Of a stretch of 64,000 nt of DNA, positions 1 through 64,000 are shown piece by piece. The position numbers were made by a program, and so were the translations under genes. A model generated the notes under the pieces. That model was not told where the DNA came from, did no database searches, and was given only the letters and a program-made list of their open reading frames with translations. Position 1 is the first letter of the stretch, and each line of letters begins with the position of its first letter. Source of the stretch: Dehalogenimonas lykanthroporepellens BL-DC-9 (GTDB taxonomy: Bacteria; Chloroflexota; Dehalococcoidia; Dehalococcoidales; Dehalococcoidaceae); NCBI GenBank assembly GCA_000143165.1, contig CP002084.1, positions 496,001-560,000 of the forward strand, given 5' to 3'.

Positions 1-662
1 TCGTCCTGAATGGCGATGATTTCCTGGTTGGCCTGGTGACCGAAGCGGATGGCTTCGAACATCAGGTCTTCCGGGGCCTCATTGGCGCCGGCTTCGAGCA
101 TGGTCACGGCAGAACGGGTGCTGGCGACAACCACGTCAAGGGTGCTGTTTTCCAGCTGGGAATGGGTGGGATTGATGACGAACTCACCGTCGATGTGACC
201 GACACGAACCGCCGAAAGCGGGCCGTCGAAGGGCATTTCCGAAATGCCCAGGGCGCAGGAAGCGCCGATGACACCGAGGACATCGGGATCGTTTTCCTGG
301 TCGGCGGTGAGTACGGTGACAATAATCTGGATTTCCCGGCGCCAGCTCTTGGGCAGAAGGGGCCGGAGCGGACGGTCAGCCAGACGGGCGGCCAGGGTGG
401 CCTGTTCCGACGGGCGGCCTTCGCGGCGGATGAAACCGCCGGGGATGCGGCCGGCGGCATACATCCGCTCTTCCACATCTATGGTCAGGGGCAGGAAATC
501 CACCCCGGGCCGGGGTTCTTTGGCGATGACCGCAGTCACCAGGACCACGGTGTCGCCGTAGCGGACGGTGACGGCGCCGTTGGCCTGTCCGGCCATCCTG
601 CCGTTCTCGATTACGAGATTACGCCCGCCGATGGTGCGTTCAAATGTTTTAATTTCTGGCAA
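1..662 (-). CDS. pnp: Polyribonucleotide nucleotidyltransferase (PNPase), N-terminal part, cut by window edge
   Basis: The 5' 220 codons encode the first RNase PH domain of PNPase, which degrades RNA phosphorolytically from the 3' end. The translation begins PEIKTFERTIGGRNLVIENG after a TTG start at 662 and contains the family signature GRIPGGFIRREGRPSE followed by DRPLRPL. I chose TTG because GGAG lies just upstream and the protein begins at the usual family position; there is no ATG near it. The KH and S1 domains would lie beyond base 1. rpsO is directly upstream on the same strand, the conserved rpsO-pnp order, with a hairpin between them. The identity is secure; only the C-terminal two thirds are unseen. 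Confidence 0.95.
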   Translation of the reverse strand, partial: MPEIKTFERTIGGRNLVIENGRMAGQANGAVTVRYGDTVVLVTAVIAKEPRPGVDFLPLTIDVEERMYAAGRIPGGFIRREGRPSEQATLAARLADRPLRPLLPKSWRREIQIIVTVLTADQENDPDVLGVIGASCALGISEMPFDGPLSAVRVGHIDGEFVINPTHSQLENSTLDVVVASTRSAVTMLEAGANEAPEDLMFEAIRFGHQANQEIIAIQD

Positions 663-693
663 AGGACTCTCCTATAAATAATAGATGAAGCCG

Positions 694-713
694 AAAACCG
701 CCGAAGCGGTTTT
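694..713 (-). terminator. Hairpin with UUCG loop between rpsO and pnp
   Basis: Read on the minus strand this is a perfect 8-bp stem AAAACCGC/GCGGTTTT closed by TTCG, placed 5 bases after the rpsO stop and about 30 bases before the pnp start. It resembles an intrinsic terminator or attenuator, but its U-run is only the four bases of the stem, so partial read-through into pnp is expected (inference). Confidence 0.6.
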
Positions 714-717
714 CTAA

Positions 718-981
718 CTACTTGCGCAAACCCAGTTTGGCGATTACAGCCTGATAGCGACCGGCATCCTCTTTCCTGAGATAGGCGAGCATGCGGCGGC
801 GCTGGCCGACCAGCCGAAGCAGGTTGCACTTGGCGTGAGAATCCTGTTTGTTCAACTGCATGTGACTTGTCAGTTGCATGATGCGGGCTGAGAGAATGGC
901 AATCTGCACCTCAGCCGAGCCGGTGTCACTGTCATGCCTCTTGAAGGTGTCGATTACGGTGATTTTGTCCTGTTTTTCCAA
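718..981 (-). CDS. rpsO: 30S ribosomal protein S15
   Basis: Encodes an 87-residue S15, a primary 16S rRNA-binding protein of the small subunit. Diagnostic stretches are the DTGSAEVQ segment near residue 20, LTSHMQLNKQDSHAK, and the RRRMLAYLR helix. I place the start at a TTG (981) with GAGG seven bases upstream, giving LEKQDKITVIDTF and a length matching the family (88-89). An upstream ATG at about 1011 would add residues absent from normal S15. pnp follows on the same strand. Confidence 0.95.
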   Translation of the reverse strand: MEKQDKITVIDTFKRHDSDTGSAEVQIAILSARIMQLTSHMQLNKQDSHAKCNLLRLVGQRRRMLAYLRKEDAGRYQAVIAKLGLRK

Positions 982-1068
982 TTTCTTTCCTCTTAATGTT
1001 TTATCAAACATGAAGTATAACACAAAGGGGAGGGAGGGGGAAAGAGAACCGCAACTGTCAGCCTTCAA

Positions 1069-1769
1069 CGGTCAGCGGGAAATTCCAAATCTTAAATCAC
1101 AAATAACAAACACTATTAAAATTCCAATATTAAATGGCCGAAACGGGGAAACGGGCTGTCAGCCTTCAGCTATCAGACAATGATTTTTGTCAGGCAGTAT
1201 ACGGTTGATAATGAGTCGGCAATTCGCAAGTGTCAGGACTTCAGAGCATCGGGAATTGTTTTGTCTGACCGACTGTGATTTGAGGAAACGAATGCCGTTT
1301 TCAGCTTTGCCGATGAAGGCCTTCAAACGTGATTCGTTTCGACGACACAATGTAAAACAATATAAACAATCAAGCTGATATTGCCGATACCCGGGACAGG
1401 AGTGGTGTTACGGGAAATTTAACTAATAGCGTATATATGTTCGTAATAATAAGTCCGATTCTAGCGTTCTGTTGAACATATTGTCAACGGAGAAATGGCA
1501 CACCGCGGCTTTCAGTCGAAAGCCGCGAAAATCACAAATAACAAGCTCCAAGTAACAAACAATATCAAAATTCAAAATTATAATGACCGAAACGGGGCAC
1601 CGAGATTGCTTCGCGGTTGACGGCAGAGTGTAATGACGGCATGTATGGGATGTAAGCTATCAGCGGTCAGCCATCAGCTATATGCCTTTTAGATCTCCGG
1701 TTTTCACCGGAGATGACAGAGAAGGTGTATACCAGGTCATGGTCCGATGGATTCGCTACGAACAGATAA
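1069..1769. repeat. Non-coding stretch with dispersed AT-rich and palindromic repeat fragments
   Basis: I see no convincing gene in these 700 bases. They hold copies of several modules that recur in the window: AT-rich tracts of the form aaattccaaat...caaataac (1081-1130 and 1530-1590), CTGTCAGCCTTCAGC-like pieces (about 1055-1078, 1157-1180, 1655-1682), and a degenerate copy of the gagattgcttcgcgg...aatgacgg module (1600-1640). The short ORFs here have no family features or convincing ribosome-binding sites. Confidence 0.6.
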
Positions 1770-2552
1770 TCAGCGTTTGGGGAATTCGCCTTTGAGGGCG
1801 TCGGCAACGATACCTTTGACCTGTTCAGAAAAATCAGCCCGCATTATCCATTCCAGAAAGCCCGGGTCGGTATCGGCCAGGGTGCGCAGGGTGACGCCTT
1901 TGTTCTTGCTGAAGTTGACCGCCGCTTCCTGGTTGACCCAGATGAGCTTGCCGTCGGCGTCGATATAATCGGCTTCTTCCGGCCGGCAACAGAATTCATG
2001 AAGGGCATCGACGTCTGCCGGTAACTCCGACTCATGCGCCGCCAACTGGGCGGAGAGAATTTCAGCGCAGGCCCGGGCGTCGGCGTCCGAGGAATGAAGG
2101 TTTGCCAGCTGTTTGCCGCAGTAGAGAGAGTAAGCCGCTTCCAGCCCGCGCGGGTGAAACTTGTGGAAGATGACCTGGGTGTCAATGATGCGGCGGCCGG
2201 CGCGGGAAAAATCCACCCCGGCGCGCCGGAATTCAGCTTCCAACATGGGGATATCGAACTTCTTGATGTTGAAGCCGCACAGGTCACAACCTTCCAGAAA
2301 GTCACGGAAACTTTTAGCAATGCGGTTGAAAGACGGCTGGCCGGCGACCCGGTCATCGGTGATGCCGTGGATGGCGGTGGCCGTTTCCGGGATGGGGATG
2401 CCGGGGTCAATTAGCCGGCTCCGGGATTCTTCGGTGCCGTCGGGCAGGAGTTTGACCAGGGTGATTTCCACGATACGGTCTTTCAAAGGGTTGAGGCCGG
2501 TGGTTTCCAGGTCGAAGAAGACCAGCGGCCGGTCCAGTTTCAGGTTGTTCAT
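1770..2552 (-). CDS. DnaQ-like 3'-5' exonuclease (DEDDh family)
   Basis: A 260-residue protein whose first ~180 residues form an RNase T/DnaQ exonuclease domain: FFDLETTGL (Exo I, Asp and Glu ligands) at residues 12-20, GFNIKKFDIPML (Exo II) near 93-104, and HSSDADARA (Exo III, His and Asp) near 153-161. The last ~80 residues are a C-terminal extension I do not recognise. It may be a stand-alone proofreading or repair nuclease; it lacks the polymerase or helicase domains of larger DnaQ fusions. There is no ribosome-binding site, but TATAAT lies six bases before the ATG, so the mRNA may be leaderless. Confidence 0.88.
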   Translation of the reverse strand: MNNLKLDRPLVFFDLETTGLNPLKDRIVEITLVKLLPDGTEESRSRLIDPGIPIPETATAIHGITDDRVAGQPSFNRIAKSFRDFLEGCDLCGFNIKKFDIPMLEAEFRRAGVDFSRAGRRIIDTQVIFHKFHPRGLEAAYSLYCGKQLANLHSSDADARACAEILSAQLAAHESELPADVDALHEFCCRPEEADYIDADGKLIWVNQEAAVNFSKNKGVTLRTLADTDPGFLEWIMRADFSEQVKGIVADALKGEFPKR

Positions 2553-2558
2553 GGGGCA

Positions 2559-2564
2559 ATTATA
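2559..2564 (-). promoter_or_regulatory. -10 box adjoining the start codon of the DnaQ-like gene
   Basis: A perfect TATAAT (minus strand) is separated from the ATG at 2552 by six bases, so the expected transcription start falls on or beside the A of the start codon. No clear -35 element is visible. Confidence 0.5.
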
Positions 2565-2659
2565 ACCGGAGGGGCAGGATGGGGGAAATGAGTAGCCAAC
2601 GGCAGGCGGCTCCCAGTGCGTGGGTATGATTATTTGGCTCTTCGGGCAACCGTTAACTC

Positions 2660-3130
2660 TCAGGAATAAACGGCGGCCATGCGAGCCGCCTTTTCAGCGA
2701 TTCGGTTTCTCAGCTCTGTCGGTTCCAGCACCTCGATGTTTTCACCCCACCACATGACCCAGGAAGTAAACTCCCGGCTGTCGGTCACCCGGAGCGATAT
2801 CACGACGTTGCCGTCGGGCAGTTCCCGGGTTTGTTGAGATGAATGCCACATGGTTTCCGACATCAGACGAGCGGCCTCCGGAGACCGTGAGCGCAGGCGA
2901 ACCTCTATGACCTTGCCGCCGATGGTAACGTCCCAGGCGTTGTCCAGCAGGGTATTGGCGTTGAATTCAGCCGGAATAGTGTAGTGTTCATCCGTTTCAT
3001 AAATTGAGGAAATACGTTCCACCTTGAAATTGCGCAACGCCCCGGCCTTATGACACCAGGCGATGACGTATGACGCACGTCCCGTGGCGGCCGGCTGGAT
3101 GAAGTAAGGGTCAATCAGGCGTTCCGCGGG
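2660..3130 (-). pseudogene. 5'-truncated WYL-domain transcriptional regulator
   Basis: The coding part from ERLIDPYFI to the stop at 2660 is a WYL domain (VIAWCHKAGALRNFKVERI) plus the C-terminal effector-sensing extension (EVRLRSRSPEAARL, later VMWWGENIEVLEP) of YafY/PafC-type regulators. The N-terminal DNA-binding HTH domain and the start of WYL are missing. The frame stays open upstream to 3232, but that part reads through CRISPR-repeat DNA (residues VSIHAP and GSPPHPWGTP are translations of repeat sequence), so it is not native protein. WYL regulators are often linked to CRISPR-cas loci, which fits the adjoining relic. No cas gene remains in the window. Confidence 0.75.
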
Positions 3131-3209
3131 CGCGTGAATTGAAACCAAATCTGGGAGAAAACTGTCAGTGCACAGCGCGGGTGTTCCCCACGGATGTGGG
3201 GGTGAACCG
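3125..3209 (+). CRISPR. CRISPR relic: partial type I-C-like repeat, 35-nt spacer-sized gap, complete type I-E-like repeat
   Basis: 3181-3209 is a 29-nt unit beginning GTGTTCCCCACG and ending GGGGGTGAACCG, with the inverted core CCCCAC...GTGGGG typical of type I-E repeats. 3125-3145 ends GCGTGAATTGAAAC, matching the 3' part of type I-C repeats (consensus end GTGGATTGAAAC) with one difference; the 5' part is replaced by WYL coding sequence. Between them lie 35 bases, a normal spacer length. Only one full repeat exists and no cas genes are nearby, so this is a remnant and not a working array. Repeat typing is by recognition only. Confidence 0.65.
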
Positions 3210-3247
3210 TGTCGGCTGTCAATGCTGAACAAACTGCTTTTTAGGAG

Positions 3248-3906
3248 ACCGAGATTGCTTTGCGGCCGATGGCCGCGCGCAATGACGGGATAGTTTCCGG
3301 ATACCGAGATTGCCGCGTCGCTACGCTCCTCGCCAAGACGATAGATGCTTGCCGTGCATAGTTAGAAAGGTTCGCCACGAACGGGGGGACATGGGGCATG
3401 GATTACCCGTTTTCACGGGTAATGACATGAGGGTACTGATATTTTGTGGCACCGAGATTGCTTTGCGGCCGAAGGCCGCGCGCAATGACGGGATAGTTTC
3501 CGGATACCGAGATTGCCGCGTCGCTACGCTCCTCGCCAAGACGATAGATGCTTGCCGTGCATAGTTAGAAAGGTTCACCACGAACGGGGGACACGGGGCA
3601 TGGATTACCCATTTTCATGGGTAATGACAGAGGGTGGTTGATATTCAGTGATACCGGGATTGCTTTGCGGCCGATGGCCGCGCGCAATGACGGGATAGTT
3701 TCCGGATACCGAGATTGCCGCGTCGTTTCATTCCTTATAATGTGCGAGGTTGAATGAAACTGAGTGCGGGACGATCTTAGATCGTCCCCTACATTTTAAT
3801 GGATAAACGGGGCATGGATTACCCATTTTCATGGGTAATGACAGAGGGTGGTTGATATTCAGTGATACCGGGATTGCTTTGCGGCCGATGGCCGCGCAAT
3901 GACGGG
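3248..3906. repeat. Tandem and mosaic dispersed repeats upstream of the PAC2 pair
   Basis: A unit of about 203 bases starts at 3248, again at 3451 and, modified, at 3653. Each unit chains modules: (A) accgagattgctttgcgg with CGGCCGATGGCCG and ending caatgacggg; (B) gccgcgtcgctacgctcctcgcc...gttagaaaggttc; (C) the palindrome TTACCCxTTTTCxTGGGTAA. In the third unit module B is replaced after gccgcgtcg by (D) tttcattcc..., which contains the perfect inverted repeat GGGACGATC/GATCGTCCC (about 3760-3785). Bases 3711-3906 recur almost exactly at 5882-6079. No gene is evident here. Confidence 0.85.
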
Positions 3907-3957
3907 GGTATGCAAGTGTCCAGGACAGACAGGGTGAAGGTGAGATGACCGTGCGGT

Positions 3958-3987
3958 TTGTCCGGAAAGCGGGTTAAGCCTTACAAT
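3958..3987 (+). promoter_or_regulatory. Probable promoter of the PAC2 pair
   Basis: TTGTCC (3958-3963), an 18-base spacer and TACAAT (3982-3987) precede the ATG at 3996 by only eight bases. No Shine-Dalgarno sequence is present, so the transcript would be leaderless or nearly so. Confidence 0.5.
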
Positions 3988-3995
3988 AGTAAATT

Positions 3996-4916
3996 ATGGG
4001 ATTCAAACTTGAAAAAACACCTGAACTCAATGCGCCCGACCTGGTGGTCGGCTGGCCGGGTATCGGCAACGTGGGGCTGATGGCGGTGGAGACCGCCTGG
4101 CGGCAACTGGAGGCCGAGTATCTGGGCGAAATAGAACCTGAACCTTATTTTTACCCGAACGGCATGTCGATAAAAAACGGGGTGTTGGAAAAATTGTCTT
4201 TCCCGGCGTGCAGGTTTTACTACAAACGACTGGGAGGCCGCGACATCATTTTCTTTACCGGCGAGGAACAGCCGGCCGAAGGCGGCTCTACCTACGCCGC
4301 CGGGGTCAAGGCCTACCGCATGGCCAAAGAGGTGCTGGATGTGGCGGAAAAATTAGGCGTGCGCCGGATTTTTACCTCCGGCGCGGCGGTCAGCCCGATT
4401 CATCATGAAGCCGTTTCCGGTGTCTGGGCGGTGTCTTCCAGCCGTGAATTGCTGGAAGAAATCAACAGTTTTCGGAGCGGGCGACTGACCAGCACACTGC
4501 AAGGACGACAGGCCCAGTCCAACATTTCCGGCCTGAACGGCCTGATGGTGGGGGTGGCTGACCGTCGCGGCATCCCGGCGGCCTGCCTGATGGGGGAGGT
4601 GCCGGACTACCTGGCCCGGGCGCCGATGGCCTATCCGGCCGCCGTCAAGTCCGTACTTCAGGTGATGAGCGGGTTTCTGGGGTTCGAGCTGGATTACACC
4701 GAACTGGATGAAATGCGCCGCCAGACGAACGAGATGGTGGATCAGTTCTTCGACCAGTTTCCCGATGAAATCAAGGGAAAGCTGGCTCAACGACGGCAGA
4801 TGATTACCGCCGAAGCCGACGGCGGGGAGCCGATAACCGAAGACGATAAGAAATGGCTGGCCGATCATATCGAGGATTTGTTCAAGCAGGAGGGCGATGA
4901 TGACCGGGCGGCTTGA
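3996..4916 (+). CDS. PAC2-family protein (proteasome-assembly-chaperone-like), first of pair
   Basis: A 306-residue protein with the PAC2 fold signature: an N-terminal LVVGWPGIGNVGLMAVE strand-loop, a conserved FFTGEEQP segment near residue 85, and a Rossmann-like core (VRRIFTSGAAVS, LNGLMVGVADRRGI). The C-terminal third (EMRRQTNEMVDQFFDQF...) is helical and acidic, as in bacterial and archaeal PAC2 proteins. In eukaryotes and archaea the family chaperones proteasome assembly; its bacterial role is not settled. The last 20 bases overlap the next gene, itself a PAC2 protein, implying translational coupling and possibly a heterodimer (inference). Confidence 0.85.
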   Translation: MGFKLEKTPELNAPDLVVGWPGIGNVGLMAVETAWRQLEAEYLGEIEPEPYFYPNGMSIKNGVLEKLSFPACRFYYKRLGGRDIIFFTGEEQPAEGGSTYAAGVKAYRMAKEVLDVAEKLGVRRIFTSGAAVSPIHHEAVSGVWAVSSSRELLEEINSFRSGRLTSTLQGRQAQSNISGLNGLMVGVADRRGIPAACLMGEVPDYLARAPMAYPAAVKSVLQVMSGFLGFELDYTELDEMRRQTNEMVDQFFDQFPDEIKGKLAQRRQMITAEADGGEPITEDDKKWLADHIEDLFKQEGDDDRAA

Positions 4917-5724
4917 TTACCTGGCGACGCCGAATCTGGAGCGGCCGCTGATGGTGGTCGGCTGGAAAGGCGAAGCCGGCACCGTGGGTGAACGGGTGAC
5001 AGATTACCTGGCGGAAACGCTTGAGATGCGGGACCTGGCTGACATTGACCCGGTGGGTTATTTCAGTCTTTCAAGCGTGGAAGTCTCCGATGACCTGGTG
5101 AGCTTTCCCTTCAGTCGTTTCAAGTATTCTGAAAAGTCTAACCTGATTACCTTTTATTCCGATACACCGGCACACGATATTCCCGAATTCTTAAGTTTGG
5201 TGCTGGAGCTGGCGGCCAGACACAGCGTCTGCCAGATAGTAACGATAAATGCTTTACCGGTGATGGCTTCACATAATACGCCCCAACCTTTGATTGCCAA
5301 CCTGAGCACGCCGCTGTTGAAGGAATGGCTTTCCGGCGACGGAATCAACACCGATATAGATTTCGAGTCGCCGCCGGGACCGCGACCGCCCCTGTCCAGT
5401 TACCTGCTGTGGTCAGCCCGGCAAAAAGGTATTGAGGCAGTATCGCTGTGGGTGCCGGTGCCGTATTATCTGGCTTCCTTTTCCGATGAGGTGGGCATCC
5501 GGCGGGCGCTGGCTTTTCTGCGCGAGAAGCTGGCGGTGCCGCTGGCGCTGGAAGGCGCCCTGGCCGCCGAGCAGAGGCTGAGGGAAACGCTGGGGGAACT
5601 GCGAAGAGATTCCGCCGATGTGGATAAGGCGCTGACCATGCTGGAGAGTAGCCTGTCTTTGACTGAATATGAAGCCGGGCAGTTGGCGGCGGCGGTGCGG
5701 GAGAAGATGGGGAAAGCCGGTTGA
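4897..5724 (+). CDS. PAC2-family protein, second of pair
   Basis: A 275-residue paralogue of the preceding protein. It keeps the opening PLMVVGWKGEAGTVGERVTDYL, the acidic IDPVGYF turn and the SRFKYSEKSNLITFYSD strands, but lacks the classical G-I-G-N-V loop of its neighbour. The C-terminal part is helical (LREKLAVPLALEGALAAEQRL, then EQ-rich helices). The ATG at 4897 lies inside the upstream gene, with GGAGGGCG just before it. The two PAC2 genes sit alone between almost identical direct repeats. Confidence 0.78.
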   Translation: MMTGRLDYLATPNLERPLMVVGWKGEAGTVGERVTDYLAETLEMRDLADIDPVGYFSLSSVEVSDDLVSFPFSRFKYSEKSNLITFYSDTPAHDIPEFLSLVLELAARHSVCQIVTINALPVMASHNTPQPLIANLSTPLLKEWLSGDGINTDIDFESPPGPRPPLSSYLLWSARQKGIEAVSLWVPVPYYLASFSDEVGIRRALAFLREKLAVPLALEGALAAEQRLRETLGELRRDSADVDKALTMLESSLSLTEYEAGQLAAAVREKMGKAG

Positions 5725-5737
5725 GAGCCGGGGAAAT

Positions 5738-6340
5738 TTCAAAACACAAGCACCAAATAACAAACAAATCCTAATATCGAATATCTAATTTCTAAACAAT
5801 ACTAAAATTCTAATCTCGAATGACCAAAATGGGTGAAATAGCTGTCAGCCTTCAGCAGTCAGCTTTCAGCTTTGGGTCGCAGAGATTGCCGCGTCGTTTC
5901 ATTCCTTTTAATGCGCGAGGTTAAATGAAACTGAGCGCGGGACGATCTTAGATCGTCCCCTACATTTTAATGGATAAACGGGGCATGGATTACCCATTTT
6001 CATGGGTAATGACAGAGGGTGGTTGATATTCAGTGATACCGGGATTGCTTCGCGGCCGATGGCCGCGCGCAATGACGGGATGGTTGCGGGATACCGAGAT
6101 TGCCGCGTCGCTACGCTCCTCGCCAAGACGAGAGATGCTTGCCGTGCATAGTTAGAAAGGTTCACCACGAACGGGGGACACGGGGTTTGGATTACCCGTT
6201 TTCACGGGTAATGACATGAGGGTGGTTGGTATTCAGTGATACCGGGATTGCTTCGCGGCCGATGGCCGCGCGCAATGACGGGATGGTTGCGGGATACCGA
6301 GATTGCTTTGCGGCCGATGGTCGCGCGCAATGATGTGGCG
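5738..6340. repeat. Second dispersed-repeat block, partial duplicate of the 3248-3906 block
   Basis: After an AT-rich tract (5738-5820) and a CTGTCAGCCTTCAGC-type piece (5841-5870), bases 5882-6079 repeat 3711-3906 almost exactly. Modules B and C follow (6092-6218) and two more A modules (about 6243-6286 and 6299-6335). The perfect palindrome GGGACGATC/GATCGTCCC occurs near 5940-5960. Apparent ORFs here are translations of repeats. The rest of this 740-base gap holds nothing else I can support except the hairpin at 6413. Confidence 0.85.
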
Positions 6341-6412
6341 ACACCAGATACGGAAACGAGGCATGGCTCGTCACTACGAAGGCAACGTATGAAAACTGAT
6401 AATATATTGAAA

Positions 6413-6442
6413 GAAGCCGGGTTTCATTCGAAACCCGGCTTC
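6413..6442. terminator. Perfect 13-bp hairpin downstream of the 253-residue gene
   Basis: GAAGCCGGGTTTC, loop ATTC, then the exact inverse. It lies about 25 bases past the stop of the minus-strand gene ending at 6467, followed on that strand by TTTCAATAT. This is a probable intrinsic terminator, with only a modest U-run. Confidence 0.65.
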
Positions 6443-6466
6443 TTGTTATGGGACAGCGCGAAGGGT

Positions 6467-7228
6467 TTATTCCGTGGTCTTTTTCTTGCGGGTAGCGGGT
6501 TTTTTAGCCCGGGGTCTGGCCGGCGCCTTTTTGGTATCGGCTGGTTTCTTAGCCGGTTCCGGTTTTTCGTCCTTTTTCACATCCTCTGCCGGCGGTTCCT
6601 GACGGGGTGCCCGGTGGGCGCGCTCCGAAACGTCACGCAGGTAACGGTGGATGTCGTCGAGTGAAGGCGGGGAAACGCTGAAGACTTCAATGCCGGCCGG
6701 GAACTGCAACTGGTGGCCTTCCCGGATGAACAGCACGCCGGCTTCATCCTCTCCCAGGGTTTCGGTGATACGGGCGGCGATGTGCTCATAACGCTTTTTC
6801 GCCACCGCCATCAGATTCTCCGAAGCCAGCCGGGCCACCTTCTGAGAGGTGAAGCCCAGCATGACGAAGCGTTCCCAGTCAACGCTTTCGTTCATGAGCT
6901 CCTGGTCCTCGATGGGCACCAGCTGGGCGCCGGCGTCAAGGCGGGCGATGGTGATGTCGCTGGAAGGGGTTTCGAACTGTTTCAACGTAGATATGCCGGC
7001 TTCGCCGGGGGCGTCGATGCCCTCATGATACACCTTGACGATGCTGCCGATGCGGTCTTCGAGGTGGGCCAGTTGCTCGCCGATTTCGAACCAGTAGCGG
7101 TCAAAAAGGGCGTTGTATTCTGCCGGGGCTTCCGGCCAGCGGTAGAGCAGGGGGACGACATAGAGTTTGCGCTTGCCGGTGAAAGTGGAAGCGCGCGGTC
7201 TTTCGATTTTACCCAGTTCTTCGGTCAT
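6467..7228 (-). CDS. Uncharacterised protein with a histone H1-like Lys/Ala/Pro tail
   Basis: I do not recognise this 253-residue protein. Residues ~1-200 look globular with alpha/beta character (KLYVVPLLYRWPEAP, LASENLMAVAKKRYEHI, EAGVLFIREGHQLQFP, then VFSVSPPSLDDIHRYL); the pattern is reminiscent of stand-alone eRF1-type or nucleotide-fold domains, but I cannot assign it. The last ~50 residues are low complexity, rich in Lys, Pro and Ala (PARPRAKKPATRKKK), like histone H1 tails, suggesting nucleic-acid or ribosome binding. The start at 7228 is chosen for AAGGAG four bases upstream; the frame extends to 7282 without such a site. The ferritin-like gene upstream is probably co-transcribed. 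Confidence 0.7.
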   Translation of the reverse strand: MTEELGKIERPRASTFTGKRKLYVVPLLYRWPEAPAEYNALFDRYWFEIGEQLAHLEDRIGSIVKVYHEGIDAPGEAGISTLKQFETPSSDITIARLDAGAQLVPIEDQELMNESVDWERFVMLGFTSQKVARLASENLMAVAKKRYEHIAARITETLGEDEAGVLFIREGHQLQFPAGIEVFSVSPPSLDDIHRYLRDVSERAHRAPRQEPPAEDVKKDEKPEPAKKPADTKKAPARPRAKKPATRKKKTTE

Positions 7229-7271
7229 GATTATCTCCTTGTCTGATGATGAATTTACATAATGTTGAGGC

Positions 7272-7727
7272 TCAGTCTTCAATGTAGACTATATCCTGAT
7301 AGAGTTTTTCCAGCGATGACTGGTGTTCCAGTTCCTGGTCGGCCAGGCTGTCGGCCAGTGACCGGGGGAATGAGTCGGTCAGTGAGGCGGCCAGCTCTCT
7401 ATAAAAGGAAGCCGAAGCGGCTTCCTGGCGGATGGCGAACAGGATGGTGCCGGGGAGGTCGGCGCCGGGCAGTTCGTCCGGGGCCTTGAGGTAGGTGGTC
7501 AGGGCCGGGCGGGAGAGGTCAGCCGAGGGGTGCCGGTGGTCGGCAATCTGCCGGGGCGGGATGTCTTTCAGGATTGCCAGGTGTTTTTCTTCTTCGTCGG
7601 CCAGTTCCCGGAGGAGGGTGGCGGCGGCCGGTTCCGCGGCGTCGGCGGCCGCCTGGCGGTACATGGCCGCCGAGGCGACTTCCTTCATCATGGCGCCTTC
7701 CATTATTTCGGTGACCTGGTCGTTCAT
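7272..7727 (-). CDS. Ferritin-like (rubrerythrin-related) diiron protein
   Basis: A 151-residue all-helical protein with two diiron-type helix pairs: MKEVASAAMYRQAA and ADEEEKHLAIL in the first half, RQEAASASFYRELA and LADQELEHQSSLEKLY in the second. The E...ExxH pattern repeats as in rubrerythrin/YciE-like proteins. There is no C-terminal rubredoxin domain, so electrons must come from another protein. It is probably used against peroxide or for iron handling in an oxygen-sensitive cell. It lies 43 bases upstream of the uncharacterised 253-residue gene on the same strand. Confidence 0.78.
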   Translation of the reverse strand: MNDQVTEIMEGAMMKEVASAAMYRQAAADAAEPAAATLLRELADEEEKHLAILKDIPPRQIADHRHPSADLSRPALTTYLKAPDELPGADLPGTILFAIRQEAASASFYRELAASLTDSFPRSLADSLADQELEHQSSLEKLYQDIVYIED

Positions 7728-7826
7728 GCGTCTGTCCTCAGGGATTGAATTACGGGTTTATTCTATTTATGAAGAAGGGAGGTGTCAATTCACTGTATAG
7801 TAATCAGTTATCAGTACACAAGTATC

Positions 7827-9201
7827 AGTAGAATCCCCGTACGTGGTGTAAATTCCTGGAATTGAAAAAGCAGGCCATTGTGTGGTTTCTTGAAAGAAAA
7901 TAACAACAAAGACTTTCAGGAGGTAACCACAACAATGGCCAAAGACAGGATGACACTTTTGGAACTGCTACGCAAGTCAGGGAGTGACGGTGATCTTGAT
8001 TTTCTGAGAGAAGGGGTGAAGATGCTGGCCGAAGCGGTCATGGAGCTTGAGGTTAAGCAGAAGACCGGAGCTGAGAAACATGAGCGCAGTAACGGTCGTT
8101 TAACCTACCGTAACGGCTACCGGGGGCGTATCTGGGACACCCGGGCCGGCACGATACCCTTGGCGATTCCCCGGTTGCGGGACGGCAGTTATTTTCCCAG
8201 CTTACTCGAGCCCCGGCGCCGGGCGGAACATGCCTTGCTGGCGGTAATCCAGGAAGCCTATGTATTGGGCATCAGCACCCGCAAGGTGGAATCTCTGGTT
8301 CAGTCACTGGGGCTTAACGGGGTCAGTAAGAGCGAGGTATCGCGAATATGCGGGGCTCTGGACGATGAAGTGGAACGATGGCGCCACCGGCCTTTGTTAT
8401 GGCGTTATCCCTATCTGTGGCTGGATGCGACCTACGTCAAGGTCAGGGATTCAGGGCGGGTGGTCAGTCAGGCGGTAATTATCGCCTACGGAGTCCGGGA
8501 AACCGGAGAACGCGAGATCATCGGGCTTGAGGTCGGCCCCAGTGAAGACGGTGTATTCTGGAAAGAGTTTCTGCGGGGGCTGGTCAGCCGTGGTTTGAGC
8601 GGGGTGATGCTGGTAATCAGTGATGCTCATCTGGGGCTGAAGGAAGCCATCAGCACGGTACTCACCGGGGTATCGTGGCAACGTTGCCGGGTGCACTTCA
8701 TGCGCAATGCGCTGGCCAGAGTGCCACGGGGCGCCCAGGCTATGGTATCTGCCGCTATCCGTACCATCTTCGCTCAACCTGACCGCGACAGCGCTTGCAG
8801 CCAGCTCCGCCGGGTAGCCGATAACCTCAGACTCCGATTCGGTCCTGTTGCCGACCAACTGGAAGAGGCAGAACCGGATATCCTGGCCTATACCGCTTTC
8901 CCCCGGGAACACTGGCGGCAACTGTACTCTACCAATCCCCTGGAGAGACTGAATAAGGAAATCAAGCGCCGCAGTAATGTGGTCGGCATCTTTCCCAACA
9001 GCCAATCGGTAATCAGGCTGATTGGGGCGGTGTTAATGGAACAGCAGGACGAGTGGGAGGTCGGACGACGCTACTTTTCTTTGGATTCGATGAAGAAAAC
9101 GCTGGAAGGGGCGCAGGAGGAACCCCTGATCATGGCTTTACCAGCATAACCATTCAGGAAACCACCAATGATGAATTTACACCACTTGACGGGACACTAC
9201 C
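7827..9201 (+). mobile_element. Complete IS256-family insertion sequence with 8-bp target duplication
   Basis: Imperfect terminal inverted repeats of about 28 bases share the inner block GTGGTGTAAATTC (left near 7843-7856, inverse at right near 9173-9186) and outer ends starting AGTAG and GGTAG. The element is flanked by CAAGTATC at 7819-7826 and 9202-9209, a direct 8-bp duplication typical of this family. Its length of 1375 bp and single intact transposase gene suggest a recent insertion. Confidence 0.9.
7935..9149 (+). CDS. IS256-family (Mutator-type) transposase
   Basis: A 404-residue DDE transposase. Features in order: N-terminal helices, the NGYRGRIWDTRAGTIPLAIPRLRDG segment shortened here to its typical R-G-T-I-P core, catalytic Asp in YLWLDATYVKVR, second Asp in MLVISDAHLGLKEA, the WQRCRVHFMRN motif, and the Glu region STNPLERLNKEIKRRSNVVG near the C terminus. 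I start at 7935 because AGGAGG lies just upstream; the open frame continues 19 codons farther without a site. No frameshift or stop is seen, so it is probably functional. Confidence 0.93.
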   Translation: MAKDRMTLLELLRKSGSDGDLDFLREGVKMLAEAVMELEVKQKTGAEKHERSNGRLTYRNGYRGRIWDTRAGTIPLAIPRLRDGSYFPSLLEPRRRAEHALLAVIQEAYVLGISTRKVESLVQSLGLNGVSKSEVSRICGALDDEVERWRHRPLLWRYPYLWLDATYVKVRDSGRVVSQAVIIAYGVRETGEREIIGLEVGPSEDGVFWKEFLRGLVSRGLSGVMLVISDAHLGLKEAISTVLTGVSWQRCRVHFMRNALARVPRGAQAMVSAAIRTIFAQPDRDSACSQLRRVADNLRLRFGPVADQLEEAEPDILAYTAFPREHWRQLYSTNPLERLNKEIKRRSNVVGIFPNSQSVIRLIGAVLMEQQDEWEVGRRYFSLDSMKKTLEGAQEEPLIMALPA

Positions 9202-9211
9202 CAAGTATCGG

Positions 9212-9324
9212 TAAATTCCAAATATCAAGCACCAAATAACAAACAAATCCTAATCTCCAATTTCCAAGCTCAAAACAATAGCGAAATTCCGATGTTCGAA
9301 ACGGGGCATGGATTACCCATTTTC
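9212..9324. repeat. AT-rich repeat and left half of a split palindromic repeat
   Basis: This stretch holds the aaattccaaatatcaagcacc-type AT-rich module and then GGCATGGATTACCCATTTTC, the left half of palindromic module C. The right half continues at 10985 on the other side of the IS1182-type element. Confidence 0.75.
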
Positions 9325-10984
9325 GAGGCTGTGTCACAAAAGCTGGTGAAAGTGTCTGAATAGCGGGATTTATTTAGGTGCACTGATTTAAGGTAAACAA
9401 GAATGGGGAAAACAAGAAAAAGGGCAAATACCCCTCTTTATTCTATCCTGTTTCTGCCTGTTCCAGGCGCCGGAGCAGGCCAGGCACCCCGCCACTTAGC
9501 GTAATCATCCGGGCTATGTTGAAGCTACCAGCCAATAATCCCCATTCGGCCTTCACTCCAGCCAGTCCTTTAAGGAGGAAATTCCCGCAATTGAGATTTC
9601 GCTTGATATGTCCGAAGGGTGATTCTACCCGGGCTTTACGTTTCTGGTAGATTTCCTGACCCTCTGCTGATGCATACCGCGCTTCCAATGCTTCTCTCAG
9701 TTTCTCTTCCTTTAACCGGATGACAGTTCTGCCGCGCTTGGAAATGGTGCATGTTCCCCAGTATCGGCACTTCAGGCATAATGCCGGCTTCTCCATCCGG
9801 TACAGGTAATTACTCTTCTGTCTTGAATAGTGGGAATATTTCAGCTTCTTACCTTCAGGACATTCATAACAGTCAGCTTGTTCATCATAGCGAAACTTGC
9901 TCTTGTCAAAGGGTGAGTCCTGAGGGCTGTGAAGGGCTTGCCTTTGCGTCGGTACGATAACGTCAATTTGTTTTTCAGTTGTCCGTTTCAGATTGTCCAT
10001 ATTCGAATATCCAGCGTCGGCCACCGCTGTTCGGCAGGGCTTACCCAGTGTTATCATCGCCTGTTCGATTTGTTGCGAGAATTGATTGCTGTCATTGGCC
10101 TCGGCTACTACATCGGCATTAACTATAAGTCCGTGTTGCTCATCTACGGTTATATGCGCACTATAACCGGCATAAGTACCCTGACGCCCTTTGACGTTTA
10201 GACACTCCGGGTCGGTGCTGTTTATCCGGGATAACTTCTCTTTGTCTAACTGCTTTACCAGCCCCTTGATCTTGCTTTGTAGTTTTTGACGGTCTTCCAG
10301 TTCTTCTTTCATTTCTACCAGATTGCCGGATTCATTCCGGTCTATCTGCTCACACCTGGCAAGCAGTTCTTCGATAGCTTTGTCCGTTTCGGCCAGCTTC
10401 TGTTCCCATGCCTTCCTGGTCAATGTCCGGCTGGTGGCCGCCGCTCCTTTCATCTTGGTGCTATCGGTGAAGAGACAGTTGCCTTCTATCAGATTCATCT
10501 TGAGACAAATGCGAGCAGTCTGTTCAAGAACTTTCCTCAATACCTGCTGGTTACCCCGCCTGAAATTGGCTATGGTCTTATGGTCGGGTTTGAGTCCTCC
10601 CATAAGCCAGATGAATGATAGGTTATGATGACAGGCTCTCTCCAGCTTTCGGGAGCTATGCCAGCCATAGGAATAGCCATAAACCAGCAGTTTAAGCATG
10701 GATTTGGGGTCATAAGCCGGATTGCCGACCAGGGAACGGTCGATGGTCAATCCCATTTGATCGCAGTCCATAGCTTCCACTATGGCATCATAAGCTCTGA
10801 CCGGATCCTTGGGCCCAACATAGTCTTCAATAACCGGTGGTAGCATCGCCATCTGTCGGCGGTCGCCTTCTCTGTAAGCCATCTTTGCCCTCGAAACGTT
10901 CGTATTACCAGCTAATTATTGCCCTATCTCCGATACGTTTCAACTATTTTTTTCGGCTAACAAAAGTAATTGTGACACAGCCTC
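9325..10984 (-). mobile_element. IS1182-family insertion sequence inserted in a palindromic repeat
   Basis: Perfect 15-bp terminal inverted repeats GAGGCTGTGTCACAA lie at 9325-9339 and, inverted, at 10970-10984, enclosing one intact transposase gene (1660 bp in all). The flanks TTACCCATTTTC and TTTTATGGGTAA rejoin to the module C palindrome found uninterrupted elsewhere in the window. A 4-base duplication is possible (TTTC against TTTT) but imperfect. Confidence 0.88.
9443..10882 (-). CDS. IS1182-family transposase
   Basis: A 479-residue transposase. The N-terminal part (LPPVIEDYVGPKDPVRAYDAIVE, YDPKSMLKLLVYGYSYGWHS, LSFIWLMGGLKPDHKTIANFRR) is the DUF772/IS1182-IS5-type domain. The DDE core follows (FTDSTKMKGAAA, VADAGYSNMDNLKR) with an intervening coiled-coil insert near residues 165-215. 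A cysteine cluster (CYECPEGK, CLKCRYWGTC) and the C-terminal Glu region RVESPFGHIKRNLNCGNFLLKG complete it. The frame is intact from ATG to stop. Confidence 0.93.
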   Translation of the reverse strand: MAYREGDRRQMAMLPPVIEDYVGPKDPVRAYDAIVEAMDCDQMGLTIDRSLVGNPAYDPKSMLKLLVYGYSYGWHSSRKLERACHHNLSFIWLMGGLKPDHKTIANFRRGNQQVLRKVLEQTARICLKMNLIEGNCLFTDSTKMKGAAATSRTLTRKAWEQKLAETDKAIEELLARCEQIDRNESGNLVEMKEELEDRQKLQSKIKGLVKQLDKEKLSRINSTDPECLNVKGRQGTYAGYSAHITVDEQHGLIVNADVVAEANDSNQFSQQIEQAMITLGKPCRTAVADAGYSNMDNLKRTTEKQIDVIVPTQRQALHSPQDSPFDKSKFRYDEQADCYECPEGKKLKYSHYSRQKSNYLYRMEKPALCLKCRYWGTCTISKRGRTVIRLKEEKLREALEARYASAEGQEIYQKRKARVESPFGHIKRNLNCGNFLLKGLAGVKAEWGLLAGSFNIARMITLSGGVPGLLRRLEQAETG

Positions 10985-11130
10985 TTTTATGGGTAATGAC
11001 AGAGAGTGGTAGATATTCAATGATACCGAGATTGCTTTGCGGCCGATGGCCGCTCGCAAGGACGGGGTGGTTGCGGGATACCGGGATTGCTTCGCCGATG
11101 AGGGCCGTGTGCAATGACGGGTAATAATTG
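10985..11130. repeat. Right half of split palindrome and two A-type repeat modules
   Basis: TTTTATGGGTAATGACAGAG continues the repeat interrupted by the IS1182-type element, followed by two A modules (about 11024-11070 and 11080-11120). The second is degenerate, with the internal palindrome altered. No gene is seen between here and the ATP synthase promoter. Confidence 0.75.
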
Positions 11131-11211
11131 AGCTGATGCCTGTGTTGGTGTCCAGGGATATACCGGCCTTTGGACATGGAAAGCGAAGTCTTAGACGGCC
11201 GGGATTAGGAC

Positions 11212-11240
11212 TTGACCCGTATGGCTGGTTCTGCTATGCT
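11212..11240 (+). promoter_or_regulatory. Probable promoter of the ATP synthase operon
   Basis: TTGACC (11212-11217), a 17-base spacer and TATGCT (11235-11240) give a good sigma-70-type promoter about 20 bases before atpZ. No other promoter-like sequence of this quality is visible before the operon. Confidence 0.65.
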
Positions 11241-11263
11241 TTTGCGGGTTTTTAAGGCAAATG

Positions 11264-11476
11264 ATGAACCACTGGCTGACTGCCCTGAAGTTCATAGGGA
11301 TAGGCTGGTATATCAGCTTTGCCATCCTTGGTGGGGTGCTGGGCGGACGCTGGCTTGATGAGCGTCTCAACAGTGAACCGTTCTTGTTAATCACAGGACT
11401 ATTCCTGGGTCTGATAGCGGCCTTTTTCGGAGCGTATCAGATGGTGAACGGAACGAACAATAAACGCCGAAAATAG
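11264..11476 (+). CDS. atpZ: AtpZ/AtpI-type small membrane protein of ATP synthase operon
   Basis: A 70-residue protein with two membrane helices (about residues 6-27 and 40-60) and the GGVLGGRWLDERL motif between them, typical of AtpZ/AtpI-like proteins encoded first in F-type ATPase operons. Family members have been linked to magnesium/calcium uptake or c-ring assembly. The second of two consecutive ATGs (11264) lies six bases after AAGG and is preferred. atpB starts 14 bases later. Confidence 0.82.
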   Translation: MNHWLTALKFIGIGWYISFAILGGVLGGRWLDERLNSEPFLLITGLFLGLIAAFFGAYQMVNGTNNKRRK

Positions 11477-11490
11477 CAAGGAAACCGCTC

Positions 11491-12447
11491 GTGCCTGAGA
11501 AGAAAAAAATCGTGGGAATGTCCAAACCGGTGTTTATCGCCGTATTGCTGGTTATTCTGGCCGTTACTATCGTCAGCTTTCTCGCCGGTGGTATCGGTCA
11601 GGCTTTATTCGGGATAGACTTTCCCGAATGGCTGACCGTCAAACAGCCCGAACCCCATCTGCCGCCGGCGCCCATTTTCCATATCGGCGGCTTTGCTGTA
11701 ACCAATACCATCCTGACCGCCTGGATTTCCATCATTCTGCTGGTGCTGCTTTTCTGGGCGGCTACCCGCCGGATGAAACTGATCCCAGGACGCTTTCAGG
11801 CAATTGCGGAAAGCGTCATCGGTTATCTGTACGATTTCTGCACCGATATCGCCGGTGAAAAAAACGGCCGCAAGTTCTTCCCGCTGGTGGCCACCATCTT
11901 CCTGTTCGTAATTACCAACGCGTTGATGAACCTGATTCCGGGTTACAATTCATTCCTCATCAACGACGGTAATCACATGGTTCATCTGCTCCGGGGCGCC
12001 AATACCGACGTCAATTTCCCGCTGGCTCTGGCGGTGATTTCCTTTGTCATGGTGGAGTACTGGGGTCTCAAGACCATCGGTGTATTACACTACCTGAGCA
12101 AGTTCTTCAACTTCGGCCCGCTGATAAATTCCTTCAAGAACTTCCGTAAAGAAGGACTGATGGGTGTTTTTAACGGCTTGATAGCCATATTTATCGGTTT
12201 GATAGAGTTGATGGCCGAGTTCATCCGGATAATCTCTTTCACCTTCCGTCTTTTCGGCAATATGACGGGCGGTGAGATTCTGCTGGTGTCCATGCTGTTC
12301 CTGATGCCGTTCCTGCTGGCTTTGCCTTTCTACGGCCTGGAACTGCTGGTGGGTTTCATCCAGGCGCTGATCTTTGCCGGTCTGACCCTGGTTTTCGCCC
12401 ATATTGCCGTTACCCCTCATTCCGAAGAAGCCTCGGAAAATCATTAA
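11491..12447 (+). CDS. atpB: ATP synthase F0 subunit a
   Basis: A 318-residue membrane protein forming the proton channel. It starts at GTG. After an N-terminal helix (residues ~12-35) and an external segment come the family helices. The motif FIRIISFTFRLFGNMTGGE near residues 240-260 contains the essential stator arginine, and the last helix carries the polar IQALIFAGLTLVFAHIAV. The protein is longer than the E. coli subunit because of its N-terminal region and a loop around residues 150-175. It is second in a canonical atp operon. Confidence 0.95.
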   Translation: MPEKKKIVGMSKPVFIAVLLVILAVTIVSFLAGGIGQALFGIDFPEWLTVKQPEPHLPPAPIFHIGGFAVTNTILTAWISIILLVLLFWAATRRMKLIPGRFQAIAESVIGYLYDFCTDIAGEKNGRKFFPLVATIFLFVITNALMNLIPGYNSFLINDGNHMVHLLRGANTDVNFPLALAVISFVMVEYWGLKTIGVLHYLSKFFNFGPLINSFKNFRKEGLMGVFNGLIAIFIGLIELMAEFIRIISFTFRLFGNMTGGEILLVSMLFLMPFLLALPFYGLELLVGFIQALIFAGLTLVFAHIAVTPHSEEASENH

Positions 12448-12488
12448 TAGCAGTCCAAACATAGCATAAAGGAAAAAGGAGAAAAGAC

Positions 12489-12719
12489 ATGGAATTGGAT
12501 GCAGCAAGACTCTTGGCGGCCGGTCTGGCCATGGGCCTGGGCGCTATCGGCCCCGGCATCGGTATCGGTATTCTGGGTAGTGGCGCAGTCAACGCCGTTT
12601 CGCGCAATCCTGAAGCTCGCGGCCCCATCTTCACCAATCTGCTGTTCGCAGTAGCGCTGGCCGAAGCTGTCGCCATTTACGCGCTGGTTGTTTCGATTCT
12701 TTTGATATTCGTAGCCTAG
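12489..12719 (+). CDS. atpE: ATP synthase F0 subunit c
   Basis: A 76-residue two-helix hairpin proteolipid of the rotor ring. The first helix has the glycine-rich GLGAIGPGIGIGILGSGAV, the loop is RNPEARGP, and the second helix carries the ion-binding glutamate in FAVALAEAVAIYALV. The sodium-type ligands (Gln in helix 1, Ser-Thr after the Glu) are absent, so proton coupling is the better inference. AAGGAG sits before the ATG. Confidence 0.95.
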   Translation: MELDAARLLAAGLAMGLGAIGPGIGIGILGSGAVNAVSRNPEARGPIFTNLLFAVALAEAVAIYALVVSILLIFVA

Positions 12720-12743
12720 TTGTCCTAGAGGGAGGTTCTACCA

Positions 12744-13244
12744 GTGGATAAACTGGGGATAGATTTAGCTAGTTTCATAGCCCAATTGGTCAACTTCGGC
12801 ATACTGCTGGGGCTGTTGTATCTGGTGGCCTACAAACCGATTCTGCGGATGATGGACGGCCGTGCCGCCCGTATCAAGGAGAGTCTGGAGCAGGCTGAAG
12901 AGACGAAAAAACAGGCTGAAGCCGCCGAGGTGGAGTTCAAGCGACAGATTGCCGAAGCCTCCAAGCAGGGGCAGGCAGTCATCGAACGGGCATCCCGGAC
13001 TGCCGACGAAATCCGGCAGAAGGCGCAGGAAGAGGCCAGGACCGAAGCCGAGGCGCTGATAACCCGGGCTAAAGCCGATATCCGCCGCGAGCGGGACGAG
13101 GTTATCGATGAACTGCGCAAGGAGTTCGCCGATCTGACTGTTCTGGCCGCCGGCAAGGTTATCGGTAAGTCGCTGGACAAGGAAGCCCATCGCGACCTTA
13201 TCAACCAGGTGCTGGAAGAAAGCACTCAGTTAAGAAAGAATTAG
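12744..13244 (+). CDS. atpF: ATP synthase F0 subunit b
   Basis: A 166-residue peripheral stalk subunit. It has one N-terminal membrane helix (FIAQLVNFGILLGLLYLVAY) followed by a long charged coiled coil (about residues 35-140, rich in Ala, Glu, Lys and Arg) and a C-terminal delta-binding part (LAAGKVIGKSLDKEAHRDLI). It starts at GTG with GGGAGG about seven bases upstream. There is a single b subunit gene, not a b/b' pair. Confidence 0.94.
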   Translation: MDKLGIDLASFIAQLVNFGILLGLLYLVAYKPILRMMDGRAARIKESLEQAEETKKQAEAAEVEFKRQIAEASKQGQAVIERASRTADEIRQKAQEEARTEAEALITRAKADIRRERDEVIDELRKEFADLTVLAAGKVIGKSLDKEAHRDLINQVLEESTQLRKN

Positions 13245-13253
13245 GGGATACCT

Positions 13254-13799
13254 TTGGCAAAAAGAGCATATGCTTTAGCTTTGCGTTACGGTCAGGCGGT
13301 TTTCGAAATCGCCGAGGCTGAGGACGCTTTTGACAGCTGGCCGAAAGACCTGCAATTGATGGCGCAGGTGGTTGCCGACCGGGACATCCTCTTTTTTCTG
13401 GAAAGCCCCAAGGTTTCTCTTGACGGCAAACGGCAGGTGTTGGCCGGGCAGTTGAAAGCTGTCAAACCGGAGGTCGTCAATCTGGTGCTGTCACTGGCGT
13501 CCCGCAACCAACTGGGCATACTGCCGGATATCATCAGTGACTTTCAGCGGCGCCTGGATGACAAGATGGGGGTGGCTCACGCCGCTGTTGCTTCAGCGGT
13601 ACCGCTGAGCCAGAAGGAACTGGATAATATCCGGGAAAAACTGGGCGAGATGTTCGGCCGGAAAGTGGAAGTAACCGCCAGGGTCGACGAGTCGCTGTTG
13701 GGCGGTATCGTTGCCCGAGTCGGGGACAAGGTAATCGACGGCAGTCTGTCGCGCCGTCTGCGTATTCTCAAACAGGAAATCAATCAGGCCAGGCTGTAA
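13254..13799 (+). CDS. atpH: ATP synthase F1 subunit delta
   Basis: A 181-residue OSCP/delta protein linking the b stalk to alpha subunits. The N-terminal helical domain begins AKRAYALALRYGQAVFEIAE. The C-terminal part contains KLGEMFGRKVEVTARVDESLLGGIVARVGDKVIDGSL, split here around the conserved DxSLLGG-type motif. It starts at TTG (13254), just after atpF with nine bases between; GGGGATACC precedes it. Confidence 0.92.
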   Translation: MAKRAYALALRYGQAVFEIAEAEDAFDSWPKDLQLMAQVVADRDILFFLESPKVSLDGKRQVLAGQLKAVKPEVVNLVLSLASRNQLGILPDIISDFQRRLDDKMGVAHAAVASAVPLSQKELDNIREKLGEMFGRKVEVTARVDESLLGGIVARVGDKVIDGSLSRRLRILKQEINQARL

Positions 13800-13832
13800 A
13801 CTTGTTTTGCTCCTGGAAGGAGGCTTGTTAAA

Positions 13833-15344
13833 GTGTCACAACGAGGACTCGATATTGTATCAGTCATTAAGGAACAGATAGAGAACTTCGGTTCCGATAT
13901 CGCCGTAGCCGATGTCGGCACGGTTATCGAGGTCGGCGACGGTATCGCCCGCATTCACGGTCTGGCCTCCGCGGAGTACAATGAACTCCTGGAGTTTCCC
14001 GGCGGTGTGATGGGCATCGCCCTGAACCTGGAAGAAGATTCGGTGGCGGCGATCCTGCTGGGTGAGGATACCTTCATTAAAGAAGGTGACGAGGTGCGGC
14101 GCACTAACCGCATCGTCGAGGTGCCGGTCGGCGAGGAAATGATCGGCCGGGTGGTTAACCCGCTGGGTCAGCCTATCGATGGCAAGGGCCCGCTGAAAAC
14201 CACCAAACGCCGGGCCGTGGAACGGGTGGCGCCCAACGTGGTGACCCGGCAGAGCGTGGATACGCCGGTGCAGACCGGCATCAAGTCCATCGACGCCATG
14301 ATTCCCGTCGGCCGCGGCCAGCGCGAACTTATCATCGGCGACCGTTCGACCGGTAAGACGGCGGTGGCCATCGATACCATTATCAATCAAAAGGGCGGCG
14401 ACCTCATCTGCATCTATGTCGCCATCGGTCAGAAGACCTCCAAGATAGCCCAGACGGTGGGCATCCTGGAAAAATACGGTGCCATGGAACATACCATTGT
14501 GGTAGCCGCTTCGGCTTCGGACCCCGTCGCTTTCCAGTACATTGCGCCCTATGCCGGCTGTGCCATGGGCGAGGAGTTCATGGACAACGGCAAGGAAGCC
14601 CTTATCGTTTATGATGACCTGACAAAACACGCCTGGGCTTACCGGCAGTTGTCGCTGTTGCTCAGACGGCCGCCCGGACGCGAAGCCTACCCGGGTGACG
14701 TCTTCTACCTGCACAGCCGGTTGCTGGAACGCGCCGCCAAGCTGAACAAGGACAATGGGGGCGGCTCACTGACGGCTCTGCCGGTTATCGAAACCCAGGC
14801 GCAGGACGTGTCAGCTTATGTACCTACCAACGTTATTTCAATTACCGACGGCCAGATTTACCTGGAGCCCGACCTGTTCAATGCCGGCGTCCGTCCGGCC
14901 CTGAACGTCGGTATCTCGGTGTCCCGTGTAGGGTCGGCGGCTCAGACCAAGGCCATCAAGAAGGTGGCGGGTAAACTGAAGCTGGAAATGAGTCAGTACC
15001 AGGCGCTGGCGGCTTTCGCTCAGTTCGGTACCTCCGAACTGGATAAAGCCACCAAGGCCCAGCTTGAACGCGGTCAGCGTATTACCGAGGTGCTCAAGCA
15101 ACCCCAGTACAAGCCGGTGGCCATGGAAAACCAGGTCATTATCTTCTACGCGTTGCTCAACGGCTTTTTGGACGATGTGGAGGTGGCCAACGTTTCCAAG
15201 TTCGAGACTGAACTGTATCAGTTCATCGAGGCCAACTACGCCGATATCCCCAAGACCATCGCCAAGGACAAGGAACTCAGCGGTGATACGGAGAAGGCGC
15301 TGGCTGAGGCGTTGAAAGAGTTCAAGAAGAGTTTTGTGGTCTAA
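13833..15344 (+). CDS. atpA: ATP synthase F1 subunit alpha
   Basis: A 503-residue non-catalytic nucleotide-binding subunit. It has the P-loop [13 protein letters not shown] near residue 170, the RELIIGD lead-in, [26 protein letters not shown] and the [10 protein letters not shown] arginine-finger region near residue 360. The start is GTG with GAAGGAGG about nine bases upstream. Length and motifs are standard and no frame defect is seen. Confidence 0.97.
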
Positions 15345-15362
15345 GGAAGGGAAGGAAGCTCA

Positions 15363-17629
<2,267 letters not shown>

Positions 17630-17660
17630 ACCCAATGATGACTGTTAACGGAGCGTGTTT

Positions 17661-18101
17661 GTGGCAACTTTGAAACTGGAAATAGTGACCCCGGAACGCC
17701 AGGTGTTTTCTGACGACGTCGATATCGTCGTTGCCCCGGGCATCGAGGGTGAACTGGGTATTCTGCCGCATCACACCCCTTTGATGACGGCTTTGAAGAC
17801 CGGCGAACTTCGCGCCCGTAAGGGGAGTGAGGAGTTTCTGCTGTTGGTTTCCGGGGGGTTCCTGGAAGTCAGACCCGACCGGGTCATCGTTCTGGCTGAC
17901 GTGGCGGAACGGGCCGAGGAAATTGACCTGTCCCGCGCCCAGGAAGCCCGGGACAAGGCTGAAAAGCGCATGGCAGAAAAATATCAGCCGGGAGAGGATG
18001 CCGCAGAATCCGAGGCGGCGTTACACCGGGCCATGGCTCGACTGGCTATCGCCGAAAAAGCCAAGCGGCGAGGCCGGAGCGCTCCCCCCAAAGTCGGTTG
18101 A
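17661..18101 (+). CDS. atpC: ATP synthase F1 subunit epsilon
   Basis: A 146-residue subunit. The N-terminal beta sandwich has [20 protein letters not shown] and [16 protein letters not shown], and the C-terminal helical hairpin ([19 protein letters not shown]...) is the regulatory part that can block hydrolysis. The GTG at 17661 has GGAG at proper distance; another GTG two codons earlier overlaps the site. It is the last gene of the operon, followed directly by a strong terminator. Confidence 0.94.
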
Positions 18102-18122
18102 TTACCGCATTCTGAAAAAGAG

Positions 18123-18155
18123 AAAAGCCCTCCGTCAGCGGAGGGCTTTTTAGTA
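18123..18155 (+). terminator. Intrinsic terminator of the ATP synthase operon
   Basis: A 12-bp perfect stem AAAAGCCCTCCG/CGGAGGGCTTTT with loop TCAG is followed by TTAG, 21 bases after the atpC stop. Confidence 0.9.
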
Positions 18156-18199
18156 TGCTTAAATCTTCGGGTCAGGGGACGAAATCATAGACGCCAGAC

Positions 18200-18220
18200 G
18201 GACATAGTCAAGCTATGTCC
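18200..18220. repeat. Small inverted repeat between convergent operons
   Basis: GGACATAG-TCAAG-CTATGTCC is a perfect 8-bp hairpin without a U-run. It lies between the atp terminator and khpA. Flanking text (acgcc..., aatgac) resembles the dispersed repeat modules of this genome, so it is probably another small repeat and not a terminator. Confidence 0.45.
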
Positions 18221-18255
18221 TGGAAATGACGGATGAATGACAGAGGGGTGCGGAA

Positions 18256-18483
18256 CTACAGGATTTCAAGACGGGCTTTGATGCCGGCCTTGGCCGCTTT
18301 CACCCGGATGAGGGTGCGCATGGCCTGAGCGATGCGGCCCTGTTTGCCGATGATGCGACCCTTGTCGCCGTCGTCGACCTGCAGGGTTATCTTCAGCCCT
18401 TCTTCTTCCTGTTCTTCCGTCACGACCACCGCTTCAGGCTTGTCTGCCAGTGACTTGGCGATGAACTCAACCAGCTCTTTCAT
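18256..18483 (-). CDS. khpA: KH-domain RNA-binding protein KhpA
   Basis: A 75-residue single KH-domain protein: ELVEFIAKSLADKPEAV, then GDKGRIIGKQGRIAQAMRTLI with the GxxG RNA-binding loop. Its role is small-RNA or ribosome-associated RNA binding; in Gram-positive bacteria it pairs with KhpB and affects cell size. It lies 24 bases after rpsP, the usual neighbourhood (rpsP-khpA). AAGGAG precedes the ATG. Confidence 0.92.
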   Translation of the reverse strand: MKELVEFIAKSLADKPEAVVVTEEQEEEGLKITLQVDDGDKGRIIGKQGRIAQAMRTLIRVKAAKAGIKARLEIL

Positions 18484-18507
18484 GGTGGCTCCTTTACCGC
18501 TGGAGTC

Positions 18508-18750
18508 TTACTCCAGGACTCCGGCCTTTTTTAGAAGTCTGTTGACTGTATCTGTCGGCTGGGCGCCTTTACCAATCCAGTCCTTGACACTGGCGGCGTC
18601 AATCGATACCGTTTCCGGGTCGGTCATCGGGTCGTAGTGGCCGACGGTTTCCAGGAAGGCGCCGTTGCGCGCTGACCTGGAATCGGCGATGACGATCCGG
18701 TAACTCGGTTTCTTGGGGGCACCCATTCTTCGCAGTTTGATTTTCAGCAT
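18508..18750 (-). CDS. rpsP: 30S ribosomal protein S16
   Basis: An 80-residue S16 beginning [20 protein letters not shown] after the ATG at 18750, with the later motif [10 protein letters not shown] and the C-terminal [10 protein letters not shown]. The frame stays open to 18828, but the extra 26 residues are not part of S16. It is co-transcribed with khpA and divergent from the endonuclease V gene. Confidence 0.95.
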
Positions 18751-18837
18751 CGTGTTCGGGATTAACTCGCTTGTCGTTTTATTTAGGACATTATCCAATA
18801 TGGAAGCTATGGTGTCAACTACCGACATCGTCGGGGT

Positions 18838-18867
18838 TTGGCAGAGGCCGAATACAGCGGGTATAAT
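18838..18867 (+). promoter_or_regulatory. Promoter of the endonuclease V gene
   Basis: TTGGCA (18838-18843), an 18-base spacer and a perfect TATAAT (18862-18867). The ATG follows after nine bases, so the 5' leader would be two or three bases at most. Confidence 0.65.
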
Positions 18868-18876
18868 CGGGGGTAT

Positions 18877-19551
18877 ATGGAAGGCCTCTCTGTTACCGGG
18901 CTACCGGTGGTGACACCGGACGAGGCAATACGGTTGCAGAGGGGGCTGGCTGTCCGGGTGATTGACCGGGATGAACCGGCTGGGGAAGTCCGGCTGGTAG
19001 CCGGTATCGATGTAGCCGCCGGAAGAACCGGGGAAAACGGCCGGGCGGCGGTGGTTGTTCTGCGGTATCCGGGGCTGGAGACGGTCGAAACCGCGGTTTT
19101 CGTTGGACCGCTGGTTATGCCGTATGTCCCCGGTCTGCTGTCATTTCGAGAGTTGCCGCTGATTCTACCGGCCCTGGAACGGCTGACGACGAGGCCCAAT
19201 CTGCTCTTGGTGGATGGACAGGGAGTGGCTCATCCGCGGCGATTGGGCATAGCCGCCCACCTGGGCTTGATTACCGGATTGCCGGCTATCGGCTGTGCCA
19301 AGTCCCGGTTGTGCGGGACGGCCGGCGAGCCGGGGCCGGAGCGGGGAAGTGCCGCTGATTTGATCGACCGGGGTGAGATTATCGGCCGGGTGGTACGCAC
19401 CCGGTTCGGTTGCCGCCCGGTGTATGTTTCGGTGGGGCACCGCGTCAGCCTTGAAACGGCGGTGGACTGGGTGCTTAAATTAGGTCAAGGGTTCCGACTG
19501 CCGGAGCCGGTGCGGCTGGCTCACCTGGCCGCGGGAAGCGGCCAAAGCTAA
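18877..19551 (+). CDS. nfi: Endonuclease V (deoxyinosine 3'-endonuclease)
   Basis: A 224-residue nuclease that nicks DNA 3' of deaminated bases. Family motifs are LVAGIDVAA (first catalytic Asp), [11 protein letters not shown] with the wedge region and catalytic Glu, [22 protein letters not shown] (second Asp and base-recognition residues), and IGCAKSRL. The ATG at 18877 is preferred over an upstream TTG at 18838, which lies in the promoter. prfB starts 37 bases downstream on the same strand. Confidence 0.92.
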
Positions 19552-19588
19552 CTTGAATAAGACTAATACGTTATAGGGAGTGATTCTA

Positions 19589-20678
19589 TTGGATATCGCC
19601 GACAAGTACCGGGAAATGCTGGACCGGATTCATCACGACATGGTGTGTCTTTGACATCGCCGAAAAGGAAAAGGAAGTAACCAGCCTGGAACATGTGATT
19701 ACCATCGACGGCTTCTGGGAAGACAGCGATAACTCCCAGAAAGTCATGCGGCGGCTGACCGGACTTAAAAAGACGGTGGAGCAGTGGCGTAGCCTGGAGC
19801 GGCGATTGAATGAACTGGCCGAACTGGACGCGCTGGGCGACCCGGAAATGGCCCAGGACGTAGATGCCGAAACCGAGGCGGTGAGCGATGAGCTGGACCG
19901 GTTGGAGTTCGAGCTGTCTTACAGCGGCGAGTACGATGAACGCAACGCCCTTCTGTCCATCCACGCCGGCGCCGGCGGTGTCGAGAGTCAGGACTGGGCG
20001 GAAATGTTACTGGCGATGTACGTCAAATGGGGTGAGCGCCGTGATTATGACGTCGAGATACTGGAGACATCGGCCGGAGATGAGGCCGGCATCAAGAGTG
20101 TGACGGCGGAATTTCGCGGGCGGTATGCCTACGGCAACCTGCGGAGCGAACACGGCGTTCACCGTCTGATAAGGCTGTCGCCGTTCGATTCCGACCACGC
20201 GCGGCATACTTCGTTCGCTCTGGTCGAGGTGATGCCGGAAGTGGAAGAGGACGCCGAAGTGGAGATTAACCCTGATGACATAAAACTGGAAGCCTTCCGG
20301 GCTTCCGGTGCCGGCGGTCAGAATGTCCAGAAGGTGTCCTCAGCGGTCAGGCTGACCCATACGCCGTCGGGTATCGTAGTTACTGCCCAGACGGAGCGGT
20401 CGCAACACCAGAACCGGGAAGTGGCCATGAGCCTGCTCCGGGCGCGGCTGTTGCAACGCAAGATAGCCGAACAGGAAGCTGAAAAAGCGCGGCTCAAGGG
20501 CGAGCGGATTTCCAACGAATGGGGCAGTCAGATACGCAGTTATGTACTGCATCCCTATAAAATGGTCAAGGACCACCGTACCGGAATGGAAACCGGTAAT
20601 ACCCAGGCGGTGCTGGAGGAGGGCAATATCGAGATGTTCATCGAGGCCTATCTCAAGGGGCAGATTGGTGAAGAATAA
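19589..20678 (+). CDS. prfB: Peptide chain release factor 2, with programmed +1 frameshift
   Basis: RF2 recognises UGA and UAA. A short leader frame starts at TTG 19589 (AGGGAG eight bases before) and runs 21 codons to CTT-TGA at 19649-19654; a +1 shift at CTT-TGA-C gives LDIAEKEKEV and continues to 20678, total 362 residues. The main frame has the codon-recognition motif LSPF near residue 205 and the GGQ loop GAGGQNVQ. The E. coli site has an SD-like AGGGGG before CTT; here the bases are atggtgtgt, a weak match. RF2 autoregulation through its own UGA is well known for the family. Confidence 0.93.
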
Positions 20679-21903
20679 ACTGATATCGGCGCTGTTGGCG
20701 GCGGTTCTGTTCATCACCGGGGCGGTCACGCCGGTCGCGGCCGCCGGAGGAGAACTGGAGGTCGGGCGCAACTCCTATTCCGCCGTCTTTCCCAATTCGC
20801 TGAGTTTCAGTCTGAACGCCACGGCGCCGGCCGATATCGTCGATGCCCGTCTGAATTATCAGGTGCGGCGACAGGGTTTCGCCGAGGTGTATAACGAGGT
20901 TATCGTCCGGGTGACGCCGGGCACCGATGTCGCCCTGAGCTATTCGCTCAACCTGAGAAGGGTTGGCGGTCTGCCGCCGGGGACACTCATCGATTACTGG
21001 TGGACGCTCCGAGACGTTAACGGGCGAGAATACGTCACCGGCGTTGAGCAGTTCACCTTCGATGACGCCCGCTATGAATGGAAAACCATATCCGACGGGC
21101 TGGTGACGCTGTACTGGTACAACGGGTCCGATTCTTTCGCTGACCAGTTGATGGCGACGGCGCAGGCGGCGCTGGACAAACTGGAACAGGATACCGGCGC
21201 CCGGTTGAGCGACCCCGTGGCCATCTATATTTATGACAGTGCCCAGGCCTTGCAGAACTCCATGGTCTTTCCCCAGGAATGGACCGGAGGGGTGTCCTTC
21301 ACCAACTTCAATACCATTTCCATCGGTATCGAAACCTCTGCTCTCAACTGGGGCAAACGGGCGGTGGTGCATGAACTGGCTCATGTGGTGACCAACCAGA
21401 TGACGGCCAATCCCTACAATAACATTCCGACCTGGCTGAACGAGGGTCTGTCGATGTACGCCGAAGGTCCGCTGGACGCGCTGTATGTAGTGTTTTACAA
21501 CCAGGCGCTGGACCTGAAGAGCCTGATATCGGTCAGGAGTCTGTCCAGCCCGTTTTCCGCCGACCCGGCGCTGGCCTATCTGTCTTACGCTGAGAGTTAT
21601 CACATCGTCAAGTACCTGGTCGATACCTACGGCGAAGACCGAATGAGCCGTCTGCTGGAAGAGTTCGCTGAGGGAGCTTCAGCTGACGGCGCCCTGCTGG
21701 CGGTGTACGGGTTCGACCTGGAAGGGCTCGATGCCGAGTGGCAGGAATATGCCTATGGTGCCGTCCCTGACCGGATACAGACCGGCGTGACCTGGACCCC
21801 GTGGCTGGTGTCGCTCATAGTGCTGGTGGCCGGGGCGGTGGTTGTTATCGCGGTGTGGCTTTTTTATCCCCACGCCGTCAGGACGGAGGGGACGAAGAGA
21901 TGA
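20668..21903 (+). CDS. Secreted/membrane-anchored gluzincin-type metallopeptidase (peptidase MA-like)
   Basis: A 411-residue protein with a signal-like N-terminal helix (LISALLAAVLFITGAVTPVAAAGG), a beta-rich N-terminal region of ~120 residues, a zinc peptidase core with VVHELAHVVTNQM (HExxH) near residue 240 and WLNEGLSMYAEG (downstream Glu ligand), and a C-terminal membrane helix (WLVSLIVLVAGAVVVIAVWLFY). The architecture suggests an extracytoplasmic peptidase anchored at both ends. It starts at GTG 20668 with AGGGG upstream, inside the end of prfB. Its stop overlaps the next start, so the two are probably coupled. Confidence 0.82.
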   Translation: MKNKLISALLAAVLFITGAVTPVAAAGGELEVGRNSYSAVFPNSLSFSLNATAPADIVDARLNYQVRRQGFAEVYNEVIVRVTPGTDVALSYSLNLRRVGGLPPGTLIDYWWTLRDVNGREYVTGVEQFTFDDARYEWKTISDGLVTLYWYNGSDSFADQLMATAQAALDKLEQDTGARLSDPVAIYIYDSAQALQNSMVFPQEWTGGVSFTNFNTISIGIETSALNWGKRAVVHELAHVVTNQMTANPYNNIPTWLNEGLSMYAEGPLDALYVVFYNQALDLKSLISVRSLSSPFSADPALAYLSYAESYHIVKYLVDTYGEDRMSRLLEEFAEGASADGALLAVYGFDLEGLDAEWQEYAYGAVPDRIQTGVTWTPWLVSLIVLVAGAVVVIAVWLFYPHAVRTEGTKR

Positions 21904-23525
21904 GACGACGGCTGGTGACCATGATAGCGAGCGCCGCTATGGCGTTTTCGCTGATATTGACCGGATGTGTGTCGGATTCCGCCGATTCTCTGCCGCCGCC
22001 GGGTAGTGGCGGGCGGCTGAACCTGGCGGCTAACGAGCCCTACAACCTGGACCCGGCGCTGGTGGGCGATGCCGGGGCGTTGATGTTTGTCAGTCAGATA
22101 TTCAGCGGGCTGGTGCGAGTGACCGCCGACGGCGTGGCGCCGGATATCGCCGTCGACTGGATTATCAGTGAAGACGGCACTGTTTACACCTTCCATTTGC
22201 GGGAGGATGTGACCTTTCATGACGGCACGCCCCTGACTGCCGCTGACTTCAGGTATTCCTGGGAAAGGGCTCTGACGCCGGCCACCGGCAGTACCACGGC
22301 CCGGACATATCTGGGTGACATAGTCGGCGCTGACGCCATGCTGGACGGGGAATCAGCCAGTCTGGCCGGGGTCAGGGTGATTGACGATTACACTCTGGAA
22401 GTGACCATCGAGAGTCCGCGCTCTTATTTTCTATCCAAGCTGAGCTATGCCACCGCCTTTGCCGTGGATGCCGCCGATGTCGCCGCCGGCGGTGAGTGGT
22501 GGCGGACGCCCAATGGCACCGGGCCTTTCATTCTGGATGATTGGGCGAACGATTCCTATATCATGCTGAAAGGCTATCCGGAGTATTACGGCGGCGCGCC
22601 CGCCCTGGATTCGGTGGTCTTTCGTTTCCTGGCCGGGAGATCCATGGACCTGTACGAAATGGGACAGATAGATGTGGCTACCGTGGACGCGGCCTATCTG
22701 GACCGGGCGCTCGACCCGGCGGGTATTTTTGCTACCGACGCTCAGGTTATATCTCAGCTGAGTCTTTATTTCCTGGGATTCGATAGCGCTGAACCGCCCT
22801 TCGACGATCCGCTGGTGCGGCAGGCTTTTTCGGCGGCTATCGACCGTGACCGGTTGATGGAGCTGGTCTTCAATGACATGAACCAGTCAGCCGAAGGGAT
22901 TGTGCCGCCGGGAATCCCCGGTTACGATCCGGGATTCGAGGGTATCGGCTACGACCCCGAACTGGCCAGGGAACTGCTGGCGCAATCGTCTTACGGCAGT
23001 GCCGCCAACCTGCCGGAGATAACGCTGACCACGCTGGGTTATGGCGGCCTCATCGGCTCCGACCTGGAGGCGGTTATTCACCAGTGGCGGGTCAACCTGG
23101 GCGTCGAGGTCAGGGTGCGGCAACTGGAGCCGGAAGTGTTTCTCTACAACCTGAAACAGGAGAAGGACCAGATATTCTACCAGGGATGGATAGCTGATTA
23201 TCCGCATCAGCAGAACTTCCTGGAAATACTGTTCGGCAGTGGCGCCGATAACAACTGGGGCGAATACTCCAATCCGCTGGTGGACGCCCTGCTGGCCGAG
23301 GCGGCGGCGCTGACCGACCCGGAAGCCAGTGAGGCCATTTACCGGCAGGTGGAACGGATACTGGTCGATGAGGCGGCAATCTGGCCGTATTACTTCGGCC
23401 GCAGTTATATCCTGGTGAAACCCTATGTTACCGGCTATGAACTGAGCCCGCTGGGAGTGCCGCTGTTACAGAACGTGGTCATCGACCGGGAGGTGGAAGC
23501 GCCTGCCGGGCTGACCGTCAGTTGA
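21900..23525 (+). CDS. Family 5 (peptide/nickel-type) ABC transporter substrate-binding lipoprotein
   Basis: A 541-residue extracytoplasmic solute-binding protein. A lipoprotein signal ends in LILTGC near residue 26; the family 5 signature is spread across LNLAANEPYNLDPALV, FHLREDVTFHDGTPLTAADF and FSAAIDRDRLMELVF. No permease or ATPase genes adjoin, so either the partners lie elsewhere or the protein acts as an orphan binder. The ATG overlaps the stop of the peptidase gene (ATGA), pointing to joint expression, possibly to capture the peptidase's products (inference). Confidence 0.88.
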   Translation: MRRRLVTMIASAAMAFSLILTGCVSDSADSLPPPGSGGRLNLAANEPYNLDPALVGDAGALMFVSQIFSGLVRVTADGVAPDIAVDWIISEDGTVYTFHLREDVTFHDGTPLTAADFRYSWERALTPATGSTTARTYLGDIVGADAMLDGESASLAGVRVIDDYTLEVTIESPRSYFLSKLSYATAFAVDAADVAAGGEWWRTPNGTGPFILDDWANDSYIMLKGYPEYYGGAPALDSVVFRFLAGRSMDLYEMGQIDVATVDAAYLDRALDPAGIFATDAQVISQLSLYFLGFDSAEPPFDDPLVRQAFSAAIDRDRLMELVFNDMNQSAEGIVPPGIPGYDPGFEGIGYDPELARELLAQSSYGSAANLPEITLTTLGYGGLIGSDLEAVIHQWRVNLGVEVRVRQLEPEVFLYNLKQEKDQIFYQGWIADYPHQQNFLEILFGSGADNNWGEYSNPLVDALLAEAAALTDPEASEAIYRQVERILVDEAAIWPYYFGRSYILVKPYVTGYELSPLGVPLLQNVVIDREVEAPAGLTVS

Positions 23526-23539
23526 GGCGGTGGGGATGA

Positions 23540-23629
23540 TGGCGGAGGGTGTGGGATTCGAACCCACGGTTCCCTTGCAGGAACAACGGTTTTCAAGACC
23601 GTCTCCTTAAGCCGCTCGGACAACCCTCC
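23540..23629 (-). tRNA. tRNA-Ser(UGA)
   Basis: Read on the minus strand the 90-base gene starts GGAGGGTTGTCCGAG, has a long variable arm, the anticodon stem-loop ACGGTCTTGAAAACCGT with anticodon TGA, the T arm GTGGGTTCGAATCCCAC, and ends ACCCTCC, discriminator G, then an encoded CCA. The acceptor stem of seven pairs is perfect. Confidence 0.96.
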
Positions 23630-23740
23630 CGAAAAGCCCCGGCCAGTCCGGACGCGAAGGCTATTTTATCACGGACGGCGTTTTCTTGCACGATTACTAT
23701 AAATTTCCGTATCTAACCGGCGGCCGGGGCGACAAATCCT

Positions 23741-23777
23741 GTAATATTCCCGAAACATTTATCGGGTAGAATATTAC
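23741..23777. promoter_or_regulatory. Inverted repeat overlapping the glnA promoter
   Basis: GTAATATTCCCGA (23741-23753) and TCGGGTAGAATATTAC (23762-23777) are inverse of each other except for a short bulge. The right arm overlaps the -35/spacer region of the likely promoter, a good position for a repressor site or an RNA structure (inference). Confidence 0.5.
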
Positions 23778-23786
23778 CGGTATAAA
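23758..23786 (+). promoter_or_regulatory. Probable glnA promoter
   Basis: TTTATC (23758-23763), a 17-base spacer and TATAAA (23781-23786), 16 bases before the ATG; AAGGAGGG lies between. Confidence 0.5.
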
Positions 23787-23802
23787 AAACAAAGGAGGGA
23801 AA

Positions 23803-25143
23803 ATGTCTAAAACCCGTTCCGAGGCAATTGAATACGTTCTCAAACGCGCACACGATGACAAGGTGAAATTTATCCGCCTGTGGTTCACCGATATCCTGGG
23901 TCACCTGAAGAGCTTCTCCATCGCCATATCCGAACTGGAAGGCGCTCTGCAGGAAGGCATGGGCTTCGACGGTTCGTCCATCGAAGGTTACACCCGCATC
24001 GACGAAAGCGATATGATGGCTCTGCCAGACCCCGATACCTTCATCACTCTGCCATGGCGCAAGAAGGGCGACGAGAATGTCGGCCGGATGTTCTGCGATA
24101 TCAAGAAACCGGGCGGGGAACAGTTCGACGGGGACCCGCGCTATGTGCTCAAGCGGATGCTCAAGAAAGCGGCCGAAAAGAACTACACCTATTACGTCGG
24201 GCCCGAGTTGGAATATTTCTACTTCAAGGATGAGGATAACACTGAGTTCCTGGATAAGGGCGGTTATTTCGATATGACCCCTCGTGATGTAGCCAGCGAC
24301 TGGCGCCGGGAAACGGTGCTGACCCTGGAAGAGGTGGGTATCCCGGTGGAATATTCCCACCACGAGGTAGCGCCTTCCCAGCATGAGATCGACATCCGTT
24401 ACGCCGACGCCCTGACCATGGCCGACAATGTCATGACCTACCGGTTGATCGTCAAGGAAATCGCGCTGAAAAACGGCATCTACGCCACCTTCATGCCCAA
24501 ACCGGTTTTCGGTGAAAACGGTTCCGGCATGCATTGTCACCAGTCCCTGTTCAACGGGGAGCGCAACGCCTTCTTTGACCCGAACGACCAGTACCATCTG
24601 TCCGATACCGCCCGGCATTACATTGCCGGTATCCTTAAGCACGCGCCGGAGTTCTGCGCCGTCACCAACCAGTGGGTCAACTCTTACAAACGGCTGGTCC
24701 CCGGTTATGAGGCCCCCATCTACCTGTCCTGGGCGCGCCGCAACCGCTCCGACCTGGTGCGGGTGCCGGAATACCGTGTCGGCCGGGAGAACTCCACCCG
24801 CATCGAACTGCGTTCGCCGGATCCGGCCTGCAACCCATATCTGGCCTTCGCCGTTATGCTGGCCGCCGGGCTCAAGGGCATCGAGGAAAAGTACGAAGTA
24901 CCCGAACCGGTGGAGGAAAACGTCTATGAGATGTCCGAGAAGGAGCGGCAAGAGCGAGGTATCGGCACGCTGCCGACCAGCCTGGAGGAAGCCGTTCACA
25001 AACTGGAAAACAGCCAGTTGGTACGCGAAGCGCTGGGCGAGCATGTGTTCAATGCCTTCATCGAGAATAAGAAAATCGAATGGGCCAAGTTCCGGGCTTA
25101 TGTTACCGACTGGGAACGCAACCAGTATCTGTCGGTTCTCTAG
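23803..25143 (+). CDS. glnA: Glutamine synthetase, type I
   Basis: A 446-residue GS that makes glutamine from glutamate, ammonia and ATP. Signatures: GMGFDGSSIEGYTRIDESDM near residue 50, VGPELEYFYF (metal-binding Glu), NGSGMHCHQS (ATP/ammonia site), and RSPDPACNPYLAFA. The length of ~446 matches the short GSI-alpha type. There is no obvious adenylylation tyrosine context near the C terminus. It stands alone between a tRNA and a terminator; no glnB or nitrogen-regulator gene is nearby. An inverted repeat precedes it. Confidence 0.96.
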   Translation: MSKTRSEAIEYVLKRAHDDKVKFIRLWFTDILGHLKSFSIAISELEGALQEGMGFDGSSIEGYTRIDESDMMALPDPDTFITLPWRKKGDENVGRMFCDIKKPGGEQFDGDPRYVLKRMLKKAAEKNYTYYVGPELEYFYFKDEDNTEFLDKGGYFDMTPRDVASDWRRETVLTLEEVGIPVEYSHHEVAPSQHEIDIRYADALTMADNVMTYRLIVKEIALKNGIYATFMPKPVFGENGSGMHCHQSLFNGERNAFFDPNDQYHLSDTARHYIAGILKHAPEFCAVTNQWVNSYKRLVPGYEAPIYLSWARRNRSDLVRVPEYRVGRENSTRIELRSPDPACNPYLAFAVMLAAGLKGIEEKYEVPEPVEENVYEMSEKERQERGIGTLPTSLEEAVHKLENSQLVREALGEHVFNAFIENKKIEWAKFRAYVTDWERNQYLSVL

Positions 25144-25166
25144 GTCACAGTTATCGACCAATCCGG

Positions 25167-25196
25167 GCCGGGGGCGTTTCGCCCCCGGCTTTTTTT
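25167..25196 (+). terminator. Intrinsic terminator of glnA
   Basis: A GCCGGGGGCG/CGCCCCCGGC stem with a three-base loop is followed by seven T, 24 bases after the glnA stop. Confidence 0.92.
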
Positions 25197-25221
25197 ACGC
25201 CTGATACCGGTGGCGTATAAT
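25194..25221 (+). promoter_or_regulatory. Promoter of the glycerate kinase gene
   Basis: TTTACG (25194-25199), a 16-base spacer and a perfect TATAAT (25216-25221). Six bases later a GTG in the coding frame sits at the expected transcription start. Confidence 0.55.
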
Positions 25222-25227
25222 GGCCGG

Positions 25228-26586
25228 GTGATAAACGATACAATGCGGGTGCGCAATCGGGAAGAACTGGCGCAGTCACCGGCGGCGGAGGCGGCGCTGG
25301 ATATCGTAGAAGCCGGCATCACGGCGGTTCTGCCGGAGGTATTGCTCCGGCGCGCGCTGGCCTACCGGCCGGATGACGATGTGCTGGCGGTTGGTGAGGC
25401 GGAGTATGCCCTGAACGGCGGTCGGCTGTTCGTCATCGGCGGCGGCAAGGCCGCCGGGGGCATGGCCTTGGCCCTGGAACGGCTGATCGGCGCCGGGCGT
25501 ATCACTGCCGGGATGGTGGTGACCAGGCGGCCGGGTGATGGCCCGTCCGTGATAGAGATACTGCCCGGGGGGCATCCGCTACCGGACGGACGTGGAGTAG
25601 CGGCTACCGGCCGGATGCTGGCAATGAAAGAGGCGTACGGCATCGGGGCCGGTGACACTGTAGTCTGCCTTATTTCCGGCGGCGCTTCGGCCTTGATGGC
25701 GTATCCGGTGCCCGGCATATTGCTTGAAGACAAGCGGCGGCTGACGGAACTGCTGATGGGTTCCGGTGCTGACATTACCGAAATGAATACCATCCGCAAG
25801 CATATTTCCGCCGTCAAAGGCGGCCGGCTGGGGCGGCACTTCGCGCCGGCCAGGGTTATTTCGCTGGTGATTTCCGATGTTGTCACTGACGACTTGAGCG
25901 TCATCGCCTCCGGACCGACAACGCCGGACCCGGCCACCTTCAGCCACGCTGTGGCGGTCATCGACCGTTACCGTCTGGCAGGCCGGGTACCGCTGGCGAT
26001 TCTGCGGTACCTCAGCGACGGCGTCGCCGGTGGAAGACCGGAAACGCCGAAATCACTGGATAACTGTCATAATTACGTCATCGGTAATGTGAAAACCGCT
26101 TTGAAGGCTATGACCGAGGCGGCCTGCCGGGCTGGTTATCGGGCGGTGATTATCGATGACGGGCTGAATGGTGATACTGAGGGGAAAGCGGTGGAAATAG
26201 CCGCGGCCATCAGATCTGGCCGATATGCCGGGTACGACGCCCTGGTGGCCGGCGGTGAGACGACCATCGAACTGACCGAAAGTCACGGCCGGGGCGGACG
26301 CAACCAGCATTTTGCGGCGGTGACGCTGAGGGAAATGGCCGAATTCAACGAACCCTGGCTGGCGATAACGGTCGGTTCTGACGGGGCCGATTATCTGGAT
26401 GGCGTAGCCGGAGCCATGGTCAGCCGGGGGACTGCCGAAAGGGTAGCGAAAAAAGGGGTACCGGTGGCTGATTACATTAAGAACTGTGATACATGGTCCC
26501 TGTTCCGGGAAACAGGGGGCACACTGGTAGTGACCGGAGATACAGGCACCAACGTCGGTGATCTGGCGCTGTACTTACTAAAGTAA
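25228..26586 (+). CDS. Glycerate 2-kinase, MOFRL/GckA family
   Basis: A 452-residue kinase that phosphorylates glycerate to 2-phosphoglycerate. The N-terminal DUF4147 domain has LFVIGGGKAAGGMALALE, GHPLPD and LISGGASALMAYP; the C-terminal MOFRL domain has AGGETTIEL, GGRNQHFA and VGSDGADYLDGVAGA. The start is uncertain: a GTG at 25228 lies at the predicted transcription start and an ATG at 25243 is five codons on; neither has a ribosome-binding site. A frame opening at 25210 would overlap the -10 box and is unlikely. Confidence 0.88.
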   Translation: MINDTMRVRNREELAQSPAAEAALDIVEAGITAVLPEVLLRRALAYRPDDDVLAVGEAEYALNGGRLFVIGGGKAAGGMALALERLIGAGRITAGMVVTRRPGDGPSVIEILPGGHPLPDGRGVAATGRMLAMKEAYGIGAGDTVVCLISGGASALMAYPVPGILLEDKRRLTELLMGSGADITEMNTIRKHISAVKGGRLGRHFAPARVISLVISDVVTDDLSVIASGPTTPDPATFSHAVAVIDRYRLAGRVPLAILRYLSDGVAGGRPETPKSLDNCHNYVIGNVKTALKAMTEAACRAGYRAVIIDDGLNGDTEGKAVEIAAAIRSGRYAGYDALVAGGETTIELTESHGRGGRNQHFAAVTLREMAEFNEPWLAITVGSDGADYLDGVAGAMVSRGTAERVAKKGVPVADYIKNCDTWSLFRETGGTLVVTGDTGTNVGDLALYLLK

Positions 26587-26658
26587 GGGGTGCCGGCGAA
26601 AAAGGGGGGAAATGGCGGTCGATATAACAAAAATTCCCTTCCCATAACCGGTGACGGG

Positions 26659-26667
26659 TGGTAAGAT
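26659..26667 (+). promoter_or_regulatory. Extended -10 element before the zinc-ribbon gene
   Basis: TGgTAAGAT ends six bases before the ATG at 26674. No ribosome-binding site is present, suggesting a leaderless mRNA. Confidence 0.4.
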
Positions 26668-26673
26668 AGTACC

Positions 26674-26904
26674 ATGCTTGAAGGTAAATGCCCGAAATGC
26701 GGTTACCAGTGCGCCGGTTGGGGCCTCAGTTTCCCCCGGCATCAGTCCTGTGCCAAGTGCGGCACGGCCATGCTGATCTTCGAGGACGGCCAGCCGCTGG
26801 GTGTCGGTTATTCACCCTTCAGCGCCGAGCACCATGAGCCGGCAGGTTCACCCCGAAAGGCTTCCCCCACTCTGCCTCACAGCGGCGAAGACACCGCCGA
26901 CTGA
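26674..26904 (+). CDS. Small zinc-ribbon protein
   Basis: A 76-residue protein whose first 40 residues form a zinc ribbon: CPKC at positions 6-9 and CAKC at about 26-29. The rest is a flexible Pro/Ser-rich tail. Function is unknown; such proteins often bind RNA or serve as partners. It is convergent with the isochorismatase-like gene. Confidence 0.65.
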   Translation: MLEGKCPKCGYQCAGWGLSFPRHQSCAKCGTAMLIFEDGQPLGVGYSPFSAEHHEPAGSPRKASPTLPHSGEDTAD

Positions 26905-26912
26905 AACCGGAA

Positions 26913-27452
26913 TTATTTTATCAGGGCGGAGACTGCCTTGAAAAGGTCGGCCCTGGCCGTCCGAAGCAGTTCGAACAGCGCCATTTCAGTCCCGGTCAAC
27001 GCGATGCCTTCTTTTTCCAGTCGACGTAACGCCAGTTCCCGGTTGGCCGGAGAACGCGAAGCCACCGCATCGGCGACCACCTGTACCGCATACCCGGCTT
27101 CACGCAGTCCCATCGCAGTCTGATAAACGCAGATATGGCTTTCAATGCCGCAGACGATAATCTGTCTGCGGCCGGTCCGGGACAGCATTTCGGTAAACCC
27201 CGTTTCTCCGCAACAGTCGAAGCTGAATTTGGTACTAACCAGCGCCTCCGGCCGGGCGTCGGTTATTTCCTTCAGGGTCGGCCCCAGGCCGTCAGGGTTC
27301 TGCTCGGTGATGATGGCCGGTATCTCGAGGAGGGCGCTTCCTCGCGCCAGGGCAACGATGTTCTTCAGCAGGGCTGATTTTTCATCCATCACCCGGAACA
27401 GTTTTTCCTGGACATCGATTATCAACAGCAGGGTGTTTTGGGGCTCCAGCAT
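26913..27452 (-). CDS. Isochorismatase-family cysteine hydrolase
   Basis: A 179-residue hydrolase of the nicotinamidase/YcaC type. The catalytic triad is visible: Asp in LLLIIDVQEKL, Lys in STKFSFDCC, and Cys in IIVCGIESHICVYQTA with the cis-peptide region. The substrate is not determined. GGAGGAAG precedes the ATG. It is followed upstream on the same strand by the flavodiiron gene, 32 bases away, so they may be co-transcribed. Confidence 0.87.
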   Translation of the reverse strand: MLEPQNTLLLIIDVQEKLFRVMDEKSALLKNIVALARGSALLEIPAIITEQNPDGLGPTLKEITDARPEALVSTKFSFDCCGETGFTEMLSRTGRRQIIVCGIESHICVYQTAMGLREAGYAVQVVADAVASRSPANRELALRRLEKEGIALTGTEMALFELLRTARADLFKAVSALIK

Positions 27453-27484
27453 TCTTCCTCCGTATCGCCAGTCGATATTTACTG

Positions 27485-28675
27485 TTATCTGTTTTTGATT
27501 TCTGCTCCCAGGCGGCGGCCGAGGGCGCGGCAGGACTCAATGTCTTCCGTACCGGGTTGCCATTTGGCCCTGACGCCAGGCACGGCCACCGGTATGCCTG
27601 ATTCTTCGAGGTGTTTTTCCAGCAGGCCAAGGCTTTCACCGCTCCAGCCGTAACTGCCGAAGGCCGCCCCAATCTTGTTTTTGAACTTCAAGCCCTTGAT
27701 GTCGGTCAGCACCGGCGCCAGTGTCGGCAGGACGCCCTGATTGAAGGTCGGCGAGCCGAGAACGAGCGCTCCGGCACGGAAGATGCTGGTGATGACGTCA
27801 TTACGGTCGGCGGTGGCGGCATTGTGGATTTCGAACGGGACGCCGGTCTCGGTCAGGCCTTCGCCGACAGCCTCAGCCATCAACCGGGTGGCGTGCCACA
27901 TGGTATCGAAAACGATGACGGCGCTTTGCTCTGGCTTCTGGACAGCCCATTCCCGGTAGGCGGTCACGATTTGTGCGGGGTTATCCCGCCAGATAAGGCC
28001 GTGGGAGGGCGCAATCAGTTCCAGGGGCAGGTTCAGGGCCAGTATTTCATCGATTTTTTTAGTAACCATGGCGCTGAAGGGGGTGAGGATATTGGCGTAA
28101 TATTTTTCGGCTTCCTGGTAAAGGGCAACCCGGTCAACCTGGTCGTTAAAACGGCCGGATGAAGCGAAGTGCTGGCCGAAGGCGTCGGAGGAAAACAACA
28201 CCGCGCCATGGTTGGCGTAGGTCAGCAGATTGTCCGGCCAGTGAAGCATCGGGGCTTCAATGAAGCTCAAGGTAGTCCGCCCCAGCTTCAGTGTGTCCCC
28301 GGTTTTGACCGGCTGGAAGTTCCAGGGCCGGTGGTAGTGACCGGGAATGCTGTCCATACCCCGTGAAGAAACGATTACCCGGGCGTTGGGACAGAGATTC
28401 ATGATTTCCGGCAGTGAGCCGGAGTGGTCGGCTTCCGCGTGGGCGGCGATGACGTAGTCGATAGTGGCGGGGTCGATTACTTCTTTTATATTGTCTATCA
28501 GCCGAGAGGAAAAGGGCGACCAGACGGTATCGATCAGGACGGTCTTCTCATCCTTGATGATATAGGAGTTGTAAGTGGAGCCCCGGTGAGTGGAGAGTTC
28601 GTGGCCGTGGAATTGCCGTAAATTCCAGTCAACTGAGCCGACCCAGAAAATATTTTTGGAAATCTCTGTTTTCAT
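27485..28675 (-). CDS. Flavodiiron protein (FprA-type A-flavoprotein)
   Basis: A 396-residue enzyme that reduces O2 to water or NO to N2O. The N-terminal beta-lactamase-like domain holds the diiron ligands in HAEADHSG (near residue 80), PMLHWPDN, SSDAFGQH and APSHGLIW; the C-terminal flavodoxin domain (residues ~250-396) has VIVFDTMWHATRLMAEAV, LGSPTFNQG and FGSYGWSGESL. No fused rubredoxin. It probably protects an obligate anaerobe from oxygen. GGAGG lies four bases before the ATG. Confidence 0.95.
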   Translation of the reverse strand: MKTEISKNIFWVGSVDWNLRQFHGHELSTHRGSTYNSYIIKDEKTVLIDTVWSPFSSRLIDNIKEVIDPATIDYVIAAHAEADHSGSLPEIMNLCPNARVIVSSRGMDSIPGHYHRPWNFQPVKTGDTLKLGRTTLSFIEAPMLHWPDNLLTYANHGAVLFSSDAFGQHFASSGRFNDQVDRVALYQEAEKYYANILTPFSAMVTKKIDEILALNLPLELIAPSHGLIWRDNPAQIVTAYREWAVQKPEQSAVIVFDTMWHATRLMAEAVGEGLTETGVPFEIHNAATADRNDVITSIFRAGALVLGSPTFNQGVLPTLAPVLTDIKGLKFKNKIGAAFGSYGWSGESLGLLEKHLEESGIPVAVPGVRAKWQPGTEDIESCRALGRRLGAEIKNR

Positions 28676-28992
28676 GCAACCTCCGGACAGTCATAAAATA
28701 CCGGTTCAATTGTAAAACAAGGGCAGAAATAGGGCAAAGTGCGGTTCGTAATAATACAAAAAAAGTAAAAAAAGATAAAAAAGGGTAAAAATAAGGAAAT
28801 AGTGCAATAAAGCCAAAAACAAGTATTTGCAATATGGTACTAGTTCCTGTATCATACCGACAACAATCTTCGGAGGAGGCGAAGTTGCCCCTTGGGCCGA
28901 ATAGTGGGGCTGGCCCGGTCGAGTAATTGCGCTCCAGTCTAGTCCCGGTAACCAGGATTCCTGTTGGAATAGACAAAGAAAGGGAGGGAGGC
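28676..28992. other. Divergent intergenic region with a promoter and structured leader
   Basis: Between the flavodiiron and UspA genes. The left part is a run of A-rich sequence (28745-28800). A promoter-like element sits at 28827-28855. The remaining ~130 bases before uspA would form the 5' leader and include small hairpins such as CTTCG-gaggagg-CGAAG (near 28870-28886) and GGATTCC-tgtt-GGAAT (near 28959-28975). No open reading frame or known riboswitch core is recognised. Confidence 0.5.
28827..28855 (+). promoter_or_regulatory. Probable promoter of the uspA-MFS pair
   Basis: TTGCAA (28827-28832), a 17-base spacer and TATCAT (28850-28855). Transcription would start near 28862, leaving a leader of about 130 bases. 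Confidence 0.55.
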
Positions 28993-29433
28993 ATGTACAA
29001 AAAGATTTTGGTTCCCCTGGACGGATCCAAAACGGCTGAAGGTGTATTACCCCACGCCAAAGCGCTGGCTTATGCCGAAGGCGCGGAGATTGTCCTGCTT
29101 AATGTAGCGGCCAATCCGGCTCAGGAATTTGCCTTCGAAGACCCGGCCATCGCCGGCTACTCGATAGCCGAACAGGAGCAGAAAGCGACCGCCTACATGG
29201 GCCGCATCTGCGAAGACATCAAGTCAGCCGGTTTCAAGGTTTCCTGCCACCTGCGGGAAGGCTCTCCGGCCAATACCATCCTGAAAGTGGCCGAAGAGAT
29301 CGGCGTGGATGCCATCGCCATGTCAACTCATGGTCGGGGCTGGCCGGCCAACTGGCTTATCGGCAGTGTCGCCGAAAGGGTCATCAGGCACTCGAAAGTG
29401 CCGGTACTGATGATTCGTAGCGAAAATAAGTGA
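28993..29433 (+). CDS. Universal stress protein (UspA family)
   Basis: A 146-residue cytoplasmic Usp domain. The opening KKILVPLDGSKTAEGVLPHA and the late motif STHGRGWPANWLIGSVAERVI followed by VPVLMIR include the G-x2-G-x9-G(S/T)-like nucleotide-binding signature (here G-R-G-W...IGSVAE), so ATP binding is likely. It is followed after 29 bases by an MFS transporter gene; Usp-transporter pairs are common and suggest a regulatory link. AGGGAGGG precedes the ATG. Confidence 0.93.
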   Translation: MYKKILVPLDGSKTAEGVLPHAKALAYAEGAEIVLLNVAANPAQEFAFEDPAIAGYSIAEQEQKATAYMGRICEDIKSAGFKVSCHLREGSPANTILKVAEEIGVDAIAMSTHGRGWPANWLIGSVAERVIRHSKVPVLMIRSENK

Positions 29434-29462
29434 TTTGCTAATCAGCAAAGAAGGGAGGGATT

Positions 29463-30866
29463 ATGGCGAATATCGTTAATTCTGCCAAAAACGGCGCGCA
29501 GAGTTTGAAAAAAGTCATCTTCGCGTCATCAGCCGGTACCATGATCGAATGGTACGACTTCTATATCTTCGGTTCCCTGGGCACTGTAGTCGCCCCAAAA
29601 TTTTATTCAACTGAAACGGAATTAGGAGCCATCATCGCCTGGCTGGCGACCTTTGCCGTCGGTTTCATCGTCCGGCCTTTCGGCGCCATCGTGTTCGGCC
29701 GCATCGGGGATTTGGTCGGCCGGAAGTTCACCTTTATCATCACCATGTCCATCATGGGTCTGGCAACTTTTGCTGTCGGCCTGCTGCCCACCAAAGAAGT
29801 GCTGGGTGATTTCGCCGGCATCATCCTGATTACCCTGCGTATTCTACAAGGCCTGGCGCTGGGCGGTGAATACGGCGGCGCGGCAACGTATGTCGCCGAG
29901 CATACCCCTCACGGGCGTCGGGGTTTCTACACCAGCTTCATTCAGACGACCGCAACACTTGGTCTGTTGCTGTCGCTGAGCGTCATCCTCATTACCCGTT
30001 TAATTCTCGGAGAGCAAGGCTTTGACGACTGGGGCTGGCGGGTGCCGTTCCTGATTTCCATCATACTGGTGGCGGTTTCGCTGTGGATCCGCATGTCGTT
30101 GCGGGAATCACCCCTGTTCCAGAAACTCAAGGATACCAATACGGTTTCCAAGAACCCGCTCAAGGAAAGTTTCGCTAATCCATACAACCTGAAATGGGTG
30201 GCGCTGGCTCTGTTCGGCGCGACCATGGGGCAGGGCGTTGTCTGGTATACCGGCCAGTTTTACGCGCTTTATTACCTGCAGAATATATTCAAAGTAGATC
30301 TGCTGGATTCCAACTTCATCATGGCCGGAGCCATTGTTGTGGCTACACCCTTGTTCTTGTTCTTCGGCTGGCTGTCGGATAAAATCGGCCGCAAGAAGGT
30401 CATGATGACCGCTCTGGCGCTGGCGGTATTGAGTTACTATCCCATATACGGAGCTATGGCCGCGTTCGCCCCGGTGGACACCGGCCAGCAGTTCCTCTTC
30501 AGCTATGTCGGTTATCAACCGGTGATGTTGAGTGTCCTGATATTTATCCAGATAGTCTTTGTCACCATGATTTACGGGCCGATTGCGGCCTTCCTGGTGG
30601 AACTGTTCCCGACCAAGATCCGTTATACCTCGATGTCGCTACCTTACCACATCGGTAACGGTGTGTTCGGCGGTCTGGTGCCCATCATCGGTCTTCAGAT
30701 GATTGAGGCCACCGGCAATAACTATTCCGGTCTGTGGTGGCCGATGCTCATTGCCGGTATCTGTTTCATTGTCGGTATGACCCTGCTCAAGGAGACCAAC
30801 AAAGTGGATATCGATGACGAAAGCGCTTCGTTTGGCGCTCGGGACAAGGCCAAAGCCGAGGCTTGA
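29463..30866 (+). CDS. MFS transporter, metabolite:H+ symporter (ProP/ShiA-like) family
   Basis: A 467-residue membrane protein with 12 predicted helices. It opens KKVIFASSAGTMIEWYDFYIFG, the hallmark of the metabolite:H+ symporter group, has RIGDLVGRKFTF (loop 2-3 motif), GLALGGEYGGAATYVAEH, and GWLSDKIGRKKVMM in the second half. Likely substrates are organic acids or compatible solutes; the exact substrate cannot be read from sequence. It probably shares a transcript with uspA and ends at a terminator. Confidence 0.92.
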   Translation: MANIVNSAKNGAQSLKKVIFASSAGTMIEWYDFYIFGSLGTVVAPKFYSTETELGAIIAWLATFAVGFIVRPFGAIVFGRIGDLVGRKFTFIITMSIMGLATFAVGLLPTKEVLGDFAGIILITLRILQGLALGGEYGGAATYVAEHTPHGRRGFYTSFIQTTATLGLLLSLSVILITRLILGEQGFDDWGWRVPFLISIILVAVSLWIRMSLRESPLFQKLKDTNTVSKNPLKESFANPYNLKWVALALFGATMGQGVVWYTGQFYALYYLQNIFKVDLLDSNFIMAGAIVVATPLFLFFGWLSDKIGRKKVMMTALALAVLSYYPIYGAMAAFAPVDTGQQFLFSYVGYQPVMLSVLIFIQIVFVTMIYGPIAAFLVELFPTKIRYTSMSLPYHIGNGVFGGLVPIIGLQMIEATGNNYSGLWWPMLIAGICFIVGMTLLKETNKVDIDDESASFGARDKAKAEA

Positions 30867-30885
30867 TTCTATTCCGGTACAACAT

Positions 30886-30927
30886 AAAAGAGCCCCGCCG
30901 GCAAACCTGTCGGCGGGGCTCTTTTAT
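30886..30927 (+). terminator. Intrinsic terminator after the MFS gene
   Basis: A 15-bp stem AAAAGAGCCCCGCCG/CGGCGGGGCTCTTTT with a ten-base loop, 19 bases after the stop. The symmetrical A and T runs mean it could also serve the minus-strand gene beyond. Confidence 0.92.
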
Positions 30928-30940
30928 ATCCGATCATTGA

Positions 30941-31297
30941 TTAAAGAAGGGGATTACAGCTCTTCCTGATTGAGGCGGTGAAGATCCATATAAAGGGAAA
31001 AGCGGTCAGGGCAAGAGTGCTCAAAACCGTCAGCGCCCAGTATTCGCCGCTTTCGCCGGTAACCCGAGCGGTGTCGATGGATAGCAGACTGCCGGGCAGG
31101 ATATAGGACAACCATTCGGCGACGTTTGCCAGGGCGATGTAGAAAACCACAGCCAGCAGGACACAGGTTAAGAAGCTGGTGGTCACCTGGCCGCTCTGTG
31201 ATTTCAGTTCGATAACCAGCGCCAGTATCATATTGATAAGTACCATCCATACCAGGCTGTTAATCAGAAAGGTCTTCAGGTTCCAGACCCGCTCCAT
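30941..31297 (-). CDS. Small integral membrane protein, possibly a truncated permease
   Basis: The frame from MERVWNLKTFLIN encodes 118 residues with three membrane helices (about FLINSLVWMVLINMILALVI, FLTCVLLAVVFYIALANVA and WALTVLSTLALTAFPFIWIF). The frame is open up to 31480, but the upstream 61 codons are basic and lack family character, and no good ribosome-binding site marks any start. The opening resembles ABC-2 permeases, which have about six helices, so this could be a remnant. I cannot assign a function. Confidence 0.4.
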   Translation of the reverse strand: MERVWNLKTFLINSLVWMVLINMILALVIELKSQSGQVTTSFLTCVLLAVVFYIALANVAEWLSYILPGSLLSIDTARVTGESGEYWALTVLSTLALTAFPFIWIFTASIRKSCNPLL

Positions 31298-31528
31298 TTC
31301 CCGGCTCAGGACGTTGGCGAAAACCCATACTCCAGCCTTTGGTGGTAACCGGTTGCAGTTCGGCAGAGTGATGGAGAACGGTAATTTCAGCCACTCTTTT
31401 CTCCTTCGACCAGAGTCATGAGCCTCTCTTCCAGGTGATGTTTTCTCTGTCCTAAATCGACGAGGTCGATTAAGACTCAATGAAAAAGTAGCGAAAGAGC
31501 GCCGGCGTCCGGTCGCTTCCTTTCCTTT

Positions 31529-32407
31529 TCAGCGAACGCTTCGGGCAGTGATGATGACGCCGCCGATGGCCAGCAGACCGCCGACGCCGGCAATGGCCGA
31601 GGGTACTTCCCCCAGCCAGATAAAGGCGATGATAGTGGCCACGATAGGATTGAGATACATGAAACTGGTGGCCACCGAAGCCGGAGTGCGGGTTAAGGCA
31701 TAATTCCAGGTCAGGTAGGCCAGCGCTGCCGGGAATATTCCCATGTAAATGACCGCCGCGGTCGGCCCGGGGGCGGCGAGCGGCAGGTCCCGCAACAGTT
31801 CCGGCAGATAAATCAGCATCAGTGCGGTGCCGGCCCAGAAAGAATAGCAGGTTACTTCCAAGGGACGGTATCTCCGTAGCAGTTTCTTTTGAATAACGAA
31901 GAATATCGAGGTGCTGACGGCCGCCGCCAGGATGAGCACGGCGCCGGCTTCGAATTCCAGATGGCCGCCTTCACCGAAAGCAATCAGGGCGATGCCGGCG
32001 AAGCTGACGCCGATTCCGGCCCATTGCCGCGACGTCAGGCTCTCTTTCAAGGTGACAGCCGCCAGCAGACCGGTGAAGATGGGTACGGCGCCGATGATGA
32101 AACTGGCCGAGCCGGCAGTCACTGTCTGTTGACCATGCGCCAGCAGGGAGTGATAGGCGGTGATGCCGATAGCCCCGCCGAATATTATCCAGCCGAGGTC
32201 GGCCGCCCGGGGCGCCCGGATGCCCCGGGTAATAACGGCATATAAACCCAGCACCAGAGAAGCGGTCAGGAAACGGAGCAGTATCAGGGCGCCCGGATGG
32301 TAGCTTTCCAATCCAGCCCGGTTGCCGGCGAAGGACGATGCCCAGAATATCAGAGTGACGCCGATGGCCAGGAGGGCTTTTTTATCGACGGTGGCAAAAA
32401 GGTTCAA
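31529..32407 (-). CDS. EamA/DMT-family transporter
   Basis: A 292-residue ten-helix transporter made of two EamA repeats: residues ~10-145 (LIFWASSFAGNRAGLESYHPG, LLRFLTASLVL, AGSASFIIGAVPIFTGLLAAV) and ~155-290 (ILAAAVSTSIFFVIQKKLL, PASVATSFMYLNPIVATIIAF). The substrate is unknown, typically amino acids or metabolites for efflux. Its ATG overlaps the recN stop, so it is translated with recN. Confidence 0.9.
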   Translation of the reverse strand: MNLFATVDKKALLAIGVTLIFWASSFAGNRAGLESYHPGALILLRFLTASLVLGLYAVITRGIRAPRAADLGWIIFGGAIGITAYHSLLAHGQQTVTAGSASFIIGAVPIFTGLLAAVTLKESLTSRQWAGIGVSFAGIALIAFGEGGHLEFEAGAVLILAAAVSTSIFFVIQKKLLRRYRPLEVTCYSFWAGTALMLIYLPELLRDLPLAAPGPTAAVIYMGIFPAALAYLTWNYALTRTPASVATSFMYLNPIVATIIAFIWLGEVPSAIAGVGGLLAIGGVIITARSVR

Positions 32408-34149
32408 ACAGGCTTATCCTTCCCCCGCGCCCGGAACGCGGCCGACCGGGCCAGCAGTTCGGTGGCGCCGTCCCGGGATACCCGGGAATCGGTACCGGAC
32501 AGCATCATGGCCAGTTCAGTAACCCGGTCATCCTCGCTCAGTTCGGTGAGCCGGCTGACGGTACGGCCGTTGGAATCGTTTTTGGCGACGGTGAAGTGGT
32601 GACCGGCGTAGACGGCAATCTGCGGCAGATGGGTGACACAGATGACCTGATGGCTCTCAGCCAGTGTGGCCAGCTTGAGACCGATGATGTCTCCGGAGCG
32701 GCCGCCGACACCGATGTCGATTTCATCGAAAATGAGCACCGGCACCCGATCGGCCCGAGCCAGGGCGGTTTTAACCGCCAGCGTGAAGCGCGACAGTTCA
32801 CCGGTGGAAGCAATTTTTTCCAGCGGCTTGGCTGGCTCTCCAGGATTGGTGGCCGCCAGGAATTCGATTCGATCGATACCGGTAGTATCCACCGCGACCC
32901 GGGGGCCATCGGGCAGTTCCAGTCCTTCCGGGCTGGTACGGTAATCCAGATTGATTTCGAACCGGACGCCGGCCATGGCCAGTTCCGCCAGTTCCCGGTT
33001 GACCGCCGCGGCCAGCTCGACCGCTTTTTTCCTTCGGTGCTCCGACAGCGCCAGGGCTTTTGCCGCCAATACCTGTCTGAGTTGGGCCAACTCGGCTGAG
33101 AAGGCGGCGATTTTTTCATCCCGGCCGTCGAGTTCATCGAGCCTAATCCGGGTACGCCGGGCGAATTCCAGGACATCCTCTATGGTAGCGCCGTATTTTC
33201 TTTTCAGGTCGCCGATGAGACTGAGGCGGTTTTGTATCTCCTCCAGCCGGGCCGGGTTGGCGTCGACAGCCCCGGCGTAGGAGCGCAGATCGCGAACAGC
33301 TTCGGCGGTGGTATCCAGCGCCAGGCGAAGGTTTTCCGCGGTTGCTGACATCTCGGGGTCAATGGCTGACAGGCGGTCCAGAGCGGCGTTAGCCCGGCTC
33401 AGCATAGCCGATGCCGATAAACCTTCGGTAGCTTCGTCACCGTCCAGTGCCTGGACGGCGGCCTGGGCAAGCTCTCGAATGGTCTCGGCCGAAACCAGTA
33501 TTTTTTTCTCCTGCTCCAGGCGGCTGTCCTCATCGGCGGTCAGTCCGGCCTGGAGAATTTCATTGACCTGGAATTGCAGGAAATCCGCCTGACGGGCGTC
33601 TTCTTCGGATTCGCGGGTCAGTTGTTCCAGTTGTTTCCGGGTTCGCTGAAGTGTCTGGACGAAAGAGGCGAATTCCTGTCGCAGTTCGACGACGCCGGCG
33701 TAACTGTCCAGAAAATCCAGGTGGCTGGCGCGGTCCAGGAGGGACAGGTGCTGGCTCTGGGAATGGATGTCCACCAGTCTTCGGCCGATTTCGGATATCA
33801 GACTCCGGGGTACGGAGTCACCGTTGAGACGAGTGACGGTACGGCCGCCCTGCTTCAGTGACAGGGATATTATCAGGATGCCGTCGGCGGTATCGATGCC
33901 CTTGGCGGTCAGCAGGGACAACAACTCGGTGTCGCTACTCAGTTCAAATGTACCTTCGACTCTGGTTTCATCGGTGCCGTGGCGGATGGAGCTGTCATCG
34001 AGACGTCCGGATAACAGGGCACTGAGGGCATCGACCACCAGCGACTTGCCAGCGCCGGTTTCGCCGGTCAGGACATTGAGTCCCGATCCCGGTGTCCAGT
34101 CGAAGTCCTCGATAATGCCGAAATTTTTGACGTGAAGACGTAACAGCAA
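32404..34149 (-). CDS. recN: DNA repair protein RecN
   Basis: A 581-residue SMC-like ATPase for double-strand break repair. The Walker A is LTGETGAGKSLVVDAL near residue 28; long coiled-coil arms span roughly 150-380 (LQRTRKQLEQLTRESEEDARQ and on); the C-terminal half has the signature GELSRFTLAVK and Walker B VLIFDEIDIGVGG. It starts at TTG 34149, with only AGG upstream, and begins LLRLHVKNFGIIEDF as RecN should. The EamA gene overlaps its end by four bases. Confidence 0.95.
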   Translation of the reverse strand: MLLRLHVKNFGIIEDFDWTPGSGLNVLTGETGAGKSLVVDALSALLSGRLDDSSIRHGTDETRVEGTFELSSDTELLSLLTAKGIDTADGILIISLSLKQGGRTVTRLNGDSVPRSLISEIGRRLVDIHSQSQHLSLLDRASHLDFLDSYAGVVELRQEFASFVQTLQRTRKQLEQLTRESEEDARQADFLQFQVNEILQAGLTADEDSRLEQEKKILVSAETIRELAQAAVQALDGDEATEGLSASAMLSRANAALDRLSAIDPEMSATAENLRLALDTTAEAVRDLRSYAGAVDANPARLEEIQNRLSLIGDLKRKYGATIEDVLEFARRTRIRLDELDGRDEKIAAFSAELAQLRQVLAAKALALSEHRRKKAVELAAAVNRELAELAMAGVRFEINLDYRTSPEGLELPDGPRVAVDTTGIDRIEFLAATNPGEPAKPLEKIASTGELSRFTLAVKTALARADRVPVLIFDEIDIGVGGRSGDIIGLKLATLAESHQVICVTHLPQIAVYAGHHFTVAKNDSNGRTVSRLTELSEDDRVTELAMMLSGTDSRVSRDGATELLARSAAFRARGKDKPV

Positions 34150-34216
34150 ACCTGATAACTGCCTGAATTTTGCCTAATTGTGGCATAAAACCGGGGGCGG
34201 CACAAACGGAGCCGAC

Positions 34217-36181
34217 TCAGTCTTCAATGTCGGCGACTACGCCCCGATGGTCTGAGGCGGTGCCGGTAATCAACCGGACTTCCGACCAGACGAGGTCGGG
34301 AGAAACCCAGATGTAATCGATACGCTGGAACAGGTCGTCGGAGCGGAAAGTGTAAGCCGGGGGTGGTTCCAGAGACAACATGATATCCCGGAGTCCGGCG
34401 GCGCGCATGAGCTTGATTTCCTGGTCGTTGGGCTCGGCGTTGAAATCACCCATGATGACTGTCCGGGAGGAGCGGTTGTAAAAATCGAGCAGGGCGGAAA
34501 CCTGAGCTACCCTGATATCGGAGTCACCTTCGACGTGGTGCAGATGGACGGCGATAACCTGGAAATTCAAGCCGTCGACCTGGAGAATGGCGGCGATGAA
34601 CGAACGCTCCAGCGGCAGGCCTTCCGAGGGCAGGGGGACGTTGACCGCGGAGGTGATGGGATAACGGGACAATAAGGCGTTACCCCAGAACGGGCCGGAG
34701 GACGGGCCGAAGTAATAGGGCATATCCAGGCGGCGCGACAGCCATTCCAGCATATCGACCCGGCCGTTGACCAGCCAGCCACGGGAGATTTCCTGGAGGG
34801 CGACGACGTCGGCGCCGGAATCCTCTATATTTTGGGCCAGGGCTTCCAGGTCAAGTTTGCCGACAGCGTTGAAGCCGTTATGGAGATTGTAGGTGGCCAC
34901 TCTGAGTGGCATGCCGTTATCGGCGGTAGCCGATGGCGTCGGGAAGGCCAGCAGAGTACCGGTTGGCAGTAGCAGGACGGCCAGACCTGTCACCAGGGCG
35001 CGGCGCCAAAGGTCATGGCCGATACGCAGGCGGGGTCCCATGTGGCGCAGAGAGGTCATGCCGCCGCCGGCGACCATTACCGCCGCCACGGCCAGCAGGA
35101 TGGAGTTGTTATAGGGCAGGGCAATCTGAAAAGGGGCGTAATACGCCAGTATGAAGACAGCCAGCAGTATCATGCCGATACCGTTAGCCAGCGGCAGACT
35201 GATGGTACCGCCGCGGCGCACCCCCGTGGTCATGCCGATGACGACGGCGAAAAACAACTGGGAAGCGGCGATCTGTCCCAGCAGAAGCAACCCGGCTTCC
35301 GTCCAGCCGGTAAGGTAGGGGAACAGGGAGAAGGTGATCAGGATACCGGCGGAGAACAGGGTGATGAAATATATGGTATCTTCCTGCAGGCTGTGGAAGT
35401 AGAATGCCGCCAGCAGTCCGATTACCTGGGCGGCGACCAGCCACAAAAAGGCGGCACCGGTAGTCCAGCCGGTGAGGGCCGACAGGGCCGGCAGATTATG
35501 CAGAACCAGCAACTGGAGAAATAGAAAAGGCCCGACTGCCAGCCAGGCCCCGGCCTTGCCCTTGAAATTAAAGGAAGACGAGTCCAGCACGTCTTCCAGA
35601 TGACGCCACGTGAACCAGCCCAGGAGGATAAGGGTGATGATGGTGACCGCCACCGGCAGAACGGCAGTCTGGTAGGCGATATCCAGGGTGCCGGCCGTCC
35701 CGTAGATAATGGTGTCCAGAATCAATCCGGACAGAAATCCCCCGGCGAATCTGGGCATGGCCGAATTGCCCTGACGCCGGGCTTCATCCAGGTACACCGG
35801 CAGGAAGAGGACGAAGGCGACGATGGCCAGGCCGGCCCAGACGATGTCAAGAAGCGCGCCACCCGGTGAGAATTGCAGTAAAGTCCGGCAGACGATGAGA
35901 GAACCGGCGGTAGCCCAGATGATGCCCCGGTAAGATACTCTGCGGCGGAGCGGGCCGGCCAGAAACGAGGCGCCGAAAATGCCGAGGGCGATGATTCCCA
36001 GCACCGGGGCACCCAGGCCGTAGGTGTCGCCCAGGGTCCAGGTCAGTCCGGCCACCAGCACGCGGATACACTGGAGCCCGATTAGAATAACCAGCGCTGG
36101 CAGACCGACCGCTGGAATCACTTCCGGCAGGCGAAGACCCATGGAGAAGGACAATCCGCGGCGGCGCATATATCTAATCAT
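34217..36181 (-). CDS. Polytopic membrane protein fused to endonuclease/exonuclease/phosphatase domain (CWH43-like architecture)
   Basis: A 654-residue protein. Residues ~15-410 contain about 12 hydrophobic helices; residues ~425-654 form an EEP-fold domain: LRVATYNLHNGFN, DVVALQEISRGW (catalytic Glu), VIAVHLHHVEGDSD, TVIMGDFNAEPND (Asp/Asn), YIWVS and the terminal ASDHRGVVADI (Asp-His). The N-terminal half resembles the frag1/PGAP2-type or MFS-like part of the eukaryotic GPI-remodelling protein Cwh43. The nuclease-fold domain might act on a lipid or phosphodiester at the membrane. The start overlaps the stop of the upstream exonuclease gene (ATGA). Confidence 0.78.
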   Translation of the reverse strand: MIRYMRRRGLSFSMGLRLPEVIPAVGLPALVILIGLQCIRVLVAGLTWTLGDTYGLGAPVLGIIALGIFGASFLAGPLRRRVSYRGIIWATAGSLIVCRTLLQFSPGGALLDIVWAGLAIVAFVLFLPVYLDEARRQGNSAMPRFAGGFLSGLILDTIIYGTAGTLDIAYQTAVLPVAVTIITLILLGWFTWRHLEDVLDSSSFNFKGKAGAWLAVGPFLFLQLLVLHNLPALSALTGWTTGAAFLWLVAAQVIGLLAAFYFHSLQEDTIYFITLFSAGILITFSLFPYLTGWTEAGLLLLGQIAASQLFFAVVIGMTTGVRRGGTISLPLANGIGMILLAVFILAYYAPFQIALPYNNSILLAVAAVMVAGGGMTSLRHMGPRLRIGHDLWRRALVTGLAVLLLPTGTLLAFPTPSATADNGMPLRVATYNLHNGFNAVGKLDLEALAQNIEDSGADVVALQEISRGWLVNGRVDMLEWLSRRLDMPYYFGPSSGPFWGNALLSRYPITSAVNVPLPSEGLPLERSFIAAILQVDGLNFQVIAVHLHHVEGDSDIRVAQVSALLDFYNRSSRTVIMGDFNAEPNDQEIKLMRAAGLRDIMLSLEPPPAYTFRSDDLFQRIDYIWVSPDLVWSEVRLITGTASDHRGVVADIED

Positions 36182-36705
36182 ACCACGTCGGGCGGCGGGG
36201 CGAAATCATTCATGACCAGCCGGCGCAGTTGGACCAGGTTCCGGGTGTCTTCCTTATTATAAGCCAGAAGGGTAGCCAGGGCCTGGTGGTCGAAATCATT
36301 GATGTAGCGCCACCACAGTTTGACTGCCTGATAACCGTTCATTTCCGGCAGGGAGCGGGGGATACCCAAGAGAGGCTCGATCTTTTTCAGGCCGCCGAAG
36401 AGGTGGCGGCGGTGGCAGTAGTACATCAGATCGTAATGCTCGATGCCCCCGGCTGACAGATCCAGTCCCAGGTGGTGCCTGATCCAGGGCAGGTCAAACC
36501 TGGCACCGTTGAAGGTGAACAAGCGACCGATACCCTCCATGGCCGCCAGGAGGTTCTTTGGGGTAATATCGTCGCCGACCAGTTGGACGAATTCTTCCCG
36601 GTCGGGTGGTTTGAACAGGTGAATCCCGATTACGGTGATGTCGCAACATTGCGGACTCAGTCCGGTGGTTTCTATATCCAGATAGGCTTCGCCGTTGCTG
36701 TCCAC
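36178..36705 (-). CDS. RNase H-like 3'-5' exonuclease (YprB type)
   Basis: A 175-residue nuclease domain: AYLDIETTGLSPQ (Asp, Glu ligands), LFTFNGARFDLPWIRHHLGL (second Asp), DLMYYCHRRHLFGGLKKIE and AYNKEDTRNLVQL (last Asp in a Y-N-x-x-D context). It matches the stand-alone YprB/RNase_H_2 group; the role is probably nucleic-acid processing or repair. I start at GTG 36705, six bases after an extended -10 box; the frame continues to 36756 but those codons lie in the promoter. The next gene is translationally coupled. Confidence 0.82.
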   Translation of the reverse strand: MDSNGEAYLDIETTGLSPQCCDITVIGIHLFKPPDREEFVQLVGDDITPKNLLAAMEGIGRLFTFNGARFDLPWIRHHLGLDLSAGGIEHYDLMYYCHRRHLFGGLKKIEPLLGIPRSLPEMNGYQAVKLWWRYINDFDHQALATLLAYNKEDTRNLVQLRRLVMNDFAPPPDVV

Positions 36706-36711
36706 GCTTCG

Positions 36712-36720
36712 ATTATAGCA
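36712..36720 (-). promoter_or_regulatory. Extended -10 promoter element, leaderless start
   Basis: TGCTATAAT on the minus strand, then six bases (cgaagc) and the GTG start of the exonuclease gene. The expected first transcribed base is the first base of the start codon. Confidence 0.6.
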
Positions 36721-36885
36721 GAGACAAGCAATCGACGCACAGTATATACATGACATAAAAAACTGTTGTTAAATATAAATATAATATATTGCGAATCATA
36801 TTTCGGCCATTGAAGTACGACTACGGCATAGGCAGGTATGGAAAATCAGAGAAGAAGGCTGGAGATTGAACCCGGCTACTGTCGT

Positions 36886-37605
36886 TTAGCGCTGGTCGGA
36901 CAGTTGCTGGTTAAGCTTATCGAAGCTTTCCAGCCATTTGAGCTTGACCTCGTCACTCCATTCCGGGTCGAAGGCCGGCAGTTTCTCCAGGAGCAGTCGG
37001 TTGAGGTCAGGACTGGTGGCTGTTTTTGCCGATGGCTGTGGCGGGGGGTAGGGCGATTCTGAAACCTGCTCGGGTGCCGGGTCGGGGCGAATGGAGCTGT
37101 TTTCCGGCAGTGAGCGCCGGGTTTTTCGGGACCCGCCGGCTCGGGTGGCTTTGGATTTCCGGGTGATGAAGGTGGACAGGCTGATGCCGGATTCTTCACA
37201 GATACCGATGAAGAACTTGATGCACTTGCGACTGACGTCTCCGGTGACCGGGAAATTTTCCCGGAGTTTTTCTTCCAGCTGGGAGTAGGTAGCCGAGGCT
37301 GGATCCAGCGATTCCAGGAAAAACGGATAGGCCTCATGGGCCAACTGCCGCAGGAGGTCGGCCCGCTGGGCGCCGACGGCGAATACTATCTGTCGAAGGC
37401 GGAGGGTTGGGACGCCGTTGGCGTCAATCAGTTTGAGGTATTTGAGCGCCGCTACCAGCTGGGCTCCGGTACTGCCCGAAAAACGGTCACCCCAGAAACT
37501 GCGGTCGATTCGGCTGGGTATCGCCGCTTTGAGTCCTTCAAGGAAATTCCAGAAAGTCCGGTAGGACACATACGGCGGCAACGTCCTGGTAACTGGTAAA
37601 TTCAT
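36886..37605 (-). CDS. DUF5343-like protein
   Basis: A 239-residue protein. The first ~145 residues (LPPYVSYRTFWNFLEGLKA, IPSRIDRSFWGDRFSGSTG, LVAALKYLKLID and PTLRLRQIV) match the uncharacterised DUF5343 pattern, with a winged-helix-like flavour; then comes a basic linker with many Lys/Arg/Ser/Pro (about residues 145-200) and a short helical C terminus. A DNA-binding or regulatory role is possible but unproven. I start at 37605 (MNLPVTRTLPPY); the 25 codons upstream overlap promoter-like DNA. It is divergent from the small gene at 37789. Confidence 0.65.
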   Translation of the reverse strand: MNLPVTRTLPPYVSYRTFWNFLEGLKAAIPSRIDRSFWGDRFSGSTGAQLVAALKYLKLIDANGVPTLRLRQIVFAVGAQRADLLRQLAHEAYPFFLESLDPASATYSQLEEKLRENFPVTGDVSRKCIKFFIGICEESGISLSTFITRKSKATRAGGSRKTRRSLPENSSIRPDPAPEQVSESPYPPPQPSAKTATSPDLNRLLLEKLPAFDPEWSDEVKLKWLESFDKLNQQLSDQR

Positions 37606-37631
37606 ATTCAAACAGCCCAATTTTATGCCAG

Positions 37632-37716
37632 CCGGACAAAAATAACAAGAATTTTCCGGCCTGTTTTGGACAAAAAACAAATGACTTTGGTAATTGTCCG
37701 GACGAATTCGGACAGT
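37632..37716. promoter_or_regulatory. Cluster of TTGTCC/GGACAA motifs between divergent genes
   Basis: GGACAAA occurs at about 37634 and 37668, TTGTCC at 37694-37699 and CGGACAGT near 37709-37716. The last two form a TGTCCG/TCGGACA inverted pair. Repeated motifs in a divergent promoter region suggest a regulator's binding sites (inference). Confidence 0.35.
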
Positions 37717-37718
37717 TA

Positions 37719-37747
37719 TTGACGGGTGCTTTCGGCAACGATTAAGA
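37719..37747 (+). promoter_or_regulatory. Probable promoter upstream of the small gene and ftsA
   Basis: TTGACG (37719-37724), a 17-base spacer and TTAAGA (37742-37747). Confidence 0.4.
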
Positions 37748-37788
37748 TGGCTACAAAATTTTTCCAGAAAGGCGGGAGAAAAACAAAA

Positions 37789-38007
37789 ATGGGAACAGCA
37801 ATCGACTATCAGAAACTCATGACCGAGATCGTATTCATCAATCTACCGGGGCCGGAGGAGCCGCAACCGGGGATGAGCGGCGGCGAGCTGTTGCACGGAT
37901 TCCTGGCCGAACTCAAGCGGGCACCTGATGCCAACACCAGGGCCTATATTGAAAGCATCGCCGCCAAGTGGAGCGTCCGGTTCCGCAACACCGGTAAATG
38001 CGAATAA
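37789..38007 (+). CDS. Small hypothetical protein upstream of ftsA
   Basis: A 72-residue, mostly helical soluble protein beginning GTAIDYQKLMTEIVFINLPG and ending VRFRNTGKCE. No family is recognised. GGGAG lies 11 bases before the ATG; an in-frame ATG at 37747 overlaps the -10 element. It is 67 bases ahead of ftsA on the same strand, so it may be co-transcribed with the division genes. Confidence 0.55.
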   Translation: MGTAIDYQKLMTEIVFINLPGPEEPQPGMSGGELLHGFLAELKRAPDANTRAYIESIAAKWSVRFRNTGKCE

Positions 38008-38074
38008 AGGAACCTGTCAGCCGGATGCGGATTCCGGCGGGTGTAGGGTACCAGAGAATAACTAAGGAGAAAAT

Positions 38075-39268
38075 ATGAAAAAGACGAGACTTGCAGCCAT
38101 AGACGTCGGCACCACCAAGGTGGTAACGATCATGGCTGACGCCGATGAGGCCGGTATTCGGGTGCTCGGCGTTGGGGTGACGCCGTCTCGTGGCCTGCAG
38201 AAAGGCATGGTGGTCAACCTGAACGAGGCGCGTGACGCCATCAAGCGTTCGGTGGGCATGGCTGAACAGTCGGCTGGTTACAAACTGGATGGGGCGGTAG
38301 TCAGCATTACCGGAAGACATATCCACTCCACCAACAACCGTGGCGTGGTCGCCATTTCAAGAAAAGAAGAAACGGTACGGCCGCCGGATGTGGCCCGGGT
38401 ACTGGAAGTAGCCCGCAATGTCACCATTCCCGGCGACCGGCGCATGCTTCACCTCCTGCCACTGGCCTATACTGTAGACGGCCAGGAAGGAGTCAGAAAT
38501 CCGGTCGGCATGCACGGCTTCAAGCTGGAAGTCGAAACCCACATGGTCACGGCTTCGGCGACCTCGCTGGAAAACCTGGTCAAGTGCTTCAAGGGCGCCG
38601 GCATAGGTGTGGAGGAAATTATCTTCAGCCCGCTGTCGAGCGCCGAAGCGACATTGTCCACTGATGAAATGCAGAACGGTGTGGTGCTGGCCGACATCGG
38701 CGGGGGCACCACCGATATTGCCGTCTACAAGGACGGCAATATCATCCATACCTCGGTATTGCCGGTGGCCGGCTATCAGATCACTCACGATATCTCGGTC
38801 GGCCTGGGGGTGACCTGGGAACTGGCCGAGGAAATAAAGATGCGGTACGGTTCGGTCTTTCCGGTGACCTCCGACGCTGAGGAGATGCTGTCCGAAGGCG
38901 GCCACTCCTTCCCCCATTCCCAACTGACCGAAATTATCCGGTCGCGCCTGGAAGAAATGGTGCGACTGGTGCTTATGGAAGTACCGACCGAAGATTATCA
39001 GAACCTGCTGAGGGGCGGTATAGTCTTTACCGGCGGCAGTTCCAATCTGCCCGGCCTGGCCGAGCTGGGAACGGAGGTTTCCCGGTTGCCGGTACGCATC
39101 GGCATGCCGCCGGTGATGTACGGTGTATCCGAACGTCTTAATGACCCGGCTTTCGCTACCGCCATCGGCCTGATAATGTGGAAGGTCAACGATAGGACCG
39201 GCATCCAGGTCAAAGCCGCCGGTCCGGCCGAAGGCGGAAAATTCCTTGGTCTTTTCAAGAGAAAATAA
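38075..39268 (+). CDS. ftsA: Cell division protein FtsA
   Basis: A 397-residue actin-fold ATPase that tethers FtsZ to the membrane. Phosphate-1 loop AIDVGTTKVVTIMAD, the 1C insertion (SITGRHIHSTNNRGVV), phosphate-2 VVLADIGGGTTDIAVYK and the adenosine motif GIVFTGGSSNLPGLAEL are all clear. The C-terminal basic end KFLGLFKRK fits the membrane-targeting amphipathic helix. AAGGAG precedes the ATG. ftsZ follows after 30 bases. The rest of the dcw cluster is not nearby. Confidence 0.96.
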   Translation: MKKTRLAAIDVGTTKVVTIMADADEAGIRVLGVGVTPSRGLQKGMVVNLNEARDAIKRSVGMAEQSAGYKLDGAVVSITGRHIHSTNNRGVVAISRKEETVRPPDVARVLEVARNVTIPGDRRMLHLLPLAYTVDGQEGVRNPVGMHGFKLEVETHMVTASATSLENLVKCFKGAGIGVEEIIFSPLSSAEATLSTDEMQNGVVLADIGGGTTDIAVYKDGNIIHTSVLPVAGYQITHDISVGLGVTWELAEEIKMRYGSVFPVTSDAEEMLSEGGHSFPHSQLTEIIRSRLEEMVRLVLMEVPTEDYQNLLRGGIVFTGGSSNLPGLAELGTEVSRLPVRIGMPPVMYGVSERLNDPAFATAIGLIMWKVNDRTGIQVKAAGPAEGGKFLGLFKRK

Positions 39269-39298
39269 AAACTCAATAAACTTTAATGAGGAGTAAAA

Positions 39299-40435
39299 AT
39301 GGCTAAGACTATCTATGTACCCAGTGGTGCCAGGATCAAGGTAATCGGCTGTGGCGGTGCCGGCTGTAACGCGGTCACCCGAATGGTCAGAGAACAGATT
39401 CGAGGCGTGGAATTCGTCGCCATGAATACCGACGCGCAGGCGCTGGCTGTTACCGAAGCCCCTCTGCGCATCCAGCTAGGCGAGCGCTGTACCCGCGGCC
39501 TGGGCGCCGGCGGCGACAACAGGATGGGCCGCAAGGCGGCTGAGGAAAGCAAGGAAGAAATCAAGCAGGTGGTCGGTGAATCCGACATGGTGTTTGTCAC
39601 CGCCGGCATGGGCGGCGGCACCGGTACCGGTTCGGCGGCTGTCGTAGCCGCCGCGGCCAAAGCCAGCGGCGCCCTGACCATCGCCGTAGTTACCAAGCCC
39701 TTCAGTTTCGAAGGCACCCACCGCACCCAGGTAGCCGAAGAAGGCATTACCGAACTGATGGACGCGGTGGATACCCTGATACTGATTCCCAATGACCGAT
39801 TGTTCGAGATCTGCGACCAGAAGACCGGTGTCGATGGCGCCTTCCGCATGGCCGATGAAGTGTTGCACCATGGTGTACAGGCCATCGCCGAGGTTATTAC
39901 CGTTCCCGGCATTATCAACCTGGACTTCGCTGATGTTCGTGCGGTGATGCAGGATGCCGGCCCGGCCTGGATGAGCATCGGGCATGGCAAGGGCCAGAAC
40001 CGGGCGGTGGAAGCCGCCCGTCAGGCGCTGACCAGTCCTCTGCTGGACGTTTCGGTCGAAGGCTCCAAAGGTTGTATCTTCAACGTTGTCGGTAACAGCT
40101 CGCTGTCGTTGTTCGAGGTCAATGAGGCCGCCGATGTCATCCGCCAGGCAGTTGATCCCGAAGCCAACGTCATCTTCGGCGTGACCGTCGATGAATCCAT
40201 GAAGGACGAGGTGAGGTTGACCCTCATCGCTACCGGTTTCGCTGACCGGATGACCTCGCTGGACAGCCGTGACAAGGAGATTACCCGACTATTACGCAAT
40301 ATCAAGACTGAAAAGGAACTGGAAATCCCGGCATTTCTGCGGCAACGCGGATTGATGGGGGCCAACCGCCGGCCTGAGCCGGTTGCCCGTCCCGCTGCGC
40401 CCGTTTCAAATAACAGCTTCCAGAAACGCTGGTAA
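39299..40435 (+). CDS. ftsZ: Cell division protein FtsZ
   Basis: A 378-residue tubulin-fold GTPase forming the division ring. Motifs: KVIGCGGAGCNAVTRMV, the tubulin signature GMGGGTGTGSAAVVA near residue 105, and the T7 loop NLDFADVRAVM. The C-terminal linker (PEPVARPAAPVSNNSF) is short and the conserved terminal FtsA-binding peptide is poorly kept (FQKRW). AGGAG precedes the ATG. Confidence 0.97.
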   Translation: MAKTIYVPSGARIKVIGCGGAGCNAVTRMVREQIRGVEFVAMNTDAQALAVTEAPLRIQLGERCTRGLGAGGDNRMGRKAAEESKEEIKQVVGESDMVFVTAGMGGGTGTGSAAVVAAAAKASGALTIAVVTKPFSFEGTHRTQVAEEGITELMDAVDTLILIPNDRLFEICDQKTGVDGAFRMADEVLHHGVQAIAEVITVPGIINLDFADVRAVMQDAGPAWMSIGHGKGQNRAVEAARQALTSPLLDVSVEGSKGCIFNVVGNSSLSLFEVNEAADVIRQAVDPEANVIFGVTVDESMKDEVRLTLIATGFADRMTSLDSRDKEITRLLRNIKTEKELEIPAFLRQRGLMGANRRPEPVARPAAPVSNNSFQKRW

Positions 40436-40456
40436 CCCTGGTTATTCCCTGGACTC

Positions 40457-40486
40457 GGGGTGGCGGGTGGTTACCGCCACCCCGCC
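40457..40486 (+). other. Strong hairpin shortly after ftsZ
   Basis: CGGGGTGGCGG-gtggtta-CCGCCACCCCG is an 11-bp perfect stem about 20 bases past the ftsZ stop. It has no U-run, so it may protect the mRNA end or pause polymerase and not terminate by itself. Confidence 0.5.
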
Positions 40487-40561
40487 TGGAATCTGTTGAC
40501 CGGTTATCAGCCGTCACCGGGACGAAAACTCCGTAAACACGATTCTTCCCGCCTCATGATA

Positions 40562-40615
40562 AAAGAAGAAGACCGTCGGGCCTCCTCCTCCCCCGACGGT
40601 CTTCTTCTTTCATTT
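40562..40615. terminator. Bidirectional intrinsic terminator between ftsZ and the Ala-rich gene
   Basis: A 19-bp stem AAAGAAGAAGACCGTCGGG and its inverse flank a nine-base loop, followed by CATTTATT. It lies between convergent genes and can serve both. Confidence 0.88.
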
Positions 40616-40643
40616 ATTGCCGTTTACGATTACTGGTTTCAGT

Positions 40644-43016
40644 CTAGTTGATGGCACCAAGGGCTACCGCAAACATTACCGCGGCCAGAACGATACTGAG
40701 ATTGATGACCACCAAAAGGGTGATCCAGGTGCCGCTGGTGAGGCGTTTGATGACAGCCTTGACCATTGCCTCTTCAGCCTTGGACAAGGCTTCGTTGGCC
40801 GCCTCACGGGCTGAGACGGCCATGTTTGCGGCCCGGGCGGATGATTCACGGGAAGAAGCCGCTGAATCTTCGGCGGCGCGAACGGCGGTATCGGCGGCAT
40901 TTCTGGCCGCCGACTCTGCCCGTTCGGCGCGGGCCCCGGCTTCTTCGGCCGCTTTTTTTGCGGTGGTGGCGACAGATTCAGCTTCCCTGGCCGATTTTTC
41001 CGCCCGCTCGGCGGCTTCAGCCGCCAGACGGGAAGCCCGGTCGATGGCTTCCCGGGCGCTGGCCTCGGCCTTGCCGGCCGCTTCTACCGCCGCCGCGGAG
41101 GCGGCTTCAGCTTTCTCAGCGGCTTCAGCGGCGGACCGGGAAGCCGCTGAAGAGGCTTCACGAGCCGATTTGGTCGATAAATCAGCCGAAGCACGGGCGG
41201 CGGCCTCGGCCTGGGCGGCGGCTTCAGTTGCGGCTTTCGCGGCTTCTTCGGCTTTGCGTACCGCTTCATTAGCGGCGTTTTCCGCCTGTGAGGTGGCTTT
41301 TTCGGTCAGGGATTCGAAAGAGGCCACCGCTGACCGGACGCTTTTATCGGCGGCCTGAGCCTGAGCTGAAGCGGACTCGGCGGCGGCGCGAGCCGATCGG
41401 GATGTTTCAGTGGCTGAGGCCGCGGCTTTTTCGGCTTTACTCACCGCCTCGGCGGCGGCGGCTTCAGCCTGGGCGGTGGCCTGCGCGGTGGTTTTCTGGA
41501 AATTCTCCACTGCCTCCCGGGCGCTGTGGTCTGCAGTTTCGGCTCGTAATGACGCGGCTTCAGCCGCTTCCCGGGCCAGACGTGAGGTTTCGGTGGCTCT
41601 GGCGGCGGCGTCTTCGGCCGCCTTTTTGACCTCCAAAGCCCGAGAATTGGCCGATTCTATGGTCTGTGACGTTAACCGGTCGGCGGCTTCACCGGCGGTA
41701 TCAACCAGGCTGTCGCCGGCTTCATCGGCTTTTCCAGCCTGAACCTTGACGGCCAGAGCGGTATCGAATCCCTGGCGGGCGGCTGACTTGGCGGCGTTGC
41801 CGGCTTCAACGACGCCGGCTGAAGAATCGCCTTCAATATGGGTGGCTGCTTCCAGGGCGACGTCACCGGCGATATTGGCTAGTTCGGAACGACGGGCGGT
41901 ATCTTCAGCCGCCCGGAAAGCGGCGGCGGCGGCTGACTTGGCGGCCCGGCCGGCCCTGAGTGCCCGGGTTATGGTTTCCCGGCTTGGTTCGTGTAACAAC
42001 GCTGACGCCACTTCAGCGGCGTCGGCGGCGGCTTTTTCCGCCTGACTGCCGGCGGCCAGGGCTTCTTCAATGGAGTTTTCCAGGGCTTCCCTGGTGGACA
42101 AGGCGGTAAGTTCGGCGCGGGCGGCGGCTTCTTCCGCGGCGCGGGCGGCCGCCTGGGCCGACTCGAGGGCGGTCATTTCGACATCCTGGGCTTTCGCGGT
42201 AGCTTCTTCGGCGGCATACTTGGCGGCCCGGGCGGTCTTTTCCGCCTGAGCGGCGGCTTCTTCGGCCCGGTGGGCGGCTTCCGAAGCGACCTGAGAAGCC
42301 TGCTCGGCGGCTGATCTGGCGGCGTTGGAGGCTGATTCAGAACGCGCGGCGGCGTCTTCGGCCAGACGCCGGGCTTCTTCTGCCGAATCCAGGGCTTTGG
42401 TGGCGGCTTCCTGCGCCTTGCGCATGGCTTCAGCGGCGGCTTCCTGGACGGATCGAGACGATTCTTCGGCCCTGGCGGCGGCGGCCAGGGCGGCCTCGCG
42501 CGCGGCGTCAGATGCTTTTCGGGATTCTTCGGCCATGCGCTGGGCGGCCAGTCCGGCGGTTTCGGCGCGCCTGGCGGCTTCGTCTGAAACCTTAGCCGCT
42601 TCTTCCGCGGCGGTCCTGGCCGAAGCTCCGGCTATCTCGGCCTTTTGGGCGGCTTCATCGGCGGTTTTCTGAAAAACCTGAGCCGCCGTTTCAGCGCCCT
42701 GCTTGGCTTCCTCCGCTTTGCCGGCGGCCTCATCGGCGGCTTTCTTGGCTTCGCTGGCCGCGGTGGCTGCCGCCCGGGTGGCCTTTTCAGCGGCTTGCTC
42801 TCCGGCCTGGCGGGCTTCCACGGCTCTTTTATCGGCTTCGTGAGCGGCTTTGGTGGCGTTGTCTGCGGCACCGGAAGCCTGGGCGGCGGCGGCTTCCGCC
42901 TGGCGGGCGGCCTGAACCGCCGCCCGGATATTGGCATCCATCTCATCGAGAATCTGGGGCAGAGGCTTGATCAGGATTTGCGGTTCTGGTTCGTGGGAAT
43001 CCGGGCTTTTACTCAT
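40644..43016 (-). CDS. Giant Ala-rich tail-anchored coiled-coil protein
   Basis: A 790-residue protein of unknown function. The first ~25 residues are Pro-rich (HEPEPQILIKPLPQILDEMD); residues ~30-750 are an almost continuous helix of Ala with regularly placed Glu, Lys, Arg and Ser; the end (VIKRLTSGTWITLLVVINLSIVLAAVMFAVALGAIN, split here around TWITLLVVINLSIVLAAVM) is one membrane helix. It would sit in the cytoplasm anchored by its tail. Two adjacent blocks near residues 495-615, each starting ATETSR, align with a 61-residue offset, showing internal duplication. A middle part (about residues 370-450) is less regular. The start is 43016 with AGGA before it. It converges on ftsZ. Confidence 0.7.
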   Translation of the reverse strand: MSKSPDSHEPEPQILIKPLPQILDEMDANIRAAVQAARQAEAAAAQASGAADNATKAAHEADKRAVEARQAGEQAAEKATRAAATAASEAKKAADEAAGKAEEAKQGAETAAQVFQKTADEAAQKAEIAGASARTAAEEAAKVSDEAARRAETAGLAAQRMAEESRKASDAAREAALAAAARAEESSRSVQEAAAEAMRKAQEAATKALDSAEEARRLAEDAAARSESASNAARSAAEQASQVASEAAHRAEEAAAQAEKTARAAKYAAEEATAKAQDVEMTALESAQAAARAAEEAAARAELTALSTREALENSIEEALAAGSQAEKAAADAAEVASALLHEPSRETITRALRAGRAAKSAAAAAFRAAEDTARRSELANIAGDVALEAATHIEGDSSAGVVEAGNAAKSAARQGFDTALAVKVQAGKADEAGDSLVDTAGEAADRLTSQTIESANSRALEVKKAAEDAAARATETSRLAREAAEAASLRAETADHSAREAVENFQKTTAQATAQAEAAAAEAVSKAEKAAASATETSRSARAAAESASAQAQAADKSVRSAVASFESLTEKATSQAENAANEAVRKAEEAAKAATEAAAQAEAAARASADLSTKSAREASSAASRSAAEAAEKAEAASAAAVEAAGKAEASAREAIDRASRLAAEAAERAEKSAREAESVATTAKKAAEEAGARAERAESAARNAADTAVRAAEDSAASSRESSARAANMAVSAREAANEALSKAEEAMVKAVIKRLTSGTWITLLVVINLSIVLAAVMFAVALGAIN

Positions 43017-43224
43017 GATTATCCTGGTCCTCCGTCTGATTATTAATGGCCGGTCGATTCCGGTTTTGTCGGAATGCGTAAAGTGAATGCGACCGTAATT
43101 TAATTTAATGCCTGGGTAGGGTTGTGTCAACCGCTGAGAACTTCCGGTTTCCAGGCAACATATTGAATTATATCGTTAACGCCGGGAAGTCGCGATATGA
43201 TATTATTGACATAATAAAAAATAT

Positions 43225-44367
43225 ATGTCCGACCTTTCGCTGTATTTTCACCTGCCCTTCTGCCGCCGCCGATGCCGTTACTGTTCTTTTGTAACTCAGG
43301 CCGGGCGGGAAGCCCTCATACCGGAATATGTCGCCGCCCTGGAAGCCGAACTGCGGCTGAGACGCCGTTCGGGGGCAGTCGTCCGGACCATTTATTTCGG
43401 CGGTGGTACCCCCAGTCTGGCCGGGGCCGAACTCATCGGCCGGCTGGTGAGAGCGGTAGCCGACGAATATGAAATCGGTCCCGGGGCTGAAATCACCCTG
43501 GAAACCAATCCAGGCACTGTGGAAATGGCGGGGTTTCGGGGATTTCGCGCCGCCGGCATCAACCGCCTGAGCCTGGGCGCCCAGAGTCTGGCCGACCGGG
43601 AGCTGGAATACCTGGGCCGGACACATTCGGCCGACCGGGTCGGTGAGGCGGTCGAAGAAGCCCGGCGGGCGGGTTTCGATAACATCAGCCTGGACTTCAT
43701 CTACGGCCTGCCGGGGCGGTCGCCGGTTGACTGGCGCCGGATGCTGGCCGATATCACCACTTTGGGCGCGGAGCATCTGTCGTTTTACGGTTTGAGCATT
43801 GACGCCGGTACACCGCTGGCAGAGGCAGTGGCGGCGGGCCGGGATGAACCGGTCGACCCTGATGCCGCGGCCGACGAGTACGAGTCAGCGAGCGACTGCC
43901 TGGAACGGGCCGGTTACCTTCAGTACGAAATATCCAACTGGGCCGCACCCGGCCGGGAAAGCCGTCATAACCTGGTGTACTGGCAGGGCGGGGAGTATCT
44001 GGGACTGGGTGCCGGGGCTCATTCCTACGCTGACGGTCGGCGAACGGCCAATTCCCCGGACACGGATGAATACCTGGAGTGCCTGGTGGAGCGCCGGTCA
44101 GCCGGCGTTTTCGAAGAAACGATAACCCCGGAGATGGGGCTGAGCGAGACGGTGATACTGGGACTCCGGCTGAACCGGGGGGTGTCGGCGGGTGACATCC
44201 GCCGGCGGTTTGGTATAGACTTATTCAGCGCTTACGCGACTGAAATAGAAGAGTTGCGTAGCTTCGGTTTACTGGAACCAAGCGGCCGGGAAAACCTGCG
44301 GCTGACCCGGCGCGGCCGTCTTCTGGGCAATGAGGTTTTTCTGCGTTTTTTGCCATTTTCAGATTAA
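43225..44367 (+). CDS. hemW: Heme chaperone HemW (coproporphyrinogen III oxidase-like radical SAM)
   Basis: A 380-residue radical SAM protein. The cluster motif CRRRCRYCSF (CxxxCxxC) lies near residue 14; FGGGTPSL, ETNPGTV, GVQS-like LSLGAQSL and LDFIYGLPG are family signatures; the C-terminal HemW domain includes YEISNWA and a final winged part. HemW binds heme rather than acting as the oxygen-independent oxidase HemN, which has one more conserved Cys after the motif; here Phe follows, supporting HemW. lepA starts ten bases later, the common hemW-lepA pairing. Confidence 0.92.
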   Translation: MSDLSLYFHLPFCRRRCRYCSFVTQAGREALIPEYVAALEAELRLRRRSGAVVRTIYFGGGTPSLAGAELIGRLVRAVADEYEIGPGAEITLETNPGTVEMAGFRGFRAAGINRLSLGAQSLADRELEYLGRTHSADRVGEAVEEARRAGFDNISLDFIYGLPGRSPVDWRRMLADITTLGAEHLSFYGLSIDAGTPLAEAVAAGRDEPVDPDAAADEYESASDCLERAGYLQYEISNWAAPGRESRHNLVYWQGGEYLGLGAGAHSYADGRRTANSPDTDEYLECLVERRSAGVFEETITPEMGLSETVILGLRLNRGVSAGDIRRRFGIDLFSAYATEIEELRSFGLLEPSGRENLRLTRRGRLLGNEVFLRFLPFSD

Positions 44368-44376
44368 AGGATACCT

Positions 44377-46200
44377 ATGGGACAGAGCAACATTCGTAAT
44401 TTTTGTATCATCGCGCATATCGACCATGGAAAATCGACCCTGGCCGACCGCCTGATAGAGAGCACCGGCGCCATGCGCCGGGAAGAAATGGCCGAGCAGG
44501 TCATGGACCGGATGGAACTGGAGCGGGAGCGAGGCATCACCATCAAGGCCAAGGCGATGCGGCTGAATTATATCGCGGCTGACGGCAACACTTACCTGTT
44601 GAATCTCATCGATACCCCCGGCCATGTCGATTTCTCCTATGAGGTATCCCGCACCCTGGCGGCTTGTGAGGGTGCGGTGCTGCTTATCGATGTCACCCAG
44701 GGCATCCAGGCCCAGACCCTGGCCAATGTCTATCTGGCCATGGAACACAACCTTGAGATAATTCCGGTATTGAATAAGGTGGATCTGCCCAGCGGTGAAC
44801 CGGAACGGGTCATGGATGAAGTCGAAAGCGTGCTGGGTTACGGGGAACAAGAGACCCTCAAGGTTTCCGGCAAGACCGGACAGGGTGTCCGCGAACTGCT
44901 GGAGGCGGTGGTCGAACGGGTGCCGCCGCCTTCCGGGGACCGGTCGCAACCGCTGAGGGCCCTTATCTTCGATTCCCATTATGACCCTTACAAGGGGGTT
45001 ATCGCTTATCTCAGGGTAGTGGACGGCCGGATAGCCAGCGGCGATCGGCTTAAACTGATGGGGCAGGGCACTGTCCTGGAAGTCCTTGAGGTCGGTTATT
45101 TCAACCCCCGGGAGTGTCCGGTGGCCAGTCTGTCCGCGGGTGAGGTGGGTTATATCGCTACCGGTCTCAAGACCGTCGGCGACTGCTCGGTCGGCGATAC
45201 GGTTACTTCTGTGGCTACGCCTGCCGCTGAACCGCTGGCGGCTTACCGTCCGGCCAAACCGATGGTGTTCGCCGGGATTTATCCGACGCAGGCATCCGAC
45301 TATCATGAATTGCGCGAGGCTATGGAGAAGCTCAAGCTGAACGATGCCTCGCTGTCCTATGAGATGGAAAACAGCCCTCTGCTGGGCCACGGCTTCCGTT
45401 GCGGCTTCCTGGGACTTCTGCATATGGATATTGTCTATGAGCGGCTGGAAAGGGAGTTCGGCCTGTCGCTGGTGGTGACGGCCCCGGCAGTCAGTTATTA
45501 CATCACGCTGACCGACGGCGAGGTGATTACAGTGGTCAATCCTTCCGAACTACCGACACCTGCGGAAATCGCCCGGATGGAGGAGCCCTGGGTCAAAATC
45601 AGAGTGCTGGTGCCGTCCCGGTATATCGGCGCGGTGATGGAACTGGAACGCGAATTCGGCGGCATCCATCGCCATACCGAATTTCTGGGCCATTCCACCG
45701 GTAGCGAGGGCTCTCAGCGGGTTCAACTAGATTACGATATGCCGCTCCGGTCAATGCTGACGACCTTCTATGACCAGCTCAAGAGCCGTACTAACGGCTA
45801 TGCCTCCCTGGATTACGAGTTCGACGGATACCGTGACGCCCGCCTGGTGAAGATAGACGTGCTGGTCAACAACATACTGGTGGACGCTTTTTCCCGCATC
45901 GTGCCGCCGGAACAGGCTCAAGATGTCGGCAAGTCTCTGGTCCACAAGCTGAAGGAGGTGATTCCTCGCCAGATGTTCACTATTCCCATCCAGGCGGCGG
46001 TCGGCGGCCGGATAGTGGCCCGGGCGGATATCCCGGCCAAACGCAAGGATGTGCTGGCCAAGTGTTACGGCGGTGATATCACCCGTAAGCGTAAACTCCT
46101 GGAAAAACAGAAAGAAGGCAAGAAAAAGATGAAGACCATCGGGCAGGTCGAAGTGCCGAAGGAAGCCTTTTTAAGTGTTCTGAAAACCGATTTGAAATAG
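44377..46200 (+). CDS. lepA: Elongation factor 4 (LepA), ribosome back-translocase GTPase
   Basis: A 607-residue translational GTPase. The G1 loop [16 protein letters not shown]3 [12 protein letters not shown] and G4 NKVDLP precede EF-G-like domains II, III and V; the LepA-specific C-terminal domain ends [15 protein letters not shown] with KKKMK. It is full-length, preceded by AAAGGATACC, and translationally close to hemW. Confidence 0.96.
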
Positions 46201-46246
46201 CCGCCACTCCGGTTTTCGGCTCAGACCAGATTATGTTAATATTTAA

Positions 46247-47437
46247 GGAACCTCTGAAAAACACATAGTTGTAAAGTTTCGGTGATATTGTTGGTGATAT
46301 CTTGCGCCCACGAAGCGAAACCGCAGTGTTTTTGGCAGGTTACACCGGCCTTTATCCGGTTTGCTCCACCCTGAAGGAGCGGTTTTCCGGTTATTGGGCG
46401 CAATTCACCCTTCAGGTTGCCATCATGCTTAATTCCCGGCGTACCAGATATAAATTAGCCAGCGTGAACAGGCTGAAGACCTGCACCATATTCTTGTGGA
46501 GGCCTTTGTATTTGACCTTCCGGTATCGCCATAGATGCTTGACCACCAGAAACGCATGCTCACCCTTGGCTCGAACTTTGCCTTGTCTTCGGTTAAACTC
46601 GGCGTCTTCCGGTGTCAGTTGATAGTGCCGGCTGGCTTTGCGTTTTACCCGCCAATCAATGCCTCGGGATTCGTAACGTCTTTGCCTTTCCTCACTGGTA
46701 TAGGCTTTATCTCCATAGACCGCCTTTTCCTCTCCGTGCAGTAACTTATCCATGACCTGTGAATCATGAACTGAGGCATCGGTCACCACTATCGTATGCG
46801 CCAGTCCCTTGCCGGTGTCTGCGCCTATATGAGCCTTCATGCCAAAATACCACTGATTCCCCTTTTTGGTCTGTCGCATCTGTGGGTCTCGGGCCTTATC
46901 CCGGTTTTTGGTCGAAGATGGCGCATTGATTATCGTAGCGTCGACTATTGTCCCTTCTTTTAACAATAAACCTTTGTCTGAAAGATAATTCCTTGTCTTT
47001 TCAAATAACGCCATGGTCAGATTGTGCTTCTCCAGCAGATGACGAAAATGCAGTATAGTACTTTCATCCGGTACAGGGTCAGATTGGATATCGATTCCGG
47101 CAAATCGTCTCATCGATTCTATATCGTAAAGCGCGTCTTCCATCGCCGGATCCGATAAACCGTACCACTGTTGCATGAAATATATCCGTAGCATGCGCTC
47201 CAGCGGCATTGGATGTCGACCATTACCGGCTTTGGGGTAATACTCAACTATGATTTCCAGTAGTTCTTTCCAGGGAATTACCCGATCCATTTCCTGAAGG
47301 AATACTTCCCGTCGCGTCTGTTTCTTTTTGTTAGCATAAGCCAGACTGGCAAATGACAAGGTCTTCATTAACTTCGCCATCCTTCGTTTATGGATGACTA
47401 ATTATACCTCATCAAACGTGACTTGTTCAGAGATTCC
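46247..47437 (-). mobile_element. IS5-family insertion sequence with TTAA target duplication
   Basis: Terminal inverted repeats GGAACCTCTGAAAAA (46247) and GGAATCTCTGAACAA (inverse, ending 47437) enclose one transposase gene. TTAA occurs at both borders (46243-46246 and 47438-47441), fitting the YTAR 4-bp duplication of the IS5 group. Total length is 1191 bp. It lies between lepA and cbiE. Confidence 0.85.
46412..47380 (-). CDS. IS5-family transposase
   Basis: A 322-residue DDE transposase. The N-terminal DUF772 domain has YYPKAGNGRHPMPLERMLRI and YFMQQWYGLSD; catalytic residues are in GTIVDATIINAPSS (first Asp), AVYGDKAYTSEERQ (second Asp) and the Glu region KVRAKGEHAFLVVKHLW. No internal stop; probably active. 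Confidence 0.93.
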   Translation of the reverse strand: MAKLMKTLSFASLAYANKKKQTRREVFLQEMDRVIPWKELLEIIVEYYPKAGNGRHPMPLERMLRIYFMQQWYGLSDPAMEDALYDIESMRRFAGIDIQSDPVPDESTILHFRHLLEKHNLTMALFEKTRNYLSDKGLLLKEGTIVDATIINAPSSTKNRDKARDPQMRQTKKGNQWYFGMKAHIGADTGKGLAHTIVVTDASVHDSQVMDKLLHGEEKAVYGDKAYTSEERQRRYESRGIDWRVKRKASRHYQLTPEDAEFNRRQGKVRAKGEHAFLVVKHLWRYRKVKYKGLHKNMVQVFSLFTLANLYLVRRELSMMAT

Positions 47438-47474
47438 TTAATGCCAGTTAATTGAAAAGGAGTCAATAGATTTT

Positions 47475-48176
47475 ATGAACCAGCCCCGTAAGCCAGTGTG
47501 TTACATCGTCGGTATCGGACCAGGCGGCTCGCCTAAATGGCTGACTCATGCCGCGGAAGACGCCGTCCGCGAATCCGATATCATTCTGGCCTGGGACTGG
47601 TCGCTGAAACCGGTCAAGGACCTGGCTAACGGCAAGGTTATCTTTTTCCAGGGAACTAAAGACTACCTTCAGAAGGAAAAGGAAGCTGCTGAACGCGCCC
47701 TGAAGACCGGGGAAACAGTGGCCGTCCTTCGGGTGGGCGACCCCTGCGTATCTTCCAGCCTGGCTCAGGTGCTGGGGGTGTTCAAGGACTTCGATATCCG
47801 CATCATCCCCTCCGCCGGCGCCGCCCAGTTTGCCGCCGCCAAGGCACAGATTTGCCTGGATGAATCGGTGCTGGTGTCCTTCCATGATGGCCGCGAAGAG
47901 GTCAAGCAACTGAAACTGAAATTCCTGGTGGACAGCTTTCGGATGGGGCGCAATCTACTGATGCTTACCAATGAAACCCAGGTTCCCCGGCAGACCGCCC
48001 GTTATCTGCTGGACAACGGTATTCCGGCGGAGACGTCAACGCTGATCTGCGAATACCTGACTATGGAAGATGAGCAGGTCTACGAGTTGACACTGGGCGA
48101 TGTGGTCGATAACGACTACCGGTTAACTTCGGTGATGGTGGTCAAGAATTCCACGCCGCACGAATGTTGCGTCTGA
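47475..48176 (+). CDS. cbiE: Cobalt-precorrin-7 (C5)-methyltransferase CbiE
   Basis: A 233-residue SAM-dependent tetrapyrrole methylase for corrin ring synthesis. It opens PVCYIVGIGPGGSPKWLTHAA, followed by VAVLRVGDPCVSSSL and a class-III methylase core (PSAGAAQFAAAKAQICLDE). It is somewhat unusual within CbiE: the DGR motif is present as SFHDGREE. No CbiT is fused. cobO follows directly. AAGGAG precedes the ATG. Corrinoids matter for anaerobes with corrinoid-dependent dehalogenases or methyltransferases (context). Confidence 0.82.
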   Translation: MNQPRKPVCYIVGIGPGGSPKWLTHAAEDAVRESDIILAWDWSLKPVKDLANGKVIFFQGTKDYLQKEKEAAERALKTGETVAVLRVGDPCVSSSLAQVLGVFKDFDIRIIPSAGAAQFAAAKAQICLDESVLVSFHDGREEVKQLKLKFLVDSFRMGRNLLMLTNETQVPRQTARYLLDNGIPAETSTLICEYLTMEDEQVYELTLGDVVDNDYRLTSVMVVKNSTPHECCV

Positions 48177-48195
48177 AAAGCGGGAGCAACCGCTG

Positions 48196-48762
48196 ATGAT
48201 GACTGACGATAATCCTGAAGTGATGCCGTCCCGCCGACCGCTCAAACGCGGTCTGGTTCAGGTATTCACCGGCGACGGCCGGGGCAAGACCTCTGCCGGT
48301 CTGGGAACCGCTTTACGGGCTTCGGGCCGTGGCCTGAGGGTCTATATCGTTTATTTCATGAATACCAGCTATGATTCCGGGGAACATGAGGTGTTGTACC
48401 GGTTGCCCGGGGTCAGTTGGGTCGCTTTCGGTCCAGGACTGGTCAGACATCCGGAACAACCGTCACCGGAAATCAGAGACAAAGCGTCACAGGCTTTGGC
48501 CGAGGCCCGTCGGGCGATGCTGTCCGGTGATTACGATGTTCTTATCCTGGATGAGTTGAACATCGTGACCGGATGGGGCTGGCTGGAAACAGATGACGTT
48601 CTGAGTCTCATCAAGGACAAACCCGAGCAGGTGGAACTGGTGATGACCGGTCGCCTGGCCCCGCCGGAAATCAGGGACGCCGCCGATTTGGTGACCGAAA
48701 TGAAAAAGATCAAGCATCCGTTCGACGCCGGTATCCCGGCCCGGCAGGGTATCGAGTACTGA
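48196..48762 (+). CDS. cobO: Cob(I)yrinic acid a,c-diamide adenosyltransferase (CobO/BtuR family)
   Basis: A 188-residue adenosyltransferase that attaches the 5'-deoxyadenosyl ligand to corrinoids. The P-loop variant VFTGDGRGKTSAGLGTA near residue 24 and ILDELNIVTGWGWL near residue 117 are typical; the C-terminal part has VMTGRLAPPEIRDAADLVTEMK. It starts 19 bases after cbiE, forming a two-gene corrinoid unit. Two or three starts are possible near 48196. Confidence 0.92.
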   Translation: MMTDDNPEVMPSRRPLKRGLVQVFTGDGRGKTSAGLGTALRASGRGLRVYIVYFMNTSYDSGEHEVLYRLPGVSWVAFGPGLVRHPEQPSPEIRDKASQALAEARRAMLSGDYDVLILDELNIVTGWGWLETDDVLSLIKDKPEQVELVMTGRLAPPEIRDAADLVTEMKKIKHPFDAGIPARQGIEY

Positions 48763-48771
48763 TACCGGTCA

Positions 48772-48798
48772 CTACCGTCATGCCGGTCAGCGACGGTA
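48772..48798. other. Inverted repeat between cobO and ppa
   Basis: TACCGTC, 13-base interval, GACGGTA: a 7-bp inverted repeat immediately after the cobO stop, without a U-run. It may be a weak terminator or repeat. Confidence 0.35.
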
Positions 48799-48850
48799 TC
48801 GTAATCGGCACATCGTTTTGTTACAATAGAGATATTCACAAGGAGCATAT

Positions 48851-49477
48851 ATGTCATCAAAGAATGAATCCGACCAGGGTAACCGCAACGAGATACGCAT
48901 TACTACCGGTTGCAGTGAAGAACAAGCCTGTCCCAAGAAGAAACGCAAGCGGGTTTCCGCCCAGGAAGACATGACCCTGACCATTCTCATTGAGATTCCC
49001 AAGGGCAGTCGCAACAAGTACGAATGGGATAAGGAACGGAAGATAATAAAGTTCGACCGGATGCTGTTTTCCGCCGTGCATTATCCTTCAGATTACGGTT
49101 TCATCCTGGATACCCTGGCCGAGGACTCCGATCCCCTGGACGCGCTGGTGCTGGTATCCGAACCGACTTTCCCCGGCTGTCTCATCGATGCCAAACCGGT
49201 CGGGTTGTTCCGGATGTGGGACGAAAAAGGTCCGGATGAGAAAATTTTGTGCGTTCCCATGGGCGACCCGCACTGGAACTTCATCAAGGAACTGTCGGAC
49301 GTGCCGGCCCATCTGTTGAAGGAAATCGAGCATTTCTTCAATATCTACAAGGAATTGGAGGAAAAGAAAACCGGTGTCGAGGGCTGGGAAGATCGCGATT
49401 CAGCCATCAAAGCCGTGCTGGCGTCACGGAAACGTTACGCCGGCCAGAAGAAAGAGATCGGTGCCAGCATCATCTGA
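48851..49477 (+). CDS. ppa: Inorganic pyrophosphatase (family I) with N-terminal extension
   Basis: A 208-residue soluble PPase that hydrolyses PPi. The core begins near residue 43 (LTILIEIPKGSRNKYEWDKE) and has the metal-binding DSDPLDALVL motif. The first ~40 residues, absent from ordinary PPases, contain two Cys (TGCSEEQAC) and a run of Lys/Arg (PKKKRKR). AAGGAG five bases before the ATG at 48851 supports the long form, but an internal ATG at 48971 preceded by AGGAAG could give the ordinary length. Confidence 0.9.
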   Translation: MSSKNESDQGNRNEIRITTGCSEEQACPKKKRKRVSAQEDMTLTILIEIPKGSRNKYEWDKERKIIKFDRMLFSAVHYPSDYGFILDTLAEDSDPLDALVLVSEPTFPGCLIDAKPVGLFRMWDEKGPDEKILCVPMGDPHWNFIKELSDVPAHLLKEIEHFFNIYKELEEKKTGVEGWEDRDSAIKAVLASRKRYAGQKKEIGASII

Positions 49478-50059
49478 TCAGTGTTCATGCCGGAGCAGTT
49501 TTTCATATACTGCCGCCAGTTCGGCGGCTCGGGCAACGGCATCATTGTATCCGTCGGTGTCCCGGATGATGATTCTGTCCTGTAGCGGTTCCAGCCGGTT
49601 CAGGGCATCAAGGGTAAACTTATCGTCTGGAGTTATGATGACTTCGAACATCCTGAGTGCATGTTCGGCCGACCAGCGGATCATGCCGCCGGCGGCATCT
49701 CTGGTCACATCCGGGCCGGTGACGGACAGTACCGTCGGCCGGAAGCGCAGGAAACGCCGGTACACTGCCGTCAGGATCCCGTGGGAACTCAGTCCGTGAG
49801 CGTGGATTATTTGGGGCCGGAGCCACAGGAGCAACGGCGCTGCCGTCAGAAAAGCGCCGTAGGTGAGCGGATAGCGAACACCGAGCGGCAGGGTATGCCT
49901 CGCCACCTCGGGTGCCTGAAGTGAACCCTTATCCTTGACCCGGTGGCCGACCATGTGAACGTCCCAGCCGGTCTTTTTCAGTTCACCGGCTGTTCTTACG
50001 TCCATAGCAGATGGCTGTTCCAACAGCCAGACGATTTTCCGTGCTTCTATCGATTTCAT
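49478..50059 (-). CDS. Short glycosyltransferase-4-like protein
   Basis: A 193-residue protein resembling only the N-terminal donor-free Rossmann half of GT4 enzymes: KIVWLLEQPSAMDVRTAGEL, PQIIHAHGLSSHGILTAVYRR and VLSVTGPDVTRDA. The second Rossmann domain that binds the sugar nucleotide, with its E-x7-E motif, is missing. The end (VARAAELAAVYEKLLR) looks like the usual GT4 terminal helix, so an internal deletion is possible. A TATAGT box seven bases before the ATG and a TTTACG -35 suggest it is expressed from its own near-leaderless promoter. Confidence 0.6.
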   Translation of the reverse strand: MKSIEARKIVWLLEQPSAMDVRTAGELKKTGWDVHMVGHRVKDKGSLQAPEVARHTLPLGVRYPLTYGAFLTAAPLLLWLRPQIIHAHGLSSHGILTAVYRRFLRFRPTVLSVTGPDVTRDAAGGMIRWSAEHALRMFEVIITPDDKFTLDALNRLEPLQDRIIIRDTDGYNDAVARAAELAAVYEKLLRHEH

Positions 50060-50066
50060 GGGGCTT

Positions 50067-50096
50067 ACTATAACCTATCGGTGGGCATGACGTAAA
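50067..50096 (-). promoter_or_regulatory. Promoter of the short glycosyltransferase gene
   Basis: On the minus strand TTTACG (50096-50091), an 18-base spacer and TATAGT (50072-50067), then seven bases to the ATG. Divergent from the nucleotidyltransferase promoter at 50114. Confidence 0.5.
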
Positions 50097-50113
50097 TCAG
50101 CCGGTCATCGCGA

Positions 50114-50141
50114 TTGACAGCCGCGGCTTCTGTGATAGAAT
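50114..50141 (+). promoter_or_regulatory. Promoter of the nucleotidyltransferase-glmS unit
   Basis: A perfect TTGACA (50114-50119), a 16-base spacer and TAGAAT (50136-50141). Transcription would start near 50148. Confidence 0.65.
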
Positions 50142-50171
50142 GGCTGAAATGACACCCGACGGATATTGCTT

Positions 50172-51383
50172 TTGACACACCAAACCACAACCGCCATCAT
50201 CTTGGCCGCCGGGGAAGGGCGGCGGATGCGGCCCCTGACGGCGCGGCGGCCAAAGGTGATGCTACCGCTGGCGGGCTACCCGATACTTGAACACCTGGTC
50301 GTTGCCTGCCGCAACGGCGGGATCGATGAAATAGTACTTATCGTCGGTTATTATGAGGAAGAAGTACGACGTCACTTCGGTGACGGCTCCGGGTTCGATG
50401 TCCGGCTGAGTTACGCGGTTCAGCGTCTGCCGCTGGGGACCGCTGACGCCGTGTCTCTGGTCGAGCCGCTGGTGGCCGGTAAGTCCTTCCTGGTGCTCAA
50501 CGGTGACATTACCCTGGGGGCTGAAGATATTCGGCGCCTGGCGGCGGTGAAAGTCCCGGCCATGGGTATTGTCGAACGGGCATCCGTTGCCGGTCTGGGC
50601 GTGGTGGAAATTGCCGACGACCGGGTAGCGCGACTTCATGAAAAGGTTGAGAACCCGCCGACCCGACTGGTCAACAGCGGCCTGTATCATTTTGATTCCG
50701 GTATCTTCGATTTTATCCGTATTACGGATAAATCATCCCGTGGCGAGTATGAAATCACCGATGTCATTCAGCGAATGATAGACTCCGGAAGAGGTGTCGG
50801 TTATATTTTTCTTCACGACTGGCAGGATATCGGCGACCCGCAGGCTTTGCTGTCAGCCAACAGAGCCAGTTTGTCGGCTATGACAGACGCGGATACGGCA
50901 GGGGCGGAGCTGGAACCAGGGGTGGTCATCAAGGGGGCGGTCCGGGTTGGCGGGGGCAGTTGGCTCCGGGCCGGCACCTATATCGAAGGCCCGGTTGTCA
51001 TCGGCCAGGGCTGTGATCTGGGGCCGAACTGTTACCTGCGGCCGGGAACTGTAATCGGTGATCATTGTCGCATCGGCGCCGGGGTGGAGGTCAAGAACTC
51101 GGTCATCATGGATGGAAGCCGGGTGCCGCACCTCAGTTATATCGGTGATAGCGTTATCGGGCGTAACTGTAATATCGGTGCTGGTACCCAGGTGGCTAAT
51201 CTGAGGCTGGACGGCCATCCGGCAGACGGTTGTCATCGTAAAGTCGGAGTCATCATGGGAGACGGGGTGGTCACCGGTATCAACTCAAGTATCAATCCGG
51301 GCACGATAATCGGCGCTGATGTCGTGATCGGTCCGGGCGCGGTGGTATCCGGAAGCATCAAGGCCGGTAGCCGGGTTTTTTAA
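50172..51383 (+). CDS. Bifunctional sugar-1-phosphate nucleotidyltransferase/acyltransferase, GlmU-like (copy 1)
   Basis: A 403-residue protein. The N-terminal Rossmann domain has IILAAGEGRRMRPLTARRPK (pyrophosphorylase signature) and VLNGDITL; the C-terminal ~180 residues are a left-handed beta-helix of hexapeptide repeats (IEGPVVIGQGCDLGPNCYL and so on). This matches archaeal-type bifunctional UDP-GlcNAc enzymes rather than classical GlmU. The start is TTG 50172 or 50166; neither has a good ribosome-binding site. A paralogue and glmS follow on the same strand. Confidence 0.85.
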   Translation: MTHQTTTAIILAAGEGRRMRPLTARRPKVMLPLAGYPILEHLVVACRNGGIDEIVLIVGYYEEEVRRHFGDGSGFDVRLSYAVQRLPLGTADAVSLVEPLVAGKSFLVLNGDITLGAEDIRRLAAVKVPAMGIVERASVAGLGVVEIADDRVARLHEKVENPPTRLVNSGLYHFDSGIFDFIRITDKSSRGEYEITDVIQRMIDSGRGVGYIFLHDWQDIGDPQALLSANRASLSAMTDADTAGAELEPGVVIKGAVRVGGGSWLRAGTYIEGPVVIGQGCDLGPNCYLRPGTVIGDHCRIGAGVEVKNSVIMDGSRVPHLSYIGDSVIGRNCNIGAGTQVANLRLDGHPADGCHRKVGVIMGDGVVTGINSSINPGTIIGADVVIGPGAVVSGSIKAGSRVF

Positions 51384-51401
51384 TCGTGGCCGGTGAAGGA
51401 T

Positions 51402-51407
51402 TATAAT
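51402..51407 (+). promoter_or_regulatory. -10 box before nucleotidyltransferase copy 2
   Basis: TATAAT with a weak TTTAAT -35 (about 51379), 14 bases before the ATG at 51422. There is no Shine-Dalgarno sequence, so a leader of about eight bases is expected. Confidence 0.45.
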
Positions 51408-51421
51408 GGTATCAGTGAATC

Positions 51422-52609
51422 ATGATTGAACAGGCGATAATTCTGGCGGCGGGAGAGGGGCAGAGGTTACGGCCGTTTACGGCTGGCCGGCCCAAAGTGA
51501 TGCTTAAAGTCGGCGGCAAACCGTTGTTGGAATACGTTATCCAGGCGGTGAGCGACAACGGTATCCGCGATGTCGTCATCGTGACCGGCTATCACCGTGA
51601 ACAGATATTAGACTATTTCGGCGGCGGCGCGGCCTGGGGTATCGATATCCATTACGTGGTTCAGGAACAACAGGCCGGTACAGCCCATGCCCTGGCCCAG
51701 GCGGCCGGCTGGGCTGATGACGAATTCCTGATTCTGCCGGGAGACCATTTTATAGATGGCCGGACCATAAAGGATATATGTCACGCCGACAGTCCGGCCT
51801 TGTTGACCGCCCTGGTGCCGGAGGCGGATACAGTGCGTTACGGCGTCCTGGAATTAGTTGACGGCATGGTGCGGTCGGTAGTGGAAAAACCTCGGGAACC
51901 GTGCTGTGCTCCGGTCAGTACCGGTATTTTCGCCTTCGACCGGAGTGTTTTCGATTACCTGGCCGGTGAGGCCGATTTACCGGGCGTTATCAACCGTGTG
52001 GTCGGAGACGGAGTCGAAATCAAAGCCATACCTGTCGATGGTCCCTGGCTGGACATCGTATTTCCCCGGGATATTCTGGCCCTGAACTCATTCCTTTTGT
52101 TGCAGAATCCGGAGAAGGTGATCGAAGGTGTTGTCGAGGATGGTGTCGCTATCAGGGGCAATGTGGTTACCGGTGCTGGAACCAGGATCCGTTCCGGCAG
52201 TTATCTGACCGGTCCGGTAATCATCGGCGGAGGCTGTGATATCGGCCCGGGAACGGTCATTGGTTCCGGGAGCAGTATTGGTCACAATGTCCGTATCGGT
52301 CCTCACTGTGTCATCGAGAATTCGGTCATTGGCGATGACGTGGAGATGGGCGCCGGGTGTTTCCTGGCTTCCGGGGTCATCGACGGCGGTTGCCGCATCG
52401 GCCCGGGATTCCGGGCGCCGGAGGGCGCCATTGTTTTGGTAGTCGAGGCAGGAGCGGAGAGTGAGTCAACCGGGTCGATGATAGGGCGTAATTGCCGGAT
52501 TGGCCCTGGGGTGGTCAGTCTTCCCGGCAGTATCATTGGCAACGACTGCGACGTGGCGGCATTGAAAGTAATAAGCGGTTGTATTGCCGATGCCAGCAGG
52601 ATCGTCTGA
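51422..52609 (+). CDS. Bifunctional sugar-1-phosphate nucleotidyltransferase/acyltransferase, GlmU-like (copy 2)
   Basis: A 395-residue paralogue with QAIILAAGEGQRLRPFTAGRP at the N terminus, ILPGDHFIDG where copy 1 has the metal-binding Asp motif, and a C-terminal hexapeptide-repeat beta-helix (GPVIIGGGCDIGPGTVIGSG). The two copies are similar in layout but clearly diverged, so they may use different sugars or one may regulate. It is followed one base later by glmS, implying UDP-GlcNAc or a related amino-sugar product. Confidence 0.86.
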   Translation: MIEQAIILAAGEGQRLRPFTAGRPKVMLKVGGKPLLEYVIQAVSDNGIRDVVIVTGYHREQILDYFGGGAAWGIDIHYVVQEQQAGTAHALAQAAGWADDEFLILPGDHFIDGRTIKDICHADSPALLTALVPEADTVRYGVLELVDGMVRSVVEKPREPCCAPVSTGIFAFDRSVFDYLAGEADLPGVINRVVGDGVEIKAIPVDGPWLDIVFPRDILALNSFLLLQNPEKVIEGVVEDGVAIRGNVVTGAGTRIRSGSYLTGPVIIGGGCDIGPGTVIGSGSSIGHNVRIGPHCVIENSVIGDDVEMGAGCFLASGVIDGGCRIGPGFRAPEGAIVLVVEAGAESESTGSMIGRNCRIGPGVVSLPGSIIGNDCDVAALKVISGCIADASRIV

Positions 52610-52610
52610 T

Positions 52611-54398
52611 ATGTGCGGGATTGTCGGTTACAGCGGTTTTCGCCAGGCTCAGCCGCTGTTGGAGCAGGCGCTGGAGAAACTGGAGTATCGGGGTTATGAT
52701 TCCTGGGGTGTAGCCGTGGGCGGCGATATCCTGGAGTGCATCCGGGATACTGGAAGAATTGCCGAGCGCTCCCCGGGCGTCCGACTGTCGGGTCATATCG
52801 GCATAGCTCATACCCGCTGGGCCAGTTGTGGAGCTCCGAACAGGGAAAACGCTCACCCGCTGACCGACTGTTCGGGTCTTATTGCCGTGGCCCATAACGG
52901 CAATATTACCAACCATCAGGAAATCAAACATGAGTTGAAAAAAAAGGGGCATACTTTCAGTTCCACCACTGATTCCGAGGTTGTTGCTCACCTCATTGAG
53001 GAGCATTATCAGGGAAACTTGACCGACGCCCTGACGCGAAGCCTCGGGTTTATCGAGGGTTCCTACGCCATCGTCGCTATGCGACAGGGCGGCCGTGAGC
53101 TGACGGCCGCCAGACGGGGCAGTCCTCTGGTGGTAGGACTGGGCGACAACGAAAACTGGCTGGCCTCCGATGTGATGGCGCTGGCTGATCACACCGGGCG
53201 GATTATCCACCTGGAGGACGGTGATGTGGTGTCGGTCAGCCCTGACGGAGTGGCCGTTACTCATGACGGGCAGACTGTTATTCGTCCGGTGACCCAGATA
53301 AAATGGACGGCCACGGCGACCGACCGTGGCGGCTATCGGCATTTCATGCTCAAGGAAATCCACGAGCAGTCCAGTATGTGGCGTGATAATGCCGGACGCT
53401 GGCTGGCGTCAGCCCAGGAACCGGGTCTGGCCCGCCTATGGGGAAAAAACGTAGTGCCGCCCCTGATTCTGGGTTGCGGCAGTTCATATTATGCCGGACT
53501 GACTGCCAGGTACGCCATGGAGGAACTGACGGGGCGCCAGGTGCGGGTGGAACTGGCTTCAGAGTTCGGGCATCGGTCCGGCGACATCAGGTTCGACCGG
53601 CTGGTAGTTGGCCTGACCCAGTCAGGTGAAACTGCCGATACGCTGAATGCTCTCCGGCCGCTGAAACAGTCCGGTGCCAGCGTGGTCGCTGTCACTAACG
53701 TCGCCGAGTCGAGCGTAACCAGACTGGCCGACCGGACCGTTCTGATGGGCGCTGGTCCCGAAGTCAGTGTAGCCGCCACCAAGACTTTTACCGCGCAGTT
53801 GGGCGTCCTGTATGCCTTGGCGCTGGGCAATCTTTCATCGGAAACCGCAGGACGGAACCACCTCATGGATTCTTTTCGGGAATTGCCGGCCTTTATCCAA
53901 CGGGTGCTGGACAACGTCGGGGAAATCGAATCAGCCGGACGGTGGCTGGCGGATTATAATAATGTCATGTGTATCGGTCGGGGGCCTGCTTATCCTCTGG
54001 CCCGGGAAATGGCTTTGAAACTCAAGGAAATCGCTTACATTCATGCCGAAGCCTGTCCCGCCGGAGAGTTGAAGCACGGCTCTCTGGCCCTCATATCAGC
54101 CGAACTGCCGGTGATAGCCCTGTTCGGTCATCAGGCTGATGGCAGTCGCCGGGCGATGGTTACGGCGGTACGCGAGATAAAAGCCCGGGGCGCTCCGGTA
54201 CTGGCGCTGGTACCCGGCGATGATCATGATGTCAGGCAACTGGTCGACGTCTGTATCGCTTTGCCGGTGGTACACTTCCTGTTTCAGTCGGCGGTGTCGG
54301 CGTCTGCTGTTCAGTTGCTGGCTTATCATACAGCCGTGGCGACCGGCCGGCCGGTGGACCGGCCGAGGCACCTGGCGAAAAGCGTAACAGTGGAATAA
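52611..54398 (+). CDS. glmS: Glutamine-fructose-6-phosphate aminotransferase
   Basis: A 595-residue enzyme making glucosamine-6-phosphate from fructose-6-phosphate and glutamine. After the ATG at 52611 the catalytic Cys starts CGIVGYSG; the GATase type 2 domain covers residues ~2-220 (HTRWAS, DCSGLIAVAHNGNITNH), and two SIS domains follow (LGCGSSYYAGLTARYAM, GLTQSGETADT). The terminal LAKSVTVE is standard. The start codon is one base after the upstream stop. The glmM mutase expected between glmS and GlmU steps is not in the window. Confidence 0.96.
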   Translation: MCGIVGYSGFRQAQPLLEQALEKLEYRGYDSWGVAVGGDILECIRDTGRIAERSPGVRLSGHIGIAHTRWASCGAPNRENAHPLTDCSGLIAVAHNGNITNHQEIKHELKKKGHTFSSTTDSEVVAHLIEEHYQGNLTDALTRSLGFIEGSYAIVAMRQGGRELTAARRGSPLVVGLGDNENWLASDVMALADHTGRIIHLEDGDVVSVSPDGVAVTHDGQTVIRPVTQIKWTATATDRGGYRHFMLKEIHEQSSMWRDNAGRWLASAQEPGLARLWGKNVVPPLILGCGSSYYAGLTARYAMEELTGRQVRVELASEFGHRSGDIRFDRLVVGLTQSGETADTLNALRPLKQSGASVVAVTNVAESSVTRLADRTVLMGAGPEVSVAATKTFTAQLGVLYALALGNLSSETAGRNHLMDSFRELPAFIQRVLDNVGEIESAGRWLADYNNVMCIGRGPAYPLAREMALKLKEIAYIHAEACPAGELKHGSLALISAELPVIALFGHQADGSRRAMVTAVREIKARGAPVLALVPGDDHDVRQLVDVCIALPVVHFLFQSAVSASAVQLLAYHTAVATGRPVDRPRHLAKSVTVE

Positions 54399-54414
54399 GT
54401 AAATGGAGGTTCAT

Positions 54415-54867
54415 ATGTTCAAGTCAATACTGGTTCCCCTCGACGGCTCGGCGCTGGCCGAATCCATTCTGCCACAGGCAGTGGCCATTGCCGAACCGGC
54501 CGGGGCTGAGGTGACGCTGTTGCGGGTTATTGAGCCTCTGGACAAAGGGGTGAGGGAAACGATGGGACGGGAACTGGCCGCCAGGCTGGATGAAGTCACC
54601 ATCGAGGAAGCTCAGGCTTATCTGGACGGCATCGCCGGGAAACTGACTGCCGAGGGTTTGTCCGTCCGTTCCGCGGTCATTACCGGCCAGCCGGCGCAGG
54701 CGATTATCGAGTACGTGGGAGCTCATGCTGTCAATTTGATTGTCATGGCCAGCCATGGCCGGAGCGGCCTGTCACGATGGGCCTTCGGCAGTGTCACTGA
54801 CAAGGTGTTGCACCGGTCTCCGGTGCCGGTGATGGTCGGTCCGGTTCCCGGCAGTAACCGCGGCTAG
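54415..54867 (+). CDS. Universal stress protein (UspA family), single domain
   Basis: A 150-residue Usp domain: FKSILVPLDGSALAESILPQA at the start and MASHGRSGLSRWAFGSVTDKVL with VPVMVGP at the end, giving the G-x2-G-x9-GS ATP-binding motif. ATG 54415 has GGAGG five bases before it. Its TAG stop overlaps the stop of the convergent YbhB gene by the four bases CTAG. Confidence 0.93.
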   Translation: MFKSILVPLDGSALAESILPQAVAIAEPAGAEVTLLRVIEPLDKGVRETMGRELAARLDEVTIEEAQAYLDGIAGKLTAEGLSVRSAVITGQPAQAIIEYVGAHAVNLIVMASHGRSGLSRWAFGSVTDKVLHRSPVPVMVGPVPGSNRG

Positions 54868-55319
54868 CGAGAGTACAAACCGGTAATCACTGATTCGGCC
54901 AGTGCATGGCCGTCAATGGCGGCGTCGAAACTGTCCCTGCCGGAGCCTGGAGGCAACGGGATGACGGTATCAAGCGCCATCAGGCGGTAGATATAACGGT
55001 GCGGGGCGCCGGGGGGAGGGCAGGAAGGATAATAACCGTAACTGCCGCCGGAATTGACGCCCTGGCGCAGACCATTGGGCAATTCCGCTTTCCGCGCCAT
55101 ATTGGACGGTATCCGGTGAGCGTCGGTGGGGATGTTCCACACCATCCAATGGGTGAAAGTCCCTCCGGGGGCGTCGGGATCATCCATCACAAGGGCCAGG
55201 CTGAGGGTTCCGGCCGGTAGCATCTCCCAGGTTACCTCCGGCGACAGGCCGGCGCCATCACAGGTGTGACTGGTCGGTATTACCGCGCCATCGACGATAC
55301 CCTCAATACTCATCTTCAT
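54864..55319 (-). CDS. YbhB/YbcL-family (PEBP-like) protein
   Basis: A 151-residue phosphatidylethanolamine-binding-type protein: HTCDGAGLSPEVTWE, LALVMDDPDAPGGTFTHWMVWNIP (the DPDAP anion-binding motif) and a C-terminal GAPHRYIYRLMAL. Its bacterial function is unclear. ATG 55319 lies eight bases after GGGAGG; an in-frame ATG two codons later is possible. It is 23 bases after the HAD gene on the same strand. Confidence 0.9.
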   Translation of the reverse strand: MKMSIEGIVDGAVIPTSHTCDGAGLSPEVTWEMLPAGTLSLALVMDDPDAPGGTFTHWMVWNIPTDAHRIPSNMARKAELPNGLRQGVNSGGSYGYYPSCPPPGAPHRYIYRLMALDTVIPLPPGSGRDSFDAAIDGHALAESVITGLYSR

Positions 55320-55342
55320 GCGGAATGCCTCCCGGTATTTTT

Positions 55343-56041
55343 TCAATCCAGCCAGTTGATCAGTTGCGGCAGACTTTCTATCCTCGGGCAATCCGCTGGA
55401 GCATCTGCCAGGCCGCCGCGGGCGACAAGGATGCCTTTCATGCCGACGGCCGAAGCACCCAGCACGTCTATCTGGTACTGGTCGCCGACAAAAGCCGACC
55501 GTTCGGCGGTAGCCCCGGCCTGTCGCAGAGCCTCGGCGAATATTTCAGGATGCGGTTTGGTGAAGCCGGTTTCCCTTGAGGTGACGACGGTTTCCAGAAA
55601 ACTCGACAGCCCCAGTTCATCAAGCATCGGCGAGATGTCTTTATCGACGTTGGACACCAGTCCGAGGGAGATTTCCCTTCGCTGCAGTTCGGTCAGGGCC
55701 GGGATGACATCGTCGAAAAGCACGGTCTTGAATTTGAAATCCTTCAAGCGCAACAGCGCTGACCGTACCAGGTCTGGATCAGGTTGAATACCGCCTTCCC
55801 GGAGCACGATGGACTGGTGGCGGGCATAAATGGCATCGACTTCCTGCGGTTCACGCCGGCTGAGCGGTTTTTTGGCGTTTTCGGTGTAAAAATACTCATC
55901 GGCGACGGCGAAAGCCCGGCGGAACCTGTCCGGCGGCGCCTTGATGCCGAGTTCATCCAGAACTCGGTATTCCAATTCCTCGCGCGGCGGGTCATAACCG
56001 ATGAGGGTCTGATAGAGGTCGAAAAAGACGTGTGTGATCAA
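55343..56041 (-). CDS. HAD-superfamily hydrolase
   Basis: A 232-residue phosphatase-like protein with motif I HVFFDLYQTLIGYD (nucleophile Asp), motif II SLGLVSNVDKD, motif III Lys in TGFTKPHPEIF and motif IV AFVGDQYQIDVLGA. The Asp two after the nucleophile found in most phosphatases is Tyr here (DxY), as in some dehalogenase-like and phosphonatase groups, so activity should be read with care. The start is TTG 56041 with GGGAG six bases before; the frame continues upstream through the divergent promoter. Confidence 0.85.
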   Translation of the reverse strand: MITHVFFDLYQTLIGYDPPREELEYRVLDELGIKAPPDRFRRAFAVADEYFYTENAKKPLSRREPQEVDAIYARHQSIVLREGGIQPDPDLVRSALLRLKDFKFKTVLFDDVIPALTELQRREISLGLVSNVDKDISPMLDELGLSSFLETVVTSRETGFTKPHPEIFAEALRQAGATAERSAFVGDQYQIDVLGASAVGMKGILVARGGLADAPADCPRIESLPQLINWLD

Positions 56042-56118
56042 ATAACGCTCCCGTAACAATGATTGAGAAGCCCATTCTATAACAAGGCGCCAGGGGGAAG
56101 CAATCGAATAAAAATTGT

Positions 56119-56147
56119 TTGGTAAGCGTTCTCCCTTGTTGTATAAT
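56119..56147 (+). promoter_or_regulatory. Promoter of the tandem UspA gene
   Basis: TTGGTA (56119-56124), a 17-base spacer and a perfect TATAAT (56142-56147), then ten bases to the ATG. No ribosome-binding site is present. Confidence 0.65.
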
Positions 56148-56157
56148 CGTAGACGCA

Positions 56158-57000
56158 ATGGCTTATCGTAAAATACTGGTGCCCCTTGATGGCTCGGAAT
56201 CGGCAGAGCAGGCTCTGCCTTTTGTCCGGCAGGTAGCCGGTTCCGATACCGAGTTGGTGTTATTCAGCGTCTGCCCGGAAGACGAACAGAGACTGTGCCG
56301 GTTGAATCAAGTTTATCTGGAAGTTCAGTCCAAAGCCCTGGAGGCCGATGGTTTCAAGACCAGTATTCGTACCGAACCTGGAGAATTGGCCGAGCGCATC
56401 AAGCGGTTTGTCGCCCGGCAGAAGGTGGATCTGATTGTTGCCTGCCGCCAGCCGCATACTGACCTGAACCGGGAAGACAAGATGTTGCAGAACCTGGTTT
56501 CGAAACAATGTTCTCTACTGTTGATAAAGCCCGGAACGGTCAATCGGCCCATCAAGCGGATTCTGTTGCCGCTGGATGGTTCGGTGTTGTCCGAAGAGGT
56601 GGTGCCGTATGTCCTTGAACTGGCCGGCAATACCGGTGCCGAGGTGGTGCTGTTGTCGGTCAATGCCTTCCCGGAAATTCATTCCGACCGGCCGCCCTCA
56701 GCCAGGCCGAGCTGGGAAGAATACGCCCTCATTCTGATGAAGGAGACTCGGGAGCAGGCCGGTGATTACCTGGAAAGGGTGTCCGATGAATTCAGCGCCG
56801 CGGACGTGCCGGCGCGAACCCTGGTGCTGTTCGGTGGCGTGGCGGAGAGCATATTGAAGGCCTCCGAAGATGAAAAAGCGGATTTGATAGCCATGAGCAC
56901 TCATGCACGGTCCGGAATCGACCGCTGGGTGTTTGGGTCGGTAACGGCGACGGTCAGCGCCACCAGCCGGTTGCCCCTGTTGTTGGTAAAGGGAAGCTGA
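56158..57000 (+). CDS. Tandem universal stress protein (two UspA domains)
   Basis: A 280-residue protein with two Usp domains. Residues ~1-135 form a degenerate first domain (YRKILVPLDGSESAEQALPF, VDLIVACRQ, without the GxxG nucleotide motif); residues ~140-280 form a complete second domain (IKRILLPLDGSVLSEEVVPY, then STHARSGIDRWVFGSVTATV). Only the second is likely to bind ATP. It is the third Usp gene in the window and is divergent from the HAD gene. Confidence 0.92.
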   Translation: MAYRKILVPLDGSESAEQALPFVRQVAGSDTELVLFSVCPEDEQRLCRLNQVYLEVQSKALEADGFKTSIRTEPGELAERIKRFVARQKVDLIVACRQPHTDLNREDKMLQNLVSKQCSLLLIKPGTVNRPIKRILLPLDGSVLSEEVVPYVLELAGNTGAEVVLLSVNAFPEIHSDRPPSARPSWEEYALILMKETREQAGDYLERVSDEFSAADVPARTLVLFGGVAESILKASEDEKADLIAMSTHARSGIDRWVFGSVTATVSATSRLPLLLVKGS

Positions 57001-57074
57001 AGGGCAACTACCTGTTATCAGTGGTGGCTGGCGGCCGAATCTGATTTATTATTCCAATAGGAAGGTGTTGACTG

Positions 57075-57728
57075 TTGAGCCCAATTCGCATTGTTCCGGC
57101 GATACTTACCGATGACCCTCAGGAGCTGACGGCGATGCGAGACATCATGTCCGGTGTGGTCGACTGGGTCCAGGTGGACATCATGGACGGCAGGTTCGTG
57201 CCTTCACGAAGTATCGGCTGGGAGGAGATAAGGGACGCCCGTCTGCCTTTCGGCTGGGAAGCACACCTGATGGTTGAAAACCCGGTGGATTATTTCAAGG
57301 GTTTCAAGGCCGCCGGCGCCGAGCGTGTCATTTTTCATTATGAAACTGTATCCGATCCGTCGACAGTGACGGTAGCGGCCAGAGAGGCCGGACTGACGGT
57401 GGGCATGGCGGTCAACCCCGAAACATCGGTGGAAGACATTTGTCAGTGGCTTGACAGCCTGGATCATGTGCTGTTGATGTCGGTTCATCCGGGATTTTAT
57501 GGCGCAAAATTCCTGCCGGAGGTACTGGCTAAGATCGAGCAGTTGAGGCGTTACGCTCCCGGCCTGACCATCGGCATCGACGGCGGCATCAAGGAAGAAA
57601 ACCTTTTGGAAGTGGCCTCGCGGGGTGTCGATGATATCTGCGTGGGGAGCGGGGTGTTTCGGGCGACTGATCCGGCGGCCGCTTTCCAACGACTGCAGGC
57701 CATGGTCACTAGTTTTCCGGGGGCCTGA
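57075..57728 (+). CDS. rpe: Ribulose-phosphate 3-epimerase
   Basis: A 217-residue TIM-barrel enzyme interconverting ribulose-5-P and xylulose-5-P. VPAILTDD at the start (usual S-x-L form), VQVDIMDGRFVPS (metal His is not in the DGHFVPN form: Arg replaces His here), HLMVENP, MSVHPGFYGAKFLPEVL and IGIDGGIKEEN. The replacement of a metal-ligand His (DGRF instead of DGHF) is unusual and may alter activity. It starts at TTG with AGGAAGG nine bases before. Confidence 0.85.
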   Translation: MSPIRIVPAILTDDPQELTAMRDIMSGVVDWVQVDIMDGRFVPSRSIGWEEIRDARLPFGWEAHLMVENPVDYFKGFKAAGAERVIFHYETVSDPSTVTVAAREAGLTVGMAVNPETSVEDICQWLDSLDHVLLMSVHPGFYGAKFLPEVLAKIEQLRRYAPGLTIGIDGGIKEENLLEVASRGVDDICVGSGVFRATDPAAAFQRLQAMVTSFPGA

Positions 57729-57749
57729 CTTTCAGCCCCGCAGTTCCGG

Positions 57750-58223
57750 CTAGCGGTCGAGCAGGGCACGTTTTTCTATATTAATCACCTTGTCCAGGCG
57801 GCGGCGATAACGCGGTTCGTCTCTGAAGGAAGCCTTCAAGAAGGATAGACTCAGTTCTTCGGCCAGCATCAGCCCGATGACCCGCGCGCCCAGGCACAGA
57901 ACGTTCATGTCATCGTGTTCCACCGCCTGGTGCGCAGAATAGGTGTCATGACATACCGAAGCGCGGATACCGGGAATCTTGTTGGCGGCGATACAGGCTC
58001 CGGCGCCTGATCCGCAGATAAGTATGCCTTTGCGAACCCGGCCGGAGTTAACCTCCCGGGCCAGTCTTTCCGCGTAATCCGGGTAGTCGTCATCCTGAAG
58101 AAAGGAAATGGCGCCCAGGTCGGTCACCTGGTAGCCGGCTTTTTGGAGCAGGGGTGACAGCATCTGCTTCAGGGCGAAGCCGCCGTGGTCTGAGGCGACT
58201 GCAACCGTGTGTCCGTTACTCAC
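57750..58223 (-). CDS. rpiB: Ribose 5-phosphate isomerase B
   Basis: A 157-residue sugar isomerase. [16 protein letters not shown] at the start, [23 protein letters not shown] (catalytic Cys in the CGSG motif) and CLGARVIG are typical. The GTG start at 58223 overlaps the end of tkt, with AGGA upstream. The same frame continues farther upstream inside tkt, but those codons belong to another reading. Convergent with rpe. Confidence 0.93.
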
Positions 58224-60228
58224 TTTTAGATTCCTGTAACAGGGAGATGGCTGTGTCCACCAACCTGGCGGCGGTGAAGCCAAATTTTTCAAAGAGTACC
58301 GTTGCCGGCGCCGATGCCCCGAAGTGGTCAAGCCCAATGCGGATGCCGTTTTCGCCGGAGTATCGTTCCCAGCCGATTGTTCTGCCGGCTTCGACGGTGA
58401 TGCGGCGGCTCTCCGGCGGCAGTACCTGCCGGCGGTAATCTTCCGGCTGGGCTTCGAAAATCTCCCAGGAAGGCAGGGAGACCACCCTGCCGGTGATGCC
58501 GCGCTGTTCCAGTTCCTGGCCGGCTTCCAGCGCCAGATGAACCTCGGAACCGGTGGCGACAAAGATGATTTCAGGCAGGTCGCCGGATTGCCAGACTACA
58601 TAGCCGCCGCGCTCCGGGCCGCTATCCGGAGTTGTCACCGTGCGGGGGAGCATCGGTAGTTTCTGGCGGGTCAGCACCAGAGCGGTCGGGCCTTCCCGCC
58701 GGGACAGGGCAATAGCCCAGGCAGTAGCGGTTTCGGCGGCATCGGCCGGACGGAGAGTGACCAGGTTGGGAACGGACCGGAGTCCCAGTACCTGTTCCAC
58801 CGGCTGGTGGGTTGGTCCGTCTTCTCCGAGGCCGATGGAGTCATGAGTGAAAACATAGATAACCCTGAGTCCCATGAGGGCGGCCAGTCGTACCGGCGGT
58901 CGCATGTAGTCATAAAAAATGAGGAAAGTGGCGCCGTAGGGGATGATACCGCCGTGCAGTGCCAGACCGTTGGTGATGGCCCCCATGGCGTGTTCTCTGA
59001 CACCGAACTGGAGATTGCGTCCCTGGCGGTTGTCAGCCCCGAAAATGGAATCGAAGCTCAACATGGTCTTGGTCGACGGGGCCAAATCGCCGGAGCCACC
59101 GAGCAGATTGGGTATCCTTTTACCGATGAAATTAAGCACCTTGCCCGAGGCTTCACGGGTGGCCTGAGGTTTGTCATCAGGGCTGAACAGGGTGTCCAGT
59201 CCCTCGTCCCAGCCAGCCGGTAGTTCTCCGGCGATGATTGAGTGCAGTTCCTCTGCCTGTTCGGGGAATTGCCGGGCGTACTCATCGAACTGCTGTTGCC
59301 ATCCTGCCTGCCGGGCCTGTCCCCTGGCCCCGGCGGCCATCGCCCCGGCGACTTCAGCCGGGATGAAGAACCGTTCCTGGTACGGCCAGCCCAGGTTTTG
59401 CCTGGTGGCGGCCAGTTCTTCTTCACCCAGCGGTTCGCCGTGAGCCGAAGCCTTGCCCGCCTTGGCGGGTGAGCCGAAGCCGATGATGGTACGGCAGATG
59501 ATGAGCTTGGGCTGGCTTTCGTCCTGACGGGCTTCTTCCAGGGCGTTGTTGACCGCTGACGGGTCCAGGCCGTCTATCGGCCCGATAACTTTCCAGCCGT
59601 AAGCCCGGAACCTGGTCCCGACATCCTCGTTGAAGAAATTGCCAGTATCGCCCTCAATGGATATCTTATTGTCATCGTAGAGATAAATTAGTTTACCCAG
59701 CTTCAAGCTTCCGGCCAAGGAGGCGGTTTCGGCGGTAACGCCTTCCATCAGATCGCCGTCGGACACCAGGGCATAGGTGAAATGATCGATGATATTAAAT
59801 CCCGGTCGATTGTATCTGTCGGCCAGCCATTGTTCAGCGATAGCCATGCCGACGCCGGAGGAGAAACCCTGCCCCAGCGGGCCGGTTGTCATTTCGACGC
59901 CGGGGGTCAGACCGAATTCAGGATGACCCGGGGTTCTGGATTCCCATTGGCGGAAACGGCGGATTTCATCAAGCGACAGGTCATAACCGGTCAGGTGGAG
60001 CAAAGAATAAAGGAGAGCCGAGGCATGGCCGGCCGATAGAATGAACCGGTCACGGTCGAACCATTCCGGGTCGGCCGGATTGTGTTTCAGATGATATTGC
60101 CACAGAGCATAAGCCATAGCCGCTGAGCCCATCGGCGCTCCCGGGTGGCCTGAATTGGCCTGTTGTACCATGTCCGCCGACAGAAAGCGAATGGTATCGA
60201 TTGCCAGGGAATCCAGAGTCTTATTCAT
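58216..60228 (-). CDS. tkt: Transketolase
   Basis: A 670-residue thiamine diphosphate enzyme of the pentose phosphate pathway. It has [17 protein letters not shown], the TPP motif [20 protein letters not shown] with an Asn in [15 protein letters not shown], and the central [20 protein letters not shown]. The length is standard. rpiB follows with an 8-base overlap, and the HD-GYP regulator lies upstream on the same strand, 145 bases away. Confidence 0.96.
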
Positions 60229-60372
60229 CCAAAGTCCTTCGTTCGATGTTTATTAATTAGAGTCCGGGCGGACTATTAAGAATATCAGTCAACGCGCTCA
60301 AGGGCAACCCGGAAACGGCAGGAACAACGGTGTGAACGAATGATGAAGCCGGTAATAATTTTCAGTAACAGG

Positions 60373-61413
60373 TCAGGTGCCGGCGCTCATGGACTGAGTG
60401 ATGACATTACGGGCCTGGAAGAAGGCTTCGGCTACGGCCAGATCAAACTGGGTTCCGGCACAGCGGCGGATTTCATCCATGGCATAATCAACGCTCTTGG
60501 CGGCGCGGTAAGGTCTTTCCGAAGTCATGGCGTCGAAGGTATCGGCCAAAGCCATGATACGGGCTCCCAGCGGGATGGTTTCCGCGCCCAAACCGTCAGG
60601 ATATCCGGCGCCGTCCCAGCGTTCATGATGGTGGCGGACCATGGCCAGTATCTCCACGTCATCCACTACGGGCTTGAGAATGCGTTCGCCGATGGCGGGG
60701 TGTTTTTCCATTTCCTCCCGTTCTTCGGTGGAGAGGATCCCGGGTTTATGGAGGACGTTGCCGTCTACACCGATCTTGCCGATGTCATGCACCAGTCCGG
60801 CCAGACGAATCTGTTCGATTAGAGCCGGCGACTGTCCCATCTCAATGGCGATAGCCACCGCCATTTCCGATACCCGCTGTGAATGACCGGCGGTATAGCC
60901 GTCCTTGGCATCCAGGGCATAGGCCAGGGAAGTGATGGAATTGAAGAAAGACGCCCGGATTTTTTCCGCCTGTATTTCCACCTTGTCTTCCAGACTGCGC
61001 CGGTATTCCCGGTTCTCCAGTTGCAGACGGCGTTTTTCCAGGGCGCGCCAGACCGAAAAGACCACCTCATCCAGTTTGAACGGTTTGGTCAGGTAATCAT
61101 AAGCGCCCTGTTTCATGCACTCAATGGCGGTAGCGGTTTCGGTGACCGCGGTGGCCATGATGACGGCGATATCGGGAAACTGCGCCTTGATTTCGGCCAG
61201 AAGTTCCATGCCGGTCCTGCCCGGCATCTTCATGTCGGAGATAACCAGGGCGATATCAGGATTCTGCCGGATGATGCTCAGAGCTTCATCGGCTGAAGAG
61301 GCTTCCAGACATTCGTAACCTTCGTTGGCCAGCTTCTGATGAAGCAGACGTCGGACAATCATCTCGTCGTCCACGACCAGGATTATATCGTTATTGCGAT
61401 TCTGATTGATCAT
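60373..61413 (-). CDS. Response regulator with HD-GYP output domain
   Basis: A 346-residue protein: receiver domain residues ~10-125 (DIILVVDDEMIV, phospho-acceptor Asp in LVISDMKMPG, Lys in YLTKPF), a short coiled coil, then an HD-GYP domain (LVHDIGKIGVDG, RHHHERWDGAGYPDGL with the full GYP, and LADTFDAMTSERPYR). HD-GYP domains usually hydrolyse cyclic di-GMP. Its ATG overlaps the stop of the preceding receiver gene (ATGA). No cognate histidine kinase is in the window. Confidence 0.93.
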   Translation of the reverse strand: MINQNRNNDIILVVDDEMIVRRLLHQKLANEGYECLEASSADEALSIIRQNPDIALVISDMKMPGRTGMELLAEIKAQFPDIAVIMATAVTETATAIECMKQGAYDYLTKPFKLDEVVFSVWRALEKRRLQLENREYRRSLEDKVEIQAEKIRASFFNSITSLAYALDAKDGYTAGHSQRVSEMAVAIAIEMGQSPALIEQIRLAGLVHDIGKIGVDGNVLHKPGILSTEEREEMEKHPAIGERILKPVVDDVEILAMVRHHHERWDGAGYPDGLGAETIPLGARIMALADTFDAMTSERPYRAAKSVDYAMDEIRRCAGTQFDLAVAEAFFQARNVITQSMSAGT

Positions 61414-61796
61414 AATGCGGTAGTCACTTTTTCAACGGTGGATAACAGCTCTTTCGGTGAGAACGGTTTGGGCAGGTAAGGCAGTCCCGTTGACTGCAGA
61501 AAGTGTTCGGTGTAATTGGAGATGACGTCGCCGGTGGTGAAGATAACCCCGGGTAACAATGAAGGTTTGTTGTCCTTGATCCACAGATAGAGCTCTTCGC
61601 CGCTCATCAGCGGGGTGCGGATATCGATCAGGCAGATATCGAAGTCAGCGGAGGCCAGCATTTCCATGGCGGCTTGTCCGTTAGGGACAAGAGTAACCTG
61701 GTAGTCGGCCTCCAGGGTGCGGCGACAGACTTCGGCGATGACCTTTTCATCCTCGACGACAAGCATGCTTTTTCTCCGGGTGTCAGGTCGAATCAT
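61410..61796 (-). CDS. Stand-alone response-regulator receiver protein
   Basis: A 128-residue single-domain receiver: SMLVVEDEKVIAEVC (acidic pair), phospho-acceptor Asp in DICLIDIRTPLMSGEEL, TTG (T in FTTGDVI) and Lys in LPKPFSPKEL. It is translationally coupled to the HD-GYP regulator, so a phosphorelay or shared kinase is likely. AAAGGGG lies about ten bases before the start. Confidence 0.92.
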   Translation of the reverse strand: MIRPDTRRKSMLVVEDEKVIAEVCRRTLEADYQVTLVPNGQAAMEMLASADFDICLIDIRTPLMSGEELYLWIKDNKPSLLPGVIFTTGDVISNYTEHFLQSTGLPYLPKPFSPKELLSTVEKVTTAL

Positions 61797-61905
61797 GAAA
61801 GCGGAAACCCCTTTAGTATGAATATAAACAGGAATCGCCTCTAAGATAACATAAAATATACGCTAACGCAATCGAAAAACGGTAGTACTTTAGTACCGGC
61901 GACGC

Positions 61906-63822
61906 TCAACTATCCGGTATCAGGACGATACCGCCGAGAGGTGGCAGGTGCAGGCTGACGCCCGATTGTGAGGCCGGAGTATTACCGGAACCCGATATTC
62001 GACTGTACTCAGGCCGGCCGGTGCCGCCGAAGCGATGGTTGTCACTGGAAAAAACTATCCGCCAGTCGCCGTCTTCGGGTAATGGCACGAAATAGTCAGG
62101 CCGGGGTACCGGGGTCAGGTTGAGTACGATTATTGCCTGATCTTCAGGTTGTTGTCCGCTCCGGCGATAGGCGATGACGCTTCGGGCACGATCATCCGGT
62201 AACAGCCAGGTAAATCCCTCCGGGGCGTGGTCGAACCGGTGCAGGGCCGGCAGGCGGCGGTATAACCTGTTCAATTCTTCGACCATCGCCGACAGACTGC
62301 GGTGACGGTCATTTTCGAGAAGCCTCCAATCCAGCGAGCCGTCGTGTTGCCATTCGTCCCACTGACCGAATTCCCCCCCCATGAATAGCAGTTTCTTGCC
62401 AGGCAGGGTCCACATGTAAGTATAAAGCAGTCGCAGGTTGGCGAATTTCTGCCAGTCATCACCGGGCATCTTGGCCAGCAGGGCTGACTTGCCATGAACA
62501 ACTTCATCATGCGACAGTGGCAGAACGTAGTTTTCGGCGAAAGCGTACATGCTACGGAAAGTCAGTTTTTCGTGGTGCTGAGAACGCTGGAGCGGGTCGC
62601 GTGAAAAATAGTCCAGCGTATCGTGCATCCAGCCCATATCCCATTTCAGGCCGAAGCCGAGGCCGCCGCCGTGAACCGGGCGGGATACCAACGGCCAGGC
62701 GGTGGATTCTTCAGCAATGCTCATTACATCCGGGAAACGGTGATATATTTCAGTATTCAATCTGCGGATGAACTCCATGGCTTCGAGGTTTTCCCGGCCC
62801 CCTTTGCGGTTAGGTTGCCACTGGCCGGGGGCGCGGGAATAATCCAGGTACAGCATTGAGGCGACCCCGTCCACCCGCAGTCCGTCTGCGTGGAATTCGT
62901 CCAGCCAGTAGAGGGCGTTGGAAATAAGGAAGGACCGGACTTCGGGGCGGCCATAGTCGAAGATACAGGAGTCCCAATCAGGGTGGAAGCCGCGCCGGGG
63001 GTCCGGGTGTTCGTATAAGGCGGTGCCGTCGAAGCGGAACAGGCCGTGGGCATCATCCGGGAAATGGGACGGCACCCAGTCCAGGATGACGCCGATCCCA
63101 TTCTGGTGCAGGGTGTCGATGAGATACTTCAGGTCATCCGGGTTGCCATAGCGGCTGGTCGGGGCGAAATAACCGGTGATCTGGTACCCCCAGGAACCGT
63201 AAAAGGGATGTTCCATGACCGGCAGTAATTCCACATGGGTGAAGCCGGTTTTCCCGATATAATCCACCAGCAACACCGCCAGTTCCCGGTAGTTCAGCAG
63301 ACGATCACCGGCGCCCCTCTTCCAGGAGCCGGGATGAAGTTCATAGATGGACACCGGGGCATCGAGCCTGTTACGGTTCCAGCGTTCCTTCATCCAGTCC
63401 CCGTCCTGCCAGGAGTAAGCTGACTGCCAGGTTCTGGACGCGGTGGCCGGGGGTGTTTCCGCAGACAGAGCCATCGGGTCGGCCTTGTCGAATGGACGGC
63501 CGGGAGTTTCCGGTACCAGGTGATATTTGTAACGGACTCCGCATCCGATGCCGGGAATGAAACCTTCCCAGATACCGGAATCTCCCCGTCGGCTGAGCCG
63601 GTGAACGCCCGGTCGCCAAGCGTTGAATTCACCGATGACCGAAACATCCCGGGCGGCAGGCGCCCATACCGAGAACAGCCAGCCGGGGGTGCCAAGTCTG
63701 ACGGCGGGGTGGGCTCCCAGTTTATCCTTCAGCCGGTAGTGGGTGCCTTCATTGAACAGGTGGTAGTCGACATCACCGAAAAGGCTGATGTCGTGGAAGG
63801 CCTTATCAGCAGGGAGATTCAT
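61906..63822 (-). CDS. glgB: 1,4-alpha-glucan branching enzyme
   Basis: A 638-residue GH13 enzyme introducing alpha-1,6 branches into glycogen. The N-terminal CBM48 region (WLFSVWAPAARDVSVIGEFNAW) is followed by the barrel: VILDWVPSHFPDD, GLRVDGVASMLYLDY (catalytic Asp), IAEESTAWP (Glu) and LSHDEVVHG (Asp). The start could be ATG 63822 or GTG 63843; neither has a strong ribosome-binding site. No other glycogen genes are nearby. Confidence 0.95.
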   Translation of the reverse strand: MNLPADKAFHDISLFGDVDYHLFNEGTHYRLKDKLGAHPAVRLGTPGWLFSVWAPAARDVSVIGEFNAWRPGVHRLSRRGDSGIWEGFIPGIGCGVRYKYHLVPETPGRPFDKADPMALSAETPPATASRTWQSAYSWQDGDWMKERWNRNRLDAPVSIYELHPGSWKRGAGDRLLNYRELAVLLVDYIGKTGFTHVELLPVMEHPFYGSWGYQITGYFAPTSRYGNPDDLKYLIDTLHQNGIGVILDWVPSHFPDDAHGLFRFDGTALYEHPDPRRGFHPDWDSCIFDYGRPEVRSFLISNALYWLDEFHADGLRVDGVASMLYLDYSRAPGQWQPNRKGGRENLEAMEFIRRLNTEIYHRFPDVMSIAEESTAWPLVSRPVHGGGLGFGLKWDMGWMHDTLDYFSRDPLQRSQHHEKLTFRSMYAFAENYVLPLSHDEVVHGKSALLAKMPGDDWQKFANLRLLYTYMWTLPGKKLLFMGGEFGQWDEWQHDGSLDWRLLENDRHRSLSAMVEELNRLYRRLPALHRFDHAPEGFTWLLPDDRARSVIAYRRSGQQPEDQAIIVLNLTPVPRPDYFVPLPEDGDWRIVFSSDNHRFGGTGRPEYSRISGSGNTPASQSGVSLHLPPLGGIVLIPDS

Positions 63823-63915
63823 AGATGCACTTCTTTCCCGCACAGCGCGCGTTATATGGCGCCAAACCGCGAGTGGTACGTTTTATGTTATCGGTTTCAG
63901 GTGGTTCTGTGCAAC

Positions 63916-63943
63916 TTGACTTGAAAACAACACCCGATATAAT
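63916..63943 (+). promoter_or_regulatory. Promoter facing the end of the window
   Basis: TTGACT (63916-63921), a 16-base spacer and a perfect TATAAT (63938-63943), about 40 bases before the start at 63983. Confidence 0.6.
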
Positions 63944-63982
63944 GGACATTTCTCATTGATTCCGGCTGATGAAGGGACAGAC

Positions 63983-64000
63983 ATGGATATTGACGACCTG
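63983..64000 (+). CDS. Start of an unidentified gene, cut by the window edge
   Basis: ATG followed by codons for DIDDL at the very end of the window. GAAGGGA about six bases upstream and the promoter at 63916 support a real start. Six codons are too few to identify it. Confidence 0.45.

Follow-up and report, generated by a model that had tools for sequence, protein, structure and literature searches.

The gene at 43016-40644 and its maintenance as protein

What does a 790-residue, alanine-rich protein do beside the division genes ftsA and ftsZ? The question is raised by a gene on the minus strand at 40644-43016 of the window (the whole 64,000-nucleotide stretch of Dehalogenimonas lykanthroporepellens DNA that was analysed, from a genome of one contig of 1,686,510 bp). 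The coding sequence, delimited by its open reading frame, composition and orthologues, begins with ATG at 43016-43014 and runs for 790 codons to a stop, with GGAGG (43033-43029) lying 12 nt 5' of the ATG. It converges with ftsZ (39299-40435, plus strand), as an earlier note on this DNA had described. The product, here termed L for the long member of its family, contains 35% Ala, 13% Glu, 9% Ser, 7% Arg and 5% Lys.

A low-complexity artefact, with the frame held open merely through G/C-rich alanine codons, would share the alanine richness and the repetitiveness, and the opposite strand also has long open frames. Against this, pairwise dN/dS among Dehalogenimonas orthologues with estimable dS was about 0.10-0.23, a rough value to be read only to the order of magnitude because dS was near saturation, and third codon positions differed about 2-5 times as much as first or second positions. 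Orthologues were found across the order, with head, bundle and tail conserved throughout. The artefact, already ruled out by this conservation, was considered vanishingly improbable, and the alanine-rich frame is, as claimed earlier, a real gene kept as protein by purifying selection.

Architecture of the rod protein

The sequence of L shows a conserved N-terminal head, alanine-striped rods, a middle domain and a C-terminal membrane helix with preceding positive charge. On the minus strand, the head motif (residues 10-38, EPQILIKPLPQILDEMDANIRAAVQAARQ; 42903-42989) was placed with the head alignment and profile; the short head contains several prolines, in keeping with the Pro-rich head first noticed. 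It is followed by rod segment 1, an alanine-striped helix (residues ~39-256; 42249-42902), the central three-helix bundle (residues ~257-445; 41682-42248) and rod segment 2 (residues ~446-758; 40742-41681). Both rod segments were assigned from stripe analysis and structure prediction, and the bundle from its conservation and structure prediction. The single C-terminal membrane helix that had been reported was recovered from hydropathy and structure prediction at residues ~759-789 (40650-40742), with a maximum Kyte-Doolittle mean of 2.78 over 19 residues. Such a helix lay within a few residues of the C terminus in 39 of 43 long relatives, and at least some of the 4 exceptions are cut or disrupted sequences. 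The basic stretch KAVIKR that precedes it suggests, by the positive-inside rule, that the rod portion is cytoplasmic.

AlphaFold2 run on 23 relatives predicted helix nearly throughout, with high confidence confined to residues ~280-445, where three helices were packed as a bundle; the remainder was predicted helical at low to moderate confidence. When predicted alone, the bundle domain gave a mean pLDDT of 94.5 and a pTM of 0.76. The middle domain is thus confidently predicted to be a three-helix bundle, which does not agree with the "almost unbroken helix" of the earlier note. Two copies of the bundle profile were found in some relatives.

The Ala-versus-charge pattern produced a single spectral peak at 100.17 ± 0.18 degrees, or 3.594 residues per turn, in 64 entries that include some overlapping pieces of the same gene, and this peak was about 4-14 times the 99th percentile of shuffles. 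Heptads would lie at 102.86 degrees and 11-residue repeats at 98.2 degrees; periodicity at 7 and 11 residues was checked, and neither matched. The stripe is therefore nearly straight in all relatives measured and is neither heptad nor 11-residue, so that "coiled coil" needed correction as a description. In the D. lykanthroporepellens rod, the stripe face is 55-71% Ala, carries almost no charge and keeps a roughly constant direction along the molecule. The head-to-bundle spacing ranges from 239 to 638 residues across the family, and the distinct spacings were in phase at the stripe angle (R 0.77) and not at the heptad or 11/3 angles, a clustering that restates the continuity of the stripe and is not independent of it. 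Fully extended, a rod of this size would measure on the order of 100 nm (1.5 Å per residue).

Two adjoining 61-residue blocks opening with ATETSR lie in rod segment 2, at residues 474-534 (41415-41597) and 535-595 (41232-41414), both on the minus strand. Self-comparison supported the earlier observation of this pair, with 37 of 61 residues identical and the rod matching itself best at an offset of 61 (z 9.4). The proposed growth by internal duplication holds for the pair in D. lykanthroporepellens, but the pair was absent from the orthologues of three sister species, and family-wide the head-to-bundle spacing steps by roughly whole helical turns. As 61 residues equal 17 turns within about ten degrees, a duplication of this block preserves the stripe.

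A helix rich in Ala, Glu, Lys, Ser and Thr with small residues on one face would also suit a stress protein, either soluble or bound to the membrane, that resembles LEA proteins or amphipathic coats and shields membranes with no structural partner. This was judged very improbable, as the rod lacks the 11-residue repeat (98.2 degrees) that is a trait of LEA group 3, no LEA match was found in the Pfam scan, and bundle and head are conserved. Intermediate-filament-like proteins, crescentin and FilP among them, resemble L in that they are long, helical and have been proposed to act mechanically; they differ in being heptad coiled coils without a tail anchor, whereas the stripe of L has 3.594 residues per turn.

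A rod family nearly confined to the Dehalococcoidales

Judged by its sequence, L is the long member of an undescribed family of tail-anchored helical rods nearly confined to the Dehalococcoidales. The hallmark is the head motif KPLPQILDEM(D/E)xNI, whose core is almost invariant, an invariance somewhat overstated because part of the set was gathered by patterns from the motif itself. L has all the parts: the head I-(L/M)-x-K-PLP-x-ILDE-(M/L), the alanine-striped rod, the central bundle and the tail anchor. With a 45-residue head profile, relatives were detected in 7 of 11 Dehalococcoidaceae and 55 of 156 Dehalococcoidales genomes, and outside the order a draw of about 300 Chloroflexota yielded only two marginal matches. 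Full members were found with the bundle profile in two genomes elsewhere in the class (G503 and G549), and the restriction to the order is accordingly near rather than complete.

Three members are present in D. lykanthroporepellens: L, a medium member M (412 aa) that adjoins thrS and rplT, and a short member S (101 aa) that has no membrane helix and adjoins an mtaB-like gene. In Dehalococcoides the genes for M and L follow one another on the same strand, and several family f36 genomes show this tandem order for L and a short member, which suggests joint action. L, M and S were all missing from four Dehalogenimonas species (G002, G003, G004 and G007) in the head profile search. A whole-protein search was also without a match in these four, where swamping by alanine-rich sequence was suspected, and the head profile confirmed the absence.

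No convincing family was found for the rod protein in Pfam, NCBIfam or PHROGs, and none for the head alone or the bundle alone in family databases. The best matches of the head profile among PDB sequences were de novo designed toroids and helical designs, which were read as matches of composition. The PDB structure search with the bundle returned generic helical bundles among the matches listed (Smac, MIC60, spectrin repeats, chemoreceptors and designed bundles), with Z values that may reflect a common arrangement only. Nothing was found in a viral structure library at E below 0.001, and a literature search found no work on these rods.

Linkage to the second ftsAZ operon

Two ftsAZ pairs are often present in the Dehalococcoidales: one follows mraZ-rsmH, and the other is accompanied by a 72-aa gene and a DUF5343-like gene. 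Across the order, the FtsZ tree divides the products FtsZ1 (mraZ-rsmH operon) and FtsZ2 into two clades. The pair beside L is the second. Its ftsZ2 (39299-40435, plus strand) was assigned from operon markers and the FtsZ tree, and its ftsA2 (38075-39268, plus strand) from operon markers. The markers, defined by comparative neighbourhoods, are a conserved 72-aa gene of no assigned family (MGTAIDYQK...; 37789-38007, plus strand) and a conserved DUF5343-like gene divergent from ftsA2 (36886-37680, minus strand; below the Pfam cut-off). Between the convergent stops of ftsZ2 and the rod gene, at 40559-40613, RNA folding located a 22-nt inverted repeat (40559-40580 and 40592-40613; -37.8 kcal/mol, z -8.0), which could be a shared two-way terminator. 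The D. lykanthroporepellens genome has two complete ftsAZ pairs, at 38075-40435 of the window and at ~1,215-1,217.4 kb of the contig (G000:C1, locus L188). Transcripts of both ftsAZ clusters, DET0342-0343 and DET0635-0638, are recorded for D. mccartyi 195 (PMC4340931).

Of 29 genomes examined, 19 place the long rod gene no further than about 6 kb from the second ftsAZ operon; they span five families, and the gene order takes three layouts. By chance, roughly 1% of a genome would be this near the second pair. Because the genomes are related the count is not a p-value, but its spread over five families and three layouts speaks against a single arrangement passed down by descent. In the first layout the rod gene lies behind ftsZ2 and convergent with it (four Dehalogenimonas and G056, where the rod frame is interrupted). 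In the second it lies behind the DUF5343-like gene (G011, G049, G413 and G415) or some 2-3 kb further (G385, G399, G401, G402 and G405). In the third it is directly upstream of ftsA2 and co-directional (G044, G428, G429 and G430); in G432 it is likewise upstream and co-directional, with the DUF5343-like gene in between. The second-operon label in family f35 rests on the FtsZ tree and G432, as the DUF5343-like gene was otherwise not found there. The rod gene lies away from the second pair in three Dehalococcoides and in G025, G055, G358, G360, G045, G396 and G377. A family member lies by the mraZ-rsmH operon instead in G357, and G026 has a rod with a single ftsZ of the mraZ type. The comparison of the ftsZ-downstream gene in relatives, proposed earlier, thus revealed homologues at the locus, and the link to division, formerly drawn from position in one genome, gained a comparative basis.

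A gene of 108-126 aa follows ftsZ2 in G002, G003, G004 and G007 and in Dehalococcoides. It occurs together with L in two Dehalogenimonas species; in D. lykanthroporepellens and its closest relative, L is the only one of the two that was found. The 108-126 aa gene (locus L146, 9088-9411, plus strand; locus L149, 8094-8471, minus strand), which lies behind ftsZ2 in many relatives, shows weak similarity, under the cut-off, to winged-helix/MarR-like models. In two Dehalogenimonas, ftsA2 is closely preceded by a second, short ftsA-like ORF of ~150 aa (locus L144, 12281-12739; locus L145, 12549-13007). Compared by eye, the C-terminal tail of FtsZ2 showed no obvious change with rod presence. Elsewhere in the window, a transposase gene (322 aa; 46412-47380, minus strand) lies just after lepA, and a copy with the same N-terminal sequence was seen at locus L150 (3903-4868, plus strand).

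The linkage also bears on a reading of L as a tail-anchored adaptor for recruiting ribosomes, or soluble complexes of another kind, to the membrane, its position near ftsAZ2 being incidental. ElaB and YqjD (DUF883), which have been proposed to bring ribosomes to the membrane, share with L a C-terminal membrane helix on an alanine-rich helical body, and M adjoins thrS and rplT in D. lykanthroporepellens. However, ElaB and YqjD are ~100 aa against the 790 of L and have no head motif or bundle, and no match of the rod protein to the DUF883 model was found in the Pfam scan at E up to 0.1. With the repeated ftsAZ2 linkage also against it, the adaptor was deemed improbable.

CetZ tubulins and headless rods

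Three CetZ-type tubulins are encoded in D. lykanthroporepellens (PF00091 and PF21011 above cut-off); their best PDB match was 4b46, which we take to be a haloarchaeal CetZ. An assignment of these extra GTPases to FtsZl1-type systems (PMC2875224) was rejected, as they match CetZ_C instead. One CetZ gene (locus L214, 9250-10470, plus strand) is tail-to-tail with a gene (10535-12808, minus strand) for a 758-aa alanine-striped rod without head or membrane anchor; the two occupy ~568.2-571.8 kb of the contig (G000:C1), 8-12 kb right of the window end, the CetZ gene at about 8 kb. Headless rods without a membrane helix (425-910 aa) adjoin CetZ at eight more loci (L157, L158, L159, L160, L161, L212, L219 and L220), usually tail-to-tail, and CetZ genes without a rod neighbour were found at L215, L216, L217, L218, L221 and L153. 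These rods resemble L in their long one-sided stripe and in lying tail-to-tail with a gene for an FtsZ-superfamily GTPase. They differ from L in having neither head motif nor membrane anchor, in a C-terminal R-(L/M)-x-x-L-x-x-M-(F/Y)-like motif, in a period of 100.45-100.8 degrees and in showing no significant sequence similarity to it.

Two or more CetZ genes were found in 22 of 22 good genomes with the head family versus 5 of 20 without it (Fisher p 1.6e-7, kinship ignored), which favours a shared role in shape without demonstrating one. In G002, G003, G004 and G007, 0-1 CetZ genes were counted instead of 3, a joint loss with the head-motif rods.

CetZ is a shape protein in haloarchaea, and the co-occurrence is therefore also a point for the main rival reading, in which L, anchored by its tail, would build a cortical layer or bundles beneath the membrane of the wall-less cell without binding FtsZ, its linkage to ftsAZ2 reflecting a shared morphogenesis regulon. 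The long continuous alanine stripe would suit bundling or membrane contact, and ftsAZ2 linkage is lacking in Dehalococcoides. It is the repeated linkage to ftsAZ2 in different layouts that speaks against this reading, which we regard as possible though rather unlikely.

A proposed tether and spacer for a second Z-ring

We tentatively prefer a reading in which L is a tail-anchored cytoplasmic rod that works with FtsA2 and FtsZ2, similar in role to EzrA or ZipA and not a member of those families. The C-terminal helix would anchor L in the membrane; the rods, whose small residues form one uninterrupted face, may pack with partner rods in straight bundles or lie along the membrane; and the head at the far end may bind a shared partner, for which the FtsA2/FtsZ2 polymer is the likeliest choice. 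L would then be a tether and spacer organising the second Z-ring in peptidoglycan-free cells. We infer this partner, oligomeric state and function from several lines of evidence: purifying selection with conserved head, bundle and tail; the 19 of 29 linkage, with the rod gene on the same strand directly upstream of ftsA2 in four genomes; the separate FtsZ1 and FtsZ2 clades, together with a confidently predicted bundle loosely like the spectrin repeats that form the unit of EzrA; and the second rod family, encoded tail-to-tail with CetZ tubulins in these genomes.

The absence of FtsW from 41 of 42 genomes also favours the tether and spacer, the sole match lying at a contig end and possibly being contamination. 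FtsW did not serve to separate genomes with the rod family from those without, as nearly all lack it. This group is reported to have no peptidoglycan layer and to have lost dcw genes with retention of mraZ, mraW, ftsA and ftsZ (PMC10608941). FtsAZ here operates without septal wall synthesis, so that tethers and scaffolds could matter more.

EzrA is a spectrin-like FtsZ regulator of Firmicutes built from spectrin-repeat units (PMC4243239). It shares with L a one-helix membrane anchor, a long all-helical cytoplasmic part, a triple-helix bundle and FtsZ association, in L by genome position only. EzrA has an N-terminal anchor and five bundles, whereas L has a C-terminal anchor, one bundle (two in some relatives) and long alanine-striped rods. 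The EzrA family model gave no match to the rod protein in the Pfam scan at E up to 0.1, and in the structure search spectrin repeats appeared at Z 8-9 and EzrA was absent among the matches listed. ZipA, a membrane tether of FtsZ, likewise combines one membrane helix with an extended linker into the cytoplasm and a role near FtsZ and FtsA, as would L. The polarity of ZipA is opposite; L has no globular FtsZ-binding domain, and its linker is a long helix.

Several observations count against the tether and spacer. The linkage is lacking in Dehalococcoides and seven other genomes with the second operon, and G026 has a rod with only an mraZ-type ftsZ. M and S adjoin unrelated genes, four Dehalogenimonas species divide without the family while retaining both ftsAZ pairs, and the bundle matches only generic helical folds among the matches listed. 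The tail-anchored long helical scaffold beside the division genes that the earlier note envisaged gains support from the linkage to ftsAZ2 and from a nearly order-specific family; the coiled coil and the almost unbroken helix needed correction.

To the question of how FtsA and FtsZ divide bacterial cells and maintain their shape without peptidoglycan, the present family contributes a candidate component that is almost specific to one order (head motif, rod, bundle and anchor) and tied to one of two ftsAZ operons, alongside CetZ-type tubulins with rod partners of their own in bioremediation bacteria, and its head and bundle are short enough for direct expression and testing. As a more speculative extension, less likely than not to prove right, the Dehalococcoidales cytoskeleton may pair FtsZ/tubulin-superfamily GTPases with dedicated long alanine-striped rods: FtsAZ2 with the tail-anchored rods that bear the head, and CetZ with the soluble rods that lack it. 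These struts would lengthen by whole helical turns, keep the packing face continuous and take on some of the mechanical work of the lost wall. Kept beside the second ftsAZ pair, L is a good candidate for an internal scaffold that helps wall-less cells divide or hold their shape.
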